A DNA stretch of 64,000 nt from Mobiluncus porci (GTDB lineage: Bacteria; Actinomycetota; Actinomycetes; Actinomycetales; Actinomycetaceae). The stretch spans positions 62,001 through 126,000 of the forward strand of contig NZ_VUMY01000004.1 of assembly GCF_009695935.1 (NCBI RefSeq). Direction: 5' to 3'. The notes below the pieces were generated by a model that had not been told where the DNA came from, did not search any database, and saw only the letters and a program-made list of their open reading frames with translations. The position numbers and the translations under genes are program-made. Below, piece after piece: positions 1-64,000 of this stretch (positions within the stretch are counted from its first letter, which is position 1; the number at the start of each line of letters is the position of its first letter).

Positions 1-884
1 AACTCCCGCCCGCCCTTGATGACACCCGCATGAACGCGATTCTCGAGTCCACCAACGCGGCTTCGGCTGCCGGAGACCAGGCGCGAGACTGGCAGCCACT
101 CGCTTCACGCTTCACGAATCCGGCGCTCGCCATGCGAAACGGGGAATACGTCGTGACCGGAACCACCCAAGGAGCAACCATTAGCGGCCTGCCCCTGACA
201 AAACCGCAGGCCATGGTGGTTCAGGAGGCCGGAAAATGGCCGCGATATGCGTTCACGGTTTCGCCCGCGACCGAGGGGCAGTCGCTCTTCGTTTTCGCTT
301 TTGCCCAATCCCACGCGCGGGCGAATTATTCGCTGTGGGGGTACGTGAAGCTCTTCCCGAAAGTGAAGTTCCCCGCGACTTTCAAGCCCGAGGTGGGGTC
401 TCCGGCGGTACCGGCGAAAAGTAAGGATTTTTTGGTGAATCCCGGCGGGATCGCGCCGAGTTATGCGGCTTTGTTGAACAATCCCGAGGATCCGGCCAAA
501 GATGTTTTCGATACGGCGCTGGACTCATTTATGGCGACCTACAAGGAGCGGAGGACCTCATACGATGAACTCGTCAAGGGCGCGCGCGGGCTCAGCGTGA
601 CGATTTCAGCGGCTCCCGGGCCGGACGGTTTTGTGGCGTTGGGGACGACAGATGGGGGCGCTTTGGTGATGAGCGAGGTGACTTACGAGGTCACGATGAA
701 GTCGGAGCGGCGCCTGAACCTGGGGCCGGCAGCAAAGGCCATGACCGGAAAGACGAGCGCCGCCTCTACTTTGAGCGAAAAACACACGGCTTTGGTGCTG
801 TTCTCGGTTCCTCCCGCGGGGAGTAAGGCGAAAGTCTCCGTCCTCGGTGCCTCCGACGCGACCACGGCTATGTCCGCCGACTAA
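1..884 (+). CDS. Unknown protein, C-terminal part (5' end outside window)
   Basis: The reading frame is open from the first bases of the window through the ATG at position 30, so the gene very probably begins upstream and only its last 290 or so codons are visible. The visible part has no membrane segment or clear catalytic motif. It alternates short hydrophobic strands with Gly/Pro turns, which suggests a mostly beta fold outside the membrane. It may be the extracytoplasmic end of an actinobacterial membrane protein, but I do not recognise the family with confidence. The stop is followed within a few bases by a strong palindrome that could act as a terminator. Confidence 0.6.
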   Translation, partial: LPPALDDTRMNAILESTNAASAAGDQARDWQPLASRFTNPALAMRNGEYVVTGTTQGATISGLPLTKPQAMVVQEAGKWPRYAFTVSPATEGQSLFVFAFAQSHARANYSLWGYVKLFPKVKFPATFKPEVGSPAVPAKSKDFLVNPGGIAPSYAALLNNPEDPAKDVFDTALDSFMATYKERRTSYDELVKGARGLSVTISAAPGPDGFVALGTTDGGALVMSEVTYEVTMKSERRLNLGPAAKAMTGKTSAASTLSEKHTALVLFSVPPAGSKAKVSVLGASDATTAMSAD

Positions 885-886
885 CC

Positions 887-930
887 CCCTTCCGGACACT
901 ATCTTCATGTGAAGACAGTGTCCGGAAGGG
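887..930. repeat. Family C palindrome, copy 1 (possible terminator)
   Basis: Arms CCCTTCCGGACACT and AGTGTCCGGAAGGG are perfect complements. The inner TCTTCA/TGAAGA also pairs, leaving one mismatch in about 21 paired positions. It lies just after the stop of the preceding gene and shares its GGACACT core with the elements at 995, 57296 and 57365. No clear T-run follows. Confidence 0.75.
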
Positions 931-994
931 ATCTGGCTGTCACAGGACAGCGTAAAACCCCGGAATCTATGCGTTTCAATAAATTGAGTTAGAT

Positions 995-1028
995 GCGGAC
1001 GCTATCTTGATATCAACTTAGTGTCCGG
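995..1028. repeat. Family C palindrome, copy 2
   Basis: An imperfect palindrome with the core TATCTTGATATCAACTTAGT between GCGGACGC and GTGTCCGG. It matches the family C plan of GGACACT, a TTGA/TCAA centre and AGTGTCC. It lies about 80 bp upstream of the thioredoxin-like gene, so it could be a regulatory dyad or a dispersed repeat. Confidence 0.6.
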
Positions 1029-1110
1029 AATTACGCAATCCGCGAATAAATTCGCTCCGGCGTGGTCGGGAGCAATATATTAGCAAGGTATATGAGTCTG
1101 AAGGAGAAAA

Positions 1111-2133
1111 ATGACCTCTGAACACGCTGAACAGTTGGCTTTTGCTGAAGCTGCAGGAAACGAACCTGTTGAAACCGCCGCCGCGGCTCCGAGCACGACC
1201 GCGTTCGCCGCGTCCGCCACACCCGAAACCGCCGGCGAAGATATTGTCCGCGGCCCGCTCATCCGCGACATTACCGAGGAAGACTTTGCCGAGGTGCTGG
1301 AACTTTCGAAACACGTCCCCATCGTTTTAGACATGTGGGCGCCGTGGTGCGGGCCGTGCCGTCAACTCGGGCCGGTTCTTGAGAAAACCACGAAGGAGTT
1401 CGGCGGGAAGATTGCGCTCGGCAAAGTCAATGTCGACGAAAATCCCTCCCTGTCCCAGGCCTTCCAAGTTCAAGGAATTCCGGCCGTATTCCTCCTGATG
1501 GGAGGGCATCCGGCGCCGCTATTTACCGGAGTGATTCCGGCAGCGACCGTGAAGAACGTGTTTGAAAAAATCCTCGAACTGGCTGCTAAAGAAGGGGTAA
1601 CCGGACGGCTGGTTGATGACGCGGCAGCGGACGGTGCGGGCGGCGCGAGTGGCGTCGACGGAACCGACGGTGCCAGCGGAACCGGCGCAGAAGCTGCGAA
1701 GTCCGCGCTCCCCGAGGGGCTGGCAGAGGCTGCCGAACTCGCGGAGAACGGCGACTTTTCCGGAGCAGTCGCGGCCTATGAGTCATACTTGAAGGAAAAC
1801 CCGGGTGAATCCGCCACGGTGGACCCCCTGCTCGCCAAGGCTCGCTTGGGTGCGCGCGTCGAGAAGGACGGCCCGATGGCCGGAGCGGAGGCGGTCGAGC
1901 GCGGCAATAAGGCGCCAACAACCGACGTGGAGGCCCAATTGGCGGCTGCCGATGCCCAGTTGAACTCGGGAGATGCTCCCGGAGCACTGACGCGGTTGCT
2001 GGCAGTGGTGGCGGAAACCGCCGGGGAGGACCGCGACAAGGCGCGGGCACGGATGGTGGAATATTTCGCGATTCTGGGCGATGACCCGATTGTGGCGCCG
2101 ATGCGAGGCCGCCTCGCGACCTTGCTTTACTAA
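1111..2133 (+). CDS. Thioredoxin-domain protein with TPR-like C-terminus (YbbN/CnoX type)
   Basis: Probably a cytoplasmic thioredoxin-like chaperone or redox protein of the YbbN/CnoX type (340 aa). Residues about 50-160 form a thioredoxin fold with the intact active site WCGPC (79-83) and the cis-proline segment GIPAVF (about 122-127). A Gly/Ala/Asp linker (about 175-205) leads to an alpha-helical Ala/Glu-rich C-terminal half resembling the tetratricopeptide region of YbbN proteins. The first 45 residues are low-complexity. The start is supported by AAGGAG a few bases before the ATG. Actinobacterial homologues often sit near glycogen genes, as here, but a functional link is not shown by the sequence. 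Confidence 0.85.
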   Translation: MTSEHAEQLAFAEAAGNEPVETAAAAPSTTAFAASATPETAGEDIVRGPLIRDITEEDFAEVLELSKHVPIVLDMWAPWCGPCRQLGPVLEKTTKEFGGKIALGKVNVDENPSLSQAFQVQGIPAVFLLMGGHPAPLFTGVIPAATVKNVFEKILELAAKEGVTGRLVDDAAADGAGGASGVDGTDGASGTGAEAAKSALPEGLAEAAELAENGDFSGAVAAYESYLKENPGESATVDPLLAKARLGARVEKDGPMAGAEAVERGNKAPTTDVEAQLAAADAQLNSGDAPGALTRLLAVVAETAGEDRDKARARMVEYFAILGDDPIVAPMRGRLATLLY

Positions 2134-2143
2134 GAGACCTCAG

Positions 2144-2211
2144 CGTAGCCACAGGGTCGGACCTCTCTGGCGTAACTAAGTTCAGCCAGAAGGGTCCGAC
2201 CCAGGTGGCTC
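2144..2211. repeat. Family B hairpin (GGGTCGGACC type)
   Basis: Inverted repeat with GTAGCCACAGGGTCGGACC on one side and GGTCCGACCCAGGTGGCT on the other, with a paired CTGGC/GCCAG inside. It follows the stop of the thioredoxin gene and may end transcription. Related copies lie at 6264, 10390, 19247, 32193, 39230 and 40458. Confidence 0.7.
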
Positions 2212-2407
2212 CACCCTGGGGACTGTTCCGCTTTTCTCCATTCGCTTCGCTCATTACGCAAAGCCGAAACCCACCCTGACAGCTCCGTTCGAAACCGTCC
2301 CTTTTCCGCTCCGCTTGCTGAAATCACCAAAGGATTTCGCCCGCCTCGGCGCGCCATTGTACCGAATGTTACAGATTCGCGTGATACTGACTTAAAGCAA
2401 TGTTGCC

Positions 2408-3058
2408 GTGGGAAAGGTAAGAACGTTGGGAAAACCCAATCGCGAAGCAATAGTCAGCCAGCTCGCCGAACTTTTTGAGACGCAAGGCTACACCGGCGCG
2501 GGGATGTCAGACATCAGTCGGGTCACCGGCCTTGGACGCGGCTCTCTGTACAACCTTTTTCCGGACGGAAAAACCCAGATGATGCGCGAAGTCCTTGCCG
2601 CCGTGGAAACCGAGTTTGCCGCCGCGGTAACCGCCCCACTCGACAGCGGCGACCTCGAGGGTATGTTCAACGGGCTCAAGGACTTCTTCGATGACGGCAG
2701 CAAACAGAGCCTCTGGGGACGGCTGACCGGTGATCCGGCAGGTGAAACTTTCAAAACCGAGGTTCAAGACCACTATAACGCTTGGCGCGGGGCGCTCACC
2801 AAGGCGCTGCTGAGCGCGGGCGTGGAGCGCGGGACTGCCGCCTCTCTTTCAGAGCGGACCATCAGCGGCGTGGAGGGGACCCTGGTCTTGGCCGCGGGCT
2901 TTGATGATGCCGGCGCGCTCGGGCGTGGTTTGCGGACGATGAGCGCGGAGGTTTCGGCGGCGTTGGCTGCGGGTTCCACAAAGGGCGCGGCTGCGGGCGC
3001 GGGCTCGACAAAGGCCAAACGGAAATCCTCCACCGCGAAGAAATCCGCTGCGAATTAA
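2408..3058 (+). CDS. TetR/AcrR-family transcriptional regulator
   Basis: A DNA-binding repressor (216 aa) with the usual N-terminal helix-turn-helix. The region around residues 10-55 runs from REAIVSQLAELFETQGYTG to GLGRGSLYNLFPDGK, the typical TetR recognition-helix pattern. The rest is an alpha-helical ligand/dimer domain. The last 35 residues are an Ala/Lys/Ser tail holding two degenerate copies of the dispersed A motif (near 2972 and 3003), so the tail may be a repeat-derived extension. The GTG start at 2408 has no good ribosome site; a TTG at 2426 preceded by GGAAAGG is an alternative. Ligand and targets are unknown. Confidence 0.85.
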   Translation: MGKVRTLGKPNREAIVSQLAELFETQGYTGAGMSDISRVTGLGRGSLYNLFPDGKTQMMREVLAAVETEFAAAVTAPLDSGDLEGMFNGLKDFFDDGSKQSLWGRLTGDPAGETFKTEVQDHYNAWRGALTKALLSAGVERGTAASLSERTISGVEGTLVLAAGFDDAGALGRGLRTMSAEVSAALAAGSTKGAAAGAGSTKAKRKSSTAKKSAAN

Positions 3059-3203
3059 AAGGACAAATTGTGTGTCTGCAGGTTTAGTCCTGGGTGTTGT
3101 TGTAGGGGTTAGTCTGGTCTAGTTTGTTCCAGACGATTCTATTTCCCTAAATACGGAGGCTTTTCCTGATCAGGCTCATTCTCCGGTGGTGTTTGAAGCA
3201 TGG

Positions 3204-3234
3204 TTTACCGGTTTGGCCCGTCCCCACCGGTAAA
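3204..3234. repeat. Family D hairpin, copy 1
   Basis: TTTACCGG and CCGGTAAA arms enclose a loop reading TTTGGCCCGTCCCCA. The same loop occurs with different arms at 49988 and 50137. Confidence 0.7.
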
Positions 3235-3277
3235 AAACTTGCGACAGAGGAGCGGGACCCGCGTGGCACCCTCGGAA

Positions 3278-3412
3278 GTGTGCACGAATGTACGGCGTAG
3301 CCGGTTTGGCTTGGATTCGTCGGCAGGGCATTTAAGTGTTTGCGCAGGTCTTGGTGTTTTGGGGTTTCAGGAGGCAAGGCTCGGCGGGTTTACACCGTAC
3401 ATTCGTGCACAC
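3278..3412. mobile_element. Family E MITE-like element, copy 1
   Basis: An 18-bp perfect inverted repeat, GTGTGCACGAATGTACGG at 3278-3295 and its complement at 3395-3412, bounds a 135-bp non-coding element. A second element of about 134 bp with nearly the same ends lies at 47676-47809. Size, perfect termini and lack of coding capacity are typical of a miniature inverted-repeat element. No target-site duplication is clear. Confidence 0.65.
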
Positions 3413-3487
3413 CCCTGAGCCGAAACAGGAAAAATCCGATTTGTCCAATACCCCTCCGCCACCGGAACGAAAAATAAGCAATTAACT

Positions 3488-3519
3488 AGTTGAACCCGAG
3501 CAGCAGCCCGGGTTCAACT
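3488..3519 (-). terminator. Probable terminator of glgP
   Basis: AGTTGAACCC and GGGTTCAACT pair around a short CAGCAGC-rich loop just beyond the glgP stop. Read on the minus strand the hairpin is followed by an AT-rich stretch but not a long T-run. Confidence 0.6.
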
Positions 3520-3544
3520 GTGTTGGGAGTTGGGATTAAGAACT

Positions 3545-6166
3545 TCAGCTCCCGAAGTTGAAGTGAACCTCAGGAGAATCCGAGGCGCGCTCCGCGTTCG
3601 TCGCGAGCCCAAGCTCGGTGAATCCCGCCATCATGTCGTTGTGCGGCACGACGCGAACGAGATACCCGTAGGGGCCGGCCTGCTTCAGAGTAGTCACCAA
3701 CTGGTACTTGAACAGCCCGTTTTCTTCCCCGACGCAGTTCATCGGGAGCGTCTGGAAACTCGAGATCGTGTCATCGGGGGTGACCCGCCCGAACACGACC
3801 TGAACTTCCACATCCTCGGGGCGCAGATTCCCGAGCTGGACATCGGCAAAGAACGAGGCCTCATCCCCGACCGTCGCGGTGTCTCCGACTTCGGAAACGA
3901 CGTGGTTGACCGAAATCTGGGGCCAAGCCGAGCGTACCCGCGCCTTGTAATCCGCCAAAGACCGCGTGTCAGAGTGGCCCAAAGCGTTCAAGCGGCGCGA
4001 AGATGCGGCCACCGGAGTGTAGAGCTTTTCGACATACTCGCTGACCATGCGTTGCGCTTGAACCTGGGGTCCGAGCGTCGCCAAGGTGTGACGCACCATC
4101 TCCATCCAGTGGCGCGGCACCCCGTTTTCGTCGCGGTCATAGAACCGCGGGGCGACCGTGTTTTCGATGAGGTCATACAACCCGGCGGCCTCAATCTGGT
4201 CGCGGCGAACCGGATCGTCAACGCCGTCAGCGGTCGGAATCGCCCAACCGTTGCGCCCGTCGTAAAGCTCGTCCCACCAGCCGTCAAGAATCGAGAGGTT
4301 GAGTGCCCCATTTAGAGCGCACTTCATGCCCGAAGTGCCCGAAGCCTCGAGCGGCCGCAAGGGGTTGTTCAACCACACGTCCACGCCCGGCATGAGAATC
4401 TGGGCCATATCCATGTCGTAGTTCGGGAGGAACGCAATCCGGTCGCGCACCCCGTGCTGGTCGGCGAAGTGGACGAGTTGCTGGATCAACGAAACACCCT
4501 GCTCATCGTCGGGGTGGGACTTACCGGCCACGATAATCTGGACCGGACGATCCTTATTGGTCAAGATAGCCGCGAGCCGCTCGGGGTCATTAATCATCAA
4601 GGTCAATCGCTTGTAGGTCGGGACGCGCCGCGCGAAACCGATTGTCAAGGTGTCGGGGTCGAGAATCTCATCGCACCAAGCGAGTTCCGCCGGGGAGGCC
4701 CCGCGTTCGAGCCAGCTCGCCTTGACGCGGCGGCGAGCGTCTTTGACAAGTTGCAAGCGCAAATCGCGGCGCAACTGCCACAACTCCTCGTCACTAACCC
4801 CGCCTTCGGAGGCAGGACGCACCCAGCGGTAAGTGTTGACGTGCTCGCCAGGGTCTTGGTGACCCCGTGCCAACTCCGCCAACCGACCATCAGTCCAGGT
4901 CGGGCCGTGGACGCCGTTGGTGATCGAAGTAATCGGCACCTCGGTGACGTCGAAGTTGGGCCACAGCGAGTGGAACATCCCGCGGCTCACCTTGCCGTGG
5001 AGTTTCGCCACACCGTTGGCCATTCGCGCCATCCGCAGCCCGAAGACCGCCATGTTGAAGACGTTCGGATCCCCGCCTTCGTAGGATTCGGCGCCGAGGG
5101 AGAGAATCTGGTCGGTCGTGACCCCGGGGATCTCGATTGCCGACAAATAACGCTGGGCGAGTCCGCGGTCGAAACGGTCGATACCTGCGGGAACGGGGGT
5201 GTGGGTGGTGAACAAGGTGCCGGAGCGGACGGCTTCGATCGCGGTTCCGAAGTCGAGGCGCTCCTCGCCGTTCATGAGCTCGCGGATGCGTTCTACCGCC
5301 ATAAATCCGGCGTGGCCCTCGTTGCAGTGGTAGACCTCGGGGGTCGGCGCGCCGGTAAGTTCGCTGAACAAGCGCAGCGCCTTGACCCCGCCGACACCGA
5401 GGAGGAGCTCTTGTTCCATCCGGTGATCTTTCGACCCGCCGTAGAGACGGTCGGTCACCAAGCGGGTGGCCTCATCGTTCTTGGCGACGTCAGAATCCAG
5501 CAGCAGCAAGGGGATGCGCCCGACTTTCGCGACCCAGATTTGCGCCCAGAGCGTGCGACGATCGGGGAGCGGGATGGAGACATAAGCGGGGGAGCCGTCT
5601 TGCTGACGCAGTAGGGACAGCGGCAAGTTGTCCGGGTCAATCACCGGATAACTCTCGCGCTGCCAGCCCTCGCGGGTCAGCGACTGGCGGAAGTAGCCGG
5701 CCTGGTAGAGCAGTCCGACGCCGATAATCGGGACACCGAGGTCGGAGGCCGACTTCAAATGGTCGCCGGCGAGGATTCCGAGGCCGCCGGAATATTGGGG
5801 GAGGACTGCGGTGATGCCGAACTCGGCGGAGAAATAGGCGATGGCCTTCGGCTTATCGGCATTGTTGAACTCGGATTCGAACCACAGAGGCTTCGACAAG
5901 TAGTCGGACAGGCCGCGGTCGAGCTCCTGGGCCTGGTTGACGATGTCGGGGTTGGCGGAGAGTTCCGCAAGTTTCTCGGTGGAAACCGAGCCAAGGAAGG
6001 CTACCGGATCATGGCCGACCTCGTCCCAAACCTGGGGATCGAGAGAGGCGAAGAAGTCGCGGGTGGGGCGATGCCATGACCAGCGCAGATTCTGGGCAAG
6101 GTTCGCCAGCGGCTTCAAATTATCGGGGAGAACAGAACGTACAGTAAATCTTCGAATTGCTTTCAC
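3545..6166 (-). CDS. glgP: Alpha-glucan phosphorylase
   Basis: Pyridoxal-phosphate enzyme of glycosyltransferase family 35 that releases glucose-1-phosphate from glycogen-like alpha-1,4-glucans in the cytoplasm. The protein (873 aa) has the N-terminal domain found in the shorter actinobacterial phosphorylases (residues about 10-130, with the NLRWSWHRPTRDFF segment). The catalytic core includes YFSAEFGI, the sugar-phosphate region and the PLP-lysine segment EASGTSGMKCALNG. It is transcribed away from the VIT gene and lies close to glgE and glgB, so building and degrading enzymes for one glucan are clustered. The ATG at 6166 fits the family N-terminus. Confidence 0.95.
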   Translation of the reverse strand: MKAIRRFTVRSVLPDNLKPLANLAQNLRWSWHRPTRDFFASLDPQVWDEVGHDPVAFLGSVSTEKLAELSANPDIVNQAQELDRGLSDYLSKPLWFESEFNNADKPKAIAYFSAEFGITAVLPQYSGGLGILAGDHLKSASDLGVPIIGVGLLYQAGYFRQSLTREGWQRESYPVIDPDNLPLSLLRQQDGSPAYVSIPLPDRRTLWAQIWVAKVGRIPLLLLDSDVAKNDEATRLVTDRLYGGSKDHRMEQELLLGVGGVKALRLFSELTGAPTPEVYHCNEGHAGFMAVERIRELMNGEERLDFGTAIEAVRSGTLFTTHTPVPAGIDRFDRGLAQRYLSAIEIPGVTTDQILSLGAESYEGGDPNVFNMAVFGLRMARMANGVAKLHGKVSRGMFHSLWPNFDVTEVPITSITNGVHGPTWTDGRLAELARGHQDPGEHVNTYRWVRPASEGGVSDEELWQLRRDLRLQLVKDARRRVKASWLERGASPAELAWCDEILDPDTLTIGFARRVPTYKRLTLMINDPERLAAILTNKDRPVQIIVAGKSHPDDEQGVSLIQQLVHFADQHGVRDRIAFLPNYDMDMAQILMPGVDVWLNNPLRPLEASGTSGMKCALNGALNLSILDGWWDELYDGRNGWAIPTADGVDDPVRRDQIEAAGLYDLIENTVAPRFYDRDENGVPRHWMEMVRHTLATLGPQVQAQRMVSEYVEKLYTPVAASSRRLNALGHSDTRSLADYKARVRSAWPQISVNHVVSEVGDTATVGDEASFFADVQLGNLRPEDVEVQVVFGRVTPDDTISSFQTLPMNCVGEENGLFKYQLVTTLKQAGPYGYLVRVVPHNDMMAGFTELGLATNAERASDSPEVHFNFGS

Positions 6167-6263
6167 GGTTACCTATCCTATCGAAGCGCTGTTAATTTTG
6201 GGTAAAGTGAGCGTTTGATTTGATTTTTCTTTTATTCAGTAAGGGATAGCCTGCGTTTTATCG

Positions 6264-6338
6264 CAGCCGGCGGGTCGGACCCTTTGGCTTCGTTCCATTC
6301 GGTCACTACGCCAAGAGGTCCGGCCCGCCGGCTACGCC
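6264..6338. repeat. Family B hairpin (GGGTCGGACC type)
   Basis: AGCCGGCGGGTCGGACC pairs with GGTCCGGCCCGCCGGCT around a loop containing a TTCGGTCACTACGCC segment. It lies between the divergent glgP and VIT genes, where a terminator is not expected, so it is better read as a dispersed repeat. Confidence 0.7.
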
Positions 6339-6398
6339 AAAACTTAGGCAAGCCTTGGATTCGTTGTAAAACCGCGAGTTTTCGCTTACGCTGAGTCC

Positions 6399-7142
6399 AT
6401 GAGCACCGCTGTTGAACCCGTTAAAGATGCCGCTGCGAAAGACAAGGAAAAGGACAAGAAATCCTCTACCTCTTCACGCCTGAACTGGCTGCGCGCCGCA
6501 GTTCTCGGCGCGAATGACGGCATTGTCTCCACTGCTGGCGTCGTTGTCGGGGTCGCCGCTGCTGCCCCGACGAATACTGCCGCCATTGCGACCGCCGGTA
6601 TCGCCGCAGTCGTCGCCGGCGCGCTGTCGATGGCTGCGGGCGAATACGTCTCCGTTTCCACCCAGCGCGACACGGAAAAAGCCGTGGTCGCAAAGGAACG
6701 CCGCCTCATTGCCGAGGATCCGGACGCCGAGTTCGAGGGTCTGGTCGAGTGCTATATGGACAAGGGCTTGTCGCGCGAAACCGCGACCCAGGTCGCCCAT
6801 GAATACAGCGCTATCGACCCTATTGTCGCCCACGTTGCCGCTCACTACGGGCTCAACGCCGAGGAATTTACCTCCCCCTGGGCTGCCGCTTTTTCCTCGG
6901 CAGTATCCTTCACGCTCGGCGCGCTGATTCCGCTGTTGACAATCCTCCTCGTCCCGCCCCAGTACTTCGCGATTCAAGTCACTTTCTGCCTGGTGATGGT
7001 GGCCCTCGCTATCGTCGGCTATGTTTCGGCAGTCCTCGGTGAGGCACCGCGGTTGCGGGCCGTAATCCGCGTCATGGCTGGTGGGGCGTTTGCGATGATT
7101 ATCACCGGCGCGGTCGGTCACCTTCTCGGCGTGACGGTTTGA
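6399..7142 (+). CDS. VIT1/CCC1-family membrane transporter
   Basis: A 247-residue integral membrane protein of the VIT1/CCC1 (DUF125) family, whose characterised members move Fe2+ or Mn2+. The signature RAAVLGANDGIVSTAGVVVGVAAA (first helix) is followed by a second helix ending AAGEYVSVSTQRD. A hydrophilic metal-binding-type segment (about 85-150) and three C-terminal helices follow. The first 25 residues are Lys/Asp/Ser-rich. The substrate in this organism is not shown by the sequence. It stands alone between glgP and glgE. Confidence 0.9.
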   Translation: MSTAVEPVKDAAAKDKEKDKKSSTSSRLNWLRAAVLGANDGIVSTAGVVVGVAAAAPTNTAAIATAGIAAVVAGALSMAAGEYVSVSTQRDTEKAVVAKERRLIAEDPDAEFEGLVECYMDKGLSRETATQVAHEYSAIDPIVAHVAAHYGLNAEEFTSPWAAAFSSAVSFTLGALIPLLTILLVPPQYFAIQVTFCLVMVALAIVGYVSAVLGEAPRLRAVIRVMAGGAFAMIITGAVGHLLGVTV

Positions 7143-7788
7143 GGCCGTTCAACAAGAATTCACTAGGCTGGTAAAGGTTGGGTAAAATTTAGGGCTTGGC
7201 TGGCTGTTTGTATTTGGGGGTATTTCCGTAACTCGGGAGATTTTGGGCATCTGTGGGATATATGGCAGTCATTGCCATTTTTTCCTGGGTTACGGATCGG
7301 ACACTAACTACAACTCCCAATAAAGCAAGGTTGGGTGATGATGTGACCCTAGTTAGAGGAGCCTCGGCTCCGGAGTTCGAAACCGAGGCGATTGCCCTAT
7401 TCTTTTGGCCGTTTTTCGCACTTTTCAACAATGTTAATCAGTGCTAAAATAGTTTCCGGAAGGGCAATCAGGATTGTGATAATTCCTAGTATTATCGTGA
7501 TTATCCTTTCCTCTTAGGCTCCGAGCGTGTACTCGGGGCCGAACTATATCCGTAGCGGTTGCTTCGAATATACTCACGCCTCAACGTGAGCAATCTAAAC
7601 ATATCAAATAACCTCTAAACCTAGCAATAGGCAGTAACGGTTCGTTCCGGCCTCGCCAACGAGGTTTGGCCCGCCGGCTGCGCAAACGTCTGGCCCGCCG
7701 GATGCTCCGACTCAAGGGGCTGGACTAGGCCGCCGGCTGCGCCGACTCGGGCAAAAGTCTTCCGGCGGGCGCATAAATGTTTTAGGCT
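7143..7788. other. Long intergenic region before glgE
   Basis: No conserved gene. It contains half of a family C motif (CGGACACTAACT near 7299), a possible small hydrophobic reading frame on the minus strand (7397-7504), and at 7655-7770 several degenerate family B units (GCCCGCCGGCTGCGC and variants). Confidence 0.5.
7397..7504 (-). CDS. Possible small hydrophobic peptide (35 aa)
   Basis: A short minus-strand frame encodes a core reading IITILIALPETILAL followed by a charged tail ending EKRPKE. It is preceded by GAGGAAAGG, a good ribosome site, but the only codons at a suitable distance are ATA, ATC or ACG, so a canonical start is missing. One hydrophobic helix with a charged C-terminus resembles small membrane-active toxin or holin-like peptides. 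It may be chance or a decayed gene. Confidence 0.2.
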   Translation of the reverse strand: MITIILGIITILIALPETILALINIVEKCEKRPKE

Positions 7789-10386
7789 TTGAGTGTGACT
7801 ACAGCAAAGAAATCAACTTCAGGCCGCCATTCCGGATCAGCTTCCACTCCGAGCTCTCAGGGTTCTCAAAACGCTCCGAGCCGTCGCCGCGCGGCAAAAA
7901 CCGCTGACGAACCCGCCGTGAAAGAGACCGCTGAGCAGGCAGCGGCTAAGGCTCCGGCTAAACCGGCTGCGACTTCAACAAAGGCCAGCGCGAAAACCCC
8001 CGCGCCTGCTAACGAGTCGCCCGTAGTTCCCGAGACATCAACAAAGGCGAGTGGGGATTCCGCGGTTGCTAAGCCTGCTCCAACTGCGGTTACTGATTCG
8101 GGTGCTGCTCTGACCGATGCTGAATCGACCGCGACTTCATCAAAGGCGAGCGCAGGGTCTGTCGAAAAAGCACCAAAGGCGAGCGCGAAAACCCCCGCGC
8201 CCCCCGCGAAAAAATCCCCTGAACCCTACCGCCTCCCGCCGACCGCGGAGTTCCCCCGCGTCTCCGTGATGGAAGTCGGGCCCGTGGTGGAAGGCGGCCA
8301 TCTCCCAGCCAAAGCTGCTGTGGGGGAAGTTTTCCCCGTTACTGCGACAGTCTTTATTGACGGCCACTCCCTGTTCGGCGCCGATGCCGTCTTGCTGCGC
8401 CCCGCGGACGAAAAAGACCGCGGCACGAACGGCTACGACCTTTACTCCGCCCCACCGAACCCCCATGACCCCGCGAAGTGGGAGGTCGTGGACCGCGCGC
8501 GGATGCTTGAATACGGCTCAGGTCTGAACCATTTCCAAGCCGAACTCCAGGCTCAGACGCCAGGTCGCTTCGCCTTCGCGATTGAGTCCTGGGTGGATCC
8601 GTATCTCACCTGGGTGCATGACGCGAAAGTGAAGATTCCCGCCGGTATCGATGTCGAGTTGACCCTGGAGGAGGGCGCGCGGCTCCTCGAACGGGCCATT
8701 AACGCGGAAGCTCATCAAGTCCCCGACTCGACTGCCAGCCCCCAGGCTGAACTGTCCGAGCCGGATAAGGCGGTTCTTCAAGGCGCCATCGTGGGGCTGC
8801 GCGAGAAAAAGCGCCGCCCCCAGGTTCGGCTCTCGGCGGCCACGAACGAGCTGGTCGCGAACATCTTGACAGAAACACCCCTCAAGGATCTCGTGACCCG
8901 CACGCGCCTCTATCCCCTCCGTGTTGACCGCGAGCGCTCGCTCGTGGGGTCATGGTACGAGATTTTCCCTCGCTCCATCGGCTCCTACTGGCAAGACGGA
9001 CACATCGTCCCTGGAACCCTCCAGACTGCTAAAGAGATTCTTCCCGACGTGGCCGCGGACGGCTTCGATGTCCTGTATCTCACCCCGATTCACCCGATTG
9101 GGGTGGCCTTCCGCAAGGGGAAAAACAACTCTCTCGGCGCGGGGCCTGACGATCCGGGATCGCCTTGGGCTATTGGGAACCAGGACGGCGGACATGACGC
9201 GGTGAACCCCGACCTGGGGACGCTCAAAGACTTTGATGACTTCGTCGCGCGCGCCCACGAACTCGGCCTCGAAATTGCCCTCGATTTTGCGCTGCAGTGT
9301 TCTCCGGACCATCCCTGGGTTACGGAACACCCCGAGTGGTTCACGACCAGGGCGGATGAGACGATTGCGTACGCGGAGAACCCGCCGAAGAAATACCAAG
9401 ACATTTATCCCTTGAATTTCGACAACGACCCCGACGGCCTCTACGCGGCGATTCGCGAGGTTATCGAGTTTTGGATTGACCACGGGGTCACGATTTTCCG
9501 GATGGACAACCCCCACACGAAGCCCGTGCGATTCTGGCAGCGCCTTGCTGGAGACCTCCACCGAACCCACCCCGAGGTGGTCATGTTGGCCGAGGCCTTT
9601 ACGAAACCAGCAATGATGCGGGGGCTCGCGAAGGTCGGCTTCCACCTGTCCTACACCTATTTCACTTGGCGGAACTCGAAGAAGGAGCTCACCGAGTATT
9701 TCGAGGAACTTGCTTACGAGACCGCCCATGTCTTACGTCCCGCGCTGTTCCCGATGACGCCCGACATTTTGACCGACTATATGACCCAAGGCGTTGAGGC
9801 TTTCAAAGTTCGCGCGGTGCTCGCCGCGATGGCCGGCCCGACCTGGGGGATTCTCGGCGGCGGGATTTACGAGTTCGCCGAACATGTCCAGCGCCCCGGG
9901 GTTGAGGAAGTTAACGACAACCCGAAATACGAGGTCAAGGTCTATGACTGGGGGGCGCGCGATACTTATAGGATCGCCACGCTGAACCGGACTTTGAACG
10001 AAATTCGTAAGCGCCATCCGGCTCTCGGACAGCTTCGGAATATCAAATTCCATGCCTGCACGAATGACAATCTTCTCGTGTTTTCGAAGCATCTTGATGC
10101 GGCTCATTCACCAACGGGGCAAGACGATACCGTGCTGGTGGTCGTGAACTTGGACGCGCGCAATACGCAGTCGGGGTGGATTTATTTGGACGTGCCGACG
10201 CTCGGATTGAGCCCGCTCGATTTTCCGGAAGTCGCGGCGGCGGAAACTCGCGGAGAGCCACAGTTTGTGGTCCGCGACGAGTTGAACGGCGGGGCGGAAT
10301 ACACCTGGGCGGCAGACAATTTCGTGTCGCTCAACCCCTACGCGAATGTCGCCCACGTGTTTAGTTTCCACCCCCTTCCGGATTGA
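7789..10386 (+). CDS. glgE: Alpha-1,4-glucan:maltose-1-phosphate maltosyltransferase
   Basis: Extends alpha-1,4-glucans with maltosyl units from maltose-1-phosphate (GH13 subfamily 3, GlgE pathway). The catalytic part starts near residue 145 and resembles the whole of other GlgE proteins. The nucleophile segment FRMDNPHTKP (Asp near 572), the acid segment LAEAFTKP (Glu near 600) and the AIGNQDGGHDAVNPDLGT substrate region are present. At 865 residues it is about 150 longer than usual. The extra N-terminus is Ala/Lys/Ser/Thr-rich and carries four dispersed A motifs (TSTKAS-type units). Starts TTG 7789 and GTG 7795 are both possible. glgB follows, so trehalose-derived maltose-1-phosphate is the likely donor supply, although treS and pep2 are not in view. 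Confidence 0.95.
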   Translation: MSVTTAKKSTSGRHSGSASTPSSQGSQNAPSRRRAAKTADEPAVKETAEQAAAKAPAKPAATSTKASAKTPAPANESPVVPETSTKASGDSAVAKPAPTAVTDSGAALTDAESTATSSKASAGSVEKAPKASAKTPAPPAKKSPEPYRLPPTAEFPRVSVMEVGPVVEGGHLPAKAAVGEVFPVTATVFIDGHSLFGADAVLLRPADEKDRGTNGYDLYSAPPNPHDPAKWEVVDRARMLEYGSGLNHFQAELQAQTPGRFAFAIESWVDPYLTWVHDAKVKIPAGIDVELTLEEGARLLERAINAEAHQVPDSTASPQAELSEPDKAVLQGAIVGLREKKRRPQVRLSAATNELVANILTETPLKDLVTRTRLYPLRVDRERSLVGSWYEIFPRSIGSYWQDGHIVPGTLQTAKEILPDVAADGFDVLYLTPIHPIGVAFRKGKNNSLGAGPDDPGSPWAIGNQDGGHDAVNPDLGTLKDFDDFVARAHELGLEIALDFALQCSPDHPWVTEHPEWFTTRADETIAYAENPPKKYQDIYPLNFDNDPDGLYAAIREVIEFWIDHGVTIFRMDNPHTKPVRFWQRLAGDLHRTHPEVVMLAEAFTKPAMMRGLAKVGFHLSYTYFTWRNSKKELTEYFEELAYETAHVLRPALFPMTPDILTDYMTQGVEAFKVRAVLAAMAGPTWGILGGGIYEFAEHVQRPGVEEVNDNPKYEVKVYDWGARDTYRIATLNRTLNEIRKRHPALGQLRNIKFHACTNDNLLVFSKHLDAAHSPTGQDDTVLVVVNLDARNTQSGWIYLDVPTLGLSPLDFPEVAAAETRGEPQFVVRDELNGGAEYTWAADNFVSLNPYANVAHVFSFHPLPD
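7973..8185 (+). repeat. Cluster of four family A motifs inside glgE
   Basis: TTCAACAAAGGCCAGCGCG (7973), ATCAACAAAGGCGAGTG, TTCATCAAAGGCGAGCGC and CACCAAAGGCGAGCGCG recur within about 200 bp of the low-complexity N-terminal code. They encode TSTKAS, TSTKAS, TSSKAS and APKAS. Confidence 0.8.
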
Positions 10387-10389
10387 GAG

Positions 10390-10435
10390 GAGCCAGCGGG
10401 TCGGACCCAGCTGGCGCAGCGAAACCCGCCCCAGC
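10390..10435. repeat. Partial family B unit between glgE and glgB
   Basis: AGCCAGCGGGTCGGACCCAG followed by CTGGCGCAGCGAAACCCGCC looks like a shortened family B element. It lies in the 77-bp gap between glgE and glgB. Confidence 0.45.
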
Positions 10436-10463
10436 CTAGACGTAAATGTGCAAGGATATATTC

Positions 10464-12707
<2,244 letters not shown>

Positions 12708-12743
12708 ATCGGAAGGCTAAGGCTTAGTTGGCTAAGGCTTAGT

Positions 12744-12781
12744 GGTGAGAGCGTCCGGTGGGGGCGCTCTCACCCTTTTTT
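12744..12781 (+). terminator. Rho-independent terminator of glgB
   Basis: GGTGAGAGCG and CGCTCTCACC form a perfect 10-bp stem with a GTCCGGTGGGG loop, followed by a run of six Ts. It lies 36 bp after the glgB stop. Confidence 0.9.
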
Positions 12782-12987
12782 GTTCTCTTAGGCGGGCTTT
12801 CCAGGCGCAGGAACGGGAGGCTCAACGCGGGGGAAGCTGAACGGGCGTCTTATTGGAGTTGACTTAGTTCCGACTGGAGGCTGCAATCGTGTCGAGACCG
12901 CTCAAGCAGCCAAACCCCGGGGAAGACTCCATAACCCCGAGGTGCCTCTACAGTGGGGGCAGTATCTTTGATGAACCCAGTTAAAGT
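12782..12987. other. Intergenic region between the convergent glgB and CWB2 genes
   Basis: I see no gene or structured RNA I can name. It is bounded by the glgB terminator and by the hairpin of the minus-strand gene. Confidence 0.5.
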
Positions 12988-13021
12988 GTTCTCCCGGACA
13001 GCCTTCGCTGCCCGGGAGAAC
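12988..13021 (-). terminator. Probable terminator of the CWB2 protein gene
   Basis: GTTCTCCCGG and CCGGGAGAAC pair perfectly with a further CAGC/GCTG stem inside. On the minus strand it is followed by ACTTTAAC, a weak T-run. Confidence 0.65.
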
Positions 13022-13057
13022 GTTATATTTGATTGTGTCTAATCGGTTACCTGTCGA

Positions 13058-14917
13058 TTAGATGCCCATGGCCTTAGCGACGGCCACAACTGCGTCATCA
13101 GACACAGCCTTCGGTCCGCCAATGACGTAGCCCTGGATGGTCACGTTCTGCTTTACCAAACGAGCCAATTCGAGCTTGGTCTCATCGGACAAGTCAGCGC
13201 CCGGAACGAGCATGATCGTGCCGTTGGTGAGCTGACCGGCAACCACGGAGTCAATCAGGTGCATGTCTTCGCCGCTAGCCAAGTAAACGTTCTTGACACT
13301 GTCGTTAGTCATCGCGTTGGTCGCGTAGTAAGAGATCAGAGCGGCAGTCTCGTAGCGATCCTTACCGATGATGCGCTTCACGCCCTTAGCCTGGGTGACA
13401 ACCTTAGCCCAAGGCTTAGCGTTGTAGGTGGCAACAGCGTTTGCCAACTTCTTCTTAGAAGCCTCGGTCAAAGCCTTCTGCTTGGCAAAGTCGGCCTGGA
13501 GAATCTCGTTGAACTTTTCCAAGTTCTTCGGGTCTGCTGCGCCAGGAGCCGCAACCTGAGTGTCGTCCTTTACTTCCAAGGCTTCCTTGATCTTGGCGTC
13601 TTCATTCTGGGCGTAGTCCTTGCCGAGCTTCGCGATGAAAGCCTTGTTCAGACCGGTCAGTTTGCCGTCCTTATCGACGTTGAAAGCGCCCTGATCCTTC
13701 ACCTTCACCTCGGGGGAAGCTCCATCAACCGTGGTGGCCTTGAAGCTACCCGTACCGTAGAGAGCCTCGAACTTATCCTTTACGAGAGTCTCGACACCGT
13801 TAGCATCAGTTCCGGCCTTTACAGCGTTGGCTACGGCTTCGTTCAACTCAGCCTTAGCGGTCTTGTAGGCGCCGTCAATCTTAGTGGCGTAGATGTCGTA
13901 CTGAGCCAAGGTCGGCTTGAAACCGGAGAAAGCCTCAGCAGGATCAGTCACCTTCTCGGCCTTGATCTTACGAGGATCCTTCATTGTTCCCTCGGTGGCA
14001 AGCGAATTGGCATCGCCCAAGCCGAACAGAGCCTCAGGGGTACCGTCGGTCTTGAACTTCAGCGTATCGGCCATGCCCTGCCAGGTCTTGTGACCCAAGT
14101 ACTCGATAGCGGCCTTCTGGACCTTCAGCTTCAAAGATTCCTCAGTCTCGGCGAACTTCCAAGGAGAAATGCTCTCGGTTTCGCCAACGACCTGCTGAAC
14201 CTGAGCATCAGACAGAGCAGTTTCGCCGCCCAAAACCAAGACGTTGTCGGAAGGCTTGCCGGTCGAGCGGTAGTAATCAACGATGGACTTATCTACCGTG
14301 CCGGAGGGATTCACGAGCAAGACCGGACCCTTCTTGTCGGTAAATGCGTTCAAGGAGCCAGCGGACAAAGCGTCGACCGGGTTGTCGCCACGGGTCAAGA
14401 ACACGGTGCTTACAGCGGTTGCAGCAAAGGCGCGCTTGGCGATGTTGGCGGAAGTCTCGTAACGGTTCTTGCCATCGATGCGGGAAGTCTCGGTGATGGA
14501 ATCATCAAACTTCTTGATGTTTTCGAGGACAGAATCCGCAACTACGCTGGTACCACCAACGGCAACCAACTTCGAAATGTTCGCGAGCTTGGCGTCATCT
14601 TTCATCGCCTTGCCCAGCAACAACTGGCCGCCACGGTCACGAGGAGCTACCAAGATAACTCCGTCTTTAAGGGAGGACGCGGAAGCCGCATCCACAACAG
14701 CGTCGTAACCGACGATGTAAGCGGTGTCAACGGTCGACTGTTCCATACGAACCTTGGCAGCCTCCAAGGAGGTTTCCACGCGATCCGGTCCAGCCAGGCG
14801 CTCCACCTTGGTGCCGTTCGGCAAGTAAATTTCAGCAGCGAAAGCCGGGGCAACGCCCATCGAAGCAATCAGCGCCACGGAGGCGGCGCCAACCACAAAC
14901 TTCTTCTTCAAATTCAT
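13058..14917 (-). CDS. Secreted surface protein with three CWB2 repeats
   Basis: A 619-residue exported protein likely held on the cell wall by type 2 cell-wall-binding repeats. A signal peptide (KKK, then a hydrophobic core, cleavage near APAFA-AE) is followed by two CWB2 repeats (about 38-250), with RLAGPDRVETS and RIDGKNRYETS starts and VAVGG / VLVLGG ends. A unique Lys/Asp/Ala-rich helical centre (about 250-510) follows. A third repeat (about 515-619) begins RIIGKDRYETA and ends GYVIGGPKAVSDD. In other bacteria three such repeats bind anionic wall polymers. Codon and base use is milder in GC than neighbours, consistent with strong expression. The role of the centre is unknown. An AAGAAGGG ribosome site precedes the ATG. 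Confidence 0.85.
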   Translation of the reverse strand: MNLKKKFVVGAASVALIASMGVAPAFAAEIYLPNGTKVERLAGPDRVETSLEAAKVRMEQSTVDTAYIVGYDAVVDAASASSLKDGVILVAPRDRGGQLLLGKAMKDDAKLANISKLVAVGGTSVVADSVLENIKKFDDSITETSRIDGKNRYETSANIAKRAFAATAVSTVFLTRGDNPVDALSAGSLNAFTDKKGPVLLVNPSGTVDKSIVDYYRSTGKPSDNVLVLGGETALSDAQVQQVVGETESISPWKFAETEESLKLKVQKAAIEYLGHKTWQGMADTLKFKTDGTPEALFGLGDANSLATEGTMKDPRKIKAEKVTDPAEAFSGFKPTLAQYDIYATKIDGAYKTAKAELNEAVANAVKAGTDANGVETLVKDKFEALYGTGSFKATTVDGASPEVKVKDQGAFNVDKDGKLTGLNKAFIAKLGKDYAQNEDAKIKEALEVKDDTQVAAPGAADPKNLEKFNEILQADFAKQKALTEASKKKLANAVATYNAKPWAKVVTQAKGVKRIIGKDRYETAALISYYATNAMTNDSVKNVYLASGEDMHLIDSVVAGQLTNGTIMLVPGADLSDETKLELARLVKQNVTIQGYVIGGPKAVSDDAVVAVAKAMGI

Positions 14918-15205
14918 CTAAATAAACCCTTCTTCTGGGTATTAAAGGGTGGAGAATTTGACGGTGGGCGGGGCATTGTCCCGTCGGTGCTTGAGGTTCG
15001 CTGTTGTGGCTGGGCGTTGGGGGGCTTTGCTGGGCAGGCACAGACTTATCCGTGTTGTTTCCCGACTTGATAATCTGTGGTGAGACGTTCGGAGAGTATT
15101 TAGAAGGCTCTTCCAACACGGCGGCTGCCGGCGCTGCCAGAAGCGCGGCTGGGTTCGTGTCTTTGAACCGTGCCACGTCCCGTCCCCTGAATTCAGCGCG
15201 CGCGT
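14918..15205 (-). other. Leader and promoter region of the CWB2 gene
   Basis: A 288-bp gap between divergent-side neighbours. The minus-strand leader is C-rich and poor in secondary structure near the start. No recognised riboswitch or operator is visible. Confidence 0.35.
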
Positions 15206-16474
15206 TTAAGGGCGGAGCGTGGTGATAGGTATCACATAGACCCCGTCTTGGCGCTGGTAGGCATACTGTCCGAGACCTGTGATTACGGCTAGGAATGCTG
15301 GTGGTTTTACCTGGTTGGCTGGGTTGCGTAGAAGCTTTTCCCGTAGCCGCACCAGATTTTTTGCTGCCTTGTCCACCTTATTTTCTCCGAGTTTTATCTC
15401 GCACGCCGCCCATTCCTGGCTACTGGTTTCAATTATCGCGTCAACTTCTAACCCGGCATCGTCGCGGTAGTAGCGTAGTGTTGCTCCTAAAGCTTCCGAA
15501 TAAACTGCTAGGTCTCGCAGACACAAGTTTTCGAAGACTAGACCAAAAGTCTGGAAATCTCTCTGCAGAGAGTGTTCATTCAGTCTCAAGAGCACTATTG
15601 GTAGGGACGGATCTATGAAGTACCGGCGTTCCTTGGTTTGGAAACGTTTGGGGGAACGCGCTGGCGGAGCCCATCCTCCTACCGGCTCAATCAGAAACAG
15701 GGAGTTTAAAACGTCCAAGTATTCCCCCACTGTGCGGGGCGCAATCTGCCCCGGCTCTTGGCCGTACATATCCGCCACCAGAGTTTTATAGGTTGCTAAC
15801 TGTCCTAGATTCCGTGCGAGCGAGCGCAGCAATCTGCGGGCTGTCGCCGAGTCTTTACCCTGAGCCGGCACGCTTGTCACTAACGCCGCTTCCAAATAGT
15901 CTCTGGCCACTTGTTGAGCATCAGACGCACTAAAACCTAAGACACCCGGCCAGCCCCCGCGACAGCACAGTTCTGCCAAAGTCGAAACATCAATTCCTGT
16001 CTGCGCAGGAGAAAACTTGCCGGCAAATAATCCCTCCAGGGACACCGCACCTACGGAATCCTCCGATTCAAACAACGACATAGGACGCATCCTGACGCGG
16101 CCGAATCTTCCCGCACCGCTGTGCCGAGTTTTGCTGTAAGCCGGGGTGGAGGAACCAGTAAGAATCCACAACCCCTTTTCCGCAGCCTCATCAACCGCAT
16201 GACGAACCGCGTCCCACACGTTTGGAGCTAACTGCCACTCATCAATAACTCGCGGTTTGTCCCCTTCAAGAACCAACTCCGGCGCAGCCTTAGCTGCAGC
16301 CAAAGCATTACTCTCATCCAAATGCACGATACTGTTAGCGTGATGCCGAGCAGTCCAGGTTTTTCCGCACCACTTCGCCCCCGAAATTTCTACTGCCCCA
16401 TATATGCGCAGACAGCGCTGCACTTGCGCGTCAACGACACGGGGAAGATAACCCGCAGGATTGATTGTCTCCAT
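15206..16474 (-). CDS. AAA-family ATPase with DUF4143 domain
   Basis: A 422-residue AAA+ ATPase of the widespread DUF4143 group, whose function is not established. The N-terminal ATPase part has a Walker A variant GAKWCGKTW (residues about 32-40), a Walker B-like segment PRVIDEWQLAP and the sensor-like WILTGSSTPA. The C-terminal half carries the DUF4143 domain, with the restriction-nuclease-like pattern LEVDAIIETSSQEWAACEIKLG (about 345-366). Members are common in accessory regions. Three short direct repeats lie just upstream of the start. The integrase gene lies immediately upstream on the same strand. Confidence 0.85.
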   Translation of the reverse strand: METINPAGYLPRVVDAQVQRCLRIYGAVEISGAKWCGKTWTARHHANSIVHLDESNALAAAKAAPELVLEGDKPRVIDEWQLAPNVWDAVRHAVDEAAEKGLWILTGSSTPAYSKTRHSGAGRFGRVRMRPMSLFESEDSVGAVSLEGLFAGKFSPAQTGIDVSTLAELCCRGGWPGVLGFSASDAQQVARDYLEAALVTSVPAQGKDSATARRLLRSLARNLGQLATYKTLVADMYGQEPGQIAPRTVGEYLDVLNSLFLIEPVGGWAPPARSPKRFQTKERRYFIDPSLPIVLLRLNEHSLQRDFQTFGLVFENLCLRDLAVYSEALGATLRYYRDDAGLEVDAIIETSSQEWAACEIKLGENKVDKAAKNLVRLREKLLRNPANQVKPPAFLAVITGLGQYAYQRQDGVYVIPITTLRP

Positions 16475-16486
16475 ACCACCAGACTA

Positions 16487-16545
16487 CTAAAATCCGAGAT
16501 CTTCAACAACTAAAATCCGAGATTATCAGCGGCGAGAATCCGAGG
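16487..16545 (-). promoter_or_regulatory. Direct repeats upstream of the DUF4143 gene
   Basis: Read on the minus strand, ATCTCGGATTTTAG occurs twice (16510-16523 and 16487-16500, 23 bp apart). A third, weaker copy, CCTCGGATTCTC, lies at 16534-16545. All three are between the integrase stop and the DUF4143 start. Even spacing of about two helical turns suggests a protein-binding array, perhaps for self-regulation. Confidence 0.5.
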
Positions 16546-16567
16546 TTTGCGGTCAGCTCGCGGGGCG

Positions 16568-17779
16568 TTAGGCGTCGGCCGCGCGGCGGAGTTCGCGGCG
16601 GCGCATGGCATCGAGCGCGGACCCGACCGCGCTCAGATCCTCGGCAAATAAATCGGCATAAACGTCCAAGGTCAGCGCCGCGCTTGAATGCCCGAGCATC
16701 TGCGCAACCGCCTTGACATTCGCCCCCGCGCTCACCGCGAGCGAAGCCGCCGTATGACGCAGGTCATGAATATGTAATCCCGGATGTCCGATTGCTGCCG
16801 CTGCCAGATCGAAGTGGTAGCGGAGATTCGAGGCCCGCAGCGGATTCTTCCCATCCTCGGTCGGGAAAAGATAAGCGCTCGCAGTAGCCCGACTCCCAAA
16901 ACTCGCTTGGAGGCGAGCCAAATCTCCCTGCAGGAGAAACTTCGGAATGGGAACCGTGCGGGAACGGCCATTTTTGGGCGTATCAAAAACCTGGCGCCCC
17001 CCAACCTCGGTCACCGCGCGGTTCACGCGGAAAACGCCGAACTCCCAGTCCACATTTCTCCAGGTCAAAGCCAGAGCTTCCCCAATGCGAAGCCCGCAAT
17101 ACCCCAAGACTCGCGTCAAAACTTCGAGGCGGTTGGCGCTTACCGAAGGTCGCTTTTCGCTGACTCGAAAGGTCACATTTGCGCATCTCGTCCTGCGCCG
17201 TCGCAGCCAACCCGAGCGACCCTTGGACGAGACGGCGATCTCCTCGCCAGGCAGAGGTGAAGACTTCAAAGTCCACCACCCTACCTCGCGAGCCAATAAC
17301 TCCAGTTCAAGAAGACTCAATCTCCGATCCAACCTCCCGCCGCCCGTCCGTAATCGCGGCAAAGGTACCCCATCTGCGGGATTGCTCTCAGGAGGAATCG
17401 CCCCCAAGCGCCGCGCGAGTTCCAAGGTGGCTCGCATCACCCCGACTGCGGAGTGAACCTGAACCGGCCCGAACCCGCGATCGCTGACGAGCCGCGCCAC
17501 CCAGGCCATGACATCAAGATGGGAAATCTCCCTGATAGGAAGCCCCCAAAAATCAGCGGCACTGCACTTCAACAGGGATTGATAGCAAGCCCTGGTGCTC
17601 TCCTTGACGTCAACTTTCGTCTCGAGCCACAGCGTTGCCAAGTCGCCAAAAGTGGCGGATTCATCAAGGGCTTCGCGAAGTGGTTCGCTGGGCATTCTTC
17701 TGAACAAGTCCCCCGACCCTCCTCTATGGTCTGCGTGCGCGGCTTCGCTATGGTCAACAGTGGATTTATCAATAGTCAT
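16568..17779 (-). CDS. Tyrosine-type site-specific integrase
   Basis: A 403-residue phage/ICE-type tyrosine recombinase. The N-terminal SAM-like DNA-binding domain (about 40-150) contains WLETKVDVKESTRACYQSLL. The catalytic domain has the full set of conserved residues: Arg231 in GLRIGEAL, HDLRHT (338-343), His364 in LGHSS and the nucleophile Tyr374 in DVYADL. It appears intact. No excisionase, phage or conjugation genes and no tRNA gene lie next to it, so it is a lone integrase, probably a remnant of an element or the driver of a very small one. One family A motif (plus strand, 17657) lies in its N-terminal code. Confidence 0.9.
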   Translation of the reverse strand: MTIDKSTVDHSEAAHADHRGGSGDLFRRMPSEPLREALDESATFGDLATLWLETKVDVKESTRACYQSLLKCSAADFWGLPIREISHLDVMAWVARLVSDRGFGPVQVHSAVGVMRATLELARRLGAIPPESNPADGVPLPRLRTGGGRLDRRLSLLELELLAREVGWWTLKSSPLPGEEIAVSSKGRSGWLRRRRTRCANVTFRVSEKRPSVSANRLEVLTRVLGYCGLRIGEALALTWRNVDWEFGVFRVNRAVTEVGGRQVFDTPKNGRSRTVPIPKFLLQGDLARLQASFGSRATASAYLFPTEDGKNPLRASNLRYHFDLAAAAIGHPGLHIHDLRHTAASLAVSAGANVKAVAQMLGHSSAALTLDVYADLFAEDLSAVGSALDAMRRRELRRAADA

Positions 17780-18000
17780 TGTTTAGTCATACCGAACCAG
17801 TCCGCGGGCTGTTGCCATTTTGTTGCCAAAATGTGGCGGGAGGGGACCAAATGCCGACTCTCTCACCTGCGCCTTTGATGAACACCAAAACTACAACGAA
17901 GTGTTTTCGCCGCTCCTGGGTGTTTCATTGCCGTTTGAATGCTTTTGTTGATTTCGGTAACTTGGGTGCAGACGTCAGCAACGAAGCCGAAAGGGGAACG

Positions 18001-18753
18001 ATGCAACGCAAAGCAATGGTGGCAGCCGGAATGGTGGTCGGACTGGCGCTGAGCTGGGGGATAGGTTTCTGGGCGGTAGCGACTCAGGGAAGTTTCAGCG
18101 GATCTGGTTCTTCGATCAGTGGAACGATTACCTTCTCCAACGGCGCCTTCAACAATTTCAGCCACAGCGCACCCCACGACGGCAGCGACGGGAATCCCGC
18201 AGGCTGGACGTATTTCAAGGATGACACCGGAAGCAAACTGCGAAATTTTTTCAACTCGAAAGACCAGTTTCTAGGTTCTCGCCAGACGCCACTCGACATC
18301 GGGTACCATCCGGAGCCAGTCATCGTGACCGAGGATGTTAAACTCGAAATCAAGGCTCCCGAGATTAAACTGAACCCCGAAGTCAACGCCATCGTCGGGA
18401 AGGACACCTACGCCTATGTGGTGGATCCGAAGCCGCAGGATCTCGAGGTTCGGGCGGGAGGATTTTCGGTAAAAGTCAGAGTCACACCGGTCGGGTACGA
18501 GTGGGATTGGGGAGATGGCGCCGTCACTAAATCCAAGGAAGCCGGCGCCCCTTGGCCCGACGGGACAGTAAAACACCAGTATGCAAAGCCGGGGATTTAT
18601 ACCGTGAATTGTCGGGTGTATTGGAAAGGAGACTGGGAAGTTTCCGGAGGGGACAGCGGAGATGACGGGGACGTTGAAGGAGATTTATTCACGGATTCTT
18701 CCGCCACGCCCTTGGAGGTTCGCTACCTCATCCCCTACCTGGTTGCGCCCTGA
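18001..18753 (+). CDS. Secreted PKD-domain protein
   Basis: A 250-residue exported protein. The chosen ATG follows GAAAGGGGAA and starts a signal-like segment (MQRKAMVAAGMVVGLALSWG, hydrophobic to about residue 28); the frame is open further upstream but has no better start. A Ser/Gly-rich stretch is followed by a unique beta-rich part and then a PKD-like fold (about 155-220). That fold has the characteristic YEWDWGDG and KHQYAKPGIYTVNCRV segments. PKD domains usually mediate protein or glycan contacts outside the cell. No catalytic domain or sortase motif is visible. It lies next to the integrase and may be accessory. Confidence 0.75.
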   Translation: MQRKAMVAAGMVVGLALSWGIGFWAVATQGSFSGSGSSISGTITFSNGAFNNFSHSAPHDGSDGNPAGWTYFKDDTGSKLRNFFNSKDQFLGSRQTPLDIGYHPEPVIVTEDVKLEIKAPEIKLNPEVNAIVGKDTYAYVVDPKPQDLEVRAGGFSVKVRVTPVGYEWDWGDGAVTKSKEAGAPWPDGTVKHQYAKPGIYTVNCRVYWKGDWEVSGGDSGDDGDVEGDLFTDSSATPLEVRYLIPYLVAP

Positions 18754-18781
18754 GGTGAGGATCGCCTGGTAGGCTGGTGGC

Positions 18782-19225
18782 GTGAAAAGAAACGAGATTA
18801 GTTTTGGGGGCGTAAGCGGGTTTCCGGAAGAGGATTCAGTAAAGGCCAGCGGCAAACCGGCGATTACCGGCGGGGGTGCGGCTGCGAGATTCGATTTCGG
18901 AGGAGAGGGGCCGTCGGTGTCCGAGCAATTGGCGGGGTCTGAGGCTGTTTCCGAAACCCAGAGAGAAGAAGCGGCAATTCCGGGGCGGCCTCCATCGAGT
19001 CAACAGGAATACCAGCGAGTGATGTTCCTCGCGCGACTGGTTCTGGGATTTACGATTTTGGCGGCGCTGACCTTGGGGATTGTGGCGGTGGCAACGGGGC
19101 GCGATTTTGCTTCAATAGGGGTTGGGGTGCTTTTAGTAGCAGCGGCCGCAGGGTATTACACCTGGACCTCGCGTTCGGTGAAGCGGGATTTGGCGGCGAA
19201 CCCGCGCACGGGTTCGGAGGAATAG
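18782..19225 (+). CDS. Small membrane protein of unknown function
   Basis: A 147-residue protein with about 75 hydrophilic Gly/Ser/Glu-rich residues followed by two membrane helices (about 80-103 and 108-128) and a short basic tail. The start is GTG. The second codon block (near 18833) contains one family A motif (GATTCAGTAAAGGCCAGCGG), suggesting a repeat-derived part of the soluble N-terminus. I do not recognise the family. It follows the PKD gene by 28 bp and may be cotranscribed with it. Confidence 0.6.
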   Translation: MKRNEISFGGVSGFPEEDSVKASGKPAITGGGAAARFDFGGEGPSVSEQLAGSEAVSETQREEAAIPGRPPSSQQEYQRVMFLARLVLGFTILAALTLGIVAVATGRDFASIGVGVLLVAAAAGYYTWTSRSVKRDLAANPRTGSEE

Positions 19226-19246
19226 CAGAGCAGTCGGGCACGGCTG

Positions 19247-19392
19247 TGGCGGAGCCGGTGGGTGTGACCCTCGGCGTAGCCGTTTCAAGCTATCCCCGCT
19301 ATGCCACTTGGGGTCAGACCCTTCGGCTCTACTTCGTTACGCCAGAGAGGTCTGACCCCGTGGCTCCGCTGGGCCTGACCCGCACGCCACGG
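19247..19392. repeat. Double family B hairpin between convergent genes
   Basis: Two nested units carry GGGTGTGACCC, GGGGTCAGACCC and GGTCTGACCCCGTGGC. They lie between the stops of the small membrane protein and the aminotransferase. The position fits a bidirectional terminator as well as a dispersed repeat. Confidence 0.65.
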
Positions 19393-20598
19393 TTATTTAG
19401 CTCTCGCGAGGAGGTCTTGGACGCGGGAGATGCCTTCTTCGAGGTCAGCGTCAGCAAGTGCGTAACTAAAACGCAGGAACCCGCTCGGGCCGAAAGCCTC
19501 GCCAGGAACCGCCGCGACCTCGGCCTTCTCCAAAATTAACCCCGCGAGCTGCCCGGAAGACTCAATCTCAGCTCCGTCAAGCGTCCGCCCAAAAAGACCC
19601 GTCACATCGGGATAAACGTAGAAAGCCCCGCGCGGAACCGGCACAGAAAGCCCGTCAATCTCGGATAGCATCGAGACAATCTTCTTGCGGCGCCGGTCAA
19701 AGGCGTCTCGCATCTTAAAGACCTCATCAAGCGGTCCGCTCACTGCGGCAATCGCAGCGCGTTGGGCAATGTTGCAAACGTTTGAAGTCAGGTGAGACTG
19801 GAAGTTCGCGGCCGCTTTGATGACGTCCGTGGGGCCTTCCATCCACCCCACGCGCCAGCCGGTCATCGCGTAAGACTTCGCGACACCATTCAAAACGACG
19901 CAGGTGTCGGCGAGTTCAGGGACGAGTTTCACAATGTGCGCTGCCTCGGCGCCGTCGTACAAGAGATGCTCGTAAATCTCGTCGGTGATTACCCAGACGC
20001 CGTGGTCAACCGCCCACTTGCCAAGCGCGGTCAACTCTTCGGGCGTATAAACCGAGCCAGTCGGGTTCGAGGGCGAACACACGAGCAAGACCTTGGTTTT
20101 CTCCGTGCGAGCCGCCTCGAGGTCCTCCGGTGTCACCTTGTAGTCCTTGTCCGCCCCGGCGAAAACCTCGACCGGAACGCCGCCCGCGAGGCGAATCGCC
20201 TCGGGGTAAGTTGTCCAGTAAGGCGCGGGTAACAAGACTTCGTCGCCGGGGTCAACGAGCGCGGCAAAAGCCTGGAATACGGCCTGTTTCCCGCCGTTCG
20301 TGACGATAATGTTATTCGGGTCGACCTCGTAGCCGGAGTCGCGGAGAGTCTTGGCGGCAATGGCCTCGCGCAACGCGGGCAGCCCCTTGCCCATGGTGTA
20401 TTTGTAGTTTGCAGGATCTTTACAGGCCGCAATCGCAGCCTCGACGATGTAGTCGGGAGTCGGGAAATCCGGCTCGCCAGCGCCGAAACCAATGACCGGT
20501 TTTCCGGCGGCTTTCAACTCTTTGGCCTTGGCATCAACAGCAAGGGTAGCGGACGGGGCGATAGCGGCTAAGCGCTTGGAAACACGATTTTTACTCAT
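19393..20598 (-). CDS. aspC: Aspartate-type aminotransferase (PLP class I)
   Basis: A 401-residue cytoplasmic pyridoxal-phosphate aminotransferase, most like the aspartate aminotransferases of subgroup 1b. It has [14 protein letters not shown] near the start, [14 protein letters not shown] (cofactor phosphate region), [22 protein letters not shown], the PLP-lysine segment [16 protein letters not shown] (Lys near 238) and the terminal FLRFSYA arginine motif. It probably transfers amino groups between aspartate and 2-oxoglutarate. Substrate range cannot be read from sequence. It is encoded against secE-nusG and forms a single-gene unit. Confidence 0.9.
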
Positions 20599-20651
20599 GA
20601 CCCCATTCTCGCACTTTTATGGCGGCTTAGGGCGGGTAATGTCGGAAATCC

Positions 20652-21416
20652 CTAGCCCAAAACTTCGACTTCTCCGCTCGGAGCTCCGATGGGGAGGGAG
20701 GTGTCGGAGGGCCACTGCAGATAAGCAATCGCCACGGTTACAGTCTTTCCATTGTGGGGCTGCCACTCGGAGAGGCAGTCCTCGAGAGTGTTTCCGAATT
20801 TATCCGAAGATCTATACCCCAGGCTGATGATGTTGCAGTTCCGAGTGGAAGTGCCCATTCCGTCGCCACTGCCGGCAGTAATTGATTGGGTAGGACTGAG
20901 GAAAAGGAACCCATATTCATTGGAGTATGTTTCGCTGTTTGGGTTGAGCGCTTGGGCAGAGGCTCCCATATTTTGCCCATCAAACTTTGCTTGAAAATCA
21001 GCCATTTTATCCAGGGGCATAATCTGCACTGTCCCGGTAAAGACCTGTTTCCCTGCTGCCTTAGCCGCCGCAATCTTGCCGTCCAATGGATTCGCTTCGG
21101 CAGAGGGATTTTTCTCTGTCTCAGGCTCTTTTTCAGTAGCAGATTCGGTGGGTGTTTTCTCTGCCCCGTCTGTTTCCGAGGTGGTTTCCGTTGGCGTAAC
21201 TTCGGTTTGCGCCTCGGTCTTTCCGGAGTGCCCTTTGTCCAGGAAAAACATCGCCAGCACCAGCGCCAGCACAACCACGAGAGCCACTGGCGCCCCGATA
21301 CCGATCAGCAGCGCTGGGGGCTTCTTGGCGGTGGCGTGTGGGGAGTGCTGCCCGGCAGGCTGCTGGCTTGTTCCGACAGGTCGTGTAGGCGTTGGCGGCA
21401 GCGAGTTGTGGATCAT
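20652..21416 (-). CDS. Membrane-anchored protein of unknown function
   Basis: A 254-residue protein with a Pro-rich cytoplasmic tail, one membrane helix (about 35-60), a Thr/Glu/Ser-rich stalk (about 63-108) and an extracytoplasmic domain of about 145 residues. That domain has two Cys residues (in RNCNI and EDCLSE) that could form a disulfide. No enzyme motif is visible. It lies 53 bp beyond the aminotransferase start on the same strand, upstream of it. The layout resembles many actinobacterial surface-exposed proteins of unknown role. Confidence 0.65.
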   Translation of the reverse strand: MIHNSLPPTPTRPVGTSQQPAGQHSPHATAKKPPALLIGIGAPVALVVVLALVLAMFFLDKGHSGKTEAQTEVTPTETTSETDGAEKTPTESATEKEPETEKNPSAEANPLDGKIAAAKAAGKQVFTGTVQIMPLDKMADFQAKFDGQNMGASAQALNPNSETYSNEYGFLFLSPTQSITAGSGDGMGTSTRNCNIISLGYRSSDKFGNTLEDCLSEWQPHNGKTVTVAIAYLQWPSDTSLPIGAPSGEVEVLG

Positions 21417-21545
21417 GAGGAGGCATCGATTGAGCGCTCACAATATCAAGCGTACGCCGACTTTTCGCCGCGTTTAGCGATACGGCTTGAAAAAACCGCG
21501 GTCTTTAACTTAGACTTAAATACTGTTCGGCTCCCAGCCGGTCGA

Positions 21546-21618
21546 AGGGCAGTGGCGCAATTGGTAGCGCAACGGTCTCCAAAACCGTAGGTTGCAGGTT
21601 CGAGTCCTGTCTGCCCTG
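21546..21618 (+). tRNA. tRNA-Trp (CCA)
   Basis: A full cloverleaf of 73 nt. AGGGCAG pairs with CTGCCCT in the acceptor, GCGC/GCGC in the D arm, ACGGT/ACCGT around the loop CTCCAAA (anticodon CCA at 21579-21581), and GCAGG/CCTGT around TTCGAGT. CCA is not encoded as such at the 3' end. It precedes secE-nusG, the usual actinobacterial order. Confidence 0.97.
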
Positions 21619-21633
21619 CAAATTCAAGGGCGT

Positions 21634-21754
21634 GCGTCCTGGGTGGCCACTTTCAAGGCTTGATTCAGAGAGTTCTTTTTTAAACCCGCAGGTAAAGGCG
21701 ATTTTAGTTTCGTGGTTTGTTTTATATCTTCTCCAAAGTGGCCACCCAGGACGC
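21634..21754. mobile_element. MITE-like inverted repeat between tRNA-Trp and secE
   Basis: GCGTCCTGGGTGGCCACTTT at 21634-21653 and its exact complement at 21735-21754 bound a 121-bp AT-rich, non-coding element. Further pairing (GGGC/GCCC) extends outward. Perfect 20-bp ends separated by 81 bp suggest a miniature element rather than a simple terminator. Confidence 0.55.
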
Positions 21755-21912
21755 GGTGCCCGTGAAAGGACGGCGGAGTGCCCCCTCTAATTGGTGAAAT
21801 CGACGCCTTTCGCGTATGATTTGACACATCCCCCCTAAATTATGTGAGGGTGGAAGTGCGCCTAAAGTCCGGTGGACGCGGGCGCGATTGAATCAACAGG
21901 AGGACAGCAGTT

Positions 21913-22182
21913 ATGGCTGAAGCTGAAGCCAGCGCCCGGGCGGTGCAGAAGAACGAGCCCACCCCGGGTTCCGACGAGCAAGTAGGACTTTTCCGTCGCA
22001 TCGCGCGGTTTATTCGCCAGGTTATCGACGAAATGAAGAAGGTTGTTTACCCGACTGGCGAAGAACTGTGGCGCTATTTCCTGGTGGTGATTGTTTTCGT
22101 TTTGATCATCATGACGGCGGTGGGTCTGGCTGACCTTGGGTTTGGCGCGCTGACAGATTTGATTTTTTCCTCTATTCAATAA
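21913..22182 (+). CDS. secE: Preprotein translocase subunit SecE
   Basis: An 89-residue inner-membrane subunit of the SecYEG channel, which clamps SecY during protein export. It has the family pattern of an amphipathic segment ending RQVIDEMKKVVYPTGEELWRY, then one membrane helix (about 58-80). The first 28 residues are a hydrophilic, Ala/Glu-rich extension. CAGGAGGACAG lies upstream of the ATG. It is followed after 17 bp by nusG and preceded by tRNA-Trp, the standard order. Confidence 0.97.
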   Translation: MAEAEASARAVQKNEPTPGSDEQVGLFRRIARFIRQVIDEMKKVVYPTGEELWRYFLVVIVFVLIIMTAVGLADLGFGALTDLIFSSIQ

Positions 22183-22199
22183 TGTGGAGATTTTGACTA

Positions 22200-23039
22200 A
22201 TGACTGAAGAAGATTTGGAAGCGGTAAAGGACGAGGCTGTGGCCGAGGAAACCCTTGCTGAAGACGTATCCACTAGCGATACCGAGACCGACACGGCTGA
22301 GCCAGCGGAAACTGCCGCGGAGACAGAGGCGGCTGAGACAGAGGCGACCGAAGCCGCGGTTCCCGCTAATGTTGACCCGGAAACCGGAGAAATCCTTGAT
22401 GAATCCGGCGAAACCGACCCTAAAGAGGAACTTGCGAACCAACTGCGCGGGCTGCCCGGCCGCTGGTACGTGGTTCACACCTATTCGTCTTACGAAAAGC
22501 GCGTGAAACAAAACATTGAACAGCGCGTGGCGAACAATCCCGGGATGGAGGAGTGGATTTACCAGGTGGAAATCCCGATGGAGGAACACATCGAGGTCAA
22601 GGCCAAGAGCCGCAAGAAAGTCGCGCGCCCGCGGATTCCGGGATACGTCCTCGTGCGGATGGATATGGAGGAAAACTCCTGGCGCTTGGTGAAAGACACT
22701 CCGGCTGTGACCGGTTTCGTTGGAAACCAGCAAGATCCTGTGCCGCTGACCTTGGAAGAAGTCGTGAATATGCTTGCCCCGACCGCGGAAGAGGCCGCAA
22801 AGGTGAGCGTGGCTGAGGACGGCGCTATTGAAGGCGTGGCGACTTCCGCTCCGGTTCAGATTGTGACCGATTTCGAAGTGGGCCAGGGTGTCACCATCAC
22901 TTCTGGGCCTTTCGAGACGATGAGCGCGACTATTGCCGAGATTTTCCCCGAAACCCAAAAGTTGAAGGTTTTGGTGACGATTTTCGAGCGCGAAACCCCG
23001 GTGGAGTTGAACTTCAACCAAGTCGAGAAGGTTTTCTAA
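22200..23039 (+). CDS. nusG: Transcription termination/antitermination factor NusG
   Basis: Binds RNA polymerase and links it to Rho or the ribosome. The 279-residue protein has a long acidic Glu/Thr/Ala-rich N-terminal extension (about 1-78) common in actinobacterial NusG. The NGN domain starts [19 protein letters not shown], with [14 protein letters not shown]-type residues and [12 protein letters not shown]-terminal KOW domain follows ([21 protein letters not shown] to [11 protein letters not shown]). It is cotranscribed with secE; rplK/rplA do not follow, as a terminator and a minus-strand tRNA come next. Confidence 0.97.
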
Positions 23040-23083
23040 GCGGAGACGCGAGAACCTTGATCCGCAAAGAGCGGGGGAATACG

Positions 23084-23116
23084 AAAAAGGCCGGTTCGAA
23101 TGAACCGGCCTTTTTT
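23084..23116. terminator. Bidirectional terminator between nusG and tRNA-Lys
   Basis: AAGGCCGGTTC and GAACCGGCCTT form a perfect stem with a short GAAT-type loop. There are five As on the left and six Ts on the right, so it can end both nusG and, in the other direction, tRNA-Lys transcription. Confidence 0.92.
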
Positions 23117-23118
23117 GG

Positions 23119-23191
<73 letters not shown>

Positions 23192-23364
23192 AGGTTACTT
23201 CAAACCCAAAGTTTGAAGTGGCTGTTGCATCAGCAGAGAGTGAACGCCGCAACGCAACGACTATTTAGTTTAATCCTCCGCGAGGGATTTCACAAATTCA
23301 GACGCTGATAACTTTGCTGTCGCTGAATTGTGGGCTCGGGGGATAGGGGAGCCGGTCTCGGTAG

Positions 23365-23805
23365 CTAATCGAGTCGGTCAACGGCGGTGGGAACGTTTGC
23401 GGCGTAGCCGAGTTCCCGCAGGGCGGCGCGGAGTTTCTCTGTGTTTTCCCGCAAAACCTCCGGCTCGCCTTCAACCTTGGAATCCGGATGCAAGACCCGC
23501 ATCGAGTCGGCAGGGATGACGTGAATATGCAGATGAGGGACATCGAAACCGGCGACGACTATCAGCGCGCGGCTGACCTCGAAAGCGAGCCGTCCCGCTT
23601 GACCGATAGTCTGGGCGACCTGGGAGAGATGGCCGATAAGCGCGGGGTCAGCATCAAGATAGTTATCGACCTCGAGGCGCGGCACCACGAGCATGTGACC
23701 CGCAGCGCGGGGTTCAATCGTTGAAAACACAACGCATTTCTCGTCTTGCCACGCAAAGTTGCCGGGGATCTCGCCGTTGATGATTTTCGTGAAAACAGAA
23801 GACAT
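23365..23805 (-). CDS. HIT-family nucleotide hydrolase/transferase
   Basis: A 146-residue cytoplasmic protein of the histidine-triad family, which hydrolyses adenosine phosphoramidates and related nucleotides. It has the N-terminal FTKIINGEIPGNFAWQDE, the GHMLVVPRLEVDNYLDAD region and the catalytic triad HLHIHVIPADS. The ATG is preceded by GGAAAGGAA. In many Actinobacteria a HIT gene lies between rsmE and phoH; here that place (53.7 kb) is empty and this copy stands alone beside tRNA-Lys. Confidence 0.93.
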   Translation of the reverse strand: MSSVFTKIINGEIPGNFAWQDEKCVVFSTIEPRAAGHMLVVPRLEVDNYLDADPALIGHLSQVAQTIGQAGRLAFEVSRALIVVAGFDVPHLHIHVIPADSMRVLHPDSKVEGEPEVLRENTEKLRAALRELGYAANVPTAVDRLD

Positions 23806-23877
23806 GGGGTTCCTTTCCTATACTTGATTTTCATTTTAGGGGAATTTAGGGGTGGAGGTTGCCGGTAAGGTTAAAGG

Positions 23878-25152
23878 GTGGCGACAAAGAAGAAGACTTA
23901 CAAAGGCAAGACGCCGGCGGCAGGGTCAGGCTATCCTTCCTGGTCGCGGGCTCGGCTCGCGCCGGTGGTGCTCTTGCTCGGGCGCCAGGAGGTTTTCGTG
24001 CGCCGCGCGCTGGATTCCCTCAAGGCGCAAGCCTTGGCAAGCGGCGCCGGAGATTTTGGTCCACCAGAGGTGACGGAAATTTCGGCGGGGGAATACGTCG
24101 CGGGAGCGCTGGCCCAGTACCTGTCGCCCTCGCTTTTTGGCGGGGCGCCGCTGGTCATCGCACGCGGGCTCGAGGATGCCAACGCGGGTCTGCTCGATGA
24201 CCTCGTGACTTACGTGACTGGGCTCAGGGACGGTGCGGAGCCTCAGGCGCATTTAATCTTGACCCATGCTGGCGGGGTTCGCGGGAAAAAGGTGCTTGAC
24301 CTCGTCAAACAGCTCGCTGCGGGGGAATCGGCTCAAGGCGGTCGGTCTGCGGGGGATTCAGCAAAGGCAGGCTCCGCGAGTTCAGCAAAGGCAGGCTCCG
24401 CGAGTTCAGCAAAGGCAGGCTCCGCGAGTTCAGCAAAGGCAGGCTCCGCGAGTTCAGCAAAGGCTAGTGGGAAAGACTCTTCGGCCTCGAAGCAACCCTT
24501 GGCGGGGATATATTCCTGCGATGACCTCAAAAAACGCGAAGACAAAGAGAAATTTCTCGCTTCCGAGGCCGCGCGCCTCAAGCGTCCGATTGACCCGGCG
24601 GCCGCCACCGCGCTGGTTGATGCCTTGGGCGAGGAGTTTACCGAACTGGTATCTGTCGCCGACCAGCTCCTGGAAACCGCTGGTGACCTCGATAAACCTT
24701 TGGATGAAGGGGCGGTGAAAGCCTATCTTCGGGGACGGGTGGAAACCACCGGCTTCGATATAGCAGATGCGGCCGTGGCGGGGAATGTGGGCGATGCCTT
24801 AGCGAAACTGCGCCACGCTCGCGCAGTCGGGGTGGAGCCGGTGGCAATCGTCGCCGCCGTGGGAATGAAATTGCGGCAGTTGTTGCAGCTTGCGGCTCCC
24901 CCGCCGGCGCCGCTGGTGGTTGGAGAGGGGCTTTTGGCTGAGGTCAAGCCGATGCCGAGCTGGATGGCGAATAAAATCCGTCCGGCGCTGCGCTATTGGG
25001 ATGACGCGAGGCTCGGCGCTGCCCTCCAGGCCGTTTCAAAAGCCGATGAACAGGTCAAAGGCGCCTCACGAGACCCCGACTATGCCCTGGAGGCGATGGT
25101 TCTCGAGATTTGCCGACGCGCCAGCGCTGGACGGAGACAAAACGCCAGGTGA
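23878..25152 (+). CDS. holA: DNA polymerase III subunit delta
   Basis: Clamp-loader subunit that opens the beta clamp. The N-terminal AAA-like domain begins with PVVLLLGRQEVFVRRALDSL and has GGAPLVIARGLED. The middle has the Lys/Arg FLASEAARLKRPIDPAAATALVDALGEEFTELV region, and the C-terminal helical collar contains FDIADAAVAGNVGDALAKLRHA. At 424 residues it is about 90 longer than usual. The excess is mostly a low-complexity insert (about residues 140-205) made of five 8-residue repeats, SSAKAGSA, coded by tandem family A motifs. The start is GTG. The last 98 bp overlap the end of comEC on the other strand. Confidence 0.93.
   Translation: MATKKKTYKGKTPAAGSGYPSWSRARLAPVVLLLGRQEVFVRRALDSLKAQALASGAGDFGPPEVTEISAGEYVAGALAQYLSPSLFGGAPLVIARGLEDANAGLLDDLVTYVTGLRDGAEPQAHLILTHAGGVRGKKVLDLVKQLAAGESAQGGRSAGDSAKAGSASSAKAGSASSAKAGSASSAKAGSASSAKASGKDSSASKQPLAGIYSCDDLKKREDKEKFLASEAARLKRPIDPAAATALVDALGEEFTELVSVADQLLETAGDLDKPLDEGAVKAYLRGRVETTGFDIADAAVAGNVGDALAKLRHARAVGVEPVAIVAAVGMKLRQLLQLAAPPPAPLVVGEGLLAEVKPMPSWMANKIRPALRYWDDARLGAALQAVSKADEQVKGASRDPDYALEAMVLEICRRASAGRRQNAR
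24357..24466 (+). repeat. Tandem 24-bp repeats in holA, each with a family A motif
   Basis: TTCAGCAAAGGC starts at 24357, 24381, 24405, 24429 and 24453. Each is followed by AGGCTCCGCGAG except the last. Units are near-identical, so the array is recent or kept uniform. It encodes SSAKAGSA repeats. Confidence 0.92.
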
Positions 25153-27070
25153 GCCACAGTCCCGCCCCGCTAACGAGGAGAATTCCGACAACCCCATAGC
25201 CCGACTCCACCCAGGGGACTTCCGCGCCGGAGACTCCCGCGAAAAAGCGGGCCACGCGAAGAACCCAGGTGGCGGACGCGCCGGTGACCTGCGTTGTTAC
25301 TGTGGTCAGCGGGGCCAAAACCGGAGTGGCAGGGAGTGCAATCAGGACGAGTCCGCCTACGGTTACGACCGAGGAAATCGCTCCGGTCAGGAGATTCGCG
25401 GGGAGAGAATACAACTGGAGCTTGCCGCGCAGGATTAGCATGAGCGGCTGGCATCCGAGCTGGGCGGCGAGGGAGACTGCGAGTGGGAAGGCGATAATTC
25501 GCGGAAGAAACACTGCCAACCAGTCCGACAACACGTCCCCCAGGGTCACAATCGACAAGGTGGCGACAACAGACAAGGCGAAACCCCAGCTCGTAGCCTG
25601 CCACGGCATGACGAGAAGCATCCCGAGAACCGCGAGACTCAACGCCGAAATGCTCCGAGACGGCCGGCCCAAAGCCAGTCCGAACAGGGTAATCGCTCCC
25701 ATCGCAGCGGCTCGTGTCACCGAAGAAGAGCCCTCGAGCATGGCGAGGAAAGCGATGGCGAGAACGGCTGCGGTGCCGACCTGAATCGGGCGTGGGAGAC
25801 GGATTGTAAGACCAAGAGCGAGGCCGATGAGGACGCTCAAGTGCATTCCGGAAACCGCTGTGAGGTGGGCTAATCCGGAGACACGCATGGCTTCGCGGTC
25901 GGCCTCGGTCTGGGTGGAGGTGAGCCCGAGCGTCATCGCTTGCACCATCGACTGGATGTCTTTCGGGAGGGTCGCGGTTGCCTCGGCTAGGCGCTCACGC
26001 ACGGCGTGGACATAGCGATATCGACCGCTCGGCGGGGCGGTGAGCTGGGGTTTTCCAGGGCTTTTCGCTTGTCCGAGGAATTCGCCCGTCGAGTCGAGGC
26101 CGGCGAGTCCGAGACGGAGGCTCACCGTGGCGCCGAGGGGAATGTTGTCCCAACCCTTGCCTTTGACCTGGAGTTTCGCATGGGTACGGTAGGTAATATC
26201 GCGCCAAGTGAAGCTCTCGCCGCGGAGTTCCACGAGGTAGGAGTCGCCTGAATTCGGGACTATGGCCCCGCGAGATGGGGTGACGTGGGCTGAGGGGGAG
26301 GAGGCGCTATCTCGGGAAGGAGGCTCGGCGGCTTCGGAGCGTGGGATTATTGCGCGTGGAGTGGTTATAACCTGGGCATTTAGGGTGAATCTATGGGCGG
26401 GGTCCGAGCCAATCACCGCGAGCGGGTCGCGAGCGGTGATGGCGAGGTTCACGGCGTGCGCGGCGAAGCCGAGTGCGACCGTGAACGCGGCGAGCGCGAC
26501 TAGCGCCGCCGCGGACCCGCCCGGGAACAGGCGGTGACGCGCAGTTCGGCTCCGCCAAAATTCCCGAAAAGCTAGATCTGGGCCGCCAGGTAGCGGCGAA
26601 CTTTGCGAGCTCCTTCCAGTCCGCGTGATTTGTGAAAGCGTCCTGCCAGGTGGCGGCGAGCCCCGCGAGTCTCTTCCAGTCTGCGGAGTATGCGATGAAT
26701 CCTCGCGGGCACCGGAATTCGCTAATCGGTTGAGGACGGTCGCGCCAAGCGCTAACGTCCCGAACACCGCCGCTATCAGAAGGCTTGCCTTTTGATCAAT
26801 CATTCCCGCCAGGTTTGCCACCAGCAGCGTCACCCATAGAGCGCCGGACGGAATCGCCAGGCGGAAATCTACCGGTCGCGGAATCCGATCCGTGTCACGG
26901 CGAACCCGCGCAATATGACTCCGGTTCGAGACCCCAGGAAAGGGCTTCAAGCCAGCAGTCTCGTTACGTGCTTGCCAGGGCACTCCCCGTGGCGTTTCGC
27001 TGTGTCCAACTCGTTCCCTATCGGGCTCCATTCCGAACCCGATTAGATACCCCTCAAACAAACCCTTCAT
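25055..27070 (-). CDS. comEC: ComEC/Rec2-type DNA uptake membrane protein
   Basis: The channel that passes single-stranded DNA into the cytoplasm in naturally competent bacteria. Of 671 residues, the first 60 are unusual. Membrane helices near 75-100 and 180-215 flank a soluble DUF4131-like region, followed by the Competence domain with LTAVSGMHLSVLIGLALGL and at least six more helices. The protein ends soon after the last helix and lacks the C-terminal metallo-beta-lactamase-like domain of Bacillus-type ComEC, as in a number of Actinobacteria. CAGGAGGGAG just before the ATG fixes the start. A Ser/Pro/Gly-rich repetitive insert lies near residues 115-165. comEA lies upstream on the same strand. 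Confidence 0.88.
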   Translation of the reverse strand: MKGLFEGYLIGFGMEPDRERVGHSETPRGVPWQARNETAGLKPFPGVSNRSHIARVRRDTDRIPRPVDFRLAIPSGALWVTLLVANLAGMIDQKASLLIAAVFGTLALGATVLNRLANSGAREDSSHTPQTGRDSRGSPPPGRTLSQITRTGRSSQSSPLPGGPDLAFREFWRSRTARHRLFPGGSAAALVALAAFTVALGFAAHAVNLAITARDPLAVIGSDPAHRFTLNAQVITTPRAIIPRSEAAEPPSRDSASSPSAHVTPSRGAIVPNSGDSYLVELRGESFTWRDITYRTHAKLQVKGKGWDNIPLGATVSLRLGLAGLDSTGEFLGQAKSPGKPQLTAPPSGRYRYVHAVRERLAEATATLPKDIQSMVQAMTLGLTSTQTEADREAMRVSGLAHLTAVSGMHLSVLIGLALGLTIRLPRPIQVGTAAVLAIAFLAMLEGSSSVTRAAAMGAITLFGLALGRPSRSISALSLAVLGMLLVMPWQATSWGFALSVVATLSIVTLGDVLSDWLAVFLPRIIAFPLAVSLAAQLGCQPLMLILRGKLQLYSLPANLLTGAISSVVTVGGLVLIALPATPVLAPLTTVTTQVTGASATWVLRVARFFAGVSGAEVPWVESGYGVVGILLVSGAGLWLTWRFVSVQRWRVGKSREPSPPGHSRGLVRRL
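26575..26690. repeat. Imperfect direct repeat inside comEC
   Basis: Two units of about 40 bp, beginning GCCAGGTAGCGGCGA and GCCAGGTGGCGGCGA and ending CCAGTCCGCG / CCAGTCTGCG, lie about 63 bp apart. They fall in the low-complexity insert of ComEC and explain its repeated Gly/Ser/Pro pattern. Confidence 0.6.
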
Positions 27071-27658
27071 CGCTCCCTCCTGTTTCGCTTTGTGTCGCCT
27101 TTGTGCGCCGGTTATTTAACTTGACAGGCCACTAGGAGCCGCTTGGGGGACGACCGCTCGGCAGCTTGGTGCTTGCAATGCTTCGCATTGCGCGCCGCTT
27201 CCTTGGTCTCGGCAATGCTCGGGCAAGCTCGGCATTGCTCTCGACCTGGGTCGCGGTGGGGTCCCGCTCTGTTTTTCTAAGCAGCAAGTTGCTAAGAAAA
27301 ACTACGAGCACCCGAAGGGAGTGAGGTCGAGCCAAGCTTGTTTGAGATCGAACCGAAAGACCGAGGGTATGCAATCTCGAAGAGATTGCTAATACCCGAA
27401 GGGAGTGAGGTCGAGCCAAGCTTGTTTGAGATCGAACCGAAAGACCGAGGGTATGCAATCTCGAAAAGATTGCTAATACCCACAGGCTGCCTACGCGAAC
27501 GTCCCTCACGCGCGGCTTCGACAACCGCGCAAACCAGAACCAAGCTCGACGCTACCAAATGACTGATTATCTCGAGCGAGAGATTGTGCACTCGCCGACC
27601 GGAACTTGAATGAAAGATTAACGGACAAGTCGATAACAGGCATGAACCCGATGTCACC
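27071..27658. other. Long gap between comEA and comEC filled with repeats
   Basis: No conserved gene is visible in 588 bp. The region holds a palindrome GCAATGCTTCGCATTGC near 27175, a hairpin near 27275-27300 and the 84-bp tandem duplication at 27311-27478. comEA and comEC are usually adjacent, so this looks like an insertion of repetitive DNA. Confidence 0.65.
27311..27478. repeat. Two tandem copies of an 84-bp unit
   Basis: The unit begins CCCGAAGGGAGTGAGGTCGA and ends GATTGCTAATA; copies start at 27311 and 27395 and differ by about one base. Each has a hairpin at its end, GCAATCTC/GAGATTGC, inside a GTAT...AATAC frame. Confidence 0.9.
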
Positions 27659-28603
27659 TCACACCGTGACGTGGGAGCGGAGGCGCTCCATGAGGGCGGG
27701 GCCGATGCCGCTGATCTCATCGAGCTGGTCTACGGACTGGAACTTCCCGTTCGTGTTGCGATAGTCGATAATCCTTTCCGCCAGAGCCGGCCCAATCCCA
27801 CTCAAAGTCTGGAGTGCAGTGGCGTCGGCGGTGTTGAGATTCACCAAATTGCTGCCCGCATTGGTGCCACCGCCTGTTGAACCCGCGTTGCCTGAACCCG
27901 CCCCGATACCCGCGCCGACTCCTGCGGGGAGAGGCTCGCCCGGCAGGGGAACATGAATCTGTTCCCCATCGGCGACGAGGCGCGCTAGATTCAAAGCCTG
28001 CAGGTCAGCCCCGGGATTTGCCCCGCCGGCTGCCTCCAAGGCGTCAGCAACCCGCGCCGGATCGCCCAGATGCACGATCCCGGGCTTTGCCACCTGTCCC
28101 GAAACATAGACCACAATCTCGGAGCCGTTTGCCCCGGGAAGAAAGAGCTCCGGCGCTGTTCCCGGGCTCACCCTTGGGGAATCGCCACCTTTCGTTTTCG
28201 AGACCTCGCCGGACATAGACCCCGACCCGCCCGAACTATCAGCAGCCTTCAACGCAGACCCCATCTCACCGGAGTGATCTACTGTGCCCGCAATCGGTTC
28301 GCTCGAAGGCGTCGAAAAAACTTGCCATCCCACGATGAGAACTGCGAGAACAAGTAAGAACCCAGCGACCAAAGTGGCGACCCGCGGACTGGGAGCAAGG
28401 CGAATCCGCTGGTGAGAGCGGGCGGGTGGGGAAACTTCGAGGGAGTGCCGAACCGAGGATTTGGCCTTGTCCGCGGCGCGGGGAACTACCGAAGGCTCGG
28501 AACCTTCAGAACCATAGCCAATCCCCGCGGCGCGAGCCCGCGCGAAAACTCCCGCGGTGAGATCCTCAACCCGATCCGCGCGATTTGTTGAATGAAAAAC
28601 CGT
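27659..28603 (-). CDS. comEA: ComEA-type DNA-binding competence protein
   Basis: Binds incoming double-stranded DNA at the cell surface and hands it to ComEC. The 314-residue protein has a cytoplasmic start, one membrane helix (about 93-112), a Ser/Gly stalk and an SLBB-like domain (SEIVVYVSGQVAKPGIVHLGD, about 150-210). A Gly/Ala/Asn linker follows, then a C-terminal helix-hairpin-helix pair, VNLNTADATALQTLSGIGP and LDEISGIGPALMERL. The ATG at 28603 is preferred to a TTG 11 codons further up. No other competence genes are in the window. Confidence 0.92.
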   Translation of the reverse strand, partial: TVFHSTNRADRVEDLTAGVFARARAAGIGYGSEGSEPSVVPRAADKAKSSVRHSLEVSPPARSHQRIRLAPSPRVATLVAGFLLVLAVLIVGWQVFSTPSSEPIAGTVDHSGEMGSALKAADSSGGSGSMSGEVSKTKGGDSPRVSPGTAPELFLPGANGSEIVVYVSGQVAKPGIVHLGDPARVADALEAAGGANPGADLQALNLARLVADGEQIHVPLPGEPLPAGVGAGIGAGSGNAGSTGGGTNAGSNLVNLNTADATALQTLSGIGPALAERIIDYRNTNGKFQSVDQLDEISGIGPALMERLRSHVTV

Positions 28604-28739
28604 CATGGGGCAAGCGTAGATATGGCCTGACCCCAAAGCGAGCGAAAAGAATTTACCATGTGGAAACAGCCTTAAATTTGCACCTGTGGAAAACTCGGGT
28701 GGAATCGAATTTTCGTTGCTATTCTCGGGTTAGACTGGG

Positions 28740-30350
28740 ATGGTGAGCAAAAAAGCAGACGAGTTAATGACAATTTCTGGCGACAACTTGACGCCCGAAG
28801 AACGCGCGCCGGCCCTTGATGAATCCCTTGATGAATCCACGGCCGCCCCCGCCACCGCCCCAGCCGCTCCCGCCGCCGCTCCCACGGCCGCTCCCGCCCA
28901 GAAAAAACCCCGCAAACCCGTCCGTCTCCCCTCCCTTCCCGAACGGATTTTCGGCGCCTTCCTCGTTATTGCTGCGGTGGTCGTTCTCGTGACGGCAACT
29001 ACCCAGTGGATTTCTGATACCACCCGCATCCGCAACCAGGCCACGGTGAAAGTCATCAAAACCGTCGCTCCGCTTGATAAAGGCTGGCAACTGGACTTGC
29101 CGAAAGAGATGAAAGACCCAAGGTCAATCCAGGTTTGGGACTACCAAGACTCCCAGAACTCGCTTGCCGCCCAGGACAACGCGACCGGTGCGACCGCAAA
29201 GCTTACCGAGACCCAAAACCTGGTCCTCGTCAAGGGAACGGACGGCAAGAAAGAGACCCAGGCAATCGCGCTCATCGACACCGCGACCGGCCAGGCAGTC
29301 TGGTCTAAAACCTATAACGACCTGCCGCTCGATTACTGTCTCGACCAGTTGTGGACGAGTTCGATTGTCTGCGAATCTGGCGCCGCCAAGAAGGTCGTCC
29401 GCATCGATCCGACAGGTAACGTCGCAGTTGGGGATCTCCCGAACGGGATTTGGGATCTCGCGACAGGTTCGCACCACATCGGCTCGGTTTATGACCAGTT
29501 CCTTGTCGTGCCGATTGCGGTCGCGCAAGGCGCCTCCGCGGGGGTCGACGCGCAATATATCAACCCGGATTTCAGCTATCGTGCGCATTATCAAATCCTG
29601 GTTCCAAACGCCGCGGCCGCCGAGCCCATCTCAACCCAGTCGCGGGGCTCAACCGTCCTAGTCGGGGTGGTGACCTCAGGGGCTAACGGGGAAAACCTCA
29701 AACACACCTGGGGCTGGGCGCAGACTCTCAACACGGTGACTGGGACGATCAACACGTCCAGCCTCGGTTCGCAATCCCAGGTATCGATGCTGGAAGCCGG
29801 GTTCTTCGGGTCGTCCAACCCGGAAGACACCGCTAGTGACCAGGCAGATTGGGCAGTTTACAACCCTGATGCCTCGGTGGCCGCGCAAGGGAAAGCCCCG
29901 CGGGTGGCGGTGCAAGCCATGCATGCCCAGCTTCGCTCCGGGTTAGTTCTTGACGCGACCGCGGCAACAGCGGCGATGCAATCCGGAAAAGTCCCGGTCA
30001 TTATGCCTGATAAGACCTATTTTGTTGGCTCGGCAGGGGAGACCTGCTCGACTTGGCCGGGATGCGCCGCGAGGGAATGGACTACCGGGGATGGGGCGGC
30101 GATAAGGCTTAAGGATATCGGCTCACCGCTTACGAGTGACGGGAAAACCGCCGTGTTCAGCGCTGGGGGCGGCTTGCTGGCCTACGGGGTGGTCGACGGG
30201 AAATTCCTCTGGGAGGGGATTACCCCGCCTCTTGAAGGCGCGGCTGTTACCGGAGATCCTCAACCTCTGGGAGCCGGAATTGCCCAGTTAGCCCAGGTCG
30301 GAGAGGTGAAGAACGCGAAGGCGGTCCTGGCTTATTGGAATCTCCCTTAG
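28740..30350 (+). CDS. Membrane-anchored beta-propeller-like protein of unknown function
   Basis: A 536-residue protein with an Ala/Pro-rich cytoplasmic N-terminus, one membrane helix (about 76-97) and a large extracytoplasmic part. The latter contains repeated strands of the type IALIDTATGQAVWSKTYNDLP and YGVVDGKFLWEG, which recall PQQ-like beta-propellers. Two Cys pairs are visible (DYCLDQLWTSSIVCE and ETCSTWPGCAAREW). No enzyme motif is seen. Two back-to-back family A motifs in reverse orientation (28813-28838) encode ALDESLDES in the N-terminal tail. It resembles actinobacterial hypothetical membrane proteins. It is followed by a long palindrome and the HerA-like gene. Confidence 0.7.
   Translation: MVSKKADELMTISGDNLTPEERAPALDESLDESTAAPATAPAAPAAAPTAAPAQKKPRKPVRLPSLPERIFGAFLVIAAVVVLVTATTQWISDTTRIRNQATVKVIKTVAPLDKGWQLDLPKEMKDPRSIQVWDYQDSQNSLAAQDNATGATAKLTETQNLVLVKGTDGKKETQAIALIDTATGQAVWSKTYNDLPLDYCLDQLWTSSIVCESGAAKKVVRIDPTGNVAVGDLPNGIWDLATGSHHIGSVYDQFLVVPIAVAQGASAGVDAQYINPDFSYRAHYQILVPNAAAAEPISTQSRGSTVLVGVVTSGANGENLKHTWGWAQTLNTVTGTINTSSLGSQSQVSMLEAGFFGSSNPEDTASDQADWAVYNPDASVAAQGKAPRVAVQAMHAQLRSGLVLDATAATAAMQSGKVPVIMPDKTYFVGSAGETCSTWPGCAAREWTTGDGAAIRLKDIGSPLTSDGKTAVFSAGGGLLAYGVVDGKFLWEGITPPLEGAAVTGDPQPLGAGIAQLAQVGEVKNAKAVLAYWNLP
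28813..28838 (-). repeat. Two overlapping family A motifs in reverse orientation
   Basis: CCCTTGATGAATCC occurs at 28813 and again from 28825, read as GGATTCATCAAGGG on the minus strand. They encode ALDES-LDES in the membrane protein. Confidence 0.8.
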
Positions 30351-30367
30351 TGAGTCGCTGGAGGATG

Positions 30368-30439
30368 CGCCTAACTCTTACGATTTTTGAATTTATTGCC
30401 TAATAAGGCAATAAATTCAAAAATCGTATGCTCTAGGCG
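30368..30439. repeat. Long palindrome between the membrane protein and HerA-like genes
   Basis: Two exact 23-nt arms (30379-30401 and 30406-30428), rich in A and T, surround a 4-nt loop. CGCCTA/TAGGCG pairs further out. The arm starts TACGATTTTTGAATTTATTG. It could act as a terminator, but the A/T-rich stem and the flanks in otherwise GC-rich DNA suggest an inserted palindrome. Confidence 0.8.
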
Positions 30440-30463
30440 GAACCCGCCCGCTAGGATAAGTTC

Positions 30464-32176
30464 ATGGATGTTTCAAAACTCGCCGAAGCCTATAAATTCG
30501 ACTCCACGACGATGACAATCGGGGCCTTCCTGGTTGATGGCGCGCCCGTCCCAGACGCGCTGGTCAACATCCCCGTAGGGATGCTAAACCGCCACGGGCT
30601 CGTCGCCGGCGGAACCGGAACCGGGAAAACCCGGACAGTCCAGCTCCTCGCCGAGGGCCTCTCTGCCAACGGGGTTTCCGTCTTCCTCTCCGACGTGAAA
30701 GGCGACTTGACGGGCCTCCTCGAGCCCGGCCCGCCCTCGGAAAAACTTACCGCCCGAGCCGCCGCCCAAGGCCAAGCCTGGCAGCCCGCGCAATTTCCCG
30801 TAGAGTCCCTTTCTCTTGGCGAAACCTCCGATACCGCCCCCGGTGCCCCAATCCGCGCCACCGTAACCGACTTCGGGCCGATTCTCCTCTCCCGCGCCCT
30901 CGAACTTAACCAGACCCAGTCCCAATCCCTCCAACTCATCTTCACCTGGGCGGACAAGAAGGGTTTGGAACTCATCGACCTCAAAGACTTGAAAGCGGTC
31001 GTCCAATTCCTCACCGACGAAGGCAAGGACGAGCTAAAAGAAATCGGCGGGGTTTCCACCCAAACCGCGGGCGTGATTCTGCGCGCGGTTTCGACCTTGG
31101 AGGCCCAGGGCGGCGACGTGTTCTTCGGCGAGCCCGACTTCGAGACTGCCGACTTGATGCGGGCAATCGATGGCAAGGGTGTCATCTCGATCCTTGAGAT
31201 GAACGACCTGATGAACCGCCCCGCCTTGGCTTCTGCCTTCCTGATGTGGCTTTTGGCAGACCTGTTCAATGGCCTTCCCGAGGTCGGCGACGCGGATAAG
31301 CCGAAACTCGTGGTCTTCTTCGACGAAGCCCACCTCCTCTTCAGCGGTGCTTCCAAGGAATTCCTCGCCTCCATCACCCAGACCGTGAAACTCATCCGCT
31401 CCAAGGGCGTCGGCATCATCTTCATCACCCAAACCCCGAAAGACATTCCCGAAGATGTCCTCGGCCAGCTCGGTACCCGCATCCAACACGCGCTGCGCGC
31501 TTTCACCCCTGATGACAAGAAGGCGCTCAAAGCCACCGCCGACACCTTCCCCGAAAGTGAGTTCGATGTCGAAGAACTTCTGACGAGCCTCGGGACCGGC
31601 GAGGCTATCGTCACCACCCTCGACCCGAAGGGTCGCCCGACCCCGACTGCGCCGACCAAGATTTGGGCTCCGGCCTCGGTTATGGGCCCGGCCTCGCCAG
31701 AAGCTCTTGCTGCTCTTGTTGCGGCCTCGCCCCTGGGGGCGAAATACGGCACTGCGACCGATCGCTTCACGGCTTTTGAGGATCTTGAGGACGGAGTGAT
31801 CGGTAACGGTTCAGAGGTCGCGGGGGGCGTCGGTGCGGGGTCAGCAAGTGATTCGGCGGGGTCAGCAAGCGCGGATTCAACAAATGCCAGCGGCGCAAAG
31901 GGACAAGCCCTTGATGAATCCGCATTGAATTCCCGCGAACAAGCGGAACTTGAACTCGAAAGGAAAAAACTCGAGCTCGAACTAAAGAAACAAGAGGCCA
32001 AGGCTGCCTCCGAAGCCAAGAAGGAAGCCGCCGCCGCCGAGCGAGCCGCAAAGGCCGAGGCGCGGGCCCGCGCGAACTCGCCGATTAATAAGGCTCTCAC
32101 GTCTTTCCTGCGGTCGGCTGGGACGCAGGTGGCTCGCGAGATCACCCGCTCGGTTTTCGGGGCGCGCAGGCGGTAA
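30464..32176 (+). CDS. HerA-like ATPase (DUF853 / YjgR family)
   Basis: A 570-residue P-loop NTPase of the DUF853 family, related to HerA/FtsK-type DNA translocases; its cellular role is not established. Walker A is GGTGTGKTRT (about 47-56), Walker B is KLVVFFDEAHLLFSG (about 283-297) and an arginine-finger-type end follows (TRIQHALRAFTPDDKKALKATADTFP). A C-terminal tail (about 450-560) has Ser/Ala repeats with several family A motifs, then a strong Glu/Lys/Arg coiled coil. AGGATAAG precedes the ATG. Confidence 0.88.
   Translation: MDVSKLAEAYKFDSTTMTIGAFLVDGAPVPDALVNIPVGMLNRHGLVAGGTGTGKTRTVQLLAEGLSANGVSVFLSDVKGDLTGLLEPGPPSEKLTARAAAQGQAWQPAQFPVESLSLGETSDTAPGAPIRATVTDFGPILLSRALELNQTQSQSLQLIFTWADKKGLELIDLKDLKAVVQFLTDEGKDELKEIGGVSTQTAGVILRAVSTLEAQGGDVFFGEPDFETADLMRAIDGKGVISILEMNDLMNRPALASAFLMWLLADLFNGLPEVGDADKPKLVVFFDEAHLLFSGASKEFLASITQTVKLIRSKGVGIIFITQTPKDIPEDVLGQLGTRIQHALRAFTPDDKKALKATADTFPESEFDVEELLTSLGTGEAIVTTLDPKGRPTPTAPTKIWAPASVMGPASPEALAALVAASPLGAKYGTATDRFTAFEDLEDGVIGNGSEVAGGVGAGSASDSAGSASADSTNASGAKGQALDESALNSREQAELELERKKLELELKKQEAKAASEAKKEAAAAERAAKAEARARANSPINKALTSFLRSAGTQVAREITRSVFGARRR
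31837..31921. repeat. Family A motif cluster in the HerA-like gene, both orientations
   Basis: GGGGTCAGCAAGTGATTC, GGGGTCAGCAAGCGC and GGATTCAACAAATGCCAGCG lie on the plus strand. They are followed by CCCTTGATGAATCCGC, the reverse orientation. All fall in the Ser/Ala-rich linker before the coiled coil. Confidence 0.8.
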
Positions 32177-32192
32177 CAGCATAACCTTTCTC

Positions 32193-32262
32193 GCTACGCC
32201 GACGGGTCAGACCCTGTCGGCTTCACTTCGTTCGCCGCCGAGGTCCGACCCGCCGGCTACGC
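32193..32262. repeat. Family B hairpin between convergent HerA-like gene and leuS
   Basis: GCTACGCCGACGGGTCAGACC pairs imperfectly with GGTCCGACCCGCCGGCTAC around a loop with CTTCACTTCGTTCGCC. It may end transcription in both directions. Confidence 0.65.
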
Positions 32263-32303
32263 TCAAAGGTAACTTTCGCACTCAACTAGGAGTCGCGAGT
32301 AAA

Positions 32304-35231
32304 CTAAAGCACCAAAGAAACCAGCTTCGGAGCCCGGACAATGACCCGCTTTGGAGCCTTACCGTCGAGGAGCTTCACGACTGCGGGCTCCGCCAAAACC
32401 TTCGCCTCCAGGTCCGCCTCGGAAATCTCCGGGTCTACCTGGACTTTCGCCCGCACCTTGCCGGCGACCTGAACAACACAGGTCACCTCGTCGGCTGCCA
32501 ACAAGGACTCGTCGGTTACGACCGGGAACGGCGCTCGCGTTATCCCTCCAGAATGCCCGAGCCGAGCCCAGAGCTCTTCCGCGATATGCGGCGCGACCGG
32601 CGCAACCATCACAACCAGGGCCTCGATCGCCTCGCGGGGAACCGCCGAGAGCGACGTCAAGTGGTTATTCAACACGATCATCTTCGCAATCGCCGTGTTC
32701 ACGCGCATATTGTCGTATTCCACGGTAACGTCGCGAATCGTGCGGGCCAAGAGCTTCGCGGTAGCCAAGTCGGGGGCGTCATCGGTTACGGTCAACTCGC
32801 CCGTGTCCTCGTTTACGACGTTGCGCCACAGCCTTTGCAAAAACCGCTGCGAACCGACCACTGCGCGGGTGTCCCAGGGGCGAGACATGTCGAGCGGACC
32901 CATGCTCATCTCGTAGACGCGGAAGGTGTCGGCACCGTAATCGGCGCACATCTGGTCGGGCGTCACGATGTTCTTGAGCGACTTGCCCATCTTGCCGTAT
33001 TCGCGGTTGACCGGCTCTCCCTTCCAGGTAAAGCCTGCTTCCTCGGAACCCTCGACCTCCTCAGCCGGTACGTATTGCCCGCGCGAATCGGTGTAGGCGT
33101 AGGCCTCGATCATGCCCTGGTTGAAGAGCTTGTGGAACGGCTCTGAACTCGAGACATAGCCCAAATCGAACAGCACCTTGTGCCAGAATCGCGAGTACAG
33201 CAGGTGCAAAACCGCGTGCTCCACTCCGCCAACATAGAGGTCCGTCCCACCGCTGACATTTCCGGAATCGGGCCGCGGGCCCATCCAGTAGGCCTCGTTC
33301 TCGGGGGCAGCAAAGGCTGAACTGTTGTCCGGGTCGGTGTAGCGCAACTCGTACCAGCAAGAGCCAGCCCAGTTCGGCATGGTATTCGAGTCGCGGTGGT
33401 AGGCCTGTTTCCCTTCACCTTCGCCCAGGTCGAGTTCGACAGTCATCCAGTCGGTAGCGCGGTTCAAAGGCGATTCCGGGGTGGAGTGCGCGTCGTCAGG
33501 GTCAAAGGTTCGCGGCCTAAAGTCAGTCACTTCCGGCAGTTCCACCGGCAGCATCGATTCGGGGAGCGCGTGAACCCGCCCGTCCTCGCCGTACACGACC
33601 GGGAAAGGCTCACCCCAATACCTTTGCCGACTAAACAGCCAATCGCGGAGGCGATAGGTCACGGTTTTCTCCCCGCGACCGCTCGCCGCGAGCCAGTCGG
33701 AAATCTTGTTGATGGCATCGGCTTTCCCAAGACCGTTCAACGAAATCTCGGAGTTCGCGGAGTTTTCGATGACCCCGTCGCCGGTCCAGGCTTCCGCCTG
33801 GACATCCGTCCCCTCGGGGCCGGAAATCGTTTGAATAATGTCCAAGTTGAACTTCTTGGCAAAAGCCCAGTCGCGCTCATCATGAGCCGGCACGGCCATA
33901 ATCGCGCCGGTCCCATAGCCCATCAAGACGTAATCGGCGACGAAAATCGGAACCTTGGAGCCGTTGACCGGATTCGTTCCGAAAATGCCGGTAAACACGC
34001 CGGTTTTTTCGGTGAAATCGGTCTCTGCGGTCCGTTCCGTGTCGGACTTGGCGGCGGCTTTCGCGCGGTAATCAGCAACGGCCTCGGCAGGGGTCGCAAA
34101 ACCGCCGGTCCACTCGGTGCGGGTGCCTTCCGGCCAGGCCGCGGGCACTTTCAATTCGGTTGCGATTGCGTCCTCGCCGCCGACCAGTGGATGCTCGGGG
34201 GAGATAACCATGAAAGTCGCACCGAAAAGCGTATCGGGACGCGTCGTAAAGACCTGGAGCGTTTGCGGTTCTGGCCCTTGCCCAGCCTCGACAGTGAAGT
34301 TCACGGTCGCTCCGTAAGACTTCCCGATCCAGTTGTGTTGCATGGCGCGGACCTTGTCCGGCCAGTCAATCGTAGCGAGGTCCGCGTCCAGCCGGTCGGC
34401 GTAGCGCGTAATCCGCATCATCCACTGGCGCAGTTTCGTCTTGAAGACAGGGAAGTTCCCGCGCTCGCTTCTCCCGTCGGCGGTGACCTCCTCATCGGCC
34501 AAAACCGTCCCGAGTCCGGGCGCCCAGTTCACGGGGGCGTAGGCGACGTAAGCCAAGCGCTCGGAATCAATCAGGTCCGCCTGTTCTAACTTGGATAAAT
34601 CCGCCCAGGCCCGCCCGTCGGGGGTTTGGCGCTTCCCAGATTCGTAGGCCGCCACGAGTTCCCCGATCGGCCTGGCCGCGCCCTTGCCGGTGCCGTCGCG
34701 GCGCTCGGCCTCAGGGTCATACCAGGAGTTAAAGATCTGGAGGAAAATCCATTGGGTCCACTTGAAATAGTCCTCGTCGGTGGTGGCAAAAGAGCGGCGT
34801 AAATCGTGGGACAGTCCGATGCGAGCAAGCTGGGAACTCATATTGGCGATGTTCTCACGGGTGGTTATCGCCGGATGCTGCCCGGTGGCGAGAGCGTATT
34901 GTTCCGCCGGGAGGCCGAAAGCATCGTAACCCATGGTATAGAGGACGTTCTTTCCTTGGGCTCGCTGGTAGCGGGCGACGACGTCGGTCGCGATGTAGCC
35001 CAGCGGATGCCCCACGTGAAGCCCCTTGCCTGAAGGGTAGGGGAACATGTCGAGAATGAAGAACTTCTCTTTCTCAGCCAGCGGCCCCGCCAAGTCCCCC
35101 TCCGGGTTATCCGCGCAGAAAGCCCCGGTGTCTTTCCAGGTTTTTTGCCATTTCGCTTCGATTTTGCCGGCGAGTTTAGCGGTGTAGCGATGGGCGGGAA
35201 CGTTTAATGCCTCTTGCGGCTCTCTCGACAT
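32304..35231 (-). CDS. leuS: Leucyl-tRNA synthetase
   Basis: Charges tRNA-Leu with leucine (class I synthetase, 975 residues, usual length for Actinobacteria). The HIGH-type motif is in [16 protein letters not shown] (near 55-70). The editing domain includes the [21 protein letters not shown] region. The zinc/catalytic insert has [16 protein letters not shown], and the KMSKS-type loop is [10 protein letters not shown]. The ATG at 35231 is preceded by AGGATT; the frame runs nine codons further up without a better start. No T-box leader is visible. comEA and leuS are separated here by two other genes. Confidence 0.96.
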
Positions 35232-35534
35232 AATCCTAACCTCTATCGTTGGTAACAAAATATTTTCTTCTCATCTAGTTTAGAACGTTACCTCCCGGTT
35301 CTGGAAAACACTCCTAAAAGGTATCCGCACACAGAGCCGTGACGGCTTCAACCACCCCTCGCGAGAACTCTCCACTGTTCGAAGAACGCAGCTAGGATTC
35401 TAGTCAAAGATGTTACTAATGAACCCATGTTGGTATGGTATTCAAGACTAAACTCCTAAACAGGCGTATCGCTAGTGTGCTATACTCATCGTACTGGTGA
35501 AGGGAACGCCACTTTTCTGGGAAAGGGTTATCCC
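35232..35534. other. Intergenic region between leuS and the low-GC pair
   Basis: AT-rich sequence with the possible -10 box TATACT at 35481 for the plus-strand gene. No recognised leader RNA. The base composition already resembles the low-GC genes that follow. Confidence 0.4.
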
Positions 35535-36230
35535 ATGAAACTTCGATTCTATGCGGTTTCATGCATTCTAGCTGCGGGTTTATCAACGGCTATACCTGCA
35601 CAGGCTGTTGCATATCGTGAAGTTACAGACTTTCTAACTGGAGCTACCTTGAAAATCTGGAATGAAGGTCATTGCGAATCCTTCCGGATAGAGGAGACAG
35701 TTCCTAGTGATATGGATAATAGGAAGATAAAGCTGTCCTATGATATTGACACATCTTGTACTGTTTCCAAATTTACAGGCAGATTTGAGAATTTGCCTGT
35801 AACTATATATTCGAATGACATTACAAGGTCAGGCGATCAGTGTAAAACCCTCTACACAGAGCACTATCTGAAGGATCCTGTAGGATTGGTAGTCTCAAGT
35901 CTACAAATGAGGAGTCTCATGTGTTGGAACGGTGCCACAAGTTATTTCAGTGCGCCCAGATACGCAAAGGCTGCCGCACCGCTGTCTTGGAATCATGTAG
36001 CGAAGCAAGCATATTTCACCTCCATTGGCGACACCTATGGTAGAAACGCGCGCATTAGTGCAGTTGCTGATTTTAAAACTGACTTTGTCACCTGCATAGG
36101 TAAAACTTATAGCATGAGCAATTCAGCCACGTCTAATCCCAACGGCGCGTATTCAGCAGGGTTCTCGCACGATTTACGCGGTTGCATAGTCGATACGGTT
36201 CACGCGGAGACAAGTCATTATGCGCGCTAG
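35535..36230 (+). CDS. Secreted cysteine-containing protein of unknown function
   Basis: A 231-residue exported protein. The ATG preceded by GGGAAAGGG starts a clear signal peptide (MKLRFYAVSCILAAGLSTAIPAQA-type, cleavage near residue 24). The mature part has six Cys residues (in GHCES, TSCTV, DQCKT, LMCWN, VTCIG and RGCIV), enough for three disulfides, and no recognised domain. Base composition is far more AT-rich than neighbours and codon use differs, suggesting transfer. Its end overlaps the next gene by 11 bp, so the two are probably made together. Function unknown. Confidence 0.7.
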   Translation: MKLRFYAVSCILAAGLSTAIPAQAVAYREVTDFLTGATLKIWNEGHCESFRIEETVPSDMDNRKIKLSYDIDTSCTVSKFTGRFENLPVTIYSNDITRSGDQCKTLYTEHYLKDPVGLVVSSLQMRSLMCWNGATSYFSAPRYAKAAAPLSWNHVAKQAYFTSIGDTYGRNARISAVADFKTDFVTCIGKTYSMSNSATSNPNGAYSAGFSHDLRGCIVDTVHAETSHYAR

Positions 36231-36759
36231 GTTTCTTTTCGCACTTATTGGTTTAGCGCTCCTGGTTCTAAGCGTCATCCCGGCTCCGAATCCGTTAGAG
36301 AACCAGCTTCCTACAGTCATAGTTCACTCAGGCCTTCTCCTACTACACCTTGTAGGGCTAATCCTGGTTCTACCTTTCGCGTGGAAGGCTCCTGCCCTAC
36401 CCTTCCAAAGTAAAATCCCGGTCTGGATACTGGCTGCGATCGGGGGAGGCTACCTGATCTTCTTAGGATACGTCTTGGTGAACTCCTCGATAAGTCCAGA
36501 CCCCGATTTTTTGCCCGCCACAGTAATAACCCTGGGGAGTTTACTCGCAGCCCTAGTAATGCTGCTAGTGATGGTGTTGCGTTTTCGAGACCGTCTTCCC
36601 AAATGGGTGGGATTCATTCTACTGCTGTGTACGGCAGGGGCAAGTATAGAGATGTTCTCCGGCTGGGTTATCACGGCGATAGCAATCTCGGTTACCCTAA
36701 TCCAGTGGGCTCACTATTGGTTCACCCAACGTGTCCAAACCCCGCCCGCTGTTCGTTGA
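36220..36759 (+). CDS. Polytopic membrane protein of unknown function, partner of the secreted protein
   Basis: A 179-residue protein with about six membrane helices (about 4-20, 31-52, 63-85, 92-118, 127-147 and 150-168) and short loops. No motif beyond hydrophobicity is visible. It starts within the end of the secreted-protein gene (11-bp overlap), which points to translational coupling. The same low GC suggests that both were acquired together. It might export, anchor or protect against its partner; that is inference only. Confidence 0.65.
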   Translation: MRARFLFALIGLALLVLSVIPAPNPLENQLPTVIVHSGLLLLHLVGLILVLPFAWKAPALPFQSKIPVWILAAIGGGYLIFLGYVLVNSSISPDPDFLPATVITLGSLLAALVMLLVMVLRFRDRLPKWVGFILLLCTAGASIEMFSGWVITAIAISVTLIQWAHYWFTQRVQTPPAVR

Positions 36760-36792
36760 TAGCCAGGCTCAAGATAGGTAGAACCAAAACCT

Positions 36793-36853
36793 AAAATCTT
36801 ATATAAAAAACACACCCGCCGCTATTTTCAAAGCAGCAAAGCAGCGAGCGGCA
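36793..36853 (-). terminator. Possible terminator of rpsT
   Basis: On the minus strand GCCGCT, then a long AT-rich loop, then AGCGGC, is followed by a T-rich run (GTTTTTTATA). The stem is short. Confidence 0.4.
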
Positions 36854-36872
36854 AAGCGACGCCTGGGAAAAC

Positions 36873-37136
36873 CTACTGCATCGCAGCGACGCGGCTGGCA
36901 AGCTTGGACTTGCGCTGGGCAGCCTGGTTCTTGTGGATAATGCCCTTGGAGACGGCGACGTCGAGTTTGCGGGTCGCCACCCGGAGGTTGGACTCAGCCA
37001 ATTCCTTGTCCCCAGCTTCAACAGCCTCGCGCGTCTTGCGCACGAAAGTTTTGAGCTCGGACTTTACCGACTGGTTCCGCAGCCGAGCCTTCTCGTTCGT
37101 GCGAATCCGCTTCATCTGAGACTTAATATTTGCCAT
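36873..37136 (-). CDS. rpsT: 30S ribosomal protein S20
   Basis: An 87-residue primary 16S rRNA-binding protein. It has the family start [18 protein letters not shown] and the helical [19 protein letters not shown] and [17 protein letters not shown] segments. GAGGATGAA before the ATG fixes the start; the frame is open upstream but not conserved. It is divergent from lepA, the usual neighbour. Confidence 0.97.
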
Positions 37137-37341
37137 TTCATCCTCAAAAATCGATTGGTTTTCCGTCGCGGTTGGCGACACACAAACACCAAGTTTACGA
37201 CATTTGGGCGGGCCTTCACAAATTGCGGGCGCGAAGGCGCAGGCTGAAAACTGCCGGGCGCGCCGCGGTCGGGTCGGCAGGGCGGCTGCGAGGATGGCGC
37301 GGAGGAGTTTTAATGTGAAAATGGGGGGAGAAAGGGGAGAG

Positions 37342-39192
37342 ATGTCCATTCCTAATGACACTTTGTTGCACACGATTCAACCGGCCGCAACCGAGCCGAG
37401 CCTGATTCGTAACTTTAGCATCATCGCTCACATCGACCACGGCAAATCGACGCTGGCTGACCGGATGCTCGGGCTGACCGGAGTCGTGACCGAGCGGGAG
37501 ATGCGGGCGCAGTATCTCGATCGGATGGACATCGAGCGGGAGCGTGGAATCACCATCAAATCCCAAGCCGTGCGGATGCCGTGGCAGGTCGGGGAGAAAG
37601 CCTATGCGCTCAACATGATCGATACCCCCGGTCACGTCGATTTCACCTATGAGGTTTCGCGCTCGCTCGCGGCTTGTGAAGGGGCAGTCCTGCTGGTGGA
37701 CGCCTCCCAGGGGATTGAGGCGCAAACCTTGGCGAATCTCTATCTGGCGCTGGAAGACGACCTGACGATTATCCCCGTGTTGAACAAGATCGATCTTCCC
37801 GGCGCGATGCCGGAAAAACACGCTGAGGAACTGGCGAGCCTGATTGGCTGCCAGCCCGAGGACTGCCTGAAAGTGTCGGGGAAAACTGGCGAAGGCGTCG
37901 CCGCGCTCCTGGACGAGATTGTTCGCCAAGTCCCGCCCCCCACCGGCGACCCAGCCGCGCCGACCAGAGCCATGATCTTCGACTCGGTTTACGACACCTA
38001 TCGCGGGGTGGTCACCTATGTTCGCGTCGTGGACGGCTCGCTCACGGCTCGGCAGCGCCTGAAGATGATGTCCAGCGCCACCACCCACGAATTATTGGAG
38101 CTCGGCGTGATCAGCCCGGAGCCAACCCCGACTTCCGGACTGGGAGCCGGAGAGGTCGGCTACCTGATTACCGGGGTGAAGGACGTGCGGCAGTCCCGCG
38201 TAGGTGACACCGTGACCTCGGCAGATAAACCGGCCGCGGAGGCCTTGGCGGGATACCGAGACCCGATGCCGATGGTGTATTCGGGCCTCTATCCGATTGA
38301 AGGGACAGATTTTCCGGTTTTGCGCGACGCGCTTGATAAGCTCCGGTTGAACGACGCGTCGCTGACCTACGAACCGGAGACTTCCGCGGCCCTCGGCTCA
38401 GGATTCCGCTGTGGATTCTTGGGGCTGTTGCACCTGGAGATTATTCGCGAACGCCTCGAGCGGGAGTTTGATTTGGCGCTGATTTCGACCGCGCCGAACG
38501 TGGAGTATCACGTGGTGACGGAAGACGGAACCGAGCTCGATGTCCACAACCCTTCCGAGTTCCCCGACGGGAAATTGAAAGAGGTCTTGGAGCCGGTAGT
38601 GGCGGCGACAATTTTGACGCCCTCGGATTTTGTTGGGCCCGTGATGGAACTGTGTCAAGACCGGCGCGGCACGATGAAGAATATGCAGTATCTCTCCGCG
38701 GATCGCGTGGAGTTGCATTACACGCTGCCTTTGGCGGAAATCGTCTACGACTTCTTTGACCAGTTGAAGTCGCGCACCCGCGGGTATGCGTCCTTGGACT
38801 ATCACTTGGACGGGCTCGCGCCGGCTGATTTGGTGAAGGTCGACATTTTGTTGAACGGCGAGCAGGTCGACGCGTTTTCGGCGATTGTCCACAAGGATGC
38901 GGCCTATAACTATGGGACCACGATGGCGCAGAAACTTCGGAAACTGATTCCGCGCCAACAATTCGAGGTTCCGATTCAGGCCGCGATTGGGACGCGGGTT
39001 ATTGCGCGGGAGAATATTCGCGCTTTGCGAAAAGACATGCTTGCGAAGTGCTACGGCGGCGATATTACCCGTAAGCGTAAGCTCCTCGAAAAGCAGAAAG
39101 CCGGCAAGAAACGAATGAAGGCGATCGGGCGCGTCGAGGTTCCCCAAGAGGCGTTTATTGCCGCTTTGTCCTCGGAGGAACCCAAGAAATGA
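37342..39192 (+). CDS. lepA: Elongation factor 4
   Basis: A ribosome-bound GTPase that can back-translocate stalled ribosomes. The 616-residue protein has G1 [15 protein letters not shown], the effector [13 protein letters not shown]3 DTPGHVDF, G4 LNKIDLP, domains II-III and the unique C-terminal domain ([32 protein letters not shown]). AAAGGGGAGAG precedes the chosen ATG. The stop overlaps the trmB start (ATGA), so the two are likely coupled. Confidence 0.97.
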
Positions 39193-40445
39193 GCAAGACC
39201 GTGCGGTTTGATCCGGATGAAGATGCCAGCGTAGCCAGTGGGGTCGAACCTCTTTGGCGTAATGAGCGCAGCGAATGTAGCCAAAAGGGTGCGACCCCAG
39301 CGTGGCGTAGCGATTCGATTTCTTCGGCTTCGCCGTTGGGTCAGACCCTTCCGACTACGCTCCCTTCAGTCGCTACGCCGGAGAGGTCTGACCCGCCGGC
39401 TTCGCCGTATCCGCGCGTGCGGACCTTCGCGCGGCGCGGAGATCGGATGGGGGACACTCTCGAGCGGACTTTCGAGAAATACAAGCATGCCTATTTGCTG
39501 GATTTGGAGCGCGGCGCCGGCGTGACGATGGTCGCGGAGACGGCGCGGCTCGACCCGCGTTTGGTGTTCGGGCGCGAGGCGCCGCTGATTGTCGAGGTAG
39601 GCTGCGGCAACGGGGAACAGATTGTTCACGCCGCAGCGAACCATCCGGAGAATAACTATCTCGGTTTCGAGGTGTGGCTTCCGGGGATCGCGAAAATCGT
39701 CTCCAGCGCGGTGCGGAACTTCGACGGTTTGCCGAACTTGAAGGTAGCGGACGTGGATGCGCTCCAGGCTTTGCCGATTCTGTTTGCGGATTACTGCGGG
39801 GGAGCGGGTTCAACAAGGGAGTCCCGCTTGATGAATGCCACAGCGGAATCCGGCTGGTCGGGCGGTCTCGGGGAATCAGCCAATCTCGGGGATTCCCGCG
39901 AGATTTCGAGTCCGATCCAGAGCGCTGAGGCTGAGGTCTTAGGCGAGGCAAGTCGCGGAGTCATCAACGAATTGTGGACGTTCTTTGCTGACCCCTGGCC
40001 GAAGCATCGCCACAAGAAACGTCGGCTCGTGGCTCCGGAATTTGCCGGGATTGCCGCGGATTTGCTGGTGGACGGCGGGCTGTGGCGGATGGCGACAGAC
40101 TGGTCCGATTATGCCTGGCAGATGCGCGACGTGATTGAAGCCACGCCCGGATTGGTGAATGTTTACGCAGGCGAGCGGCCCGATCCGGAGGATCCGGAGG
40201 GGATGCGGGGCGGGTTTGCGCCGCGTTTCGAGGGGCGCGTCGTGACGGCTTTTGAGCGGCGGGCCGGGCGCGAGGGTCGTGAGGTGCGGGATTTGTGCGC
40301 GCGGCGGGTTGTGCGCGGTTCCGAGGAGGAGCGTCAGCAAGCGGCGGCTCTCCGGGTCGTCGAGCGGCTCGGGCGCGAGCGCTTGGAAGAGAAGCCAATC
40401 GACTCCGGATTCGAGCCGCGCGACCCCTGGTATCACGAGGATTAA
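39189..40445 (+). CDS. trmB: tRNA (guanine-46-N7)-methyltransferase with repeat-coded insertions
   Basis: Methylates G46 of tRNA with SAM. The conserved core has [30 protein letters not shown] (SAM site), the [13 protein letters not shown] signature and the terminal SGFEPRDPW-like motif (the catalytic-domain end). At 418 residues it is about 150 longer than usual. Residues about 15-73 are coded by a complete double family B element (177 bp, exactly 59 codons), and about 30 residues near 205-240 are coded by two opposed family A motifs and neighbouring repeats. Both inserts keep the frame. The start overlaps the lepA stop. Confidence 0.9.
39230..39406. repeat. Double family B element inside trmB
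   Basis: GTAGCCAGTGGGGTCGAACC with GGTGCGACCCCAGCGTGGC, then GGGTCAGACCC with GGTCTGACCCGCCGGC. The 177 bp are in frame and encode an N-terminal extension. Confidence 0.8.
39806..39840. repeat. Opposed pair of family A motifs inside trmB
   Basis: GGGTTCAACAAGGGAGTC is followed at once by CCCGCTTGATGAATGCC, an inverted arrangement within 35 bp. Confidence 0.75.
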
Positions 40446-40447
40446 GC

Positions 40448-41968
40448 GTGAGCGGAGCTGACGGGGGCAGGAGCGGAGCCGCTGGGGTCAGACCTCTGGC
40501 ACGCGGTGGCATCGGCGCAGCCGAAAGAGCCACCGCGTTACTGGCGGAGGCGTTAAAAACAGCGGAGCTGTTTAGCCGAAGCTCCGATAACGGCGCTTGC
40601 GCCGTACCCGAAGGGAACGCAGCCAAAGGGTCTGACCCGCCGGCTGCGCCTGCGTCGTTGTCCGCTTATGTCCATGTGCCTTACTGTTTGCAGCGCTGCG
40701 GGTATTGCGATTTCAACACCTACGCGAATCTCTCGCTTGGTCCCGGGGTGGACGGATATGCCGATGCCCTAACCCAAGAGATCAAAATGAGTCATGGGGA
40801 CGTGCTTTTTGACTCATTTTTCGCAAAGCGAATGAGTCAAAAAGCACGTCCCCATGACTCATTAAGCACGGTATTCTTTGGCGGAGGAACGCCGACGATT
40901 TTGCCGGCGAGCGACCTGGTGAAAATCCTCGAAGCGCTTAGGGCAACTTACGGAATCGTAGACGGAGCCGAGGTTACCGCCGAGGCAAACCCGGACACCG
41001 TTGATGCGGGCTACCTTGAAGAACTCGCCCGCGGGGGATTTACCCGCGTGTCTTTCGGGATGCAATCCGCTGCCCCCCACGTCCTCGCAACTCTCGACCG
41101 CACCCACACGCAGGCTCATCTCGAGGCCGCTGTCCGCGCCGCCCATAACCTCGGTCTCGAGACCTCGGTGGACCTCATTTACGGTACGCCCGGGGAGAGC
41201 CTTGACGATTGGAGAGCGTCCCTAGAAGCGGCCTTGAATCTCGGAGTGAAACACATCTCTTGTTACGCGCTCACGATTGAGCCGGGGACTCGGCTTGGGC
41301 TAGCGCTGGCTCGCGGGGAGATTGCGCCGGTTGATCCTGATGACCAGGCGGATAAATACGAGATTGCCGATGCCGTCTTGAGCGCGGCCGGGCTCCAGTG
41401 GTATGAGATTTCCAACTGGGCAGTTCCGGGCCGTGAGTGTCGGCATAATCTCGCCTATTGGCGAAACCGGGATTGGCTCGGTTTCGGCCCCGGTGCGCAT
41501 TCGCATTTGAGGGCGGCTACGTCTCGGTCTGACTCGTCGGCTGCGCCTGTCCCGCTTGGGTCCGTGTCTGACTCTGCGGGGGTTCGGTGGTGGAACGTGA
41601 AATCGCCGGTGAAGTGGCTAGCGGCGGTCAGCAAAGGTGAGCTGCCGGTGGAAGATTCAGAAGTCATAAAGGGGGAAGCGGCCTGGTTGGAGCACGTTTT
41701 GTTGAACATTCGCTTGCGAGAGGGCTTGGATTTGCGAGAGCCGGCTACGCAATCTGGTGACGGTTCCACTTTGTTCCGTTCGCTTAGCTCACTACCCAAA
41801 GCCGTAACCGTCCCCGATTGCTCCGCCAATCTCCGGAAAGCGGCGGAGGCGCTCGCGGGGGAGGGGCTGCTGGACGCGGATGCGCTCACCAGCAACCGCG
41901 GGGTTTTGACTCTCAAGGGGAGACTCTTGGCCGATACGGTGACGCGGCGACTGAGTGAGTTTGATTAA
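40448..41968 (+). CDS. hemW: HemW-type radical SAM heme chaperone with insertions
   Basis: A radical SAM protein of the HemW group, once called coproporphyrinogen oxidase-like, now seen as a heme chaperone. The iron-sulfur site is CLQRCGYCDF (CxxxCxxC), followed by STVFFGGGTPTILP, VTAEANPDTV, RVSFGMQSA and the C-terminal HemN-type domain. The protein (506 aa from the GTG at 40448) is about 100 longer than usual. A family B/hairpin block codes residues about 5-68. A 78-bp palindrome codes 26 residues between the first two motifs, and two more repeat-like tracts lie near 41513-41585 and 41745-41820. The GTG is three bases after the trmB stop. Confidence 0.85.
   Translation: MSGADGGRSGAAGVRPLARGGIGAAERATALLAEALKTAELFSRSSDNGACAVPEGNAAKGSDPPAAPASLSAYVHVPYCLQRCGYCDFNTYANLSLGPGVDGYADALTQEIKMSHGDVLFDSFFAKRMSQKARPHDSLSTVFFGGGTPTILPASDLVKILEALRATYGIVDGAEVTAEANPDTVDAGYLEELARGGFTRVSFGMQSAAPHVLATLDRTHTQAHLEAAVRAAHNLGLETSVDLIYGTPGESLDDWRASLEAALNLGVKHISCYALTIEPGTRLGLALARGEIAPVDPDDQADKYEIADAVLSAAGLQWYEISNWAVPGRECRHNLAYWRNRDWLGFGPGAHSHLRAATSRSDSSAAPVPLGSVSDSAGVRWWNVKSPVKWLAAVSKGELPVEDSEVIKGEAAWLEHVLLNIRLREGLDLREPATQSGDGSTLFRSLSSLPKAVTVPDCSANLRKAAEALAGEGLLDADALTSNRGVLTLKGRLLADTVTRRLSEFD
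40458..40650. repeat. Family B element with hairpin cassettes inside hemW
   Basis: GGGGTCAGACC at the left and GGGTCTGACCCGCCGGC at the right enclose smaller hairpins (GGTGGC/GCCACC, AAACAGC/GCTGTTT, GGCGC/GCGCC). All are in the hemW frame. Confidence 0.75.
40786..40863. repeat. Perfect palindrome with 33-nt arms inside hemW
   Basis: Arms at 40786-40818 and 40831-40863 are exact complements with a 12-nt loop, TTTCGCAAAGCG. The arm begins AATGAGTCATGGGGACGTGC and ends TGACTCATT, so each arm is also partly self-complementary. It keeps the hemW frame. Confidence 0.93.
41513..41585. repeat. Degenerate family B unit inside hemW
   Basis: CGGCTACGTCTCGGTCTGACT followed by CGTCGGCTGCGCC and a later GTCTGACTCTGCGG resembles a decayed family B element in coding sequence. 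Confidence 0.5.
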
Positions 41969-42009
41969 TTGCCGACTAAATACGCTCTCGACAGGTCTTC
42001 ACCGGTAGT

Positions 42010-42023
42010 GTATACTTGTATAC
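42010..42023 (+). promoter_or_regulatory. Operator-like palindrome of the first toxin-antitoxin pair
   Basis: GTATACTTGTATAC, two GTATAC half-sites with a two-base centre, ends directly at the antitoxin ATG and overlaps TATACT, a possible -10 box. The position fits repression by the RHH antitoxin. Confidence 0.6.
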
Positions 42024-42299
42024 ATGAGTAAAACTGCTGTACTTTCCGCAAGGGTGGATGCCGATACTGCGCGAAGGGTTGATGCACGCGCCCAGGAGCT
42101 CGGGAAAACCCGTTCGCAATACGTGGAAGACCTGGTGAAAAAGGATTTGGGAAACCTCAAAACTCTCGAGGCTAAAAAGGCTCGCGAGGCGGAGATTAAC
42201 GAGGTTATGGACTTAATCAGGCGCTTGATTCCTCCAAATACCAAGGAAATCGACGTTAAAGAAGCGCGCTACGAGCGCCTCCGCAAGTATGTTGACTGA
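42024..42299 (+). CDS. Ribbon-helix-helix-type antitoxin
   Basis: A 91-residue protein with the RHH-like start KTAVLSARVDADTARRVDARAQELGKTRSQYVEDLV (strand, helix, helix), followed by a charged helical tail likely to bind the toxin. It directly precedes a PIN-domain gene (17-bp gap), the usual order for a VapBC-like module. Such antitoxins neutralise the nuclease and repress their own operon. The exact antitoxin class is uncertain. Confidence 0.75.
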   Translation: MSKTAVLSARVDADTARRVDARAQELGKTRSQYVEDLVKKDLGNLKTLEAKKAREAEINEVMDLIRRLIPPNTKEIDVKEARYERLRKYVD

Positions 42300-42316
42300 A
42301 TCCCCGAAAGCAAACT

Positions 42317-42733
42317 ATGCGCTGTTTAATCGACACCAATGTATTGATTGATTTACTGGGTGGTCGCGAGCCTTTTTATGAGGATGCTGACCGGCTTGTA
42401 AGGCATTTTGATAAAAACGACTTTCTGGTAAGCGCGTCTTGCGTTACCGATATCTACTACATCTTGCATCGAAACTATGTCACCAAAGCGGACGCGATAC
42501 TTTCCGTGAGGCTGCTTCGAGAAAAGATTGCCACCATTGTTGAAGTGACTGATGCCGATATCGCGGCGGCCCTTGACTCGCCCCTTGACGACTTCGAGGA
42601 CGCGGTCCTGGATGCGGTTGCCAAGCGCCACGGGGTTGACTACCTCATCACCCGCAACCTCGAAGACTTCCAAGGCTCGCGAACCCCGTGCCTGACCCCA
42701 GCGGATTTCTTGGTGGAATTCGGAGAAAACTAA
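42317..42733 (+). CDS. PIN-domain ribonuclease toxin (VapC-like)
   Basis: A 138-residue PIN-domain protein. The acidic metal-binding residues are in LIDTNVLIDLL (Asp6) and in the DDFEDAVLDAVAKRHGVDYLITRNLEDF region (Glu/Asp near 92-97 and 115). VapC-type toxins cut tRNA or rRNA; the target here is unknown. Its stop overlaps by 4 bp the stop of the MazF-like gene on the other strand, so two toxins converge. Confidence 0.85.
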   Translation: MRCLIDTNVLIDLLGGREPFYEDADRLVRHFDKNDFLVSASCVTDIYYILHRNYVTKADAILSVRLLREKIATIVEVTDADIAAALDSPLDDFEDAVLDAVAKRHGVDYLITRNLEDFQGSRTPCLTPADFLVEFGEN

Positions 42734-43080
42734 ATCCCGTAAATCGCGCCGATAATCGTGAGGATGCGGCCCATCGTCGAGCGGTCCAATCGACCGATTA
42801 TTCGAGCGTTCCGTGCCTCAAGATCGAGGGAACGCGCTTGCTCCACACAAACCACTCCCCGCACCGCCTCGCGTCCGTCCTCCATGTCGAGAACCTCCGG
42901 CAGCGGCACATGGAGGGGGAATCCGTTGTCGCGTAAAGTGATTGGCGCCACCATGGTGAGGCTGGTTGCGATATTGAATTTCGTGGTCGAAATCACCACG
43001 CCTGGCCTGGTCTTCATGGCCTCATGTCCGCGCGAGGGGTCGAAGCTCACCAGCACAATATCGCCTTGGTTCGTAAGCAT
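42730..43080 (-). CDS. MazF/PemK-family mRNA interferase toxin
   Basis: A 116-residue endoribonuclease toxin of the MazF/PemK fold. It has the family features GDIVLVSFDPSRGHEAMKTRPGVVIST, TMVAPIT and the VVCVEQARSLD segment followed by the GRLDRSTMGRIL helix. The start overlaps the antitoxin end by one base, so they are coupled. It would cleave mRNA at short sequences when freed from its antitoxin. Confidence 0.9.
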   Translation of the reverse strand: MLTNQGDIVLVSFDPSRGHEAMKTRPGVVISTTKFNIATSLTMVAPITLRDNGFPLHVPLPEVLDMEDGREAVRGVVCVEQARSLDLEARNARIIGRLDRSTMGRILTIIGAIYGI

Positions 43081-43355
43081 TACCAGACCTCGTTCTCACT
43101 CGGCTCGCCCCAGTCGATTTCGTTTCCGATGGTGGGGTAATCGTCCGGTGGTTCGTAAGTGCCGTTCCAGTTCTCCAACAGTTCGTCCATTGTTACCTTG
43201 GTGGTTCGCCTGACCACCGGCGAGATGATGATATTTCCTTCTTTTACAGAAAGGTCAACTGTGTCCCCCAAGGCCAGTCCGGCTTCGTGCGCAAGTGGTT
43301 TGGGGATAATCACGCCTTGGCTGTTTCCCCATTTCGTAAGCGTTGCCGTGCTCAT
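43080..43355 (-). CDS. MazE-like AbrB-family antitoxin
   Basis: A 91-residue antitoxin with an N-terminal AbrB/MazE swapped-hairpin domain (TLTKWGNSQGVIIPKPLAHEAGLALGDTVDLSVKEGNIII). An acidic C-terminal tail (about 55-91) should wrap the toxin. GGAGGTG precedes the ATG. It is upstream of and overlapping the MazF-like toxin, the normal order. Confidence 0.9.
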   Translation of the reverse strand: MSTATLTKWGNSQGVIIPKPLAHEAGLALGDTVDLSVKEGNIIISPVVRRTTKVTMDELLENWNGTYEPPDDYPTIGNEIDWGEPSENEVW

Positions 43356-43377
43356 TTCACACCTCCATAGACATGTT

Positions 43378-43390
43378 TATACATAGTATA
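43378..43390 (-). promoter_or_regulatory. Operator-like palindrome of the MazEF-type pair
   Basis: TATACATAGTATA is a perfect 5-bp dyad around ATA, about 23 bp before the antitoxin start. It shares the TATAC half-site with the operator-like site at 42010. Confidence 0.5.
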
Positions 43391-43584
43391 ACCGACATCG
43401 ATTGGGAAGGTTAATAGGTGAATTGTCAGGACATGCACGTAAAGATTTTGTAACGATGGAACAGTCGGACGCGGATGGCGTTTTGGTTGACCTGGGGGTT
43501 TACGCCGCGACCAGGGATTATGAAAAATCCCTGGGTTAAGCGGGGGTTTTCGCTGAAATCACGCCAAAAGGCTCACAATTAAAG

Positions 43585-43648
43585 GAGCGTAACCGAACAG
43601 ATAGATAGGCGTTTGGAACGCTCGTGCTAGCCCCATCCGGAGGGGCTG
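43585..43648 (+). promoter_or_regulatory. Structured leader of the large CWB2 gene
   Basis: GAGCGT/ACGCTC encloses the string GATAGATAGGCG, and AGCCCC/GGGGCT forms a hairpin next to it, followed by GGTGAACGAATCC and then the ribosome site. The order loosely recalls the 3' half of the c-di-AMP (ydaO) riboswitch, which controls cell-wall genes, but the 5' half is not convincing. Confidence 0.3.
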
Positions 43649-43685
43649 GTGAACGAATCCATGGATGGTATTCGAGGAGGACACA

Positions 43686-46600
43686 GTGGAAAATCACGTT
43701 TTGAGGAAGATGCGCCGCGCAGGAATTGTTATCGCCTGTGCTGCTGGGCTGACGTTCGTGGGGATTGCGCCGGCGAATGCGTTGAGTGGTCAAGGGTGGC
43801 AGACGAGTGATTTAGGGAAAAATGGAACCGCAGTTGCTCAGCTAGCTGTGCCCAAAGGGGACGGAACTATCGGCTATAAATATTGTTCCGGTGTGCTAGT
43901 TAAGCCCAACGAAGTGTTGACCTCAAGTGATTGTTTCTCGTTTTCCAATGACCCCTATCACGACGTGTTTGCACGAGAATCCACCACGACAGAGGACAAT
44001 CTCGCTACTAAGACTGCTCGCGTTACTTTCGGTAAAGATGCTGAACAGAATAACAAGTCCCAAGATCGCGTTTACTTTTCGGTTCGCGTAGAAACTCCGG
44101 CTTCGAGCGCCTGGGGGCTGTCTATTGTCCAATTGGATCGTCCGGTTACGGGAATCACTCCCGTGTCGAAAGCTAGCGGAATCACCAAAGATGGCACCAT
44201 TGGGAATCTACTAGGATGGGAAACCACCGACTTTGTTCCCATGCCTGGTGCGATTCCTACCACTATCACTTCCAATGATAAGAATATTGCTTACCGAGCA
44301 CTTTCCGGCTACGAGGTTTCCCCCCTGACTTGGGAACAATTCGAGGCTACCGGTAAGAGCATTCCTGAAATCGACATGCCGAGCGCTGGCGATAAAACTG
44401 CGGTAGTTCCCGGTTTCCGAGTGAAGGGAATTCGTGTCTCTAAAGAAAACACTAAGGAGCTTGGTTCTCCGGTGGTGACGACTGATGGAAAGCTGCAAGG
44501 CATCTTGGTGGGGTATGACAAGAATGGACAGGCGGTTTTCCTCGATGCGGGCGAACCTAATATTTCTGACTGGATTTACCGCGCCCATACCCAGCGAATT
44601 CTGGAAAAGAAAGAAAAAGTATCCAGCGAGAAGGCTCTGTCGGGACAATATAAGGACTTACGTGACTTGATGTGCGGAAACCCTGCCGCTTCGGACATGA
44701 AAACCTTTGAGTCCTACGCCATCACCAACGGTAATAGCACTAACAACAGCATTAACACTCATAACGAGTACGTGACGAATTTGGGACGTCCGGAATTCAA
44801 GTACGCTCATACGGACAACCACGCACCTAACTATCCTGTTACCTCTACAAATGATCCGAGCTACATAAAGGATATTTCCAAGGATGCCCCTACCTTGCAG
44901 GCTATGTGTCAGCCGGGAGGTGAGAATCGTAAGCTTGATCTGGTAACTATGTACCAGCGCGCAATTACTGAGGAACAGCACTATCAAGTTGAACGCGGTA
45001 AGATTCAGAAGAAAGTGACTGACGCGGAAATTGCCAAGAATCTCGCTGAGCAGGCATATAAGACGGCTCAGACTGAGGAGGCCAAGGCCTACAGCTATTA
45101 CAAGGTTGATATTAGCGACTCAACAAACAAGAAAAAGTGGGAAGACGCAGTCGCAAACACAAAGGCTAAAAAGACCGATATGGAAGGTAAGGTCAAGGAA
45201 TACAACGTATTGCTCGAACTCCAAGAGCAGGTTGTGAAGAGCCTTGACCCGGTGGTTTCTGATGCCTTGGGTGCTGTCAAGAACGGGATGCTGGAGTTGG
45301 AAGCTAAAGTTGAGGCTGCCCAAAACGATTGGGCCGATAAGGACGATGCTTTTCGTAAAGCCTACGACGATGCGATGAGCAAATACTTAGCCGAGCTTAA
45401 GAAAAAAGCCGATAACGCGGTGAAAGCTGAGGAAAACACAACCTATTGTATAGGTCACCCGGATGACACGAAGTGTGGGGATCCTAAAGGATATCCCAAA
45501 GCGTACGAGAGGGTGAACCAGTCGATCCTCGATAAGGATCCCTACAGTGAATATCTTGTCCTTGGTGGTGGTAAGGATCAGGTAGAGCGCGACCTTGGTG
45601 CCTATGCGGAGCCTCTGAACCAAACGGTTCCGATTATGCTTGAGGCTCGTTACCAAATTTGGAACATGACTCGCATGACAGACATGCTAAAGAAAGGCGC
45701 AGTTCTAAATCCTGCTGATAAAGAGGCCATGCGCCAGGAGATTATGGAACTTCTAGATAAGCAAGAAGAGCTTAAAAACCAGATTTCCACGGCAAATGGG
45801 AAGATGCAGGAAGCCGCCACTAACCTCAAGAAATCCTACGAGACCGTGCCCGAGGCTCTGAAGAATTACTTGAAAGAAAAAGGCTACGATCAGGTTATCC
45901 AGGATTTCAACAATGCCAACCTGGCTTATAACGGCGCTAAAACTGATTTGAAGAATCTGGATCAGGTTCGAGATGAATTGCCCGATGCAGCTACCACCAC
46001 TCAGATGGATTCTTTGTTGAACAAAGCCAGCAAGTCCTACGCGAACCTGATGGACATTCTCGACCAAGTGACTGCTGCCACCAACAAACTAAGCGAACTA
46101 AACGCGATTAGTGAGCTTGCCAAGAAAGGCTTGATTAAAGATGACGATGACCCGACTGCTGGCATGACCCCGGCGGAAAAGGAAAAGTACGAAAAGGAGC
46201 AAGCTGCCAAGAAGGCTGCTGAAGAAGCCGCCGCGAAGAAGGCAGCAGATGCTGCCGCCAAGAAGGCAGAAGCCGAGGCAAAGAAGGCTGCGGCTGAGGC
46301 TGAGAAGAAAGCCAAGGCCGACGAGAAGCGCCTCGCTAAAGCCTTGTCCAAGAATACCTTGCGGGCTGAGGGCGCGAATCGGGTTCTGACCTCGATTGCG
46401 GCGTGGAAGATTGGGAAATTCCCCGGTGACTCTCTCGTCCTTGTGGATGGCAATGTTCACGCCGATGGGCTGTCTGCCACCCCGTTTGCGGCCGGATTGA
46501 AGGCGCCCATCCTACTGACCCAGTGGAAGACCGGCCTCGAGCCAGCCCTGATGGATCAGATTAAAGCCTCCGGGAAGAAGAAACTCTACCTGGTTGGCTG

Positions 46601-47501
46601 GCAAGTCCCGATGACTCCCTACGATGAGTTTGAACTGCGGGACGCCGGAATTGACATTATCCGGATTGCTGGCTCCGACCGCTACGCGACTTCGGTGGCG
46701 GTGAACCAGGCTACGGAGCCGCTCATCGGTGCGTCCCCCCAGAAACCGCTTCATCTCTATGTGGCTGACGGCATCGGATTCCCTGATGCCTTGGCGGCTG
46801 GCGCGGCTGCGGGTCGCGTGGGTGGCTTGATGCTCCTGAGCAGGGGAACCACCTTGGATCCGCAGACCTACAACTACATCTCGAACCTCGGCCAGACTCG
46901 CCCCTTGAAGATTACGGCAGTCGGCGGGCCTGCGGTGACAGCCATCAAGAACACTCCGTGGCCGACCACGATGAGCGTCGAGATTGACCCGGTGATGGGT
47001 TCGGATCGCTATGAGACCGCGGCGAAACTTTCCACCACTTTGCCGGGAACCACCGCGGCAGTCCTCGCGACGGGAGAAAAGTTCGCGGATGCTTTGGCGG
47101 GCGGGTCGCTGGCTGTGGATCAAAATGCGGCGCTGGTTTTGACGAAGTCCAAGGAACTTCCGAATGCGGCCTACCAGTCTCTGCAACGCTACGGTTCAGA
47201 AAAGACCATCGTGGTGGGCGGGCCGGCAGCGGTTTCCGCTAAGGTTGCCGAACTCGTCAACGGCGCGACCCTGAAGAATCCGGACAGCGTCAACATCGAA
47301 GGCACTCTGGCGGCTCGCGAGCAGGTGAAGGCCGCTGTCGCAGCGAAGGCTCTCGAGGATCAGAAGAACGCGCTGGAAACGGTGAAGGGAATGATCAAGA
47401 ACGGATCGGATCTCCAAAGTGTTATGAACCAGCTCGGGATTGGGTCTGTTGACCAACTCGCGAAACTGCTCAGCCAACCGGCGGGGACTTACGGGACGTG
47501 A
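43686..47501 (+). CDS. Large CWB2 surface protein with an inactive trypsin-like domain
   Basis: A 1271-residue exported protein. GTG follows GAGGAGG; the signal peptide spans about 1-33. Residues about 40-300 resemble a chymotrypsin-fold (S1) domain: YCSGVLVKPNEVLTSSDCF matches the usual CxGxLI..VLTAAHC, and LGSPVVTTDGKLQGI matches GDSGGPL. The His (to Asp), the Asp (AWGLSIVQLD) and the Ser (G-SP) of the triad are all absent, so it should be a binding domain. Residues about 410-900 are charged coiled coils ending in a Lys/Ala array, and about 900-1190 hold three CWB2 repeats. It is probably anchored on the wall with a long stalk. Confidence 0.85.
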   Translation: MENHVLRKMRRAGIVIACAAGLTFVGIAPANALSGQGWQTSDLGKNGTAVAQLAVPKGDGTIGYKYCSGVLVKPNEVLTSSDCFSFSNDPYHDVFARESTTTEDNLATKTARVTFGKDAEQNNKSQDRVYFSVRVETPASSAWGLSIVQLDRPVTGITPVSKASGITKDGTIGNLLGWETTDFVPMPGAIPTTITSNDKNIAYRALSGYEVSPLTWEQFEATGKSIPEIDMPSAGDKTAVVPGFRVKGIRVSKENTKELGSPVVTTDGKLQGILVGYDKNGQAVFLDAGEPNISDWIYRAHTQRILEKKEKVSSEKALSGQYKDLRDLMCGNPAASDMKTFESYAITNGNSTNNSINTHNEYVTNLGRPEFKYAHTDNHAPNYPVTSTNDPSYIKDISKDAPTLQAMCQPGGENRKLDLVTMYQRAITEEQHYQVERGKIQKKVTDAEIAKNLAEQAYKTAQTEEAKAYSYYKVDISDSTNKKKWEDAVANTKAKKTDMEGKVKEYNVLLELQEQVVKSLDPVVSDALGAVKNGMLELEAKVEAAQNDWADKDDAFRKAYDDAMSKYLAELKKKADNAVKAEENTTYCIGHPDDTKCGDPKGYPKAYERVNQSILDKDPYSEYLVLGGGKDQVERDLGAYAEPLNQTVPIMLEARYQIWNMTRMTDMLKKGAVLNPADKEAMRQEIMELLDKQEELKNQISTANGKMQEAATNLKKSYETVPEALKNYLKEKGYDQVIQDFNNANLAYNGAKTDLKNLDQVRDELPDAATTTQMDSLLNKASKSYANLMDILDQVTAATNKLSELNAISELAKKGLIKDDDDPTAGMTPAEKEKYEKEQAAKKAAEEAAAKKAADAAAKKAEAEAKKAAAEAEKKAKADEKRLAKALSKNTLRAEGANRVLTSIAAWKIGKFPGDSLVLVDGNVHADGLSATPFAAGLKAPILLTQWKTGLEPALMDQIKASGKKKLYLVGWQVPMTPYDEFELRDAGIDIIRIAGSDRYATSVAVNQATEPLIGASPQKPLHLYVADGIGFPDALAAGAAAGRVGGLMLLSRGTTLDPQTYNYISNLGQTRPLKITAVGGPAVTAIKNTPWPTTMSVEIDPVMGSDRYETAAKLSTTLPGTTAAVLATGEKFADALAGGSLAVDQNAALVLTKSKELPNAAYQSLQRYGSEKTIVVGGPAAVSAKVAELVNGATLKNPDSVNIEGTLAAREQVKAAVAAKALEDQKNALETVKGMIKNGSDLQSVMNQLGIGSVDQLAKLLSQPAGTYGT

Positions 47502-47605
47502 ACTACTGCAGGGACTGCGACTCGCTCAACAGTCGCTGACCTTCCCGGAAGTGGCTGGAACTCGGTTCCGAATCCGACTAACTCCTGATTCCTGATTAGG
47601 CAATG

Positions 47606-47644
47606 GCTTCGGGTGTCGCCCTTGGGGCGGCACCCGAGCTTTTT
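47606..47644 (+). terminator. Rho-independent terminator of the large CWB2 gene
   Basis: GCTTCGGGTGTCGCC pairs with GGCGGCACCCGAGC around a short CTTGG loop, followed by TTTTT. It lies about 105 bp beyond the stop. Confidence 0.85.
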
Positions 47645-47675
47645 GCGGGCGGCAAGTCAATCTGATTGTAATCAC

Positions 47676-47809
47676 TGTGCACGAATGTACGGTTATCCTC
47701 ACGGAGCCGTTACCACTGGAAACTTGAAAACTCTGCTGCCTGGGGTTTTGTTCTGAAACCGAGGTTGGGAGAAACTGGTTTCGGTCTAACGCCGTACGCT
47801 CGTGAACGC
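47676..47809. mobile_element. Family E MITE-like element, copy 2
   Basis: TGTGCACGAATGTACGG at the left and CCGTACGCTCGTGAACGC at the right, an imperfect inverted repeat, bound 134 bp of non-coding DNA. Ends and length match the element at 3278-3412; the interior differs. Confidence 0.6.
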
Positions 47810-47874
47810 TTCGGGCGAGAAAACGCCGGAATCGAGACAAGAAAAACCGAATCTAGCGCGGCAGGCGACCAGGA

Positions 47875-49017
47875 TCAGGCCATGATTGGCGTCGCGGTCA
47901 ACGGATAGGGCTCATCGCGCGGGGGCAACACACGCGCCAGAATCCCGCCAATCACGCTAGCCACCACGAGCATGCTCGTTAGAATCGAAGCCGCCACCAG
48001 TTGAGCCGCATCGGCTCCGAAAGGCACTGCGAAGAATCCCGAAAAGACTGCAACCGCAAGAATCGCCCCGACCTCCGGCCCGAGAATAACCCCGATAGCC
48101 GCCGCGGTTACAAGCGTCCCGAGCAAGACCAATAAGACAGCTCCGCCATTGGTGACTGCCGTCGAGGGAAGAAGCTGCGTTCGCTCCAGGAATCCTGCCA
48201 GCAGCCACCCGCCGGCGACAACGGAGGCCAGGTAACCGAGAATCGCCACGGCTCGCCAGCCGGCCTCCGCCAGCCAGCCCGGTCGCGAACCCTGGAGGAA
48301 ACCAGCAACCAGCACGGCTACGAAAACCACTCCTGCGAGGTCGTCAATCCCCACGGGTAAAGCCAGAATCGCCACCAATAAGCCCAGCCCGAGAATCCCC
48401 GGCAGAGCCAAGGTCTTCACGGCGTCGCCCTTCGAGGCGCTGCGCTTAGTACGTCCCTCCTCGGTCACCTCGGCAGTCGCCTTTGCGGTAGTCTTCCAGG
48501 ACTCGCCGTCCTGAGACTTCATCTTTTTGAGCGTCATCTGGCTGATTTTCGGCGCCGAACCGAGCGAGACAACGGCGGCTATCCCGCCTACCACAAATAA
48601 AATCACCAACATCTGCAACAGGAGGAAATGGTTATCAACCATCCCGCGCATCCCGGCGACCAAAACCAGCGCCACCACAGTCAGCGGCAAACCGTGAAAC
48701 GACCAAGCCCAGGCACTGCGGCGTGCAGGCGTGACCTGTCGTCCGGCAAGGACATAGAGAGCAGAAAACCACCTTTCCATCAGTCCGGATTCAATCGTGA
48801 CCGCCGCGGTTCCGACCCAAACTAGGAGCGCTAGGAAGGAAAAATTGTTGAATGGAGAGATGAGCTGGAGGCCGACAGTGACGAGAGTTCCGGAACCTTC
48901 GAGAACCATTGTCCCGAGCAACGCCGGAAGTCCCAGCGCGACGAAAATCGGCACGCGCACGGCCACGAGCAGGAGCGCGACGACAATAACTGCAATAGCG
49001 ACAATCCACACGGTCAT
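47875..49017 (-). CDS. Polytopic membrane protein, distantly TRAP DctM-like
   Basis: A 380-residue protein with about ten membrane helices. The start (WIVAIAVIVVALLLVAVRVPIFVALGLPALLG) matches the opening of TRAP large permeases (DctM), which import acids with a Na+ gradient. The conserved central SGS-type motif of DctM is not clear. A basic Lys/Thr-rich cytoplasmic loop (about 163-195) divides the helices. It overlaps by 4 bp the gene encoding a four-helix membrane protein, as DctM does with DctQ, but no substrate-binding protein gene is present. The assignment is tentative. Confidence 0.55.
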   Translation of the reverse strand: MTVWIVAIAVIVVALLLVAVRVPIFVALGLPALLGTMVLEGSGTLVTVGLQLISPFNNFSFLALLVWVGTAAVTIESGLMERWFSALYVLAGRQVTPARRSAWAWSFHGLPLTVVALVLVAGMRGMVDNHFLLLQMLVILFVVGGIAAVVSLGSAPKISQMTLKKMKSQDGESWKTTAKATAEVTEEGRTKRSASKGDAVKTLALPGILGLGLLVAILALPVGIDDLAGVVFVAVLVAGFLQGSRPGWLAEAGWRAVAILGYLASVVAGGWLLAGFLERTQLLPSTAVTNGGAVLLVLLGTLVTAAAIGVILGPEVGAILAVAVFSGFFAVPFGADAAQLVAASILTSMLVVASVIGGILARVLPPRDEPYPLTATPIMA

Positions 49018-49943
49018 TTGCGGCCCCCTTTCTTTCCGGCTTTGCCTCCGTCGGGGGACACTGCTTTGATTTTCACGCCTTTGAGCGCGGGGGGAGACGG
49101 AGGACTCGGGGTAGCCTGGGTCTTCGGAGGTGTCTGGCTCGCAGCCGCGCCGCAGCGGGAGGAATCGGGCGCTGCTGTGGCGGGATTCTCGGTTCGGGTG
49201 GGGCGAGAGGTGCCGGTGGCGATGGTGGTGGAGGAACCGCTGGAGGCTCTGAGGGAACGCGGCAGTCGCGACGACTTGGGCTGGCGGGGCGCTTTGGGAC
49301 GCCGCGCCGCCTTCGTCTTTCGTGAGTCAGTTGATTTCGCGGCAGCAGTTTGCTGACCCCTCTGAGTATGCTCCCGCGCCTGGTTGTCCGGCAAGTCATT
49401 AATGGCGTTCAACAAGCGCCTCGCACCGGAGACGAGAGCCACAATTCCGAAGGCGAGTGCGGGAAGAAGCACGAGAGACATCGGGATTCCGACGATCATC
49501 ATTTTTTGGTCAGCGGAGGAAACCAACGAAACCCCGGAAAGGAGCGTGAGAAACAACCCGAAAAGAACCAGCGCGGCGGATTCGATGAGTTCTTGAAGTG
49601 AAGTGCGTTGGTCTGGATTTCCGATGCGAGCCATGCCGAGAGTAAACAGGGCTGCGGCTAGCGTCAAATAGGCAACCCAAGCGCCGAGAATCCCTGAGAA
49701 CTGCTCGGCAGCGAGCATCAGGAGAATCACAGGGGAGTCCTGGTAGCCGAACCAAACCTCAGGACTGGGGAGTTTCAGTCCGCCCGGCCCGAGGTAGGAA
49801 ACGCGGCCCACCAGGTGCAGGCTAGTGAGGATGGCACCAACAGCGGCCACCCCAAGCGTGATGTAGCCAAGGATACGCTGCCAACTAGGGAGCCCCGAGG
49901 ATTTTTCGGCCGGTTCAGCTGGTTCGGCTGGTTTTTCTTCCAC
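49014..49943 (-). CDS. Four-helix membrane protein with basic tail (possible DctQ-like partner)
   Basis: A 309-residue protein with an acidic N-terminus, four membrane helices (about 25-48, 72-105, 118-144 and 148-178) and a cytoplasmic tail of about 125 residues rich in Lys, Arg, Pro and Ser (KAARRPKAPRQPKSSR). The four-helix layout and coupling to the next gene (ATGA overlap) recall the small TRAP subunit DctQ, but the tail is unlike it. One reversed family A-like sequence (GGGGTCAGCAAACTGC on the minus strand) lies in the tail code. The start is GTG. Function uncertain. Confidence 0.5.
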   Translation of the reverse strand: MEEKPAEPAEPAEKSSGLPSWQRILGYITLGVAAVGAILTSLHLVGRVSYLGPGGLKLPSPEVWFGYQDSPVILLMLAAEQFSGILGAWVAYLTLAAALFTLGMARIGNPDQRTSLQELIESAALVLFGLFLTLLSGVSLVSSADQKMMIVGIPMSLVLLPALAFGIVALVSGARRLLNAINDLPDNQAREHTQRGQQTAAAKSTDSRKTKAARRPKAPRQPKSSRLPRSLRASSGSSTTIATGTSRPTRTENPATAAPDSSRCGAAASQTPPKTQATPSPPSPPALKGVKIKAVSPDGGKAGKKGGRK

Positions 49944-49987
49944 CCCTTGATTTTAGCCTGTCGAGTCACGACATTCGGGGATTTGGC

Positions 49988-50022
49988 TTTTTACCAACGG
50001 GGACGGGCCAATTTGGTAAAAA
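49988..50022. repeat. Family D hairpin, copy 2 (reverse orientation)
   Basis: TTTTTACCAA and TTGGTAAAAA arms enclose a loop that reads TTGGCCCGTCCCCG on the minus strand. Confidence 0.7.
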
Positions 50023-50136
50023 TCTGAGGTCTAGCGATTGGTCTGCGGTTCCGGTCCGGATTCGGACTGGGTTTGGTCTGGCTTAGTTCGGGTAGAAGCG
50101 GAGAGATTTAGAACGGTTCGAAGCGGCGCGTTTCAG

Positions 50137-50168
50137 ATTTACCATTTGGCCCGTCCCCATTGGTAAAT
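50137..50168. repeat. Family D hairpin, copy 3
   Basis: ATTTACCA and TGGTAAAT arms enclose TTTGGCCCGTCCCCAT. It lies 38 bp before the CIRCE element of hrcA. Confidence 0.7.
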
Positions 50169-50205
50169 TTCTTGGGAAAGCAGCGACCGTATTAAAAGAG
50201 TAAGA

Positions 50206-50232
50206 TTAGCAATCGAAGGTTCCGAGTGCTAA
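50206..50232 (+). promoter_or_regulatory. CIRCE operator of hrcA-dnaJ
   Basis: TTAGCAATC, 9 bases, GAGTGCTAA. This is the HrcA-binding CIRCE element with one mismatch to the consensus left arm (TTAGCACTC). It lies 41 bp before the hrcA start, so the operon is expected to be repressed by HrcA and induced by heat. Confidence 0.93.
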
Positions 50233-50272
50233 CCGGAGGAAAAACCCGAAGACACCTGAAAAGGAGGCGAGG

Positions 50273-51355
50273 ATGAGCATGGATAAGGCCGGAGATAGGC
50301 GGCTTGATGTCCTGCGCGCCATCGTCTCCGATTATGTCGAAACCCAGGAACCGGTCGGCTCGAAGGCCCTCGTCGAGCGACATTCCCTCGGGGTCTCCGC
50401 CGCGACCATCCGGAACGACATGGCCGTCCTCGAGGAGGAAGGCCTCATTCGCCAACCCCACACTTCCGCCGGCCGCATCCCGACCGACAAGGGCTATCGC
50501 TTCTTCGTCGACCAAATCGACCAAATCAAGCCGCTGTCCGCTCCGGAACGCCGCGCCATCACGGAGTTCTTTGAACAAGCGGTCGGGCTCGAGGATGTGA
50601 TGGAACGCACGGTTCGCCTCCTCGCGCACTTGACTCATCAAACGGCAATGATCGAATTTCCGGCGTTTAGCCAGTCGGGCCTAAGGCATCTGGAACTGGT
50701 GCCGCTCGGGAGCGGCGGGGCTGGGGCCACCGCCGCGACGCCCGTCATCAAAAAGGTTCTCGCGATTGTGATTTCTTTGACCGGGCGGGTTGACCAAATT
50801 CTCGTGGATCTTCCGACGTCCCTTAGTGAAAACACCTTGAACGAACTGGCGACCCCGCTCGAAAACTTGTTCGGAGAAACCTCCACGGACCAACCCGACT
50901 CTAGCCGCACCAATCAAGACATCGAAGCATGGCTTTCCACCCTTTCCGACCCCGACACTCGCGAAAGCGCGCAGATTCTCGCTGAAGCCATCGCCACCGC
51001 GCTCGCCCAAGGCCAAGCCGAGACCCGCATTGTCCTCGCCGGCATGGCAAACCTGTCTCGCGCCGGAGACTTCCAAGACACACTGACCCCGCTGGTCGAA
51101 GCCCTTGAGGAACAGGTCGTGCTGCTGAATCTTTTCAACGAGATGCGTGAGCCCGAGGCTGTTTCCGTCATTATTGGCCAAGAGTCCGGTCACGAAGTCC
51201 TGCGCGACACAGCCATCGTGTCCTCGCGCTACGACGCGACCGGCGCAAGCGCGGCCCACGTCGGGGTGATTGGACCGACCCGCATGGACTACCCTGGTTC
51301 TATGTCGGCGGTAAGAGCGGTCGCGCGGTATCTGTCACGATTTTTGCATCAATAA
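50273..51355 (+). CDS. hrcA: Heat-inducible transcription repressor HrcA
   Basis: Represses chaperone genes through CIRCE and loses activity when GroEL is occupied. The 360-residue protein has an N-terminal winged helix (RRLDVLRAIVSDYVETQEPVGSKALVERHSLGVSAATIRNDMAVLEEEGLI) and TSAGRIPTDKGYRFFVD. The C-terminal GAF-like half ends GPTRMDYPGSMSAVRAVARYLS. An AAGGAGGCGAGG ribosome site precedes the ATG. It has its own CIRCE and heads the block with dnaJ. Confidence 0.97.
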   Translation: MSMDKAGDRRLDVLRAIVSDYVETQEPVGSKALVERHSLGVSAATIRNDMAVLEEEGLIRQPHTSAGRIPTDKGYRFFVDQIDQIKPLSAPERRAITEFFEQAVGLEDVMERTVRLLAHLTHQTAMIEFPAFSQSGLRHLELVPLGSGGAGATAATPVIKKVLAIVISLTGRVDQILVDLPTSLSENTLNELATPLENLFGETSTDQPDSSRTNQDIEAWLSTLSDPDTRESAQILAEAIATALAQGQAETRIVLAGMANLSRAGDFQDTLTPLVEALEEQVVLLNLFNEMREPEAVSVIIGQESGHEVLRDTAIVSSRYDATGASAAHVGVIGPTRMDYPGSMSAVRAVARYLSRFLHQ

Positions 51356-51401
51356 TCAATAGCATCAAGAGATTGTCGATTCACTAAAGAGAAAGAAAAA
51401 G

Positions 51402-52604
51402 TTGAGCGATTACTACGAGACCCTGGGTGTGAGCCGAAACGCGACCCAAGACGAGATCAAGAAGGCTTACCGCCACCTGGCGCGCAAGCTTCACCCCGAC
51501 GTCGCCGGACCCGAAGCGGAAGACCAGTTCAAAGAGGTCACGGCCGCTTACGAGGTGCTGTCGAATCCCGACAAGCGCGCCCAGTATGACCTCGGCGGTT
51601 CCGGCTTCACCGGCATGGGCGGGGCTAGCGCGGCGGGCTTCGGCTTCGCGGACATTCTCCAAGAATTCTTCAACGCTGCCAGCGGGGGAGGCGGGCCGAC
51701 CCCGCGCGGATCGCGCGGCCAAGACATCCTGACGACTATCGACGTCTCCTTGGAAGACGTGGCTTTCGGAGCCACTCGCGAGTTGAAGATCAACACTTTT
51801 GTAAAGTGCAAGACCTGTAAGGGGACTTGCTGCGCGCCGGGAACCCATCCCGAGACCTGTAAGACCTGTGGCGGGTCGGGGACAGTGCAAAGGATGGCGC
51901 GTTCGTTCTTGGGTCAGGTAATGACCACAGCACCCTGCCAGACTTGCGGCGGCCACGGGACGGTGATTGCCCACCCGTGTCCGGACTGCTCCGGGGAGGG
52001 GCGCGTGCGGGCGACGCGGAAGATTAAGGTCGAGGTGCCGGCCGGTGTCGAAAACGGGACGCGGATTCGGCTTTCCGGGGAAGGCGAGGCCGGGCCCGCG
52101 GGCGGTCCTGGGGGTGACCTCTATGTCGAGATTCACGAGTTGCCCCACCAGGTTCTCCAGCGTCGCGGTGATGACCTGCATACTCGCCTGCGGATTCCGA
52201 TGACGGCCGCGGCTTTGGGGACGAAGTTTGAGCTGGAGACTTTGGACGGGAAACGGACGATTACGGTCGATCCGGGCTCCCAGCCGGACGGGGTCATCAA
52301 CCTGAAAGGCCTCGGGGTAGGGCGTCTTCAACGTGCGGGCCGCGGGGATTTGTATGTTCACCTAGACGTCGAGGTGCCGACCGATTTGGATCGGCGACAG
52401 CGGGAGCTTTTGGTTGAGCTGGCGCGGCTTCGTGGGGAGGACAGTGAGGGATTTATTGACGCTGCCGCCGGGGGGCCGACTGGGGCTGGCGGGGCTGGTT
52501 TCGGCGGGTCCGGTTTCAGCGGGTCTGGCGCGGGTGGCTCCACCGGCGCAGGCAGTGCGGGCGGCTCGAGTGGTTCCGGGGCGCGCCGCCGCAGGGGAAA
52601 CTAG
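51402..52604 (+). CDS. dnaJ: Chaperone DnaJ (type I)
   Basis: Hsp40 partner of DnaK. The 400-residue protein has an N-terminal J-domain with HPD (KLHPDVAG), a Gly-rich linker and four zinc-binding CxxC motifs (CKTC, CKTC, CQTC, CPDC). The C-terminal peptide-binding domains follow, and a Gly/Ser-rich tail of about 50 residues ends in a basic RRRRGN-like end. The first zinc repeat reads CKTCKGTCCAPG, with an extra Cys. TTG at 51402 is the only start that fits the J-domain. The gene order hrcA-dnaJ is typical of Actinobacteria. Confidence 0.96.
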   Translation: MSDYYETLGVSRNATQDEIKKAYRHLARKLHPDVAGPEAEDQFKEVTAAYEVLSNPDKRAQYDLGGSGFTGMGGASAAGFGFADILQEFFNAASGGGGPTPRGSRGQDILTTIDVSLEDVAFGATRELKINTFVKCKTCKGTCCAPGTHPETCKTCGGSGTVQRMARSFLGQVMTTAPCQTCGGHGTVIAHPCPDCSGEGRVRATRKIKVEVPAGVENGTRIRLSGEGEAGPAGGPGGDLYVEIHELPHQVLQRRGDDLHTRLRIPMTAAALGTKFELETLDGKRTITVDPGSQPDGVINLKGLGVGRLQRAGRGDLYVHLDVEVPTDLDRRQRELLVELARLRGEDSEGFIDAAAGGPTGAGGAGFGGSGFSGSGAGGSTGAGSAGGSSGSGARRRRGN

Positions 52605-52606
52605 CG

Positions 52607-53638
52607 ATGACGCGGCAGGTCTTCGTAGTTGGCAGTCTCGGACGCGGGTCGGTCGGCGCTAGCAGTCTTGGACTCAGCGGGCTCGGTCAGGGAGGGACTG
52701 GAGTCGGCGTGGCTCGGACGGGTTTCGATTCAACAAGGGATTCTGCTTCAATAAGGGGGGACTCCTTGGCGGGGCTTTCCTCCGGAGATGAGGTCGAACT
52801 CGCCGGAGAAGAAGCCCACCACGCCGCGGTGAAACGCTTGTGCCTAGGTGAGATCGTTGACCTGGTTGATGGGCTCGGCTCACGGGCGACCGGTGAAGTC
52901 GTGAGACTCGGGAAGACTATCCGGATTCGGCTCCTGGACGCGGCTCAGCTCGAGGCAGAACCGGCATTGCGCTTGACCCTGATCCAGGCACTGGCCAAGG
53001 AAAAACGCGACATGCAGGCCTTGGAATCTGCTTGTGAAATCGGGGCGACACGGGTTGTGCCCTGGGGTGCGGCGCGCTCAGTTTCGCGGTGGGACACGGT
53101 TCCGAAGCGGGCCAAGGGTCGAGAAAAGTGGCGGAAACTGGCGCTTTCAGCGATGAAGCAGTCCCGTCAGTCGCGCCTTGCTGAAATCGGTGAATACGTT
53201 GAAAGCGGGGTTGATGTCGCTCGCGGCTACAACGCTGATTCTCCCGACAATCGTCCCGATAGTAAAACCGTCTTTTCCGAGGTGGAACGCATCATCTCCC
53301 GAGGCGGCGTCGTCTTCGTCCTCCACGAGTCCGCAACCGAAAAGCTTTCGTCCCTCCTGGAAGACCTCGTTTTCGACTCGGCTACGCCGCCCAGTCAGCC
53401 TCTCCCACCAGTCCCCGTCCGGAGTTTGTCGAACGCAGCTCAAGGGGTGCAGCAACAATTACCCACCGAAATCGCGGTCGTGGTTGGCCCGGAGGGTGGG
53501 ATCACGGAAGCGGAGCTCGCGGGATTCGAGACGGTGGGGGCGCGGGTCGCTTTGCTCGGACCGACGGTGTTGCGCTGTTCGACTGCCGGTCCCGCCGCTC
53601 TCGCCGTCATCCAGGCCACCCTCGGCTCCTGGCGGTAG
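52607..53638 (+). CDS. rsmE: 16S rRNA (uracil-1498-N3)-methyltransferase with repeat-coded insert
   Basis: SPOUT methyltransferase for U1498 of 16S rRNA. Recognised by LAGEEAHHAAVKRLCLGEIVDLVDG (PUA-like start), ALAKEKRDMQALESACEIGATRVVPW, KWRKLALSAMKQSRQSRLAEI and the knot motif VVGPEGGITEAELAGFETVGARVALLGPTVLRCSTAG. At 343 residues it is about 95 longer than usual. Most of the excess is near the N-terminus (about 8-62), where family A motifs (52727, 52747) fall, with a second insert near residues 255-275. It begins two bases after the dnaJ stop. Confidence 0.94.
   Translation: MTRQVFVVGSLGRGSVGASSLGLSGLGQGGTGVGVARTGFDSTRDSASIRGDSLAGLSSGDEVELAGEEAHHAAVKRLCLGEIVDLVDGLGSRATGEVVRLGKTIRIRLLDAAQLEAEPALRLTLIQALAKEKRDMQALESACEIGATRVVPWGAARSVSRWDTVPKRAKGREKWRKLALSAMKQSRQSRLAEIGEYVESGVDVARGYNADSPDNRPDSKTVFSEVERIISRGGVVFVLHESATEKLSSLLEDLVFDSATPPSQPLPPVPVRSLSNAAQGVQQQLPTEIAVVVGPEGGITEAELAGFETVGARVALLGPTVLRCSTAGPAALAVIQATLGSWR
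52727..52766 (+). repeat. Family A motif pair inside rsmE
   Basis: GATTCAACAAGGGATTCTG followed by CTTCAATAAGGGGGGACTCC, within 40 bp of the N-terminal insert code. Confidence 0.75.
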
Positions 53639-53683
53639 CACTCTGACTATTATTTCGAACGACGCGAATAACCACGGCCCCTA

Positions 53684-53797
53684 CGTGAATAACCACAGCA
53701 GCATGTTATTTTCGAGGGGCATTTTTCATTTCCCCAGGTCAGGGCAATTCCTCTTGTAGTATGCTACTATGTCCGGCGTGTCTTGTGGTTATTCACG
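53684..53797. mobile_element. MITE-like inverted repeat between rsmE and phoH
   Basis: CGTGAATAACCACA at 53684 and TGTGGTTATTCACG ending at 53797 are exact complements. They bound 114 bp of AT-rich non-coding DNA. A third partial copy, GCGAATAACCACGG, lies at 53664. Confidence 0.5.
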
Positions 53798-53865
53798 TCA
53801 GTTAAATGGCTCGGGGGGGGATGGTTTACCCAGGGTGGGGAACTCTTGACTAGAATAGGCAGCAT

Positions 53866-55029
53866 ATGGAAAATCAGGAGAGAGTTTCGATTCCGATTCC
53901 GCCAGAGGTGGATTTGCTCAGTGTGCTTGGCGTGAATGACGCGAATCTGCGCGCGCTCGAGGAGACGTTTCCCAGTGTGAACTTCTGGTTTGGTGATAAT
54001 TCTCTTTTCTTGCAAGGAACCACCGCTGAACTTCCCGCGGCTCAGCAAGCCGCGCTGCGGTTAATCTCTCCTGCGGCTGCGCCCGAAGCCGCTGCGACCC
54101 GCGCGCTGGCATCGACGCAGTCGAATGAGCCAGCGCGTAACAGTGCGGAGGCGTTACAAAACGGTCCGGGGGGCCGTTTTGCTAGCAACGCTGGCGCGTT
54201 GCGCACCGTTTCCTCGGTCTCGGATACTCGAGCAAGCTCGGCATCACTCGACCTTCGTTACGGTAGCCGGAGGTCCGTTGAAGAAAAAGCTGCGGCGCAG
54301 CAAGAGGCATACCCAGCAACGGCGCAGAGTGCCGCGGCACAGCCTACCCGAAACGCATCGTTCAACGAGCGAGCGGTGCTGGTGAACCGCGAGAAGGTAA
54401 TCCGCCCGAAAACAGCAGGCCAAGCCAACTACATCCGCGACATCGACACCCACACCGTCACCTTCGCCATCGGGCCGGCCGGAACCGGCAAAACCTATCT
54501 CGCAATGGCGCGCGCAGTTAGGGCCCTTCTCGACGGCGAGGTATCTCGCCTCATCTTGACCCGCCCTGCGGTCGAAGCCGGCGAAACCCTCGGGTTTCTC
54601 CCGGGAACTTTGACCGATAAAATCGACCCCTACCTGCGCCCGCTCTACGATGCGCTGCGGGAAATGCTCGACACGGGGACAATCTCTAAGATGATGAGTG
54701 ACGGGACGATCGAGCTCGCAGCCTTAGCCTATATGCGCGGGCGGACCTTGAACGGGGCCTTTGTCATTCTCGACGAGGCGCAAAACACAACCTCGGAACA
54801 GATGAAGATGTTTTTGACCCGCCTCGGTTTCGGATCGAAAATGGTTGTGACCGGCGATATTACTCAAATTGACCTCCCGAGCCGCCAGCCCTCCGGTCTG
54901 AAGGAGGTCCGCGACATTCTCGGCAGAATCCCGGATATCGCCTTCACTTATTTGACGAGCTCCGACGTTGTGCGTCATTCGCTCGTGGGGGAGATTATCG
55001 AGGCTTATCAAGAGTTTGAAGATAAATAG
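53866..55029 (+). CDS. phoH: PhoH-like ATPase with repeat-coded insert
   Basis: Cytoplasmic P-loop ATPase of the PhoH/YbeZ family, which works with YbeY in rRNA maturation. After an N-terminal KH-like domain (about 10-80) comes an insert of about 75 residues (80-155), largely coded by hairpin cassettes (54120-54290). The conserved core then follows: [16 protein letters not shown] (Walker A), [40 protein letters not shown] and [11 protein letters not shown]. At 387 residues it is longer than typical (330-350). ybeY and a corC-type gene follow. Confidence 0.95.
54120..54290. repeat. Hairpin-cassette block inside phoH
   Basis: Within an in-frame insert, CGTTACAAAACGG pairs with CCGTTTTGCTAGCAACG around a GGGG-rich loop. 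Other short dyads follow. A similar frame of GGCGTTA, arms and TAGC occurs at 40535 in hemW. Confidence 0.65.
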
Positions 55030-55283
55030 AGAGCTATCGCGACGGAGCCGTTTTGCCCCTTTTCGCTCCAAGAGAGAGGAAAGCCTTCCTCGCCTGACAA
55101 GCATTCCTCCCAGCCAGTCACAGAACAACGATCATAACCAAGCAAACAAGCCGCCTGTTTCGCAGTCCACCCAAGCTCTAACAACTCCAACGCATACTCA
55201 CGCACAGCCGAACCAGACCACCTACCACCCAAGAGCGCAACTCCCTTCCAAAAAAACGTTGCACTCATCATCTGACACCGCAT
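55008..55283 (-). pseudogene. Possible transposase N-terminal remnant
   Basis: A 91-residue minus-strand frame contains REYALELLELGWTAKQAACL followed by GYDRCSVTGWEE, a helix-turn-helix pattern like the first part of insertion-sequence transposases. The frame then degenerates and runs into the end of phoH. No terminal repeats or catalytic domain are visible. It may be a decayed insertion, or chance. Confidence 0.35.
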
Positions 55284-55375
55284 TATTTCCAGTGCGGGAG
55301 TTTTTTTCCTGGGTTTGGACCAGCCCTCCCGAGAACTAGGCCAACTTGGGAGTGAAAATAGGGGATAATTAGGGT

Positions 55376-55828
55376 ATGTCTGTGGAAATTAATAATGAAA
55401 CCGGCTGGGATCTCGATCTCACGGAGTTCACCGATCTCGTGTCCTTCTGTCTCGAACAGCTCTATGTCTCTCCGGCGGCGGAGATAAACATTATGATGGT
55501 GGACCTAAAGACTATGACGGAACTCCATATGAAGTGGATGGATCTTCCCGGCCCCACCGACGTACTTTCCTTTCCTATGGATGAGCTCACTCCCGGGCGG
55601 GAGGGCCACCCTTCCGAAGCGGGGGTTCTCGGGGATATCGTTTTGTGTCCGGATGTGGCTGCCGAGCAAGCGAAAGACGCTGGTCACGCCCCGGTCGAAG
55701 AGATGCTTTTGCTGACCGTTCACGGATTGCTGCACCTTCTCGGATTCGACCATGCCGAGCCCGCTGAGGAGAAGGCCATGTTTACCCTCCAGCGCAATCT
55801 CTTGCTGAACTTCCTCGCGGAACGGTAG
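55376..55828 (+). CDS. ybeY: Endoribonuclease YbeY
   Basis: Zinc-dependent RNase for 16S rRNA 3'-end maturation and 70S quality control. The 150-residue protein has the metal site HGLLHLLGFDH (three His) near its C-terminus, the MKWMDLPGPTDVLSFPMDE region and GDIVLCPDVA. It follows phoH, its usual partner, after a 346-bp gap and precedes the corC-type gene by 11 bp. Confidence 0.96.
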   Translation: MSVEINNETGWDLDLTEFTDLVSFCLEQLYVSPAAEINIMMVDLKTMTELHMKWMDLPGPTDVLSFPMDELTPGREGHPSEAGVLGDIVLCPDVAAEQAKDAGHAPVEEMLLLTVHGLLHLLGFDHAEPAEEKAMFTLQRNLLLNFLAER

Positions 55829-55839
55829 GTCGACAAGCG

Positions 55840-57126
55840 ATGATTTTTTCTTCCGTAGCGTACGCGGTCTTGGGACTGGTCGGGGCTCTGTCGTTCCTCT
55901 TGACAGTGCCGCTGTCTCTCAGCGAGGGCGCGATGTCGCGGCTGTCTCTGGCGAGCGCGAAAGACCTCGAAGAAGCGGGGGTGAAGCGGGCGAGTGAGAT
56001 TCAACAACTTGCTGAACATCGGCGGGAAGTGCTGGCCTATCTTCGTTCGACCCGCTCCGTGGCAGTGTCCTCCGGCTTGGGATCATCTGCTTTGCTGGCT
56101 TCCCAAATTCCCTGGTTGTGGTGGGTAGTGGCTCTCGGGCTTATTGCTTTTGGGGCGCTGATGTTGCTGGTGTTGACCCTGCCGGAGAACTGGATTGGGC
56201 GTCGGTACCCTGACAAGGTGATTCGCTATCTGGCCGGTTTCATTACGGTGGTGTGGAATCTCGGGAAACCGTTGGGGCGTTTGTGGAATGCAGCTCGCGG
56301 CCCCGCGGCTCAAACCGAGCAAGAGGCGCGCGACGAGGTTGCGAATGACCTGCGGGAGATGGTTGACCAGATGGGGGAGCCTGACACTATCGAGGAGGCC
56401 GACCGTGAGATGATTTGGTCGGTCTTTGAGATGGGGCGCACTCTGGTTCGCGAGGTCATGGTGCCGCGGGTGGACATGGTCACGATTGAGGCGGAGAAAT
56501 CGCTGCAAAAGGCACTAACCTTGTTTGTCCGCTCCGGTTTTTCGCGGGTTCCGGTCATCGGGGATGACGCCGATGACGTGCGCGGGGTGCTGTATCTGAA
56601 AGATGTGCTGCGCCGCATTAATGAAGACGAAACCGGTGCGGCGCGGAAGATGACCGCCGCCCAGGCTATGCGGGAGGCGAGGTTTATCCCGGAGATGAAC
56701 CTGGTGGATGACACTTTGCGGGATATGCAAGAGGGCGCCTACCACATGGCCATCCTCGTTGATGAATACGGACTCATTGCGGGGCTCGTGACTTTGGAGG
56801 ATTTGATCGAGGAAGTAATTGGGGAGGTCTCCGACGAGCATGACCACTCCGAGCGGGAGCCGGAACAGCAGCCGGGTGGGTCTTGGATTGTGGCGGCGCG
56901 GATGCCGCTCGTGGATTTGAATGACCTGTTGGGGACCGAGATCGAGGACGAGGACGTGGACACGGTTGGCGGGCTGTTGACGAAGGCCGTTGGGGTCGTG
57001 CCGCTGGTGGGAGCCGCGGCGGAGGTGGATGGACTGGAGCTGCGGGCGGTAGAGGCTGCGGGGCGCCGCCGCCAGGTCTCCGCGATTGAGGTTCGCGAAG
57101 TCCCGCCGCTCCTTGACGAGGATTAA
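55840..57126 (+). CDS. CorC/HlyC-type CNNM transporter-like protein
   Basis: A 428-residue membrane protein of the CNNM/CorC family (DUF21, CBS pair, CorC_HlyC domain), linked to Mg2+ or Co2+ handling. Four or so membrane helices lie in about 1-150. The CBS pair starts REVMVPRVDMVTIEAEKSLQ and ends YHMAILVDEYGLIAGLVTLEDLIEEVIGEV. The C-terminal FAD-like CorC domain (about 330-420) includes DVDTVGGLLTKAVGVVP. The second CBS-like segment is typical. It sits between ybeY and era, the normal actinobacterial order. Confidence 0.92.
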   Translation: MIFSSVAYAVLGLVGALSFLLTVPLSLSEGAMSRLSLASAKDLEEAGVKRASEIQQLAEHRREVLAYLRSTRSVAVSSGLGSSALLASQIPWLWWVVALGLIAFGALMLLVLTLPENWIGRRYPDKVIRYLAGFITVVWNLGKPLGRLWNAARGPAAQTEQEARDEVANDLREMVDQMGEPDTIEEADREMIWSVFEMGRTLVREVMVPRVDMVTIEAEKSLQKALTLFVRSGFSRVPVIGDDADDVRGVLYLKDVLRRINEDETGAARKMTAAQAMREARFIPEMNLVDDTLRDMQEGAYHMAILVDEYGLIAGLVTLEDLIEEVIGEVSDEHDHSEREPEQQPGGSWIVAARMPLVDLNDLLGTEIEDEDVDTVGGLLTKAVGVVPLVGAAAEVDGLELRAVEAAGRRRQVSAIEVREVPPLLDED

Positions 57127-57295
57127 ACGGAGCAAACGTGGGCGCCGCGACAACGGCGGAGGCGTAAGCGACGGCAACGATGTGCCGTCGTAGCCGTAGC
57201 ACCTCTAACGGTGCTCTCGCCGTCAGTCGGAGCGAAAGGGAACCGTCCCCAGTTTGCGTAGCGAAAAGCGAACCCGTCGAGCCGTAATCTGACTC

Positions 57296-57325
57296 GGACA
57301 CTAACTTGACTTCAAGTTAGTGTCC
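57296..57325. repeat. Family C palindrome, copy 3
   Basis: GGACACTAACTTGA and TCAAGTTAGTGTCC are exact complements with a two-base centre. It is the cleanest copy of the family. Confidence 0.85.
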
Positions 57326-57364
57326 ACGACCTAGCGAATCGCCATGAGCTGCGAATCTGCCTAA

Positions 57365-57398
57365 CCGGACACTGTTTTGATGTCAAGTTAGTGTCCGG
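57365..57398. repeat. Family C palindrome, copy 4
   Basis: CCGGACACTGTTTTGA and TCAAGTTAGTGTCCGG are nearly complementary. It ends 16 bp before the era start and may influence era expression. Confidence 0.8.
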
Positions 57399-57413
57399 AT
57401 TAGAATCAAGCCG

Positions 57414-58448
57414 ATGGAAGATTTACTGTTTACCGGCGGGTGGACCGAGGATTTTCGCGCGGGTTTCGTGGCAGTTTTGGGCCGTCCAAACGTCGGGAAG
57501 TCAACGCTCATAAACGCGATGGTCGGTCGGAAAATCGCTATCACCTCCGCGCGGCCCGAAACGACCCGCCACGTTGCGCGCGGCATCGTTCATCGCGATA
57601 AATTCCAGTTGGTGCTGGTTGACACCCCTGGCATTCACCGCCCCCGCACGCTGCTTGGGAAGCGCCTGAACGACATGGTCGAAGAGGCCCAGGCCGACGT
57701 TGACCTCATTGTTTTCTGCGTCCCCGCGGACCAAGAGATTGGCCCCGGCGACCGGCGGATTGTTGAAAAACAGCTCCGGCCTCACCCCAAGATTCCCGCA
57801 GTCGCGGTTGTGACGAAAACCGACGCGGCCTCTCGCGAGAAAATCGCCGCCCAGCTCCTTGCGGTGAGTGAACTCTACGATTTCGAGGACATCGTGCCGG
57901 TTTCGGCCCGGGTTGGCGACCAAGTCCAGCTCCTGATTGACCTCCTCGGCGGGCTCATGCCGCTGTCCCCGCCGCTCTATCCGGAGGGCCAGGATTCGGA
58001 TGAGGACACGGAAATCATGATTGCCGAACTCATCCGCGAGGCCGCGCTCGAGGGTCTCGGACAGGAGCTGCCGCACTCGCTGGCGGTTCAGGTGGAGGAA
58101 ATCATCAAGTCGCCCGGGGGAGGCGGGTTCAGCAAGGGATTGCCTGTCAGCAAGGGCGGGCCGGGTGAGTCGGGCGGATTCAGCAAGGGCGAACCTGATA
58201 CTCTCGAAAACCCCGGCAAGCGCCGCAAGTCAGAAACCTGGCGGATTCTCGTGAATCTCTTTGTGGAACGCGACTCTCAAAAGTCGATTGTGATTGGCTG
58301 GAAAGGGAGTCGGCTCAAGGAAATCGGCACGCGGGCTCGCCCGCAGATTGAGGAACTCCTGGGGCGCCACGTCTTCCTGGATCTCCACGTCCGCACCGCC
58401 AAAGATTGGCAGCAAGACCCCAAGATGTTGAACCGCCTCGGGCTTTAG
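57414..58448 (+). CDS. era: GTPase Era with repeat-coded insert in the KH domain
   Basis: Essential 30S assembly GTPase that binds the 3' end of 16S rRNA. G1 is GRPNVGKSTLINAMVGRK, the switch region is ETTRHVARG, G3 is DTPGIHRPRTLLGKRLN, G4 is VTKTDAA and the C-terminal KH domain includes IVIGWKGSRLKEIGTRARPQIE. At 344 residues it is about 40 longer than usual. The excess (about 238-275, GGGGFSKG and VSKGGPGESGGFSKG) splits the KH domain between its first helix and the RILVNLFVERDSQKS strand and is coded by three family A motifs. The start ATG lies close to a family C palindrome. Confidence 0.95.
   Translation: MEDLLFTGGWTEDFRAGFVAVLGRPNVGKSTLINAMVGRKIAITSARPETTRHVARGIVHRDKFQLVLVDTPGIHRPRTLLGKRLNDMVEEAQADVDLIVFCVPADQEIGPGDRRIVEKQLRPHPKIPAVAVVTKTDAASREKIAAQLLAVSELYDFEDIVPVSARVGDQVQLLIDLLGGLMPLSPPLYPEGQDSDEDTEIMIAELIREAALEGLGQELPHSLAVQVEEIIKSPGGGGFSKGLPVSKGGPGESGGFSKGEPDTLENPGKRRKSETWRILVNLFVERDSQKSIVIGWKGSRLKEIGTRARPQIEELLGRHVFLDLHVRTAKDWQQDPKMLNRLGL
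58126..58192 (+). repeat. Three family A motifs inside era
   Basis: GGGTTCAGCAAGGGATTG, CTGTCAGCAAGGGCGGG and GGATTCAGCAAGGGCGA lie within 67 bp. They encode GFSKG, VSKGG and GFSKG in the KH-domain insert. Confidence 0.85.
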
Positions 58449-58551
58449 TTTTTTTATTTATGCATTCCGTGGAACCCCGAACATGACGTGACCACTTCCG
58501 CGGAGCGTCTGAGACCGAGCTTTTCCTGCGCGCGCTGGCCCCACAGAATAG

Positions 58552-60435
58552 TTAACGCCCAAGTCGAGCCAATAACCCCTTGACGTCGCGGGCCGCGCCT
58601 TTGTCTGCCGACAAGGCCGCGGCGGCGTAGAGCTTCAACGCGTCAGTTACCTCGCGCTCGCGAGCTACCGGCGTCCACGGGTGCTCCCGCGCCTCCATTG
58701 CTGCCCGCCGCCGCTCAATCTCGGACTCAGGCACGTCCAGCGTCAACTCCTCAAGGTTCACATCTATCACAATCTTGTCCCCGTCTTCGATCAAGCCAAT
58801 CAGCCCGCCTGCCGCGGCCTCCGGGGAAATGTGCCCGATCGAAATCCCAGAGGTCCCCCCGCTAAACCGCCCGTCCGTAATGAGCGCACAACTCTTCCCG
58901 AGCCCGCGTCCCTTCAGGAACGACGTCGGGTAGAGCATCTCCTGCATTCCCGGGCCCCCGGCGGGCCCCTCATAGCGAATCACGACGACATCCCCAGCCG
59001 AAACCGTCTTGTTCAAAATCTTCTCCACGGCTTCTTCCTGGGATTCCATAACAATGGCCTTGCCTTCGAAGTGCCACAGCTCCGGGTCAATCCCCGCGGC
59101 CTTGACAATCGCCCCATCCGGCGCGAGATTGCCCCGCAAAACCGTCAAACCGCCGCGCGCGACATAGGCGTGTTCGACGTCGCGAATACACCCGCCCGCC
59201 GCGTCCGTGTCCAAAGAATCCCACCTTGCGGTGGCCGAAAACGCCTGGGTCGTCCGGACATTGCCCGGTGCGGCGTGGAAGAGCTCTATCGCCTCCGCAC
59301 TCGCGCGGCCCCCGCGAATATCCCAATCCGCGAGCCATTCCTCCAAAGAGCTATACAAGACCGAGTGGACGTCGTGGTTCAGCAAACCGGCGCGATCCAA
59401 TTCTCCCAACAATGCGGGTACCCCGCCCGCGCGATGCACGTCCTCCATGTGGTAGTCGTTGTGGTTCGGCGCCACCTTTGCCAGAGTCGGGACCCTCCGC
59501 CCAATCTCGGCGATATCGTCGAGTCCGAAATCGAGGGATGCCGCCTGAGCCGCTGCCAGAATATGCAAGACCGTGTTGGAAGACCCGCCCATCGCCATGT
59601 CAAGGCTCATCGCGTTCCTAAAGGCCGCAGACGTCGCAATCGCGCGCGGCAAAACGCTCTCGTCCCCCTCCGAGTAATACCGCTTACACAACTCCACAAT
59701 CAAAGACCCGGCGCGCTCAAAGAGCCCGCGCCGCGCCGCGTGGGTTGCCAAAGTCGAGCCGTTCCCGGGGAGAGCCAAGCCCAAAGCCTCCGTCAAACAG
59801 TTCATCGAGTTTGCGGTGAACATCCCCGAACAAGACCCGCAGGTCGGGCACGATAGCTCCTCGACGCGCTTCAACTCCGCGTCCGTTATCTCATCATTGG
59901 CCGTCGCGTTCATGACCGTAATCAAGTTCCCGCGCCCGCCCACGGAGGGCCCCACAATGTCCTCGGCCGGAATCCCCTTACCGGCCTCCATCGGGCCACC
60001 GGAAACAAATACGGTCGGAATGTTCAACTTCAAAGCCGCGTTCAACATCCCCGGCGTGATCTTGTCGCAGTTCGAGATACAAACCAAGGCGTCGGCGGTG
60101 TGGGCGTTCACCATGTATTCCACGGAGTCAGTAATGATTTCTCGGGAAGGCAGCGAATACAGCATCCCGCCGTGTCCCATCGCGATCCCGTCATCAACGG
60201 CGATCGTGTTGAACTCGCGCGGAACCCCACCCGCGGCCCGCACCGCCTCAGCCACGACCTTCCCCACTTCGCGCAGGTGGATATGACCCGGGACGAATTC
60301 GGTAAAAGAGTTTGCGATGGCAACAATCGGTTTTCCAAAATCTGCGTCCGTCATTCCGGTCGCGCGCCACAAAGAGCGCGCCCCAGCCATATTACGTCCG
60401 GTGGTGGAAGTGGCGCTGCGTAAAGTGTGAGACAT
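58552..60435 (-). CDS. ilvD: Dihydroxy-acid dehydratase
   Basis: Third step of branched-chain amino acid synthesis. The 627-residue iron-sulfur enzyme has [31 protein letters not shown] and [10 protein letters not shown] motifs, and the C-terminal [20 protein letters not shown]. Three Cys ligands for the cluster are visible. GAGAGGAACG before the ATG at 60435 supports the start; the frame is open 37 codons further up without a signal. No leucine-type leader or T-box is seen. It stands alone, downstream of the beta-lactamase-like gene on the same strand. Confidence 0.97.
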
Positions 60436-60560
60436 GAATCGTTCCTCTCTGTTGCGGGTGGCTCCGCGGTGATTTGAACCAACCAATTTCATCCTATTCC
60501 ACAAGTCGCCATGGCCAATAGTCAAGCCAGCCATTCCAAGTCCCATTCAACCTTCGATTT

Positions 60561-60590
60561 ATCGGTGGGGACGGGTCAATCCCCACCGAT
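60561..60590. repeat. Hairpin related to family D between ilvD and the beta-lactamase-like gene
   Basis: ATCGGTGGGG and CCCCACCGAT pair around ACGGGTCAAT. It resembles family D in carrying GGGGACGGG, but the arms and loop are differently arranged. It lies just beyond the stop of the minus-strand gene and may act as its terminator. Confidence 0.6.
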
Positions 60591-60610
60591 GAAAGCCTTA
60601 AATAAAGGCG

Positions 60611-61852
60611 CTAACGCAAAACGCTGGCGAAAGAATCCAAAAGCGCGATCCCCGTAGACATGGAGGATGCCTTCACCGCCATCGCGAGGAAAACCCGATT
60701 CCCGCCGGAATCTTCATACCACCCAAACTGGCGCACGGTGTAGACCTCCCCGCTAGGCCCCCAACCGCCTTTGAACACGGCCCCGGGGAGCCGCCCCATT
60801 CCCCAACGCTGGTCGGGAATCACCTGGCCCATAAACTCGGTCACCTGCTGGGCGTCCTTCAGGCACGGCAACGCGGCCGCGAGCCGAACCTGGTTCGTGG
60901 GCGTCCAAGTTGTTTGGCCGAAAATCGAGTATCCCTCGAGCTTTTGCTCGGTAGGAACGACTGTCTTACTGTCGCCGGCTTGGCGCAAGACCCGGTTCAT
61001 TGCCTCGGCTCGCTCTGAGTTCGATGCGGCCAGTCCCTGCCACAACCGTCCGGCTGCGGCGTTATCCGAGGCCGTAATGGCTTGGCGCATCGAAGCTTGG
61101 AGGTCAAGACCCTTCCCGTCTTGCATCACCGCCACCGCGAGCGGCACCTTCGAAGTTGACCACGCCGGCCAGGCCCCCTCCTTGCCGGCAGTCACGAGCC
61201 CATACTTGGGGTCATACCAGGCCACGGCGATTTCTGCCCCCGCGGCTTCACCAAGAGCCTCGAACTTCTGCCGCAGTTCCAACGCGGTCAGCTTCCCCTT
61301 AGCGGGAGCCACGATTGTCGCCCCGTCGCAGCCTTTTACCGCCTCTGCTGCCCCCGCGCCGGTTCCGCCCGCGGGCGGGGAGGCCGTCCCCGCTGACCCC
61401 GCCAACTCCGAGTCGGCCTCGCAGGGCACCCCGCTCGTGCCCTCTATGCCGTTCAACTGGCAGGGTTTCGTTTCTGTCTCGGGGGAGTCAGCAAGGGATT
61501 GCCCGGGATTAGGGCTCTTATTGCCGATAGAGTCTCCCGAGGACATGCCGGTCACGCGCGAGGAAGGAGCGGCGCTTGGTGACGAAGAGCCCAGAATCTC
61601 GGGATTGGCCCACAACAGCAGTCCTCCGCCCGCGACCAGCGCCACTACGACCGCAACGGCGAAACCAATCCCCAGCCAAAACCGCTGTGAATGACCACCT
61701 GCTTCGGCTATATCCCCGGCTTTTGAGTCTGCTACAGGCTCGTCTCCGCGGGGGAAAGGCCGCCAGTCGGGATCTTTAACGGAGCCAGTAGCGGAGGCAT
61801 CCCGCGCGGCCTGGCCCAGCTCACTCAAACCGGAAGTATCTTCTGGTTTCAT
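60611..61852 (-). CDS. Membrane-anchored class-A beta-lactamase-like serine hydrolase
   Basis: A 413-residue protein with a cytoplasmic tail, one membrane helix (about 60-83), a Ser/Pro/Gly linker and a penicillin-binding-type domain (about 190-410). The active-site SxxK is STSK in WPAWSTSKVPLAVAV (near 230). The SDN motif is in ITASDNAAAG and the third box is KGGWGP. It lacks the typical Glu166 loop of true beta-lactamases. More likely a wall-associated serine hydrolase or a sensor than a secreted resistance enzyme. A family A motif (61484) codes SLADSP in the linker. It follows the acidic gene by 9 bp, probably in one operon. Confidence 0.75.
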   Translation of the reverse strand: MKPEDTSGLSELGQAARDASATGSVKDPDWRPFPRGDEPVADSKAGDIAEAGGHSQRFWLGIGFAVAVVVALVAGGGLLLWANPEILGSSSPSAAPSSRVTGMSSGDSIGNKSPNPGQSLADSPETETKPCQLNGIEGTSGVPCEADSELAGSAGTASPPAGGTGAGAAEAVKGCDGATIVAPAKGKLTALELRQKFEALGEAAGAEIAVAWYDPKYGLVTAGKEGAWPAWSTSKVPLAVAVMQDGKGLDLQASMRQAITASDNAAAGRLWQGLAASNSERAEAMNRVLRQAGDSKTVVPTEQKLEGYSIFGQTTWTPTNQVRLAAALPCLKDAQQVTEFMGQVIPDQRWGMGRLPGAVFKGGWGPSGEVYTVRQFGWYEDSGGNRVFLAMAVKASSMSTGIALLDSFASVLR

Positions 61853-61861
61853 ATTGCCGGC

Positions 61862-64000
61862 TTAGAGGTGGGGAATGTGCAGGTGCACGCCGTTGAAATC
61901 GGAAGACGCCGAGGTCACGGGGACTTCGCGCCCATCGGGGAGTCGCACCAAAACCGCATCATCCGAACCCAAGGGCCGCGACGTCGTCACGGTGACGAGG
62001 TAGGCGGTCGTAATGGATTTCCGCGGCTGTTCGGCCTCGAGTTTCGCAATAGACTCGGCCTTCTGAGTCCGCGGGTGCAGCCGTTCCTCCAAAGAACCGT
62101 AGGCGGAAGTGAAAGTGTCCAGGTTGGAGCGGTACCCCGCCAGGAAATGCGGGACAAACCGCCCTTCCGCGGTGACTTCGCCAAGGGGTTGTTCGCCCTG
62201 GAGCAGCGGACGCGGGTTGGTGGCCTCGCTCTTTTCCGTAGCGTCCGCGTCTGGTTCCGCGGCCGGTTCCGAGCCCAATCCGGAGCCTGAACCCGCGCCC
62301 GATCCCGCCGTGACGTCAGCTTCCAACTTCTCGGGCGTCTCCTCCGCGGTGGCTTGGTCCGTCGCTAAAACGGCTTCAGCAGCGGCTTCGCTGGTGGTTT
62401 CGGGGGACTCAGCAAGAGCCTCCTCGGCTTGCAGCGCGCTCGCTTGAGCCGCGGCAGCCTCGTGGTCAATCGGCACTTCCGTAAAGACCGGCCCTTGGGG
62501 AATGGGTGTGCTCGGAGAAACAAAACCGAGCCCCTCCGTCGCTGAATCTGGCGCGGGAGCTTGGCGGTTATGGTTCGGTTTCGCGACACTATCGGCCTGG
62601 TTGGCAGCAGCAACAGAGTTCTTGAGACTGGCTTCTCGCGTCTGCGGAGCCTGTCCGACCTGGTCCAACGCCGTGAAAGCCGCAGAGCTGGGCGGCCACG
62701 GCGATTCGCCGGGTTCCTCCGGAGTCGCGGGGCTGGCTTCCGTCGGTACCGGCGAGAATTCCGCCGCAGCGCCCTCGCGGGCAGCCTGTTGTTGCGCCGA
62801 TAAATCGATTCCTACCCCCGGAGTCGGCAGCGGCGGCGTCACGACGTCGGTCAACGGCGTGGCCGCGGCATAACTCGGGTCGTTTTCTCCCCACGGTGCG
62901 GCGAATTTGCCGGTCGCGGTCGCGTCATGGGCGGGTTCAGCAAGGGCGGGCTCAGCAAGGGCGGAACCTCCAAATTCGGCGCGGTCCGTAACTCTGGTCG
63001 GCTCAGGAGTCTCGGGAGAATCGGGCGCCGGATAAGTTCCAGAAGCCCCGGGCGTCGCGTAAATTCCAGAAGTCTCAGCTTCCTCCGGTATCTCGGCGGT
63101 TTCGGGCGACTCTAGCCTCTCGTCCGCGGGCGCCTCTAGCCCCCCGTCCGTGAGCCCCTCGCTCGCCGGGGCTTCCTCGCTCTTGGAATCCCCGATCCCG
63201 GAATCCCCGAGAGTCGGGCGCGGCGGTTCTCCCGCAACGCTCGTCCCCTCAGCGCGATTCTCGGTCTCAAGCTCGGTCTGACCCCAAGTCTCTGCGTCCG
63301 CGGAGGTCTCCTCGCCGTAGTAATTTCCGTCCGGGTACTCGGGGCTCGGGTATCCAGGATAGGCCTCGGCATATCCTGGGAAACCTGGGGCCGTCTGGGG
63401 GGCGGGCGGGGCGCTGGGCTGGGGGTAGCCGTAAGCCCAATTGGGGTCGTAGTTCTGTTGTCCCGCATTGTAGGCGGGCTGTCCCTGGTCATAGCCCTGG
63501 TAAGGATAGCCTTCGTAGGGCTGGTTCGCGGGGGGATAGGCTGTGTTGTCTGGCGCCGCGTTGGGGAATCCGGAGTCAGCAAATGCCATCCGGGAAGCTT
63601 CTTCCGCTTCGCTTGCCCCCTGTCTTTCGGGGGAGTTATCCGGCTCGGCGAATTGCTGGAGGGGAGCATATCCCTCGAGATCGCCGGAATCCCTCTCCGG
63701 TGCTGGCTCGAACCCAGTCTCAGAATCCTCCCAGTCGGAGGGTTCGGAAGACGCGGTGTCAGCCTCATGGCCGCCAGCTTCAGAACCGCGGGAAAAAACA
63801 GGAGCCAACTCGGGATCCTCGTCTGCGAGGTCATCCTCATTTGCCGACGAAACCGAGTTATATTCGGAGAAACTATCCTCTTCCGGCTCTTCCACCTCGG
63901 AATCGAAGGCAGCGTCTTCAAATTCCGCCTCGTCCTCGGGTTCCAAATCCAGTGAGGCATAGTCGAAGATCGAGTCCTCATCCTCCGCGGAAGTCTCGGC
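61862..64000 (-). CDS. Very acidic, Pro/Glu-rich protein, 5' end outside window
   Basis: The frame is open to the window end, so only the last 712 or so codons are seen. The visible N-terminal part is Glu/Asp/Ser-rich. A Tyr/Gln/Pro-rich stretch (YPYQGYDQGQPAYNAG) and a long Glu/Ala/Thr/Pro region with several family A motifs follow. A compact C-terminal domain of about 120 residues contains SRPLGSDDAVLVRLPDGREVPV and ends GVHLHIPHL. No membrane segment is visible. The C-terminal domain may be folded while the rest is disordered. I do not recognise it. It precedes the beta-lactamase-like gene in a likely operon. Confidence 0.6.
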   Translation of the reverse strand, partial: AETSAEDEDSIFDYASLDLEPEDEAEFEDAAFDSEVEEPEEDSFSEYNSVSSANEDDLADEDPELAPVFSRGSEAGGHEADTASSEPSDWEDSETGFEPAPERDSGDLEGYAPLQQFAEPDNSPERQGASEAEEASRMAFADSGFPNAAPDNTAYPPANQPYEGYPYQGYDQGQPAYNAGQQNYDPNWAYGYPQPSAPPAPQTAPGFPGYAEAYPGYPSPEYPDGNYYGEETSADAETWGQTELETENRAEGTSVAGEPPRPTLGDSGIGDSKSEEAPASEGLTDGGLEAPADERLESPETAEIPEEAETSGIYATPGASGTYPAPDSPETPEPTRVTDRAEFGGSALAEPALAEPAHDATATGKFAAPWGENDPSYAAATPLTDVVTPPLPTPGVGIDLSAQQQAAREGAAAEFSPVPTEASPATPEEPGESPWPPSSAAFTALDQVGQAPQTREASLKNSVAAANQADSVAKPNHNRQAPAPDSATEGLGFVSPSTPIPQGPVFTEVPIDHEAAAAQASALQAEEALAESPETTSEAAAEAVLATDQATAEETPEKLEADVTAGSGAGSGSGLGSEPAAEPDADATEKSEATNPRPLLQGEQPLGEVTAEGRFVPHFLAGYRSNLDTFTSAYGSLEERLHPRTQKAESIAKLEAEQPRKSITTAYLVTVTTSRPLGSDDAVLVRLPDGREVPVTSASSDFNGVHLHIPHL
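62933..62966 (+). repeat. Two family A motifs in the acidic-protein gene
   Basis: GGGTTCAGCAAGGGCGG and GCTCAGCAAGGGCGGAAC lie on the plus strand, opposite the coding strand. Related single copies are at 62404 and 63571. On the minus strand they encode ALAEPALAEPA. Confidence 0.8.

Follow-up and report, generated by a model that had tools for sequence, protein, structure and literature searches.

A palindrome inside hemW of Mobiluncus porci is probably a pair of mobile REP/TIR-type repeats that appears to take the place of a native protein linker

Results

The coding region of hemW, a heme-chaperone gene, lies at positions 40646–41968 on the plus strand of the window (the whole 64,000-nucleotide stretch of Mobiluncus porci DNA analysed here), running from just before the first conserved residues to the stop codon, with an approximate start codon. 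Its product matched TIGR00539 with 240.9 bits against a cut-off of 205.4, and it is the single hemW in the genome, the remaining own-genome matches being the repeat itself. A repeat search of the window found two inverted arms within the gene (40786–40818 and 40831–40863), each of 33 nt, 100% complementary and 12 nt apart; together with translation, this bore out the exact arms, 12-nt loop and in-frame position described in a first-pass annotation. The arms lie within two copies of a 36-nt REP/TIR-type unit. The left copy (40785–40820, plus strand; AAATGAGTCATGGGGACGTGCTTTTTGACTCATTTT) equals the genome consensus exactly, and the right copy (40829–40864, minus strand, inverted) has 3 mismatches to it, all at unit ends, while the loop between the arms (40819–40830; TTTCGCAAAGCG) contains an inner mini-hairpin. 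The pair contributes 26 in-frame codons (40787–40864, plus strand), encoding MSHGDVLFDSFFAKRMSQKARPHDSL, between CGYCDFNTY and VFFGGGTPT of HemW. Directly upstream of hemW, positions 40608–40648 form an inverted 41-nt match (93%) with 6262–6302, which also matches L009 and represents another dispersed repeat.

RNA folding of the 84-nt palindrome stretch gave -62.3 kcal/mol compared to -15.0 for shuffled sequences (sd 3.0; z = -16), and folding of the same stretch as single-stranded DNA gave -43 compared to -7.5 (z = -16). This folding strength far exceeds chance and agrees with the very stable mRNA hairpin that the annotation had proposed. An Rfam search of the whole window returned two tRNAs and nothing else. 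The intact, single-copy reading frame suggests that the gene tolerates the element. HemW probably remains functional, and the element in hemW is most likely without function. Repeat copies wrongly joined inside hemW might be suspected in a draft assembly of 40 contigs that holds a repeated family, but we rejected such an artefact as extremely improbable: at 78 bp the pair is smaller than a typical read, no stop interrupts the reading frame through it, unique hemW sequence borders it on either side, and with its 26 codons the linker regains a normal length.

The 36-nt unit, whose consensus was obtained by reading individual copies, is an imperfect palindrome (AAATGAGTCA-TGGGGACGTGCTTTT-TGACTCATTTT) in which an 11-bp stem closes a 15-nt loop containing GGGGACGTGC. 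Its 18-nt arm core had 28 matches at ≤3 mismatches in the 2.4-Mb genome (20 of them exact), compared to 2 for the reversed control. These 28 matches represent 24 places, comprising 3 intact inverted pairs, 3 in which one partner has decayed (shuffle p = 0 of 500), 1 direct tandem and 17 singles; the copies were examined locus by locus, and a few further, more divergent ones may have escaped. Units at 12 of the 24 places were identical to the consensus. The partner lay on the same side of the unit in every pair, and copy flanks gave no clear target-site consensus besides the unit's own AAA/TTTT ends. Intact inverted pairs were those in hemW, at C15:8864-8915 and at C2:3981-4031. The second of these (G000:C15:8864-8915) is intergenic, is 97% identical to the hemW pair over 77 nt and has a spacer (TTTCGCGAAGCA) nearly the same as the hemW loop. 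The inserted palindromic element that the annotation had suspected was in this way identified as a dispersed palindromic repeat tied to a REP-type transposase. Although perfect arms around a short loop are a possible product of local strand switching, an origin by template switching or inverted duplication inside hemW, with no mobile repeat involved, was rejected as next to impossible given the unit's presence at 23 other places and the matching pair, with nearly the same spacer, in intergenic DNA.

A sibling repeat family of the same architecture, with GGGGACGGGC inside TTTACC/TGGTAAA arms, had 46 genome matches, many of them inverted pairs with very short spacers, and was seen in the window at 49990–50167 and 3204–3225 as well as genome-wide. 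Other repeats in the window were two mutually similar pairs of CGGACACT...AGTGTCCG palindromes (887–1030 and 57288–57404), a 24-bp tandem repeat, TTCAGCAAAGGCAGGCTCCGCGAG (24333–24476), and a tandem duplication of 84 bp with 99% identity (27310–27477).

The genome's only Y1_Tnp gene (G000:C2:100-870) encodes 256 aa. Its product matched Y1_Tnp with 43 bits (cut-off 23), the NCBIfam match to REP_Tyr_transpos was weak (48.6 bits, below the 80-bit cut-off), and both the HUH motif (H60-F61-H62) and Y119 were invariant among relatives. Copies of the unit flank the gene: a shortened unit at its 3' end (L001:77-105) provides its stop codon, and 290–360 nt upstream of its start is an inverted pair that has decayed (L001:1161-1230). 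The nearest transposases found were from Collinsella (35% identity), where most loci have inverted GGGGACAGAC repeats on both sides of the gene; L048 has them on one side, with no upstream copy found. The predicted structure of a Collinsella homologue, folded in place of the M. porci protein and of moderate quality (pLDDT 61), best matched PDB 4er8, which is TnpAREP bound to a REP hairpin (E 2e-4). The M. porci transposase sequence gave no match in the PDB, and its profile search reached 4er8 at E 0.06 only. Its C-terminal stretch aligns with Collinsella, where helix-turn-helix (HTH) matches are weak (E 0.07–0.2), and a domain search of the M. porci protein found no HTH match. No second Y1 transposase to go with the sibling GGGGACGGGC family (46 copies) was found in the genome, so that each repeat need not have an enzyme of its own.

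The 36-nt repeat had no copies in two of three congeners and one isolated 2-mismatch match in the third, and no real copy was found in 100 other family genomes, 6 of which had isolated matches with 1–2 mismatches. A Y1_Tnp gene was present in 3 of 101 family genomes. The exact 29-nt unit had no record in a contig-database search, from which records of this or near genomes may be left out. The annotation had held the insertion to be recent and had named the same palindrome at the same place in all relatives as counter-evidence; in the alignment, the element was absent from hemW of relatives. This absence, and that of the repeat from congeners, support the annotation's inference of an insertion, but the event resembles linker replacement more than the simple addition that had been envisaged. 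Perfect arms alone are no proof of recency, since palindromes can undergo arm-against-arm correction.

Single units lie in frame in four further genes, encoding an aminotransferase (L004), a PfkB-type kinase (L027), an ECF/CbiO-type ABC ATPase (L028) and an M23 peptidase (L024); in-frame copies inside at least five genes, hemW counted, are an unusual feature of the element. On either strand of the unit a single frame is open throughout (MSHGDVLFDSF or MSQKARPHDSF), and the in-gene copies use exactly that frame. At other genes, the unit supplies the stop codon (L005, L006, L018 and L026, the last being dapA) or starts ≤4 nt from a stop codon (L003, L013, L017 and L025). Recruitment of the hemW copy, with its mRNA hairpin or peptide regulating HemW (e.g. 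by slowing ribosomes or stabilising the transcript), would be consistent with the very stable predicted RNA hairpin and with a reading frame that was kept open. However, the same 36-nt unit is also found in unrelated genes and at gene ends, relatives' hemW genes do not have the element, and the single open sense frame of the unit means that in-frame copies are expected from survival alone. We therefore consider recruitment very unlikely.

Linkers were measured between fixed motifs in alignments. The hemW linker is 49 aa with the element and 23 aa without it, compared to 35–84 aa (median 41) in 31 other family rows, among which one congener is counted twice. The lengths with and without the element were 17 and 5 aa in the kinase (relatives 16, 16 and 43), 18 and 6 aa in the aminotransferase (relatives 17, 17 and 43), and 28 and 16 aa in the ABC ATPase (relatives 26 and 32), with small comparison sets for these three genes and distant species (~60–76% protein identity) throughout. 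Thus, in four of four testable genes, the linker was near the relatives' length with the element and shorter than in every relative without it. The element appears to take the place of the native linker rather than lengthening the protein, and the 26 residues, although encoded in frame as the annotation stated, are "extra" only if the element is an addition.

On the evidence of these sequences, either incoming copies would replace host sequence, or insertion and loss would both have occurred, with length kept by selection. A plain insertion of ~78 nt would have lengthened hemW, the loss of native linker being a separate earlier or later event and selection maintaining normal lengths; the element would be the same and the event different. 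We regard this as a serious contender, somewhat short of even odds. Linker length varies widely in the family (35–84 aa) and congeners have long, unrelated hemW linkers, which indicates that gains and losses are common at this spot, and two studies (PMC3733652, PMC6006769) describe intragenic REPs as having inserted into flexible linkers. It sits less well with the length match in all four testable genes, two of which differ from the closest congeners by a single residue (17 vs 16, 18 vs 17), and with near-consensus units that leave little time for later compensating deletions. A length-preserving replacement, in which a single-stranded copy would enter a gap or fork like a recombineering oligonucleotide and swap out a similar length of host sequence, is a specific mechanism that we hold to be unlikely; if true, it would account for the frame-neutral in-gene copies and for copies directly on stop codons.

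The hemW linkers of three congeners (L031, L032 and L033) are long (82–97 aa motif to motif) and consist of unrelated, partly repetitive sequence. The hemW linker may be a general landing site for repeats. A ~170-bp repeat at 39230–39410 of the window (the 5' part of a trmB-like ORF) had 61 genome matches on both strands. A copy related to it lies in frame in the L004/L105 aminotransferase; it is absent in two congeners, and the third has a long unrelated stretch.

Discussion

We propose, with a probability of about 0.88, that the palindrome in hemW consists of two 36-nt REP/TIR-type repeats placed head to head, that these belong to the non-autonomous mobile elements ascribed to Y1 HUH REP-associated tyrosine transposases (RAYT/TIRYT), and that the genome's only Y1 transposase is the likely enzyme. 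The transposase would recognise the folded single strand of the unit or pair through its TGAGTCA/TGACTCA stem and GGGGACGTGC-containing loop, its tyrosine would cut the folded strand, and the cut strand would be joined into another site where single-stranded DNA is exposed, probably a replication fork. At hemW, the pair would have entered the linker of variable length that joins the Fe-S motif to GGGTPT, using the single frame that each strand of the unit keeps open, and native sequence would have been lost during the event or close to it, so that the linker stayed at a normal length. The role of this enzyme in moving the repeat, like the transposition chemistry, is what we infer. Against this proposal, the unit has no GTAG tag such as classical REPs carry, and GGGGACGT agrees with the published TIR motif GGGGWSAS at only 6 of 8 positions. 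Furthermore, with singles at 17 of 24 places and many of them perfect, the pair is not clearly the mobile unit.

This kind of selfish element is already known, and the hemW pair is a fresh example of it; what appears to be new is linker replacement across all four testable genes, hemW included. Of interest are the restriction of the repeat and its transposase to one lineage, how many copies lie in frame, and the apparent linker replacement. A REP/TIR population and its likely transposase are hereby placed in a lineage that seldom has such genes (3 of 101 family genomes), and because both are confined to this genome, a comparison of strains within the species would show cleanly how these elements enter genes. 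The linker-length match makes a testable question of whether such elements insert or replace.

In PMC3733652, TIRtrons are Y1 transposases flanked by repeats that share GGGGWSAS and are sometimes dispersed as singles and dimers, with only some TIRs sharing that motif; most TIRtron transposases belong to subclass 2.1, equivalent to RAYT group 1, and have a C-terminal HTH, according to PMC6006769. The M. porci system resembles TIRtrons/TIRYTs (PMC3733652, PMC6006769) in its Y1 HUH transposase of ~250 aa with a C-terminal extension, in the inverted repeats starting GGGGA- that flank the transposase gene, and in the dispersal of the flanking repeat through the genome as singles and dimers. It differs in that its GGGGACGT departs from GGGGWSAS at two positions, whereas Collinsella GGGGACAG fits, and the C-terminal HTH of subclass 2.1 is suggested only by alignment to Collinsella. 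REPINs, defined in PMC3116915 as RAYT-linked inverted doublets, are similar in their two inverted units, short spacer, long hairpin, RAYT link and decayed doublets, and the inverted hairpin is present here in the hemW, C15:8864 and C2:3981 pairs. In contrast to REPINs, the consensus unit has no GTAG, the spacer is short, the hemW pair is located inside a gene, and singles are more numerous than pairs and often perfect, while singlets of REPINs are described as decayed remnants.

REP dimers in frame in genes, encoding 20–30 residues, and REPs giving neighbouring genes stop codons are likewise reported in PMC3733652, and the copies described here share both properties. The published dimers are of GTAG or CGTC repeats, whereas this is another repeat in another lineage, and the apparent linker replacement is not described for them in the relevant passages of that paper. 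Rickettsia palindromic elements (RPEs) are also palindromic repeats in frame in many genes of one genome, but carry CGTC at one end, and CGTC repeats are without a dedicated transposase (PMC3733652), whereas a transposase with flanking copies is present here. The CGTC REP/RPE pattern has its CGTC at the end, an 8–9 bp stem and a 4–5 nt loop, whereas the M. porci unit has CGTC inside a 15-nt loop on an 11-bp stem. The tag sequences (GTAG, GGGGWSAS) keep the hemW element from strict membership of these classes, and it is best called a TIR/REP-type dimer.
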